20,349 bases of DNA from IMG/VR virus record IMGVR_UViG_3300022072_000183, positions 1 to 20,349 of that record, one strand, 5' to 3'. This document shows positions 1 through 20,349 of this stretch, one piece after another (positions within the stretch are counted from its first letter, which is position 1; each line of letters starts with the position of its first letter). This DNA is from a virus. Both the position numbers and the translations under genes were made by a program. The notes below the pieces were generated by a model, which worked only from the letters and a program-made list of their open reading frames with translations, had not been told where the DNA came from and searched no databases.

Positions 1-110
1 GTTTTTTCTCTAGCTAATGCAGCTCTTTGTGCTTGTATACTAGATATTTGACCAGCAGTTTGTACTCCTGTACTTATTGCAAATAATGTTGCTGCTTCTA
101 CACCACTCAT
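1..110 (-). CDS. Internal virion protein (T7 gp14-like), 5' part only
   Basis: Only the first 36 or so codons lie in the window; the gene continues past its left edge. The visible N-terminus begins MSGVEAATLFAISTGVQ and goes on through a short Ala/Gln-rich helical stretch (AGQISSIQAQRAALAREK). Hydrophobic and then Ala/Gln-rich starts of this kind are common in the small internal or ejection protein that follows tail tubular protein B in T7-like phages; assignment by position and style is an inference. Its ATG overlaps the TGA of the tubular B gene by 4 nt (ATGA), so it is probably translationally coupled. If correct, the product sits in the capsid core and is ejected into the host envelope with the DNA. 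Confidence 0.6.
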   Translation of the reverse strand, partial: MSGVEAATLFAISTGVQTAGQISSIQAQRAALAREK

Positions 111-2326
111 GCGAACTGTATCTCCATAGCTATTCCTAATACCTTTAATGGTAATGGATCGTTTTGGCTAATAGTAATTGTAGGACTTTTACTATAACCT
201 AAAAAATTAAATTCTTTTTTTGCTGTAACTGGTGTTATGTCTGTTCCAGAAGTAAACCCAGCTTGTTGTATTACTAACTCTTTAGAATTTAAATCTTGAG
301 CTTTCATTGTTATATCTAATCCACCAGATATATCTACAATAGCTTTATTAACTCGTCTTGGTTGACCTGTAAGTGGGCCGGTATCTATTTCTTTATCTAT
401 AGACATTGTTTCTAATATAGGTGTATAATTAAATCCAACTCTTACTCCAGTAGGAAATGGTGCAGATGTTAATGTTATTCTACTATTAGAATCTACTGTA
501 AATTCACCTAATGAGCCATTACCAAATACTGCAAATACTGTATCGGTGTTTTCGTAAATAGCATTTACTGTATGTAAAAATCCATCTACTAATGTAATAA
601 CTGCATTATCGGCTGGTACAGCTGCAAGGTTTTTATCTAATGTTAATGTGTGTTGAGAAGTTCCAGCAGATACAGCAGTAATAGTATATTCTGCTGCATT
701 TCCAGCTATTGTAAATGTTTCTTGTATTTGTGGAGCAGTGCTAAAACCATCAACAACTAAAGTGTTTTGATCAGTAGCTTGACTTGCTCCTTTAACTAAT
801 GGTGTTCCTTTTTGAAATACTGTTGTTGTAGTAGAACAATCAAGAGTAATAGCATCATCATTAGCAAATCTTTCTAATAAATATTTAGTACCACTAGGTA
901 CAACTCTTTTAACTATTACAAATAATTTATCATTTAATGCAGTTATACTATGAAACTTATCTCCAGTTTGTGTTTCCCACATAGTCCAACCAGCAATTTT
1001 TTCATCACGAATAGAATGAAAGACTGCAAGTTTACCATCTTCATTAGTTCCACTATTTAAAAAAAAAGCAAACTGTTCTGGTTTAGTTTCATTACCTGTC
1101 ATCATAGATAATTGTTTAGGAGAATCAATTAAATGAGAAGCTAATACAGATACACTTGTAGATCTATATGCTTGTTCAACATCTGAAAATACATATTCTC
1201 TTACTGACTTACCATTCTTTTGACTAAACATAGAAGCTCCATCAAAAGGTATTGGTGCTGCTCTATTAATTCCATAAGGTGTTTGTCTTAAAAAAGCTAT
1301 ACTACTAGGAGTAATAGCAGCAGACTGTGATGATACTGGTACATAGTATTCTCCACTATCAGTAAATATTTGTAAGTTACGAGATGAAATCATATGTCTA
1401 ATTTCGTTTACTGTATCACTTGCAATAGCAACATTAATAGCTTCATTAGCTAAACCAGTACCTAAATCAAAATTAAAATATCCTCCAATTTGACTAGCTA
1501 TAACTGCTGCTGGATTATCTCTTACACCAGCAAACCATAATCTATTATCGTGAAAAGATACAGCTTGTGGAAATCCATTAACAGCAGATATTAATTGTTC
1601 TGACCAATCTGCATTAGCATCTGTATTAGGTAATGCTTCTAGTATAGTAGCAGTAACTGTAGTTGCATTTGTAAAACCTACAATCTTAACTTGTTTACCA
1701 CCAATTTTTAAATATGTTCCATTATGTCCTGATACAAAAGAATCTGCACTAGCAGTTAATGTAACGCTGTTTCCAGTAGTTGCGCCAGGTGTTATTGTTA
1801 TTGTGCTATCAGCATATTTGTAAAATGGTTGTGTAGTTTTATTTATACCATTTACAGTTACAGTATCATCTTCTTCAAAAACATAAGCTGCTACACTAAA
1901 AGAACTAGCAGAAGCTCTTGTAATTTTTCTTATAGGATTTTCTCTATGACATAAAAAAACTGTATCACCAAACTGTGCAAAATTTAATTCAAATAATTGT
2001 GCAGTAGTCCAATTACAATTAGAAGTAATATTAGATTGTATTACTGCTCCACTAGAATTGTAAACATCTAGTCTATTATTAGATAATACAAATATAGCTA
2101 CTTCATCATTAGAAAATATAAATGGCATTATTCTACATTCGGCAGGCATTGTAGCCATATACTCAGTAGCTGGTCTACGCATTACTCCACCTTCATCTAA
2201 TAAATACCAGTTGCGTACTTGTTTACCACCTTCAAAATATGCTTTAGCGTCAGTTCTTGCATTAAGGAGATTGTTAATTTCTCCTGAAGAAAAGTTGGTA
2301 TATACTTGTCTAATTTTTCTAGGCAT
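107..2326 (-). CDS. Tail tubular protein B (T7 gp12-like nozzle)
   Basis: A 739-aa structural protein of the short tail, expected to form the nozzle below tubular protein A; T7 gp12 is about 794 aa. The N-terminus has the family's opening, with FSSGEINNLLNARTD at residues 12-26, then a segment with NWYLLDEGG and RRPATEY. Thr/Val/Gly-rich beta repeats follow, one near residues 165-270 leading into NGFPQAVSFHDNRLWFAG and another near 515-580 with LVVDGFSTAPQ and AGNAAEYTITAVSAG, as in many podovirus nozzle proteins. It abuts tubular protein A through TAATG (1-nt overlap) and is followed through ATGA by an internal virion protein, which is the expected podovirus order. Confidence 0.93.
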   Translation of the reverse strand: MPRKIRQVYTNFSSGEINNLLNARTDAKAYFEGGKQVRNWYLLDEGGVMRRPATEYMATMPAECRIMPFIFSNDEVAIFVLSNNRLDVYNSSGAVIQSNITSNCNWTTAQLFELNFAQFGDTVFLCHRENPIRKITRASASSFSVAAYVFEEDDTVTVNGINKTTQPFYKYADSTITITPGATTGNSVTLTASADSFVSGHNGTYLKIGGKQVKIVGFTNATTVTATILEALPNTDANADWSEQLISAVNGFPQAVSFHDNRLWFAGVRDNPAAVIASQIGGYFNFDLGTGLANEAINVAIASDTVNEIRHMISSRNLQIFTDSGEYYVPVSSQSAAITPSSIAFLRQTPYGINRAAPIPFDGASMFSQKNGKSVREYVFSDVEQAYRSTSVSVLASHLIDSPKQLSMMTGNETKPEQFAFFLNSGTNEDGKLAVFHSIRDEKIAGWTMWETQTGDKFHSITALNDKLFVIVKRVVPSGTKYLLERFANDDAITLDCSTTTTVFQKGTPLVKGASQATDQNTLVVDGFSTAPQIQETFTIAGNAAEYTITAVSAGTSQHTLTLDKNLAAVPADNAVITLVDGFLHTVNAIYENTDTVFAVFGNGSLGEFTVDSNSRITLTSAPFPTGVRVGFNYTPILETMSIDKEIDTGPLTGQPRRVNKAIVDISGGLDITMKAQDLNSKELVIQQAGFTSGTDITPVTAKKEFNFLGYSKSPTITISQNDPLPLKVLGIAMEIQFA

Positions 2327-2934
2327 TAACTGACTACAAGTCCACTACGACTGCTTCTTCTTTCTGTTATAAATCTATCAGTAGAAAGTGTTTTAGTTGT
2401 AGTTTCTGAGGAGTCAGTATTTTTTGCAATTAATAATTGTCTTTCACTTAATTGATCAAACTCTCGAACAAGTGCTGCATCTCTTGCTACTGATCCACCA
2501 AAGATACTAGCTAGTTTATATTCTACTGCTAATCTAAAGTGTGGGGGAAACTGATCTTCGCTTTGTCTAAATACATAATCCATAATAACTGTAGTTGATG
2601 ATCCAAAACCATCTAAATATATTTTATCTTCGTATCTATGATATCGTAATAACGCATCATTAGAAGTTACTGATAATATTTTTAAACATTCAGGATTAGA
2701 AGGTATTTGATAAGCGTATTCAAATCTACCAGTAGGTGCATCTGCTAACAAAGATAACTGTTGTTGTCCTGTTGCAAATCTCCAATTATGTCTAGTTAAT
2801 GTAGATTCAACTACTTCTTCATATATTGTATTAGTTACAAGAGCTTCTGTAGTGTCATCAGTAAATGATGAAATAGGATTTGCTCCTATCATTACTAATG
2901 CTCTTGAAGCTATATCTACTTTGGTTACTGCCAT
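2326..2934 (-). CDS. Tail tubular protein A (T7 gp11-like gatekeeper)
   Basis: A 202-aa protein close to T7 gp11 (196 aa). It starts KVDIASRALVMIGANPISSF and has the early TNTIYEEVVESTLTRHNWRFA stretch (about residues 35-55) typical of the family, followed by LPxxxEYAYQIPxxPECLKIL-type sequence around residues 70-86. These proteins form the adaptor ring between the portal and the nozzle. The gene sits directly upstream (in transcription order) of tubular protein B and its stop overlaps that start by 1 nt, supporting coupled translation of two partners in one tail complex. The C-terminus is Ser/Arg-rich. Assignment is by family recognition and synteny. Confidence 0.93.
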   Translation of the reverse strand: MAVTKVDIASRALVMIGANPISSFTDDTTEALVTNTIYEEVVESTLTRHNWRFATGQQQLSLLADAPTGRFEYAYQIPSNPECLKILSVTSNDALLRYHRYEDKIYLDGFGSSTTVIMDYVFRQSEDQFPPHFRLAVEYKLASIFGGSVARDAALVREFDQLSERQLLIAKNTDSSETTTKTLSTDRFITERRSSRSGLVVS

Positions 2935-2937
2935 ACA

Positions 2938-3717
2938 TTAATATCTTGGAACATTTAAAGATAAATTTTTACCTTGAATATTATAAATTCCATATTTATT
3001 TGCTAAATACATACTATGTTCTTTAAATTCATCTTTTCTTTTTTGTGGATCATCAGATAAAACAATAGAATCTAATATTGCTATTCTTGTTCTAACATCA
3101 TCTACTGCTTTTGGACTAAACATAAAACTATCTGTAGTAATTGTATTTCCATCTTTAAATTTTAAATCAAAACCTCCATCTGAATTTTTTTCAACTGTAT
3201 ACATTTGTTGACTTTTTAATGTAGCTTTCATTATTGAAGGAGATAATAAAGCTGCTGCTCCAATAACTGCTGCTTTACTTGGATCAGATTTAATTGCTGC
3301 CATTGTATCATCAGCTAATTTTTTTGTTGCACTTTGAGCTTTACCTAATGTTTCTGTTGCTTTTTTCTTTGTTCCTGTAAATGCTTTTTGCCCTTTAGTA
3401 AATGCGCTAGTATTACTAACTGCATCTAATTTTTCTGCTGTAGTTGGTTTCCCTCCTGTATATAAAGTATTTTTTTGAGCTCTTATTGGATTTTTTACAC
3501 CTTTAGGTAAAGGCATACCTTTAATATTTTGTGGTTGTGATTTAGATTGTTCTAAATTTTTTAATCTTTGTTTTGCTGGTCCAGTAACTTTTTCTTTAAT
3601 AAATTTACCTTCTTTTTTTAATTGATCTCCAATTTTTTTCTTTTTCTTTTTAGCACCCTTAATAGCTTTGCCTATTATTTTACTTGTGCCTTTTAATATA
3701 CTTCCAGCTATTGCCAT
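2938..3717 (-). CDS. Lys-rich virion-region protein of unknown function
   Basis: 259 aa, not recognised. The N-terminal third is extremely basic (a KKKKKK run near residue 25, then many Lys/Gln), ending around residue 85. A Thr/Lys/Ala segment and a small hydrophobic stretch (AAVIGAAALLSPSI, about residues 149-162) follow, then a more globular C-terminal part with YTVEKNSDGGFDLKFKDGN and a charged helical end. The position between the capsid genes and tubular A suggests a minor virion or DNA-binding protein; that is inference. Its RBS is modest (GGA about 9 nt before ATG). It is preceded by a perfect 9-bp hairpin (3735-3756) that separates it from the capsid transcription segment. Confidence 0.75.
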   Translation of the reverse strand: MAIAGSILKGTSKIIGKAIKGAKKKKKKIGDQLKKEGKFIKEKVTGPAKQRLKNLEQSKSQPQNIKGMPLPKGVKNPIRAQKNTLYTGGKPTTAEKLDAVSNTSAFTKGQKAFTGTKKKATETLGKAQSATKKLADDTMAAIKSDPSKAAVIGAAALLSPSIMKATLKSQQMYTVEKNSDGGFDLKFKDGNTITTDSFMFSPKAVDDVRTRIAILDSIVLSDDPQKRKDEFKEHSMYLANKYGIYNIQGKNLSLNVPRY

Positions 3718-3734
3718 AATTTTTTCCTATATTA

Positions 3735-3756
3735 GAGAGGGGATTGTTCCCCTCTC
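3735..3756 (-). terminator. Perfect 9-bp hairpin after the capsid genes
   Basis: GAGAGGGGA at 3735-3743 pairs without mismatch with TCCCCTCTC at 3748-3756 around a TTGT loop. It lies in the 48-nt gap between the 83-aa capsid-adjacent gene and the Lys-rich gene. No U-tract follows immediately on the minus strand (the RNA reads UAAUAUAGGAAAAA), so it is better read as an attenuator, RNase processing site or 3'-end stabiliser than as a textbook terminator. It may set a high capsid to low tail expression ratio. Confidence 0.6.
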
Positions 3757-3768
3757 CAAGTAATATAC

Positions 3769-4020
3769 TTATGCTAGTATTACTGTATTTAAGTTAGATC
3801 CACCATCGTTTACAGATACAATTAATATATCTACAACTGCGTTTGATCCACCACTATTTACAATAATAATATCTCCAGCACTTAGTTCTTTGTGAGACAA
3901 GATAAAGTAATCATCGTTGTCAATATCCCCAATAGCATCGCCATCTGTGTAATACCACATTGAATTGGAATCACCCATCTGAGAGATTTTTTTTACGGGA
4001 TTTGCTAATGCGTAAGCCAT
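3769..4020 (-). CDS. Small capsid-adjacent protein, unknown (possible decoration protein)
   Basis: 83 aa, starting MAYALANPVKKISQMGDS. It is acidic, rich in Asp/Gly/Ser/Val, and made of short beta-prone stretches (DDYFILSHKELSAGDIIIV, VDILIVSV, NLNTVILA), which fits a small all-beta protein. It immediately follows the major capsid gene (18-nt gap) and comes before a hairpin, so it is probably expressed at capsid level. Small beta proteins in this position are often capsid cement or head-fibre proteins, but nothing in the sequence proves that here. I have a weak memory of near-identical starts in pelagiphage genomes. Confidence 0.75.
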   Translation of the reverse strand: MAYALANPVKKISQMGDSNSMWYYTDGDAIGDIDNDDYFILSHKELSAGDIIIVNSGGSNAVVDILIVSVNDGGSNLNTVILA

Positions 4021-4038
4021 AATATTCTTTCCTCTCTG

Positions 4039-4884
4039 CTATTCAGCACACTTTTGTACTCTAATACCATTAGTATCAATCATAATTGATCCCATACTTA
4101 AGTATGAAGTCATTAGATGTGAAACTTTTTCAGGTATATAGTTTACTTCTGTTCTTACTTCTGATCCCACACCTAAACCCATAGATGTTTTGTGCCAACA
4201 AATAGTGTGTCTATCTGTTGAGCCAGAAGTATCTAAACCAGAATGAACGAATGTTAAGAAACCTAAGAATCTTTTTGCAGTATAATTCATACCAGAAAAA
4301 GGAAGTTCTGCAGTTCCGATATACTCGGCTCTAGTCCATTGATCGTCAGCTAAAAGATCAGCCCATTGACTTGGACCGATTGCCCAATATCTTTGGTTAT
4401 CATCAGGCACATTGTTAGTACCAAATAATTCTTGCATTTCTTTAAACTTGTCAATATTCATGTCGGTAGCTGGTGATCCACCACTTGCTCCAGCATTATT
4501 AGCTAAAGTTGTAGCAGATGACATAGCATCAGTAAGAATACTATCAGTTTTTCTACCTAAAGCGTAAGCTGCATTATTTGCAATTACACTTCTTTCGTCA
4601 ATATTGGTTTTAAGCTCATCTAGTTTGTCAACATAATCTGAAGCATAGTAGTCAGCTAGAGTTGCAGTTACATTAGTATGACTAATGTTCATTGCTACAA
4701 CTTCTGAGTGACGAGCTTTAGTAGATGCTTCGCCAGTTCCAACTTTTTGGAATTTGACAGATTCTCCACTTACTCCATTTACAGTACGCACTAGGTTTTT
4801 AAGCTTACTACCTTGTCTTTGATATGCCATATGCACTTCAGCTTCGAACTGAGTGATAAAAGCATTAGTAATAGTAGCAGACAT
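4039..4884 (-). CDS. Major capsid protein
   Basis: 281 aa. The product forms the icosahedral shell. Recognisable features are the N-terminal helix MSATITNAFITQFEAEVHMAYQ, the SGESVKFQKVGTGEA segment with RHSEVV, the helix DYVDKLDELKTNIDERSVIANNAAYALGRKTDSILTDAM (about residues 84-122), and the late PFSGMNYTAKRFLGF and WHKTSMGLGVGSEVRTEVNYIPEK segments, as in HK97-fold capsid proteins of small marine podoviruses. It lacks a visible N-terminal delta domain; assembly would instead use the separate scaffold gene encoded just upstream. The RBS is among the best in the operon (CGGAGGT 4 nt before ATG). A tandem repeat upstream (4948-4977) may be a control site. Confidence 0.9.
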   Translation of the reverse strand: MSATITNAFITQFEAEVHMAYQRQGSKLKNLVRTVNGVSGESVKFQKVGTGEASTKARHSEVVAMNISHTNVTATLADYYASDYVDKLDELKTNIDERSVIANNAAYALGRKTDSILTDAMSSATTLANNAGASGGSPATDMNIDKFKEMQELFGTNNVPDDNQRYWAIGPSQWADLLADDQWTRAEYIGTAELPFSGMNYTAKRFLGFLTFVHSGLDTSGSTDRHTICWHKTSMGLGVGSEVRTEVNYIPEKVSHLMTSYLSMGSIMIDTNGIRVQKCAE

Positions 4885-4947
4885 TTTACCTCCGTGTTTG
4901 CTTGTGTTCGTAGATTATCTTGAAAAAGCTAAATAAGGTTGTCTTAT

Positions 4948-4977
4948 AAAGGCCTATTGTCTTTTTAAAGGTCTATT
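4948..4977 (-). repeat. Tandem 11-bp repeat upstream of the capsid gene
   Basis: AAAGGCCTATT at 4948-4958 and AAAGGTCTATT at 4967-4977 (plus-strand reading) are direct repeats with a 19-bp period and one mismatch. On the transcribed minus strand they read AATAGACCTTTAAAA and AATAGGCCTTTATAA. They fill the only gap of any size ahead of the capsid gene, just after the 90-aa gene ends. A phage-specific late promoter element or a regulator site would fit. No good -35/-10 pair is evident. Confidence 0.4.
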
Positions 4978-5249
4978 TAAGCTTTACTGACATTTTTTTT
5001 AATGTTTTTCAACTCACAAATATTAACAACATTTTCTTTTGGAATAACACAAGTATCACCTATATCTGTATCATTGTATGTCATGTATAATATTAATACA
5101 TCATCATTGTCAGTTAAGACATAACCTTCGCTATAATTTATAGCTGGTTTATATTTTTTTGCATCATCGGGATTTAACCATTCAGCAAATGATTGTGCAT
5201 CACGCCAAGTAGCTTTAACTCGCCTTCTGACTTCCGTAATACTTTTCAT
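4977..5249 (-). CDS. Hypothetical protein between scaffold and capsid
   Basis: 90 aa, not recognised. It starts MKSITEVRRRVKATWRDAQSFAEWL, a basic, amphipathic helix, followed by an acidic beta-like part (GYVLTDNDDVLILYMTYNDTDIGDTCVI) and a short Lys-rich tail. Its start lies inside the 3' end of the scaffold gene (35-nt overlap), which suggests coupled expression with capsid assembly genes. The RBS is weak (AGGTAG about 7 nt before ATG). The gene could encode an assembly or regulatory accessory, but nothing shows its job. Confidence 0.7.
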   Translation of the reverse strand: MKSITEVRRRVKATWRDAQSFAEWLNPDDAKKYKPAINYSEGYVLTDNDDVLILYMTYNDTDIGDTCVIPKENVVNICELKNIKKNVSKA

Positions 5250-5955
5250 ACAAACTACCTATTTTTGCAATGTAAGCTGGATCTCTTTCTCCATCTTTCC
5301 AGTATCTAGGATCTTTCATCATTGATCGTAAATCATCTAAACTAGGAGCAGCTTCAATAGCTGTTTCAGTAGTAGGCATAGGAGCATCTTTATTAAGGCT
5401 CATTATTTCTTCTAATGCTTTTACTCCTTGAGCTGTACTAGCAAATTCAGATATAGTAGAATATGCATCAGGAGATAAATTTTTTTTACTCCATAAATCA
5501 GCAGCTTCTATTCTTTGTGTAGCATTTTCACCTAATAATTCTCTTTCATTATCTTGATTAGGTAAAGAAGATATTTCATTATTAACAAATGCTTCTATAC
5601 CTTTATCAAATTCTTCTTGTGATAATCCTTTAGCTTTAGCTGTTTCTGACCACCATTGTAATAAAGGCATTTCTTTATCAACACTTATATCTACATTTTC
5701 TGGTAATTCAGGTAATGCAATTTTATATTCTTCAGGAGTACTAGCTTTTACTTCATTAGATATATCTTCTCTAATTTGTTTAGATAAATCTTCTGTTCTT
5801 GCTCCTAATTTTTTTTCTAAAGAATTATAACTACTAGATAATTCTTCAATATTAATTTCATTTAAATCTTTATTCCAAAATTTATCTTGAACATAATCTG
5901 GTTTACTACCTTCTGTTTGTTCTGTTTCTTGTGTAACTACTTCTTCTTCAGCCAT
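5215..5955 (-). CDS. Capsid scaffolding protein
   Basis: 246 aa, highly acidic and mostly helical, with no predicted membrane segment. It begins MAEEEVVTQETEQTEG, has coiled-coil-like stretches (about residues 35-70) and a typical podovirus scaffold interior with LPENVDISVDKEMPLLQWWSETAKAKGLSQEEFD (about residues 82-117). It ends in a conserved-looking DPRYWKDGERDPAYIAKIG segment followed by YEKYYG. Scaffold proteins of this type guide capsid assembly and then leave the procapsid; the C-terminal basic/aromatic helix usually contacts the capsid protein. Its place between portal and major capsid protein is the classic one. Its 5' end overlaps the Bbp19-like gene by 19 nt. Confidence 0.87.
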   Translation of the reverse strand: MAEEEVVTQETEQTEGSKPDYVQDKFWNKDLNEINIEELSSSYNSLEKKLGARTEDLSKQIREDISNEVKASTPEEYKIALPELPENVDISVDKEMPLLQWWSETAKAKGLSQEEFDKGIEAFVNNEISSLPNQDNERELLGENATQRIEAADLWSKKNLSPDAYSTISEFASTAQGVKALEEIMSLNKDAPMPTTETAIEAAPSLDDLRSMMKDPRYWKDGERDPAYIAKIGSLYEKYYGSQKAS

Positions 5956-6197
5956 TCTTTACCTCGTTTTATTCTTAGTTTAATTTGTTGCAGCATAAAT
6001 CGTTGACCTTCTAAATGCCACAATACCCTATCTTCTGCATTAGGATTTAATGTAACATTATTCACTATAGTATCAAAAAATTCTAATATTTTTTTTCCAT
6101 CAGGATCAGAAAATACAGACGCAAATATTCTATCTATTTCACCTGTGTCTTGTTTACTGTTGTCCTTGCGGCTGCTGACTAGGGATTCCCAACTCAT
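5937..6197 (-). CDS. Bbp19-like small phage protein
   Basis: 86 aa. The middle matches what I remember of the Bbp19-like phage family: IFASVFSDPDGKKILEFF (about residues 24-41), a variable Asn/Thr stretch, then DRVLWHLEGQRFMLQQIKLRI and a basic C-terminal tail (KRGKEWLKKK). The function of the family is unknown. It is usually encoded between portal and scaffold or capsid genes, exactly as here, and overlaps the portal gene by 44 nt and the scaffold by 19 nt. The overlaps and context argue for a role in head assembly; that is inference. Confidence 0.82.
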   Translation of the reverse strand: MSWESLVSSRKDNSKQDTGEIDRIFASVFSDPDGKKILEFFDTIVNNVTLNPNAEDRVLWHLEGQRFMLQQIKLRIKRGKEWLKKK

Positions 6198-7761
6198 CTT
6201 GAGCCATATTAGACTGTTGTTGCATATTTTGCAACTCTTGTATTATTTGTTGTTGTTCTTCAGGATCTCTAATTAATTTTTCTGGTAATCCTAATTTTTC
6301 TGCTAAATATCTAGCTACTTCATCTTGTTTTACAATCATATTTAAAACTTGTGGACCAAATGTTTGAGCTAATATTGCATTGAAATTATTAACTACAGCT
6401 ACATCTTGTTGATGTTGTGCTTGTGCTAATGGTGATTGTGATATTACAGTTACTTCTCTATTATCAATTTTTGGTATTTGTATTCTACCTTGTTTAGATA
6501 ATATTCTAATTACTCTACGAAGTAATGGTGTTACAAATTCAGATTGTAATCTACCAAATGAAGATCCAATTTGTCTTGATAAATCTGCCATTCTTTCTGA
6601 TACTTCTGTTGCTGACATTGGAGTACCTTCTGGTCTACCAAGTGATTCCATATACAAAGCTTTTTTAATATTTTGTCTCATGTCAGATAATATTAATTGT
6701 GCTACATCAAATCTACCAGCTCCAGCTAAAGGAGTTAATCCTCTACTGTTAGGAGCTACAGGAATTAAAGCACCTGGCACAAGATTTATATTATCAGGAT
6801 TAACAACACCATCATCTTCATAAGTATAAATACCACTAATATTCATTTGTGCATTTTGTAATATTAGTTCTACTGTAAGATTAGTTGTTTTAATTGCAGC
6901 CATACTATTAAAGATTGGACCACGACCATAAACTTCTCCTGATCCTTTATTCCATCTAAATACAATATAAGGATTACTTCCAACTCCACTTAATTCTTTT
7001 TCAAAAATTATTTCTTCTTCATTCATACAAGCAACACAGTATTTAAATTTTTCTGTATTTGCTTCTTCATATGTTCTGTAAACACCTTCTACTATATTAG
7101 CTTTTTTACTTTCATTTTCTTCAATAGCTTTAAGCATAGTTTCAGACATTTCTGCTTTTGGATATGCAGTCATTAATTGGTTATAAGGTATTTGTCTTTT
7201 TCTAAATACTGTATCAACTCTATTATCTGGCCCATTGTTCAACATAACTTTAGGTAAAGGTACAGCAGTAAATTTAATTGGATTTAATGCATCACCTTCT
7301 TCTACTAACATAACACCAGTACCAATAGCACAATCCATAAATGCTTCATGTACTTCTTGGTTAAAGTTTGATCCAGCTAATATTTCAAAAACATATTTAG
7401 TTATTTCATCTAATGCTTCATTAACTTGTGGCTTTTGTTCTTCTGGTATATCAGTACCAGCTTCAAAGTTTGCCCATCTTCCATATGTAGGAACTATACC
7501 AGCTTGTAATCTACTAGCAAATTCTTGTATTCCTACTACTGCTGTTTCATCAAATATTTTATCTGTACGTCTTTCACCTACAGTTTCTTCATAGAATGAT
7601 TCTCTTGAAGGCATTGTGTATTCATATGCTTCTTCATATTTATCTTTCCAATGATCAAAGATTGTTTCTGCATCTTGATATTTTTTTAAAAAAGAAATAA
7701 ATTTACCATCTTTATATCCTCCTGATCCTATACTTTTTTCTGCTACTGGTATAAAAGCCAT
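6154..7761 (-). CDS. Portal (head-to-tail connector) protein
   Basis: 535 aa, close to T7 gp8 (536 aa). It forms the dodecameric channel through which DNA is packaged and ejected. Seen in order: a basic N-terminus, DHWKDKYEEAYEYTMPSRESF (about residues 37-57), GERRTDKIFDETAVVGIQEFASRLQAG and PTYGRWANFEAG (about 63-104), the wing and stem region with PYIVFRWNKGSGEVYGRGP and NLTVELILQNAQ (about 265-305), GRPEGTPMSATEVSERMADLSRQIG (about 370-395), and a Gln-rich C-terminal tail from about residue 500. These are the standard podovirus connector landmarks. It is coupled by TAATG to the upstream 244-aa gene. Confidence 0.95.
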   Translation of the reverse strand: MAFIPVAEKSIGSGGYKDGKFISFLKKYQDAETIFDHWKDKYEEAYEYTMPSRESFYEETVGERRTDKIFDETAVVGIQEFASRLQAGIVPTYGRWANFEAGTDIPEEQKPQVNEALDEITKYVFEILAGSNFNQEVHEAFMDCAIGTGVMLVEEGDALNPIKFTAVPLPKVMLNNGPDNRVDTVFRKRQIPYNQLMTAYPKAEMSETMLKAIEENESKKANIVEGVYRTYEEANTEKFKYCVACMNEEEIIFEKELSGVGSNPYIVFRWNKGSGEVYGRGPIFNSMAAIKTTNLTVELILQNAQMNISGIYTYEDDGVVNPDNINLVPGALIPVAPNSRGLTPLAGAGRFDVAQLILSDMRQNIKKALYMESLGRPEGTPMSATEVSERMADLSRQIGSSFGRLQSEFVTPLLRRVIRILSKQGRIQIPKIDNREVTVISQSPLAQAQHQQDVAVVNNFNAILAQTFGPQVLNMIVKQDEVARYLAEKLGLPEKLIRDPEEQQQIIQELQNMQQQSNMAQDELGIPSQQPQGQQ

Positions 7762-8495
7762 TACTGCATTTCTCCTTTAATTAATTTTTTACTACCACTA
7801 AAAAATGTTCTTTTACCTTTTAATGCTGCTTGATTTCTTGCTATTGCTTGTTTTCTTAATAGAGCTTGTTGTGCTGCTTCTTTAGAAGATTCATTAGATT
7901 CTGCTTGTGCTTTAGTATCTTGTATTCTTGCATCAGAAATATCTGTATTACTTTTAGCTGCATAAGAAGTAGATGATGATGTACTTCCTAATGCACTATT
8001 AAAACTTGTTACATAATCAGAATATCTTTTTCTATTATAATCCATAAAAGCAGCACCCATTATTGGAACTCCTACAGCTGCCATAGCTCCTGTTGCAATC
8101 ATTTGTATTCTTCTTTGTGATTCAAACATTTTTTCTGAAATTGGTATTTGATTCATAATACCACCAGCACCAACTGTACCCATTCCTGTTGGATTTTGTG
8201 TACCACCAACATTATAAGATCCATATTTTAATTGATGACCTCTTCCAGTAAGTCTATAATTAAATGATCCATCAGGATTTTGTGATCCTTTTGTAGCTTC
8301 ACCAATACTTTCTAAATATTCATTAGTAGCTTTACTTGCTACTCCTCCATACATATCTGTACCAGATTTTTTAATTTCTTCTTTTACTTTTTTAGTACCA
8401 CCTGTAATTTCAGCTTCTATAGATCTATCATTTCTATCACGACCTCTATCATCACCACCATAACTTCCACTTGATGTACTTGTTTTACCACCCAT
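7761..8495 (-). CDS. Hypothetical Gly/Ser-rich protein upstream of portal
   Basis: 244 aa, not recognised. The N-terminal 60 residues are low in complexity and charged (GGKTSTSSGSYGGDDRGRDR). A Gly/Asn-rich middle follows (NPDGSFNYRLTGRGHQLKYG), then one hydrophobic segment (about residues 132-151, MIATGAMAAVGVPIMGAAFM) and an Ala/Ser/Gln-rich helical region ending in a basic tail. One hydrophobic helix flanked by disordered ends is common in internal virion proteins that enter the cell envelope, so a minor virion protein is possible; this is inference. It overlaps the 73-aa gene and the portal gene by 1 nt each (TAATG). Confidence 0.75.
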   Translation of the reverse strand: MGGKTSTSSGSYGGDDRGRDRNDRSIEAEITGGTKKVKEEIKKSGTDMYGGVASKATNEYLESIGEATKGSQNPDGSFNYRLTGRGHQLKYGSYNVGGTQNPTGMGTVGAGGIMNQIPISEKMFESQRRIQMIATGAMAAVGVPIMGAAFMDYNRKRYSDYVTSFNSALGSTSSSTSYAAKSNTDISDARIQDTKAQAESNESSKEAAQQALLRKQAIARNQAALKGKRTFFSGSKKLIKGEMQ

Positions 8496-8716
8496 TAGTT
8501 TTTCTTGCCTTCATAATAAAATCCTTTACCACCAGCTCTAGAAAATAATGATCGCATACCAACCATGCCTTTTGCTTTTCTTCTTTTTAATTTTTTTTCT
8601 TTAGCTTCTAATTTTTCTTGTTCTTCTAATTCTTCTTCTCTTCTTCTTTCAATATCTTCTCTTACTGCTTTATCTGCAGCAGTTTCTTGATACTTTGGCT
8701 TTCTAAATGCACCCAT
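8495..8716 (-). CDS. Small charged protein with MRSLFSRAGGKGFY tail
   Basis: 73 aa. Residues 15-50 form a very highly charged, probably single helix (EDIERRREEELEEQEKLEAKEKKLKRRKAKG), and the C-terminus carries GMVGMRSLFSRAGGKGFYYEGKK. Small phage proteins with a charged helix and an ending of the 'MRSLF.GG.GGF' style are frequently found between terminase and portal genes; none that I know of has a proven function. It lies 2 nt downstream of the 137-aa gene and overlaps the next gene by 1 nt, so it is part of the packaging/portal translation chain. Confidence 0.75.
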   Translation of the reverse strand: MGAFRKPKYQETAADKAVREDIERRREEELEEQEKLEAKEKKLKRRKAKGMVGMRSLFSRAGGKGFYYEGKKN

Positions 8717-8718
8717 AA

Positions 8719-9132
8719 TTATAGTTCTATTTCACACATTCCATTCTTTTTCAACGCACAATATAGCTGATTAGGTGTAAATATCCAAAACCTAGACCAG
8801 CCTATTAGTCGTTGCACATAACTTACACAACTATGTTCTTTAATCCATGATCCCATAATTACAGGAAACTTAGATATTTTATCTTGTATTGGCACTTTTA
8901 ATATGTGTCCATTCTTCATTTGTATTAATCTAAATATTTTATCTACTTCATCTTCATTAAGTATTTCTATATTTAATTTACCAAATAAGTATTCTGATAT
9001 TATCCATATTTTTTTTTCTGCATCATAACCCATTACTCCACAATGCTTAAAACCTTTTTTAAAAAATTTAGTATGCCTATGATAATCTCTATTTTCGTAG
9101 AAATATACTAACCATTCATTCTGTTTTGCCAT
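8719..9132 (-). CDS. Possible papain-fold (permuted NlpC/P60-like) protein
   Basis: 137 aa. A His in GFKHCGVMGYD (His30) is followed about 72 residues later by a Cys at the start of a helix, HSCVSYVQRLIG (Cys102), then an aromatic strand and TPNQLYCALKK. A His-first, Cys-second order with 'CVxxVxxxxG ... TPxxLxxxL' is what circularly permuted papain-like proteins show, so a Cys-dependent hydrolase or its inactive relative is possible. This is pattern recognition, not a demonstrated match. The gene overlaps the start of neither neighbour heavily: it begins 25 nt inside the terminase 3' end and precedes the small charged protein. Confidence 0.7.
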   Translation of the reverse strand: MAKQNEWLVYFYENRDYHRHTKFFKKGFKHCGVMGYDAEKKIWIISEYLFGKLNIEILNEDEVDKIFRLIQMKNGHILKVPIQDKISKFPVIMGSWIKEHSCVSYVQRLIGWSRFWIFTPNQLYCALKKNGMCEIEL

Positions 9133-10625
9133 ACACTTCTTCTTTTTTTATCACCAAATATACTCCAACCTCTAGTTTTAACTACTGTTGGACTTTTAGC
9201 TTTACCAGATATTAACTGTTTACCTTCACCAGCACCTAGTAATAGATACTGTAGTGCATCGTGAACATGGGAATATCTATTCTTCATAGGTTTTTCATCA
9301 TATCTGTCGCCTGAAGTTTGCATCCTTCTATAGAAATAACCACCATTAAAACCTTTTTTAAGATTTATACATCTGTGATCTACTAAAAAACCAGAAGATC
9401 CTTCTACTAATCTAGCTAATGATGTTTCTACAGCTTCTATTCTAAGAGCTACATCGTTACTATGAGTAGGTTTACCCATTATTCCATTCTGTCTTAGTAT
9501 TTGAAATGGTGTTGTTTCGTCAGTTTGAGCTCTAAAATCTCCTGCCGGGTCACCATATACTTCAATATCTTGCGTTCTATAGTTCTTTGCTATCTCATGT
9601 TTTAGTAATTCACTAAACCTTGCTATACCCATATCAAAACATACTAACTCTTGTAGTATTAACCATCTACCATTAGGTAACTTCTGACCAAAGACTGCAG
9701 CTGGTGTCAGTCCAAAGTCAATACCAATGAATACTGGTACTTGAGCTGGCTCTAAATCTTCTTTAGATAAATGTATTTCCATATTCCAGTTAGGATATAC
9801 TGGTTTACCTTCTTCTAAAGATCCAAGTTTATTCATTACATAAACATCAATCCAACCTTTCATCTTACCTTTAATAATATTGTTGTAATATTTTTCTGTA
9901 AGATTGTTTTTGTTCTCACATTTTTTATTATCTACATATCCTTTTAATGTTCCGTCTTTATTTTTATCTTCTATCAATGCTGGTGGCTGCGTATAAAAAT
10001 TCCAGTTATCAGGTTTAACTAACATCAGAGCTTCATCTCTTGATAGATGATCTGGTACTGGTACATCACCAGCCATAATAGGCCACCAATGATCTTCTTC
10101 TGGTGCGTTAGTATCTGCAATAACTCCATACCAAGAAGCACCACCATCACGCATACTAGGATATCTACCTACCCTCATAGTACAAGCGTCTACAATGCTC
10201 TTAGGAAGCTCTCTGGCTTCGTTTACCCATACTCCTGTTAGTTCTAATGATAAAAGTTTTTTAACATCTTCAGGTCTATCTAAAGCTAAGAATATGACCT
10301 CTAATTCTAGTTCACCTACATTTATTCTATGCGTATAAGGTACTGACCATGAGAATACACCCCATTCGTTTTCAGGAAACCAGTCTAACCACGTTTTGAT
10401 AGTAGTCGTTTTAAGTTGCGGATTAGTGTTCCGAATAACGGCCCACCTACTTTTTCTTTTCCCTTGCGAATTTTTTTCTTGTTGTAAAGCACGTCTAAGT
10501 ACCTCAATACAACAAGCGACAGACTTGCCACTTCCTACTGGACCTCGTAAACCTCTAAAGAACTCATTACCTTTTAGAAAGTTCTTTAAGGTATTGCCAT
10601 CTGGTTTGTAACTTAGTTGTGCCAT
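9108..10625 (-). CDS. Terminase large subunit
   Basis: 505 aa. This is the packaging ATPase and nuclease that threads DNA into the procapsid through the portal. The ATPase half has Walker A GPVGSGKS at residues 28-35, a likely adenine/arginine segment VIRNTNPQLKTTTIKTW (63-79) and Walker B VWVNEA (132-137), with Glu136 as the likely catalytic base and Asn in place of the usual preceding Asp. The RNase H-like nuclease half shows IGIDFGLTPAAVFGQ (first Asp), EVYGDPAGDFRAQ (second acidic cluster) and SHVHDALQYLL (last Asp). It begins exactly at the stop of the 75-aa gene (TAAATG) with only a weak RBS of its own, so it is probably coupled to that gene. Confidence 0.96.
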   Translation of the reverse strand: MAQLSYKPDGNTLKNFLKGNEFFRGLRGPVGSGKSVACCIEVLRRALQQEKNSQGKRKSRWAVIRNTNPQLKTTTIKTWLDWFPENEWGVFSWSVPYTHRINVGELELEVIFLALDRPEDVKKLLSLELTGVWVNEARELPKSIVDACTMRVGRYPSMRDGGASWYGVIADTNAPEEDHWWPIMAGDVPVPDHLSRDEALMLVKPDNWNFYTQPPALIEDKNKDGTLKGYVDNKKCENKNNLTEKYYNNIIKGKMKGWIDVYVMNKLGSLEEGKPVYPNWNMEIHLSKEDLEPAQVPVFIGIDFGLTPAAVFGQKLPNGRWLILQELVCFDMGIARFSELLKHEIAKNYRTQDIEVYGDPAGDFRAQTDETTPFQILRQNGIMGKPTHSNDVALRIEAVETSLARLVEGSSGFLVDHRCINLKKGFNGGYFYRRMQTSGDRYDEKPMKNRYSHVHDALQYLLLGAGEGKQLISGKAKSPTVVKTRGWSIFGDKKRRSVWQNRMNG

Positions 10626-11154
10626 TTATACTAGATTCTTGTCTATCGCTACTTTTAGCAAATTTTCTCTGATCTTTGGGCCAAGGCTTTCGATTAATTT
10701 GTCTGCTTCCTTGTCCGTTATCAAATCCTCTGGAAGGTATCTTAGATGTACTTTTTTTACGATCTGCCTTAGCTTCCGTCTTTCTGCTAGAGAAATGTTG
10801 AATAGCTGTCTGTTCTCCAGATTCACTACTTCGTCTGTTTTGTCTATACTCATACAAAAATTCCTTAAATAAATCCCAGTCAAGATATACCATTGGACTA
10901 GAAAAGTCTCTTTTTAATACTAATAAATCAGCAGATCCTTTCCATTTATCTAGTTGAGCAAAGCCTTCGCCATTTTTTCTAGCTTTAACTTCTATATTAG
11001 TTCCTTCAAATAGATCAGATACCTGAACATCATGAGGGAACGCAGCAATAGCACCAGATAAAGGTTGTCGTCTAGCATTAAACCCTTCAGCTTGGAAGAG
11101 TTTTACTATTTCGTTCTCTACTCTAGTACCCTTTCTTTTTGCTTTGCTTGACAA
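10567..11154 (-). CDS. Holliday-junction resolvase-like nuclease (Hjc type) with long basic tail
   Basis: 195 aa from a TTG start. TTG is chosen because a TGA lies two codons upstream in frame, no ATG exists before the catalytic residues, and AAGGA sits about 8 nt away. Residues 9-60 hold the core: GTRVENEIVKLFQAEGF with Glu13, a QPLSGA loop, Asp42 in FPHDVQVSDL, and the IEVKARK motif with Glu55 and Lys57, the restriction-endonuclease-like site of archaeal Hjc-type resolvases. Such enzymes cut branched DNA, fitting recombination-based replication and removal of branches before packaging. About 90 polar, basic residues follow residue 100, overlapping all of the 75-aa gene and the first 59 nt of the terminase; this tail looks like translation of an overprinted frame and may be dispensable. 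Confidence 0.8.
   Translation of the reverse strand: MSSKAKRKGTRVENEIVKLFQAEGFNARRQPLSGAIAAFPHDVQVSDLFEGTNIEVKARKNGEGFAQLDKWKGSADLLVLKRDFSSPMVYLDWDLFKEFLYEYRQNRRSSESGEQTAIQHFSSRKTEAKADRKKSTSKIPSRGFDNGQGSRQINRKPWPKDQRKFAKSSDRQESSINGTTKLQTRWQYLKELSKR
10626..10853 (-). CDS. Hypothetical protein encoded inside the resolvase 3' half
   Basis: 75 aa starting MSIDKTDEVVNLENRQLF, with AERRKLRQIVKKVHLRYLPEDLITDKEADKLIESLGP and a basic/hydrophobic end. It reads like a folded helical protein, more so than the resolvase tail in the competing frame. The ATG at 10853 has AAGGA about 6 nt upstream and lies wholly within the resolvase frame (different phase). Its TAA abuts the terminase ATG directly (TAAATG), the usual sign of a real coupled gene. 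The frame also has a TTG start 10 codons earlier, which I consider less likely. Function not recognised; context suggests packaging or replication. Confidence 0.72.
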   Translation of the reverse strand: MSIDKTDEVVNLENRQLFNISLAERRKLRQIVKKVHLRYLPEDLITDKEADKLIESLGPKIRENLLKVAIDKNLV

Positions 11155-11242
11155 CTTTCATTCCTTTTTTCTTTGCTGTTTCTTTTGCTTTTTTCTTTCC
11201 AGCAGCAGTATATGGAAATTTCATTTTACCAACTTTAGGCAT
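11123..11242 (-). CDS. 39-aa Lys-rich mini-protein (MPKVGKMKFPYT type)
   Basis: 39 aa, nearly half Lys/Gly/Ala: MPKVGKMKFPYTAAGKKKAKE followed by a basic tail ending GY. Near-identical mini-proteins starting MPKVGKxKFPYT are, as I recall, common in marine phage genomes, but no function is known. The FPYT segment followed by a Lys-rich helix suggests nucleic-acid binding (inference). It has a fair RBS (GAGG about 8 nt upstream), its ATG overlaps the stop of the coiled-coil gene, and its 3' end runs 32 nt into the resolvase gene, supporting its reality in the translation chain. Confidence 0.72.
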   Translation of the reverse strand: MPKVGKMKFPYTAAGKKKAKETAKKKGMKVVKQSKKKGY

Positions 11243-11423
11243 TTTGGACCTCACTTTCTGTATTTACTTTAGACTTTAAAACTTGACTACGCAATACTAT
11301 TCTATCTTCATAGGCTTTATCTAGTTTATTCATTAATACTTTATTTATTTCTTTAATATCTTTTACTTCTTCTTGAAGTAGCTTCATGTCAGTCGTCAAA
11401 TCATCTATAGTCATAGTTTTCAT
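11235..11423 (-). CDS. Short coiled-coil protein
   Basis: 62 aa. Residues 8-45 have a clear heptad-like pattern of hydrophobics with Lys/Glu (DLTTDMKLLQEEVKDIKEI, then NKVLMNKLDKAYEDRIVL), so a parallel or antiparallel coiled coil is expected. No enzymatic motif is present. The RBS is good (AAGAAGGA directly before ATG). Its stop overlaps the ATG of the 39-aa gene. Function is not recognisable; such small coiled coils in phage late operons can be adaptors or host-interaction peptides. Confidence 0.7.
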   Translation of the reverse strand: MKTMTIDDLTTDMKLLQEEVKDIKEINKVLMNKLDKAYEDRIVLRSQVLKSKVNTESEVQNA

Positions 11424-11493
11424 TCCTTCTTGTTATAAAATTTTTTAGGGTAAACTACAACTATATTAGAAATATAATATTATTTCAATTCAC

Positions 11494-11736
11494 TTAACAG
11501 TTCCAAGCTCTTAAAGATTTGGACAATCTATCTTTCCCAGTATTATTGCTTGGTTTTTGTCTTTTTCTCATTCCCTTCATTCTTGCACAGAATGATTTTC
11601 TTCTTTTGCTCCCCTTCTTCTTGGTAGGAGCTTTTAAATTGCCACCAGTAGCTCTGTTATAACTAGCTCTACCCTTGGCATTTAATCCACCTTTAGGATT
11701 CTTTCCTTCTTTTCTTTGCCACGCTGGAGTAGACAC
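11494..11736 (-). CDS. DUF6321-type small basic protein
   Basis: 80 aa from a GTG start that shares its G with the TAG of the preceding gene (TAGTG). It matches my memory of the DUF6321 family: STPAWQRKEGKNPKGGLNAKG, RASYNRATGGNLKAP, a basic linker, KSFCARMKGMRKRQK and the closing SLRAWNC. The conserved Trp, the two Cys (in FCARM and at the very end) and Gly-rich start are typical; the family is found widely in phages of marine and soil bacteria and its role is unknown. The strong positive charge and the late-operon place suggest DNA or virion association (inference). Confidence 0.83.
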   Translation of the reverse strand: MSTPAWQRKEGKNPKGGLNAKGRASYNRATGGNLKAPTKKKGSKRRKSFCARMKGMRKRQKPSNNTGKDRLSKSLRAWNC

Positions 11737-11873
11737 TACTTTTTCTTCTTTTTAGGAAATCCAGCTTTCATATTGGCATAAGATTTAGCTGACACCGTAC
11801 TCTTAGACTTAGGTCTAGATGTACCAGCTTTCTTTCTAGCATTTATATTCGCATATAATCCTCTTTTAGCCAT
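11736..11873 (-). CDS. 45-aa mini-protein (MAKRGLYANINARKK type)
   Basis: 45 aa, starting MAKRGLYANINARKKAGTSR and containing a second similar unit, SAKSYANMKAGFP, before a run of five Lys. The LYANIN/SYANMK pairing looks like an internal repeat. Proteins starting MAKRGLYANIxxRK are, as I recall, recurrent in marine phage genomes with no assigned function. It has a good RBS (GAAGGATAAGGA just before ATG), is the first gene after the small terminase, and its stop overlaps the GTG of the DUF6321 gene by 1 nt. Too short for many gene callers. Confidence 0.75.
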   Translation of the reverse strand: MAKRGLYANINARKKAGTSRPKSKSTVSAKSYANMKAGFPKKKKK

Positions 11874-11888
11874 TCCTTATCCTTCTAT

Positions 11889-11920
11889 TTGCCTTGCAAG
11901 GCTATGAGAGAAACCCTCTC
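11889..11920. repeat. Palindrome plus hairpin element, copy A
   Basis: Begins TTGCCTTGCAAG, in which GCCTTGCAAGGC (11891-11902) is a perfect 12-bp palindrome, followed by hairpin GAGAG-AAACC-CTCTC (11906-11920). It lies in the gap between the small terminase and the 45-aa gene. A second copy occurs at 12839-12869 in the same plus-strand orientation with about 26 of 31 positions equal. The central stem pair differs in a compensatory way (A-U here, U-A there), which supports selection for the fold. Confidence 0.6.
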
Positions 11921-12064
11921 TTGGTTTATGTCTTAAGACTATTTACCTTAAATCTTAGAAATATATTTGTCTACGCACATTTGATTTACTTTTTTTAACT
12001 CTGTTGTGTGTATGACAGGTTTACACTTAACCACTGTTCAGTTTTTAACCCCCACCCTCTCGTT

Positions 12065-12445
12065 CTAACTAAGATCGATACTAACCTTTATGTCTCCAAT
12101 TACTTGGTGATTAACTTTGTCTGGTGTACGTAACCCAACTCTATCTAGTATGTCTCTACTAGCTTCTAGCTGAACATACTCTGATTTAGCGCCATTACTA
12201 AGGGCAACTAACTTATTACTTGCTGTTACTGCACCTAGACCTATCGTTCTTGACACACATTCCATCATGTACTTCTGTACTTTTGGGAGACGTAGTGTAC
12301 GAGAAGCACTTACTCTTGCACTATCTCTACTGACTTTTGTTGAGTAACCAGCCTTTTCTGCTGCTGCAACAATACTACAGCCTGTTGATACGATGGTATC
12401 GACAAGTGCCTTTTGTTTATCTGTTAATTCAGTATTATCCGTCAT
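12065..12445 (-). CDS. Terminase small subunit
   Basis: 126 aa. It recognises the phage packaging site and recruits the large subunit. Residues 8-35 (TDKQKALVDTIVSTGCSIVAAAEKAGYS) form a helix-turn-helix of the small-terminase kind. SASRTLRLPKVQKYMMECV (about 47-65), an oligomerisation-like helical region and a C-terminal SPDKV/NHQVIGDIKVSIDLS-type tail follow; the length is normal for the family. It is the first gene of the leftward late operon and is preceded by a near-consensus sigma-70 promoter (12463-12490). Unlike in many phages it is separated from the large subunit by six small genes. Confidence 0.88.
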   Translation of the reverse strand: MTDNTELTDKQKALVDTIVSTGCSIVAAAEKAGYSTKVSRDSARVSASRTLRLPKVQKYMMECVSRTIGLGAVTASNKLVALSNGAKSEYVQLEASRDILDRVGLRTPDKVNHQVIGDIKVSIDLS

Positions 12446-12462
12446 CTCGCTATCGGTGGATA

Positions 12463-12490
12463 ATAGTAATCATTGTAAAAATCATGTCAA
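12463..12490 (-). promoter_or_regulatory. Sigma-70-like promoter for the late (minus) operon
   Basis: Read on the minus strand: TTGACA (plus positions 12490-12485), a 16-bp spacer, then TACTAT (12468-12463). An overlapping TATTAT at 12465-12460 gives a 19-bp spacer. The start point would fall near 12455, only about 10 nt ahead of the small-terminase ATG. It is the best promoter match I see in the control region. Confidence 0.65.
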
Positions 12491-12523
12491 GCATAATCAA
12501 CATGGTGTGACGATTGGAGCTTG

Positions 12524-12581
12524 TTCCAGCCCTCGCTAAAGTCGAGCCAAGGTCTCGCCCCTACGGGCTTCGGTCTGGGCT
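12524..12581 (+). other. GC-rich foldable segment in the divergent control region
   Basis: Much richer in G and C than anything around it. Possible pairings form a closed three-stem layout: AGCCC (12528-12532) with GGGCT (12577-12581), CTCG (12532-12535) with CGAG (12543-12546), and GCCC (12557-12560) with GGGC (12565-12568). Its location upstream of the small terminase makes a packaging site, an origin or a small RNA all possible; none is shown. Confidence 0.35.
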
Positions 12582-12635
12582 ATGTGTGAGAGGTGTATAG
12601 GGGATAAAAGATGAATTAAGTGAAAAGAGGTAAGA

Positions 12636-12731
12636 ATGAGTATAATAATAATAATTATGTTAATATGGATATTAGTAATAGTAAGAGGAATAAAGAAATC
12701 TCTTATGTCTAATAAACATGATAATGATTAA
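12636..12731 (+). CDS. 31-aa single-pass membrane peptide
   Basis: 31 aa: an almost pure Ile/Leu/Val/Met/Trp N-terminal segment (MSIIIIIMLIWILVIV), then a basic turn RGIKK and a short polar tail. This is a convincing transmembrane helix with the basic end inside. AAAGAGG lies about 6 nt upstream of the ATG. It would be the first gene of the rightward early transcript. No family is recognisable; early phage peptides of this shape may act on the host membrane or its proteins (inference). Another similar peptide occurs at 14316-14387. Confidence 0.55.
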   Translation: MSIIIIIMLIWILVIVRGIKKSLMSNKHDND

Positions 12732-12750
12732 GATAAACTAGTCAACCCAC

Positions 12751-12784
12751 AAGGGGTGCAGCATAGCTGCCTTTACCCCCCCTT
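12751..12784 (+). terminator. GC-rich hairpin after the membrane peptide
   Basis: Inner stem GCAGC (12758-12762), ATA loop, GCTGC (12766-12770). The outer arms AAGGGGT (12751-12757) and the C-run at 12775-12784 can also pair with a few bulged bases. Only a short, weak T stretch follows, so it may be a leaky terminator or a leader structure for the 196-aa gene downstream. Confidence 0.4.
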
Positions 12785-12838
12785 ATTCGTAAGATTTGGG
12801 GAAAGGGATAAAGTGACAAGTATATCTAAATCACTACC

Positions 12839-12869
12839 TTGCCTTGCAAGACTGTGAGAAAAGCTCACT
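12839..12869 (+). repeat. Palindrome plus hairpin element, copy B
   Basis: TTGCCTTGCAAG, then hairpin GTGAG (12854-12858), AAAAG loop, CTCAC (12864-12868). Related to copy A at 11889-11920. It lies 29 nt ahead of the ATG of the first larger early gene, so it is part of that gene's 5' leader if transcribed. The two copies bracket the small terminase and the divergent control region. Confidence 0.6.
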
Positions 12870-12897
12870 ATCAAATAGTAACACAAAGGAGTTACAC

Positions 12898-13488
12898 ATG
12901 ACTATATATCAAAATACAATACAAGCACTACAACTTACTTACGATCATCAATTAGATTGTCAGGTAATGGATATCAATAAAGCTGGTGAAAGCTATGATG
13001 TTGGTTTACTTGACTTTAACATTACCATGAATAGACTTATTTCAGGTATGTCAGATAGATTAGAAATAGTAGAGAAAATGCGTACAGCAACAACTAATCA
13101 AATTGCATATTTAAAACGTCAAAAAGGCAGTTCATCTGCTTTGACTTCATTAGGTTTAAAAGCACAATTTCAAGAGATTGATTCTTTGCGATTAGGTAAT
13201 TTAGAAACTCAATTAAAAGCTAGAGAGTTTCAATATGATATGCTTTACAATAGATTAAAAGCACATCTTGACTACTTTCAGGACAAAACAGGCGATGTAT
13301 GGCAACCATATCAAGCTAAGAATCCTGTTAAATATAACAATATATCAGATGACAAAAAGAAAGCTATACATGACAAAGAATTAGCTAAAACTAAACAATG
13401 GTATAATGACAATTATGGTAAACTAGAAAAACCTTTAGATAATGAAGATGGTACTATATCTTCAGAATTAATCCCAGCTTACGCATAG
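12898..13488 (+). CDS. Hypothetical early protein, coiled-coil rich
   Basis: 196 aa from ATG 12898, chosen over an in-frame start 54 nt upstream because AAAGGAG lies 6 nt before it, and because the earlier codons cover the repeat element. The SD lies in the loop of a small hairpin (GTAAC 12878-12882 with GTTAC 12891-12895). The protein has a long helical middle (about residues 35-130, with NQIAYLKRQKGS and LKAREFQYDMLYNRLKAHL) and a polar C-terminus. No enzyme motif is seen and I do not recognise the family. It ends just before a strong terminator, so it may be made in excess of the genes further on. Confidence 0.82.
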   Translation: MTIYQNTIQALQLTYDHQLDCQVMDINKAGESYDVGLLDFNITMNRLISGMSDRLEIVEKMRTATTNQIAYLKRQKGSSSALTSLGLKAQFQEIDSLRLGNLETQLKAREFQYDMLYNRLKAHLDYFQDKTGDVWQPYQAKNPVKYNNISDDKKKAIHDKELAKTKQWYNDNYGKLEKPLDNEDGTISSELIPAYA

Positions 13489-13507
13489 TTGGGATTTTAT
13501 AAATTTT

Positions 13508-13530
13508 CGCGAGCCTTCGGCTCGCGTTTC
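13508..13530 (+). terminator. Rho-independent-type terminator
   Basis: CGCGAGCC (13508-13515) pairs perfectly with GGCTCGCG (13519-13526) around a TTC loop, the most GC-rich stem in the early operon, then TTTCCTTTG. The U-tract is interrupted, so read-through is likely. It separates the 196-aa gene from the structured leader that follows. Confidence 0.75.
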
Positions 13531-13540
13531 CTTTGTTAAG

Positions 13541-13577
13541 AAAGGTGGTGATTCGTATGACTACAAGTCGGTTATAG
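13541..13577 (+). CDS. Six-codon leader peptide with near-consensus ribosome binding site
   Basis: ATG at 13557 opens the frame M-T-T-S-R-L-stop (TAG at 13575-13577). The upstream AAAGGTGGTGA (13541-13551) differs at one position from the full anti-Shine-Dalgarno complement AAAGGAGGTGA, the strongest RBS in the window, yet no longer frame follows. The entry covers RBS plus peptide. A strong ribosome site in front of a minimal frame, followed by about 240 nt of foldable RNA, is the arrangement of translational or transcriptional attenuation leaders. No role is proven. Confidence 0.4.
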
Positions 13578-13818
13578 ACGTAGAATGCATGTTTATTGAT
13601 ATCCAATAAACTTAGCCAGAATGTAAAAAAGGTCTGGTGACTACAATGTAACCAAGTAGAAAAAATGATAGAGACAATACTAGCTAACTTGTAAGTGGAT
13701 AACCTAGTGTCTAACTGTATAACTTACGAAGCAAGAAGTACAAGGTCGGACTGGCATAGCCAGGCCTCCCTGTCGGTCGCATTGGACTGACTTAACCGAA
13801 AACTATGGAGAATAATAT
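13578..13818 (+). ncRNA. Candidate structured 5' leader
   Basis: About 240 nt without a gene, filled with stems. They are GTTTATTG (13591-13598) / CAATAAAC (13604-13611), CCAGA (13616-13620) / TCTGG (13633-13637), CTGGC-ATA-GCCAG (13751-13763), and GTCGGTC (13772-13778) / GACTGAC (13785-13791, one G-U pair). Possible long-range pairings include GTTATA near 13571 with TATAAC near 13718. TGACTACAA occurs twice (13558 and 13638). It ends at the GGAG of the next gene. No tRNA T-arm, known riboswitch consensus or group I intron core was recognised. It could be a regulatory leader or an independent small RNA processed from the early transcript. Confidence 0.45.
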
Positions 13819-14316
13819 ATGATAACTAAAGCATTTAAATCAGGTATGTGGGTAGGTAGCACACTACTTAACAGTAAAATATACAAATCTGCTAAACGTA
13901 AAGGTTTGTGGTATTACCGATTATTTATATCAGAAGATTTTGCTAAAACTATGGGCGATATCTATGATATGAATGTTCTTGAAAGAAAGCTAAAAGGTCT
14001 ATCGAAGTTAAAGAAAAGAGTATTTAATGTAGATGATGATGGCAATATATGGGATCCAGCTTCTGGTGAAATATTTGGCAATGTAAATGCATTTACACCA
14101 AAACCAGCTACTCCTAAAACAGAGCCAAAAGCTGACTTTGACTTTGATCAAACTGTATCAGAACTAATAGTTAAACATTATGAGTATGATACAGCTAATG
14201 AAATAGCTGGAGCTGTTGCTAAAGATTTAATGGAAAACTATAATTATGTAACCAGTATGGAAGAAGATGATCAAATTACTGACATGATTAATGAATATAC
14301 AGATAGTCAAAGATAA
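13819..14316 (+). CDS. Hypothetical early protein
   Basis: 165 aa, not recognised. The basic N-terminal part (MITKAFKSGMWVGSTLLNSKIYKSAKRKGLWYY, about residues 1-33) is followed by FISEDFAKTMGDIYD, a hinge rich in Pro/Lys/Thr (about 95-108) and an acidic helical C-terminus (about 112-165) with TVSELIVKHYEYDTANEIAG. GGAG lies 10 nt before the ATG. It is the first gene behind the structured leader and its stop overlaps the next ATG (TAATG), so the leader would control it and the genes coupled to it. Confidence 0.78.
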   Translation: MITKAFKSGMWVGSTLLNSKIYKSAKRKGLWYYRLFISEDFAKTMGDIYDMNVLERKLKGLSKLKKRVFNVDDDGNIWDPASGEIFGNVNAFTPKPATPKTEPKADFDFDQTVSELIVKHYEYDTANEIAGAVAKDLMENYNYVTSMEEDDQITDMINEYTDSQR

Positions 14317-14387
14317 TGGGTATCTTAGACATAACCATATTATTAGTAGTAGGAATTACTATGATATACATACAAGCGAGGAAATGA
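14316..14387 (+). CDS. 23-aa membrane peptide
   Basis: 23 aa: MGILDITILLVVGITMIYIQARK, a single hydrophobic helix with a basic C-terminus. Start and stop are both welded to neighbours: TAATG with the 165-aa gene and a TGA overlapping the ATG of the 64-aa gene. That tight packing is the main reason to believe it. Too short for standard gene prediction and not recognised. It resembles the 31-aa peptide at 12636 in build (hydrophobic helix, then Arg/Lys). Its function is unknown; possible host-membrane effector (inference). Confidence 0.5.
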   Translation: MGILDITILLVVGITMIYIQARK

Positions 14388-14578
14388 TGAGTAAAATAGG
14401 TAATTGGATATTAGAAATGACCGAATACGCAGCTGAATCTACAAGAGAAGAATTTATCAAAAAGTATGGTGAAGCTAATGTAGATATATGGGATTCTAAT
14501 AAACAAGAAAAGTTAGAACATGAATTAATCCCAAGCATACATGATGTTCAACATGAATTAACAAAGGAGAATAAATGA
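14384..14578 (+). CDS. Hypothetical small acidic protein
   Basis: 64 aa from ATG 14384 (a second in-frame ATG follows at 14387). GCGAGGA just upstream fits either start. A longer frame opening at 14291 would begin inside the 165-aa gene and has no RBS, so I rejected it. The sequence MMSKIGNWILEMTEYAAES followed by TREEFIKKYGEANVDIWDS looks helical and acidic, with a coiled-coil-like end. No family is recognised. The overlap ATGA with the following gene indicates coupling. Confidence 0.7.
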   Translation: MMSKIGNWILEMTEYAAESTREEFIKKYGEANVDIWDSNKQEKLEHELIPSIHDVQHELTKENK

Positions 14579-14805
14579 CTAAATATACTGGATTAGAACA
14601 CTTTGAAAAAGTACAAGATCTTAATTCTAAAGTACAAGATGTTCATTATGCTTTTACTAAAAAGATATCAGATGTTGTTATACAACAAGGTGAGAGCATA
14701 GTTAAATTAGAGAACGCTATGTTACAACTACAAGAAAGATTAAGTAAAGTAGAGTTCGAAGATGAACATGAAAGAAAATCTATAGGAGGAACAACAGATG
14801 ACTGA
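14575..14805 (+). CDS. Hypothetical coiled-coil protein
   Basis: 76 aa. The hydrophobic spacing between about residues 12 and 60 (LNSKVQDVHYAFTKKISDVV, then QQGESIVKLENAMLQLQERL) is that of a coiled coil, followed by an acidic disordered end. It starts through a 4-nt ATGA overlap and its stop overlaps the DUF3768 gene by 8 nt. No catalytic motif is present. An oligomerising adaptor is the most one can say. Confidence 0.75.
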   Translation: MTKYTGLEHFEKVQDLNSKVQDVHYAFTKKISDVVIQQGESIVKLENAMLQLQERLSKVEFEDEHERKSIGGTTDD

Positions 14806-15166
14806 AGAACAAATTACTGCTAGAAAAGTAGCAGATCTAAATGATCAATTACGCAAAGATATGTTTACTGGTAATATGCTTAAAAAACATAATCTTAAAA
14901 ACAAATTAGTAATGACACCTGGCATTGCTGGTTACAATTTAAAAGATAAAGAAAAAATATTTGCTTCTGTTAAATATTATGGAAACTTTACCAAAGACAA
15001 TAATCCTTATGGAGAAAAAGATTTTGGTAGTTTTAATTTTAAAAAACAGAAATTCTTTTGGAAAATAGATTATTATGACAATGACATGAAAATGCATAGT
15101 CCTGATAAAACTGATCCTGATAAAACATCTAGAGTATTAACTATAATGAAAGCTGAAGAATACTAA
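14798..15166 (+). CDS. DUF3768 family protein
   Basis: 122 aa. It shows the family's landmarks in order: VADLNDQLRKDM near the start, MTPGI (about residues 40-44), the VKYYGNF strand, NPYGEKDFGSFNF (about 68-80), WKIDYYDNDM (about 88-97), SPDKTDPDKTSRVLTIMKAEEY at the C-terminus. DUF3768 occurs in alphaproteobacteria and their phages or plasmids; no activity is established. The match to an alphaproteobacterial-associated family supports a host of that class. RBS AGGAGG is strong, about 9 nt before ATG. It is the last gene of the first early cluster. Confidence 0.88.
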   Translation: MTEEQITARKVADLNDQLRKDMFTGNMLKKHNLKNKLVMTPGIAGYNLKDKEKIFASVKYYGNFTKDNNPYGEKDFGSFNFKKQKFFWKIDYYDNDMKMHSPDKTDPDKTSRVLTIMKAEEY

Positions 15167-15246
15167 GAACATTCCTAATACAGTGGTTATTATGCAGATA
15201 ACGAGGTAGATATAGCCTAGCTTACTAAGTATATCATTAGGAATTA

Positions 15247-15296
15247 GGGGAATATATAATAAGCGTTAGAGCTTAACGTATTCCCCAGCGCTTTTC
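15247..15296 (+). terminator. Long inverted repeat, likely terminator of the first early cluster
   Basis: GGGGAATA (15247-15254) pairs with TATTCCCC (15279-15286). Inside it, CGTTA (15264-15268) pairs with TAACG (15274-15278) around GAGCT, leaving a 9-nt bulge. The downstream strand then reads AGCGCTTTTCTT, a short U-rich stretch. It directly precedes a TTGACA promoter element. Confidence 0.55.
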
Positions 15297-15326
15297 TTGA
15301 CAAACCGAACTATATTCAGATATTAA
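15297..15326 (+). promoter_or_regulatory. Promoter of the XRE regulator gene
   Basis: TTGACA at 15297-15302 is a perfect -35 box. TATTAA at 15321-15326 lies 18 bp on as the -10. The expected start point falls at or within a base or two of the ATG at 15332, so the transcript would be nearly leaderless. Confidence 0.55.
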
Positions 15327-15331
15327 AAGGT

Positions 15332-15589
15332 ATGTCTAATAAAGAACTAGGTATATTCTTTGACACAGTTATACCACAATTTGTAGAACGCAGAAAAACC
15401 TTAGGTTTATCACAATCAAGGCTTGATGAAATGATTGGTTGTGCTAGAGGTTTAGTATCAAAATGGGAAGTAGGTATAAGAAAACCTAGTGGATTTCTAT
15501 TCTGTTGTTGGGCCAATGCGTTAGAATGTCATATAAAAATCAAACCAAAAAAAACCGAATTAAAGTCGGAACACACTTCGACACATTAA
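15332..15589 (+). CDS. XRE/Cro-type helix-turn-helix regulator
   Basis: 85 aa. Residues 19-50 hold an XRE-type HTH: VERRKTLGLSQSRLDEMIG (helices 1-2), CARGLVSKWEVGIRKPSG (recognition helix and the W-E-x-G-x-R-x-P-S signature), then a hydrophobic helix FCCWANALECHIKI. It would bind operator DNA as a dimer and switch early gene expression. It has its own promoter and a terminator ahead of it, so it is a separate control unit in the early region. No RBS at a useful distance is visible (AAAGG ends 1 nt before ATG), in keeping with leaderless translation. The tail is Lys/His/Thr-rich. Confidence 0.85.
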   Translation: MSNKELGIFFDTVIPQFVERRKTLGLSQSRLDEMIGCARGLVSKWEVGIRKPSGFLFCCWANALECHIKIKPKKTELKSEHTSTH

Positions 15590-15726
15590 CGCCACATAAC
15601 AAGATTATATATAAAGAAAAAAATCAACCTAATGGCTGTAGCTGCAAGGGTGATGATTTAGTATATGGCAATGGTACATATTGGTATTGTAGTAAATGTC
15701 ATTTAAATCAATGGGGGAAACAATGA
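15526..15726 (+). CDS. Small zinc-ribbon-like protein
   Basis: 66 aa from ATG 15526; a TTG 21 nt upstream is possible but has no better RBS. The first third overlaps the regulator gene and is basic. The C-terminal half carries GCSCKGDDLVY then YWYCSKCHLNQW, a CxC...CxxCH set able to bind zinc. Small phage zinc-finger proteins often bind DNA or host RNA polymerase (inference). The stop overlaps the next ATG by ATGA. A similar four-Cys protein is encoded at 18632-18838. Confidence 0.7.
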   Translation: MSYKNQTKKNRIKVGTHFDTLTPHNKIIYKEKNQPNGCSCKGDDLVYGNGTYWYCSKCHLNQWGKQ

Positions 15727-15872
15727 TTGAAATACTAACATTCATAGATGAATTAAAAGAACTAAAACCAGTAATAGTATCTTTAGATGATAGCGTAGAA
15801 GATACTGATACTAAAATAAATCAACTAATAAAAAAATATGAAAGGATAGTTAATGATAATCAACAAGACTAG
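15723..15872 (+). CDS. 49-aa acidic helical protein
   Basis: 49 aa: MIEILTFIDELKELKPVIVS, then an acidic LDDSVEDTDTKINQLIKKYERI helix. It is coupled at both ends, with ATGA to the zinc protein and a 20-nt overlap with the DUF3310 gene. GGGGG lies about 5 nt before the ATG. Short acidic early proteins are sometimes inhibitors that mimic DNA or bind host proteins, but nothing here is specific. Below usual size cut-offs for gene calling. Confidence 0.6.
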   Translation: MIEILTFIDELKELKPVIVSLDDSVEDTDTKINQLIKKYERIVNDNQQD

Positions 15873-16134
15873 TCCTAGTTATTACCATAACAATAAACCA
15901 GAACTAACCGAATTAATAAGAGCTTGGGGTTTAGATTTTTGTGAAGGAAATGCTGTGAAATATATTCGCAGACATAGGAAAAAAAATAAAGAACAAGATA
16001 TACTAAAAGCAATTTGGTATTTAACAAACATTCTGGAGAAAGAATATGGCAACAACTCTGCTAAAAGCATTAGGGAAGCAATTACAAAAATTGAACATCA
16101 AACTGCCCTCAAAACATCAAGACCATATAGATAG
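15853..16134 (+). CDS. DUF3310 family protein (SaV-like)
   Basis: 93 aa. It carries the family pattern: SPSYYHNNKPE near the N-terminus (the SYYH motif), IRAWGLDFCEGNAVKYIRRH in the middle (GLDFCEGNAVKYI is nearly diagnostic) and DILKAIWYLTNILE after it. DUF3310 is a small helical family widespread in phages, often annotated as nucleotide-kinase-like or nucleotide-pyrophosphohydrolase-like (MazG-related fold), with no settled function. It starts inside the 49-aa gene and its last 89 nt overlap the next reading frame. AAAGGAT lies about 6 nt before the ATG. Confidence 0.9.
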   Translation: MIINKTSPSYYHNNKPELTELIRAWGLDFCEGNAVKYIRRHRKKNKEQDILKAIWYLTNILEKEYGNNSAKSIREAITKIEHQTALKTSRPYR

Positions 16135-16372
16135 AAAACGTAGTCTACAAAATTTTGTTTGTGTGTTAGCTATACAATATCTTGAAAGTGATATGTATAG
16201 ATACTTCATCAAACATTATATGAGTCAGCGTGTGGCTGATAATCGTAAAGTAAAACCAATCGAAAATTATATATGGAGGAGGTACAATCATGGGAGATCG
16301 ACTAGGGATATGGAACGAGATCAACGAAATGTACACAGACGACAACAAATTAGAGAAAGGAGCGTTAACTAG
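16046..16372 (+). CDS. Hypothetical basic protein overlapping DUF3310
   Basis: 108 aa, starting MATTLLKALGKQLQKLNIKLP. TGGAGAAAG lies 5 nt before the ATG. Residues 30-80 (LQNFVCVLAIQYLESDMYRYFIKHYMSQRV and so on) look folded and are the only coding sequence between 16135 and 16289. The last 27 residues are very basic and overlap the strong start of the next frame at 16290. Its TAG is immediately followed in the same frame by the ATG of the YqaJ-type exonuclease gene, so a fused product would arise only by stop read-through. Not recognised. Confidence 0.6.
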   Translation: MATTLLKALGKQLQKLNIKLPSKHQDHIDRKRSLQNFVCVLAIQYLESDMYRYFIKHYMSQRVADNRKVKPIENYIWRRYNHGRSTRDMERDQRNVHRRQQIRERSVN

Positions 16373-16604
16373 ATGGGAAAAGGAAATGGTAAACTTAAAC
16401 AACCAGACAGACCAACAGGCATTGGAGGTACTGATGCAATTCGTATTACAGAAGGCACATGGAAAGATCTTTGGCTTGAGAAAATTGGCAAAGTCGAAAG
16501 AAAAGACCTTTCAAGTGTACTGCCAGTTCAACTCGGAATATTTACCGAAGAATTTAATAGACGATGGTATCAGGAAGTTACTAAAGAAAGGGTTGTTAAT
16601 ATAG
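16290..16604 (+). CDS. Overlapping frame with strong RBS, possible nested gene
   Basis: 104 aa, starting MGDRLGIWNEINEMYTDDN. It has one of the best RBSs of the region, GGAGGAGGT with 7 nt to ATG. The first 28 codons overlap the 3' end of the previous frame; from 16373 it runs antiphase to the exonuclease gene for 232 nt, and its C-terminus (KNLIDDGIRKLLKKGLLI) still looks protein-like. It may be a true overprinted gene, or a translation initiation site whose short product couples ribosomes to the exonuclease start. I cannot decide from sequence alone. Confidence 0.45.
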   Translation: MGDRLGIWNEINEMYTDDNKLEKGALTRWEKEMVNLNNQTDQQALEVLMQFVLQKAHGKIFGLRKLAKSKEKTFQVYCQFNSEYLPKNLIDDGIRKLLKKGLLI

Positions 16605-17023
16605 GTGATATATTTACACACCCACAATATGATTACATCTATGGTAGTTTAGATGGAGTAGCAAAAGGCAAAGTGTTTGAAGCTAAACACGTTAATGCAT
16701 TTGTTAAAGATCAAAACATTATAGATAAATATTATGCTCAAGTGCAACATTACATGATGGTAACAGGTTTTAGTAAAGCTGTGTTATCTGTGTTAAGAGG
16801 TAACTTAGGTTATAATATATTTACTATTGAAAGGGATAAGCCTTTTCAAAGAAAACTAGAAATCGCCTGTCACTTATTTTGGTTTCATGTAATGAATAAC
16901 ATAGAGCCACCAGAATATATTGACTTTGATCTTATGGAGAAAATAAACAATGAAGATGACATCGAAAGACATTTTGGAACAGAAATATCCTCTGACGGCT
17001 GGTTACAAGGAAAACTCAACTAG
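16373..17023 (+). CDS. YqaJ-type recombination exonuclease
   Basis: 216 aa. It belongs to the lambda-exonuclease-like YqaJ nucleases, which resect double-stranded ends to give single strands for annealing. Visible: GIGGTDAIRI (about 16-25), VQLGIFTEEFNRRWY with Glu59 (52-66), YIYGSLDG with Asp94, VFEAKHV with the metal-site Glu103 and Lys105, and the YYAQVQHYMMVTG helix (about 119-131). Length is normal. AAAGGAG lies 10 nt before the ATG. It is the first of a recombination set with the annealing protein and SSB encoded downstream. Its 3' end overlaps the winged-helix gene by 74 nt. Confidence 0.92.
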   Translation: MGKGNGKLKQPDRPTGIGGTDAIRITEGTWKDLWLEKIGKVERKDLSSVLPVQLGIFTEEFNRRWYQEVTKERVVNIGDIFTHPQYDYIYGSLDGVAKGKVFEAKHVNAFVKDQNIIDKYYAQVQHYMMVTGFSKAVLSVLRGNLGYNIFTIERDKPFQRKLEIACHLFWFHVMNNIEPPEYIDFDLMEKINNEDDIERHFGTEISSDGWLQGKLN

Positions 17024-17276
17024 CAAAGAAGCAGCAAAAAAGATTGATTCACGATCTACTAATTTGCGAACAGAATGTTTAAAGATAATAAAACGACAAG
17101 GTAATTATGGTGCTACACCAGAAGAAGCAGCAGAAATATTATCAGAAAGTATATTATCTATTAGACCAAGATTTACCGAACTTAAATTATTGAAATATAT
17201 AATTGATTCTGGTGACAGAAGAATAAATAGTTTTGGTAGTACAACAAAAGTATGGAGGTACAATGACGACAGATAA
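16950..17276 (+). CDS. Winged-helix DNA-binding protein
   Basis: 108 aa. After a polar start overlapping the exonuclease gene, residues 33-104 read as a winged helix: STNLRTECLKIIKRQGNYGATPEEAAEIL (helices 1-2), SESILSIRPRFTELKLLKYI (recognition helix with the RPRFTEL segment), and IIDSGDRRINSFGSTTKVWRY (the wing). 'G-x-T-x-E-E-A ... RPR-x-x-E-L ... R-x-x-x-x-G-x-x-x-x-V-W' domains occur next to phage replication genes. It might bind the origin or regulate the recombination operon. TGGAGAAAA precedes the ATG at 16950; a second ATG lies at 16956. It overlaps the next gene by 14 nt. Confidence 0.82.
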   Translation: MKMTSKDILEQKYPLTAGYKENSTSKEAAKKIDSRSTNLRTECLKIIKRQGNYGATPEEAAEILSESILSIRPRFTELKLLKYIIDSGDRRINSFGSTTKVWRYNDDR

Positions 17277-17757
17277 AAGAAATGTATGGGATAGTTTAAA
17301 AGAAACTGATCCTAGATTTACTAAACGCATCAATAAAGGTTTTGGTGACATAACTACTATTGATCCACAATGGCAGATTATGAAAATAACAGAGGAGTTT
17401 GGTCCAGTAGGTACTGGTTGGACATACCGAGTTGATTATACATATCATGGTATGGACAGTAATCAAACTGCTGTTGTAGCTGCTGAAGTATCAGTAGCAA
17501 CTAATAAAAACAAAGAAGGCTTTTGGGATTTCTATGGGCCGGTTTGTTCACCTTTAAAAATGTATAGAAAAACTGGTGCATTAGATGACGAAGCACCAAA
17601 GAAAGCTATGACAGATGCATTAACAAAAGCGTTCAGTCACTTAGGACTTTGTTCTGATATATTTATGGGCAAATTTGATGATTCAAAATATGTTCAAAAG
17701 TTAGAAGAAAAATATTCTGGCAAATCAGATCCAAGCAAAGTTACTAAAACTACATAG
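17263..17757 (+). CDS. Single-strand annealing protein (DUF1071/Sak-like)
   Basis: 164 aa from ATG 17263, chosen over an in-frame start 30 nt upstream because GGAGGT lies 4 nt before it. It begins with MTTDKRNVWDSL and ETDPRFTKRINKG, then TTIDPQWQIMKITEEFGPVGTGWTYRVDY (about 31-60), a beta segment, and the characteristic DDEAPKKAMTDALTKAFSHLGLCSDIFMG helix region (about 117-145), as in phage annealing proteins that form rings on single-stranded DNA. Partnered with the YqaJ-type exonuclease it gives a RecE/RecT-like pathway. The exact subfamily is uncertain. A strong pseudoknot begins 4 nt after its stop. Confidence 0.8.
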   Translation: MTTDKRNVWDSLKETDPRFTKRINKGFGDITTIDPQWQIMKITEEFGPVGTGWTYRVDYTYHGMDSNQTAVVAAEVSVATNKNKEGFWDFYGPVCSPLKMYRKTGALDDEAPKKAMTDALTKAFSHLGLCSDIFMGKFDDSKYVQKLEEKYSGKSDPSKVTKTT

Positions 17758-17760
17758 TCG

Positions 17761-17818
17761 CCTAATAACTGGGGATAGCGTGCAGGTCAGTTATTGGGCT
17801 TGTCTCTTGCCTGTACGC
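17761..17818 (+). promoter_or_regulatory. H-type RNA pseudoknot in the leader of the 54-aa gene
   Basis: Stem 1: CCTAATAACTG (17761-17771) with CAGTTATTGGG (17788-17798), 11 bp including one U-G. Stem 2: GCGTGCAGG (17778-17786) with CCTGTACGC (17810-17818), 9 bp including one G-U. The strands interleave 1-2-1'-2', so both stems together form a classical H-type pseudoknot with loops of 6, 1 and 11 nt, sizes that are physically reasonable. It fills nearly all of the 78-nt gap and ends 9 nt before the AAAGGAG of the next gene. Confidence 0.75.
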
Positions 17819-17835
17819 AACTAAAAGGAGTAAGT

Positions 17836-18000
17836 ATGAATTATAAAGATAAATTTAAAGATCCAATAGTTTATGATAAATCTTTTGTTATTTATTCTTG
17901 TGATAAAGATTTAACAGCAGAAGAATTAAATAAAATATTAAAAGAATTTAATGTAACTACAAGAGAACTAGAAGATGATGAAGTCATCTATCATATATAG
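17836..18000 (+). CDS. 54-aa protein behind the pseudoknot
   Basis: 54 aa from ATG 17836, which has AAAGGAG 7 nt upstream; a frame opening 42 nt earlier would begin inside the pseudoknot. Sequence: MNYKDKFKDPIVYDKSFVIY, then SCDKDLTAEELNKILKEFNVTTRELEDDEVIYHI. A strand, a helix (TAEELNKILKEFN) and a strand suggest a small alpha/beta fold. Not recognised. It is the sole immediate target of the pseudoknotted leader, and is followed 8 nt later by the next gene, so the structure could also affect SSB production further on. Confidence 0.72.
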   Translation: MNYKDKFKDPIVYDKSFVIYSCDKDLTAEELNKILKEFNVTTRELEDDEVIYHI

Positions 18001-18008
18001 GAGGAAGT

Positions 18009-18305
18009 ATGACAGTAAATGATTTACTACATTCATTGGTATTACAAGGTCATAAAATACCAACTAAATTAATACCACCAATAGAAGCTGAATATTATTC
18101 TAACAGTAAAAAAGAATATAAAACAGTAGGTGAAATGGATTTATTTCATATGTTGTTTGCCTTTATTAAAGGCGTAGACAGTGATGTAAAAACACAAGAA
18201 AATACTGATAGAGCTTTAACAATTAATAAAGCTGATATAAGATGGCATTTGAGAAACGCTCAAACTTGTCTTAATAATATAGAAGGAGTATTAGATGATA
18301 AATAA
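18009..18305 (+). CDS. Hypothetical early protein
   Basis: 98 aa: MTVNDLLHSLVLQGHKIPTK, a middle with MDLFHMLFAFIKGVDSD, and a helical end (NKADIRWHLRNAQTCLNNIEGVL). Strong RBS (ATAGGAGGAAGT before ATG). Its stop overlaps the SSB start by 11 nt, so the two are probably coupled and it may serve replication or recombination. Family not recognised; no catalytic motif visible. Confidence 0.78.
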   Translation: MTVNDLLHSLVLQGHKIPTKLIPPIEAEYYSNSKKEYKTVGEMDLFHMLFAFIKGVDSDVKTQENTDRALTINKADIRWHLRNAQTCLNNIEGVLDDK

Positions 18306-18702
18306 AGTAATCCTATTAGGTCGTGTTGGTAGCGATCCTGAAGTAAAAGTATCTACCAGAGAAGAAAAGTTTGCTGGTTTTTCATTAGCAACTTCAGAAA
18401 GATTTAAAAATAAATCTGGTGAGTGGCAAGAAAAAACACAATGGCATAGACTTGTATGTTGGGATCCTAACATTGCAAAAACAATAGAGCAATATGTTAA
18501 GAAAGGCACTATGTTATACATAGAAGGTCAAATAGAAACCAGACAGTATGACCACAATGGTGAAACCAAATATGTAACAGAAATAATTGTACCTAGATAC
18601 AAAGGTATTCTTAAAATGATTGGGGGCAAGAGTGACAGTTCTAAAGTTTCAACGCAAACTAACACTAGAACAGAAAGTCCAACAGAAGATATCCCGTTCT
18701 AA
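18295..18702 (+). CDS. ssb: Single-stranded DNA-binding protein
   Basis: 135 aa, bacterial-type SSB. The OB fold runs from MINKVILLGRVGSDPEVK through FAGFSLATSERFKNKSGEWQEKTQWHRLVCW (about 26-56) and YVKKGTMLYIEGQIETRQYDHNGETKYVTEIIV (about 68-101). A short flexible linker and the acidic tip ending DIPF follow; this tip recruits host or phage partner proteins. It protects single strands made by the YqaJ-type exonuclease and works with the annealing protein. AAGGAG lies 8 nt before the ATG. The linker (about 20 residues) is short compared with E. coli SSB. Confidence 0.95.
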   Translation: MINKVILLGRVGSDPEVKVSTREEKFAGFSLATSERFKNKSGEWQEKTQWHRLVCWDPNIAKTIEQYVKKGTMLYIEGQIETRQYDHNGETKYVTEIIVPRYKGILKMIGGKSDSSKVSTQTNTRTESPTEDIPF

Positions 18703-18838
18703 TTTTTATGAATGTTCTTCATGTGATAAAAAATATATGCAAGATAATCTTATAGCTTACATACCTACTAATCAAAACAGAGCTGAATCCTGTGATTGGT
18801 ATTGTATTAGATGCTATAATAAAAAGTTTAATACTTAG
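18632..18838 (+). CDS. Small four-Cys zinc-binding protein overlapping ssb
   Basis: 68 aa if begun at GTG 18632, preceded by GGGGGCAAGA; a TTG at 18620 is the other option, and no in-frame ATG exists before the Cys motifs. The basic N-terminal third is encoded out of phase inside ssb; the C-terminal part, outside ssb, has FYECSSCDKKYMQDN and WYCIRCYNKKF, two CxxC pairs about 27 residues apart. That is a zinc ribbon. It is the last gene before the operon terminator. The start is uncertain; the Cys-rich part is solid. Confidence 0.62.
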   Translation: MTVLKFQRKLTLEQKVQQKISRSNFYECSSCDKKYMQDNLIAYIPTNQNRAESCDWYCIRCYNKKFNT

Positions 18839-18934
18839 ACATGGTAGGGAGCCTCCTTTCTCATACTGATATGATGCCAGAGGTTGTTTTTAATTTTTTA
18901 ATTACTCTATAATTATATCGCGAGTATTAAAATA

Positions 18935-18974
18935 GGGGGAATATAGCTGATATATCTATAAACCCCCTTTTTTT
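18935..18974. terminator. Operon-end terminator, probably bidirectional
   Basis: GGGGG (18935-18939), an AA/AA internal loop, TATAG (18942-18946) with CTATA (18956-18960), then CCCCC (18963-18967) and seven T (18968-18974). It is a textbook intrinsic terminator for the plus strand. Read on the minus strand the C-run is followed by TATTTTAATA, so it may also stop the converging leftward operon. Confidence 0.85.
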
Positions 18975-18990
18975 CATTAATGGGAGGATA

Positions 18991-19053
18991 ATGAAACTCT
19001 TGTGTATGATTGATCCTAAACCGTATCTTTCGGTATTGTATGCTCAAATATGA
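18991..19053 (+). CDS. 20-aa reading frame beyond the terminator
   Basis: MKLLCMIDPKPYLSVLYAQI, with GGGAGG 4 nt upstream of the ATG. It lies after the terminator and just before the end of the converging membrane-protein gene, so it would be translated only from read-through transcripts. It might be the stub of a lost gene or a chance frame. Listed for completeness. Confidence 0.25.
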   Translation: MKLLCMIDPKPYLSVLYAQI

Positions 19054-19054
19054 G

Positions 19055-19492
19055 CTACTTTTTAACTAAACTTCCACCAAAATACAGACCAATGATAGCT
19101 GACATCAAATGAGTGTCTAATGGAGTAATTATTAGACCACTAAATTCTTTATCCATAACAATTTCTTTTTTTTCTATTAAAAATAAAAATCCTCTAGTAA
19201 ATTCTGTCCAAGTTAATACCACAGTAGTATCAAAAAATACTGGTGCTATCTTGGGCCAGGCAATAATAAAAAACACAGCAGTCAATGCTATGATCCTACG
19301 AGTAAATTGAAACCCTTTGTTATCATAATTTCTAGCATCGCTAATATGTTTCATTTGGTTATCAGATCTAGCCAATAACATTTTCTGTTCGTCTTGTTTT
19401 GCTTTAATTGACTGTGACCATAAAGACATAAAACCACCTAAGACAGAACTGCCTAACATGGTAATCATTTCTACTGGTAAGCCACCTAACAT
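19055..19492 (-). CDS. Membrane protein, possibly lysis-related
   Basis: 145 aa. The start MLGGLPVEMITMLGSSVLGGFMSLWSQSIKAKQDEQKML is an amphipathic/hydrophobic helix, followed by a charged stretch, one clear transmembrane helix (about residues 67-90, IIALTAVFFIIAWPKIAPVFF) and a weaker hydrophobic end (MSAIIGLYFGGSLVKK). Near-identical openings (MLGGLPVEMI.MLGSSVLGG) are common in marine phages, as far as I recall, without proven function. Its ATG directly abuts the stop of the 38-aa membrane peptide (TAAATG). A holin or antiholin pair is a reasonable guess only. Confidence 0.78.
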   Translation of the reverse strand: MLGGLPVEMITMLGSSVLGGFMSLWSQSIKAKQDEQKMLLARSDNQMKHISDARNYDNKGFQFTRRIIALTAVFFIIAWPKIAPVFFDTTVVLTWTEFTRGFLFLIEKKEIVMDKEFSGLIITPLDTHLMSAIIGLYFGGSLVKK

Positions 19493-19609
19493 TTAGGCAG
19501 CCCAACCAACTATAACAACTATTGCAACAACTGCTAATCCACCTACTGCAATTTTTCCTCTTCTACTCAAAGAGTACATACCTAGTTTTTTCCAAATACT
19601 TTTAATCAT
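19493..19609 (-). CDS. 38-aa membrane peptide
   Basis: 38 aa: a basic N-terminus (MIKSIWKKLGMYSLSRRGK) followed by one strongly hydrophobic helix (IAVGGLAVVAIVVIVGWAA) reaching the C-terminus. GAGAGAG lies a few nt upstream and the ATG overlaps the phosphoesterase stop by 8 nt. The positive-inside rule places the N-terminus in the cytoplasm. Together with the 145-aa membrane gene it could form a small lysis or envelope module (inference). Shorter than usual gene-calling limits. Confidence 0.65.
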   Translation of the reverse strand: MIKSIWKKLGMYSLSRRGKIAVGGLAVVAIVVIVGWAA

Positions 19610-20345
19610 ATTCTCTCTCCAATCTATCCATTGAAATAAAGTTTACTTCTTGGACATGATTATCCCAAATGCCTAACTCAGTAACACACCAAGACCAGCC
19701 ATTCATGTTTAACTTAGCATATTCTTCTATATGACCATGGGGTAAAGAGCAACCGACATTTACAATCCTAACCCATTTGTCGTACCCTATCTTAATAGCC
19801 TTCCAATCCCTAGCTTTATGGGTATGACCAAATACTAAGTCATGTATACTGTCATTTCCTATCTGTACTTCACCATTTTTACCACCATATTCTTTGCCCA
19901 TTATATTTAATGGTGCATGAACAAACCCTACACCAGCTATAAATTTAAATTCACCATATTCAGATACACTCCAACCATATTCTTTAAATGAAGAATATAA
20001 CTGATGTTTCATCATACCTTGTATCTCAGGTATATTTTCTTCAAACCTATGTATGCGCAGCTCATGGTTTCCCATACAAAAATGTCTAGGGTAATCAACT
20101 ACATACTTATCTAAAATTTTTAATGCAGATTTCATAGAAGTAATGTCTACCATAAAAGCATCTTTTAACTTACCTTGTTGCGTACTATTCTTTTGAAAAA
20201 AACTAAGAGAATCTAAACTAGAAAAATCTCCTATGTGAACAATGTAATCTGGTTTTGATTTACGAATGTGCTTACCAATCCAATGAAACCTATTCTGAGG
20301 AATATGTGGACTGTCATGAGTATCACCAATGACAAGGACTTTGTG
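19602..20345 (-). CDS. Calcineurin-like metallophosphoesterase
   Basis: The open frame covers about 247 codons. It contains the complete metal-site set of the superfamily: GDTHDSP near the very start, HIGDFSS, CMGNHELR, a His in VGFVHAPLN and the closing FGHTHKARDW. It would hydrolyse phosphodiesters or phosphomonoesters with two metal ions; the phage substrate is unknown. The conventional ATG at 20153 would delete the first two motifs, so I extend the frame to 20345, where a TAA stands in frame at 20346-20348. No ATG, GTG or TTG occurs between that stop and 20153, so the real start is unexplained. It overlaps the 38-aa gene by 8 nt. Confidence 0.75.
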   Translation of the reverse strand, partial: HKVLVIGDTHDSPHIPQNRFHWIGKHIRKSKPDYIVHIGDFSSLDSLSFFQKNSTQQGKLKDAFMVDITSMKSALKILDKYVVDYPRHFCMGNHELRIHRFEENIPEIQGMMKHQLYSSFKEYGWSVSEYGEFKFIAGVGFVHAPLNIMGKEYGGKNGEVQIGNDSIHDLVFGHTHKARDWKAIKIGYDKWVRIVNVGCSLPHGHIEEYAKLNMNGWSWCVTELGIWDNHVQEVNFISMDRLEREYD

Positions 20346-20349
20346 TTAC

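Follow-up and report, generated by a model that had tools for sequence, protein, structure and literature searches.

A plus-strand RNA pseudoknot that is under selection sits where the recombination block meets the single-stranded DNA-binding protein (SSB) block in a marine family of phages related to Pelagibacter phages. Among the regulatory pseudoknots of phages it represents a new RNA family, and it is absent from Rfam. In the window, by which we mean the whole stretch of 20,349 nucleotides analyzed (from IMG/VR record IMGVR_UViG_3300022072_000183), the complete H-type pseudoknot spans positions 17760-17818 and fills the gap between the stop codon of a gene very probably encoding a single-strand annealing protein (SSAP) and the ribosome-binding site (RBS) that follows (Table 1). 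Stem 1 (S1) is composed of 12 base pairs, one of them a U-G, with G17760-C17799 as the outermost pair. Stem 2 (S2) is composed of 9 base pairs including one G-U, a tenth pair (U17787-G17809) being possible, and loop 2 (L2) is a single U.

Table 1. Positions of the pseudoknot segments and of the neighboring genes in the window.
Feature	Position	Strand	Remarks
YqaJ-type recombination exonuclease	16373-17023	+	Upstream block, 16373-17276
108-aa gene	16950-17276	+	Overlaps both the exonuclease and the SSAP gene
SSAP (very probable), RAD52 fold	17263-17757	+	Fold from Foldseek; stop codon 17755-17757
S1, 5' strand, GCCUAAUAACUG	17760-17771	+	Begins 2 nt past the SSAP stop codon; read directly
Loop 1 (L1), GGGAUA, 6 nt	17772-17777	+	Variable in the family, mostly 3-7 nt
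S2, 5' strand, GCGUGCAGG	17778-17786	+	Read directly
S1, 3' strand, CAGUUAUUGGGC	17788-17799	+	Read directly; co-varies with the 5' strand (18 distinct sequences)
Loop 3 (L3), UUGUCUCUUG, 10 nt	17800-17809	+	Other members 9-15 nt with a GUUCUUC-like pyrimidine motif
S2, 3' strand, CCUGUACGC	17810-17818	+	Ends 17 nt upstream of the next AUG
Shine-Dalgarno (SD) of the 54-aa gene, GGAG	17826-17829	+	7 nt past the pseudoknot; read directly
54-aa gene, function not assigned	17836-18000	+	No confident family match
98-aa gene, function not assigned	18009-18305	+	8 nt past the 54-aa gene; overlaps SSB by 11 nt
SSB, single-stranded DNA-binding protein	18295-18702	+	Pfam PF00436, E 1.6e-29; PHROG 44

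The fold was scored with a scanner that sums nearest-neighbor stacks over both stems. The window pseudoknot attains −40.9, as compared with −26.1 for the second-best site on either strand of the window and with best scores of −24.4 to −28.1 in ten shuffled windows, and the lowest value among 1,000 dinucleotide shuffles of the 95-nt stretch was −29.8. The structure itself is nearly certain. A reading of the sequence alone (hereafter the sequence-only reading) had placed an H-type pseudoknot downstream of the annealing-protein stop (17755-17757) and ahead of the SD that serves the 54-aa gene (start codon ATG at 17836) and had judged chance interleaving of two such stems unlikely, and fold, position, and judgment are all borne out by the directly readable stems and these scores. 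Its dimensions for S2 (9 bp), L1 (6 nt), and L2 (1 nt) likewise stand, while S1 has 12 rather than 11 bp and L3 has 10 rather than 11 nt. RNAfold, which is unable to represent pseudoknots, keeps S2 and returns a z of only −1.5, so that ordinary folding would miss the element.

With the upstream SSAP gene as query, 80 relatives were retrieved from IMG/VR, in 76 of which the SSAP end and the following sequence could be read. The pseudoknot lies directly past the SSAP stop in 59 of these 76 SSAP-linked viral contigs and is absent from 17. Across the family, S1 measures 10-13 bp (in some members with one bulge), S2 9-11 bp, L1 mostly 3-7 nt, L2 0-1 nt, and L3 9-15 nt, and L3 keeps a GUUCUUC-like motif. 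The summed stem length stays nearly constant at about 21-24 bp while the sequence changes. In most members, S1 starts 1-3 nt past the SSAP stop, and S2 ends 14-24 nt ahead of the next AUG.

Both stems are maintained by compensatory change. Among 18 distinct sequences, 97.2% of cells pair, double changes occur in 14 of the 18 scored pairs, and the covariation score was reached by none of 500 shuffles; when the partner was shifted by 1-3 columns as a control, pairing fell to 22-45%. MAFFT misaligns the outer S1 pairs between members differing in stem length; the pairing and shuffle counts are taken from consistent columns only, and the wobble counts and E values from a corrected alignment. Under a null model in which the substitutions along the tree are retained, five of the 2,080 column pairs of the corrected alignment have E < 1 (0.02, 0.05, 0.06, 0.24, and 0.5), and all five are stem pairs, with both stems represented. 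The expectation of the sequence-only reading that homologous leaders would retain both stems, with covariation, is realized in 18 distinct versions. Wobble cells comprise 31 G-U against a single A-C, which places the function in the plus-strand RNA. Sequence turnover is fast while pairing is fixed: the SSAP genes of the window and of one relative (L024) are 92% identical, their pseudoknots 72%. In two members (L046 and L047), the SSAP stop lies inside S1, yet GUCGCY is retained there though it is coding. This retention and the conserved unpaired L3 motif suggest specific recognition.

A covariance model (R1) consisting of S2 plus sequence detected one true copy per locus, always on the plus strand and always after the SSAP gene. 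A single copy is present in each of 12 whole phage records carrying the element (up to 37 kb), and a second R1 match in one record (G009) is an antisense echo. Two gene-independent scans of IMG/VR, using two S2 sequences, found no true pseudoknot outside the post-SSAP context. In loci fetched via the SSB gene, the element is found only where SSAP is also present, and the covariance model did not find it in non-SSAP loci with a homologous SSB. The sequence-only reading had suggested marine viral metagenomes and Pelagibacter phages as places to search for homologs; the model recovered copies from viral metagenome relatives (IMG/VR) and none from HTVC035P, Lederberg, or Hodr (three related isolates), and no isolate carrying the element was found. 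The record for Hodr (L203, OQ414635.1), named EXVC031P Hodr, has locus tags 'EXVC032PBaldr', an apparent annotation mix-up. None of 289 alphaproteobacterial genomes, a set that was not SAR11-centered and had no positive control, contained the element, and a pseudoknot scan of 31 loci without it returned scattered weak candidates only. A GC-rich phage contig with an SSB homolog (L305, about 1460-1515) has a pseudoknot-like fold of 12 bp + 7 bp that begins 3 nt past a stop codon and may be due to chance.

In a maximum-likelihood tree of SSAPs, the element is confined to one clade with support 97/96. The L130-L134 lineage is without it, but L075, inside that lineage, carries it. Since presence and absence require four label changes on this tree, loss occurred within the clade, and regain by recombination is probable.

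The assignment of the upstream gene as an SSAP, which we consider very probable, follows from its RAD52 fold and its position after the YqaJ exonuclease. The top 14 PDB matches to the predicted structure (mean pLDDT 62, a modest value) are all RAD52, with a best E of 4.1e-4 (Foldseek), and the HTVC035P relative is annotated as an annealing protein. PHROG families 7838 and 2489 label this RAD52-fold protein (17263-17757) 'exonuclease', probably by transfer from the neighboring gene.

The element is located within a run of closely packed genes. In the window, the exonuclease gene overlaps the 108-aa gene by 74 nt, which in turn overlaps the SSAP gene by 14 nt. The 78 nt between the SSAP and 54-aa genes are filled by the pseudoknot and SD, followed by a gap of 8 nt before the 98-aa gene and the 11-nt overlap of the latter with SSB. 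In 15 checked operons (the window and 14 others), the 75-89 nt after SSAP form the sole gap longer than 14 nt until SSB, all remaining junctions being overlaps or gaps of at most 14 nt. SSB also lies downstream in 24 of 25 further pseudoknot loci, the exception (L012) ending 616 nt after SSAP. The element is accordingly intercistronic and not the 5' leader of an early operon for which it had been taken.

The gene that follows is variable. Occupants of the slot include genes of 54, 67, and 97/98 aa, a second 54-aa gene, MAKK-type genes, others, and SSB itself. The element directly precedes ssb in L048-L053 and L067, and elsewhere mostly 1-3 overlapping or closely spaced genes intervene. The initial tie to the 54-aa gene is not upheld: conservation tracks the upstream SSAP, and because the gene after the element varies, the 54-aa gene is unlikely to be what the element serves. 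In relatives without the element, the SSAP stop mostly overlaps the next start (e.g., TAATG), with the SD within the SSAP gene, and a few have a gap of about 11-15 nt or more. Genes of the 67-aa family, for example, overlap SSAP in L220-L230, which have no element. Given these arrangements, the element stands in for the stop-start overlap as a structured boundary that has an initiation site of its own.

Several further observations concern this region. In near-identical phages, different small genes fill the slot after the pseudoknot (17836-18008 in the window; L012, L019, L041, L054, L058, and L082), and the exchange occurs right at the start codon, making the slot a gene-swap hotspot. L046 has about 80 extra nt between pseudoknot and RBS (1948-2022), closed by a 7-bp stem (ATGTAGC...GCTACAT) around an unusual G-rich middle; this insert has no Rfam match, and its folding energy is not unusual. 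In L048 (and L049-L053), the SD of SSB is situated after the pseudoknot in the loop of a small hairpin, UUGUUA-GGAGG-UAACAA. HTVC035P (L091, about 3750-3815) and Lederberg (L092, at the matching place) have a long hairpin after the gene following SSAP, with arms AGCAGGGTGGGG...CCCCACTCTGCT and TTGGTGGGGTGAGG...CCTCATCCCGCCAA and a loop that starts with TTTTTTT and contains CCCTTTCT. This hairpin is a different structured element in a similar place.

We tentatively propose, giving the proposal slightly less than an even chance, that the pseudoknot is a decoupling operator that makes the SSB block initiate independently and that is bound by SSB or SSAP as feedback. We infer that gene overlap reflects translational coupling; from its anatomy, the pseudoknot would act as a cis-acting RNA element in a polycistronic early mRNA, separating the coupled blocks exonuclease-108 aa-SSAP and 0-3 small variable genes-SSB. 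The SSB block would then initiate independently at the RBS immediately following the pseudoknot. Once the supply of phage SSB or RAD52-like SSAP exceeds that of single-stranded DNA, the protein would read the folded RNA together with the pyrimidine loop that it exposes, and the bound protein would block the adjacent initiation site, affording a feedback circuit that works as the gene 32 operator of T4 does. Several observations favor such an operator: the compensatory changes in both stems, the plus-strand wobble bias, the fit of the pseudoknot into the sole long gap ahead of SSB, the presence of SSB downstream in 24 of 25 further loci, the stop-start overlaps in most relatives that have no element, the single copy per record, the conserved L3 and GUCGCY sequences, and the finding that the following gene can be swapped while the element stays. 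As counter-evidence, the sister phages of the L071/L131 lineage have an SSB identical to that of L075 over the first 60 residues but no element, so the element is dispensable for that SSB. A downstream SSB is itself weak evidence for an operator, since phages that have no element likewise carry SSB after SSAP.

A passive stability or processing barrier in the mRNA is almost as likely as an operator read by a protein. A protein-bound operator and a processing barrier were both among the suggestions of the sequence-only reading, and they are the two leading explanations here. As a barrier, the stems would stack coaxially into a stable, quasi-continuous helix of about 21-24 bp that stops exonucleases or sets a processing boundary, such that the exonuclease-SSAP and SSB halves of the transcript decay at different rates with no need for a protein ligand, and this helix would also keep terminated ribosomes from reinitiating. 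The near constancy of the summed stem length (about two helical turns) despite sequence change is consistent with such a barrier, as are the location exactly at the stop codon in the sole long gap of the operon and a search for an intrinsic terminator at the element, which found none. A plain hairpin would suffice for this purpose, however; conservation of a pseudoknot and of an unpaired motif in L3 points to something more, and the motif favors a specific reader over a purely mechanical barrier. Alternatively, L3 (GUUCUUC) could serve as an anti-Shine-Dalgarno through which SSAP translation represses the SSB block, an arrangement that we consider improbable. With S1 formed, L3 would be stretched along S1 and the SD would be free, and a ribosome terminating at the SSAP stop would open S1 and allow L3 to pair with the SD. 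Known footprints suggest that a ribosome standing on the stop codon would occupy most of the 5' strand of S1, and the summed L3-SD duplex energy is −105.4 as against −71.1 ± 7.4 for shuffled L3 (0 of 500 shuffles). Nevertheless, a single inherited motif lies behind this statistic, the window taken by itself does not reach significance (146 of 500 shuffles), L046, L041, and L082 are weak, and L3 does not track the changes in SD that accompany a swap of the next gene.

Compact H-type pseudoknots near the RBS are a common aptamer form, as in SAM-II, SAM-V, and preQ1, and the marine element shares this architecture. The sequence-only reading had entertained an undescribed riboswitch while noting a misfit to the consensus of these RNAs; the misfit is upheld, as the element is unlike every Rfam family even with permissive filters, and the riboswitch idea fares poorly. 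A metabolite riboswitch of a new class is very unlikely, as there is no metabolic or ligand-gene context, both stems turn over, the conserved unpaired sequence is limited to the pyrimidine-rich loop motif, and the element occurs in one phage clade only and in 0 of the 289 alphaproteobacterial genomes, where there was no positive control. Furthermore, S2 ends before the SD rather than including it. More improbable still is a DNA element, whether as an anchor for the recombination that exchanges genes in the slot or as a site of folded single-stranded DNA. The next gene is exchanged right at the 3' border of the element, and a folded single-stranded DNA role was once suggested for the STAXI pseudoknots near ssb genes (PMC2864571). 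However, wobbles are tolerated in the plus-strand sense only, orientation and position between stop codon and SD are strict, and a recombination anchor would conserve sequence, not pairing.

Other candidates were rejected. A minus-strand or DNA reading is at odds with the wobble counts (31 G-U versus 1 A-C). For programmed frameshifting or readthrough, the junctions, read by eye, share no slippery heptamer, the stops are TAG or TAA, and an RBS and ATG follow the stop. A type III toxin-antitoxin RNA (ToxI) would form tandem repeats, whereas the element is single copy; the next genes vary and include ssb, and no toxN-like match was found among the window genes. No intrinsic terminator is present at this place.

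With regard to known RNAs, the element can be likened by position and topology, no sequence relation being shown, to the gene 32 operator of T4 and RB69. Both are H-type RNA pseudoknots that precede a Shine-Dalgarno within a phage operon for recombination/replication, and both head a unit making a single-strand-binding protein. The operator pseudoknot of gene 32 (gp32, SSB) persists in structure while diverging in sequence and is absent from RB49 (PMC535899, PMC3014915); the marine element also diverges in sequence with its structure kept and is absent in some relatives. It differs in its length of 59-66 nt with far longer stems (about 28 nt in T4), in its placement 14-24 nt before the AUG (about 40 nt in T4), and in usually having other genes between it and ssb. 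In T4, gp32 blocks initiation at this operator, the second part of which is an unstructured UUAAA/UAAA-rich tract of >40 nt that lies 3' of the pseudoknot and covers the RBS (PMC535899, PMC3014915). No such tract is enriched over the marine family (30 UAAA versus 22.7 expected, a count equaled or exceeded in 17 of 300 shuffles); in the window by itself there are 4 UAAA versus 1.05 expected. Because the tract is missing and protein binding is putative, we do not file the element under the T4 gene 32 family. It is conceivable but, in our estimation, doubtful that the element is a viral pseudoknot operator of independent origin, the second of its kind, which exerts autogenous control over a DNA-recombination module and possibly senses SSAP translation directly via S1 opening and an anti-SD loop.

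STAXI RNAs (RF01728) are likewise pseudoknots near ssb and other DNA-handling genes but occur as 2-3 tandem copies with UUCG tetraloops, as opposed to the single copy without UUCG tetraloops found here. The RF01728 covariance model has no match in the window; it gave none in a separate run either, but as it was silent in the control genomes of that run too, the window search is the main test. A search of Rfam 15 with the whole window and three members under permissive filters yielded chance matches only, none at or above the gathering cut-off. No description of this element or of other pseudoknots in pelagiphages was found in the literature searched, the scope of which excluded most subscription papers.

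The element defines a covariation-supported RNA family without an Rfam entry. A structurally conserved pseudoknot that heads units making SSB, in phages whose hosts are very abundant marine bacteria, would add an unrelated second case of such an arrangement and would bring with it many natural variants and natural losses. Phage operons can evidently gain or lose a structured RNA boundary in place of a stop-start overlap, an exchange that is directly testable with reporters. Positioned at the boundary between SSAP and SSB, the element probably controls how much is made of the second block, which ends in the single-strand-binding protein.
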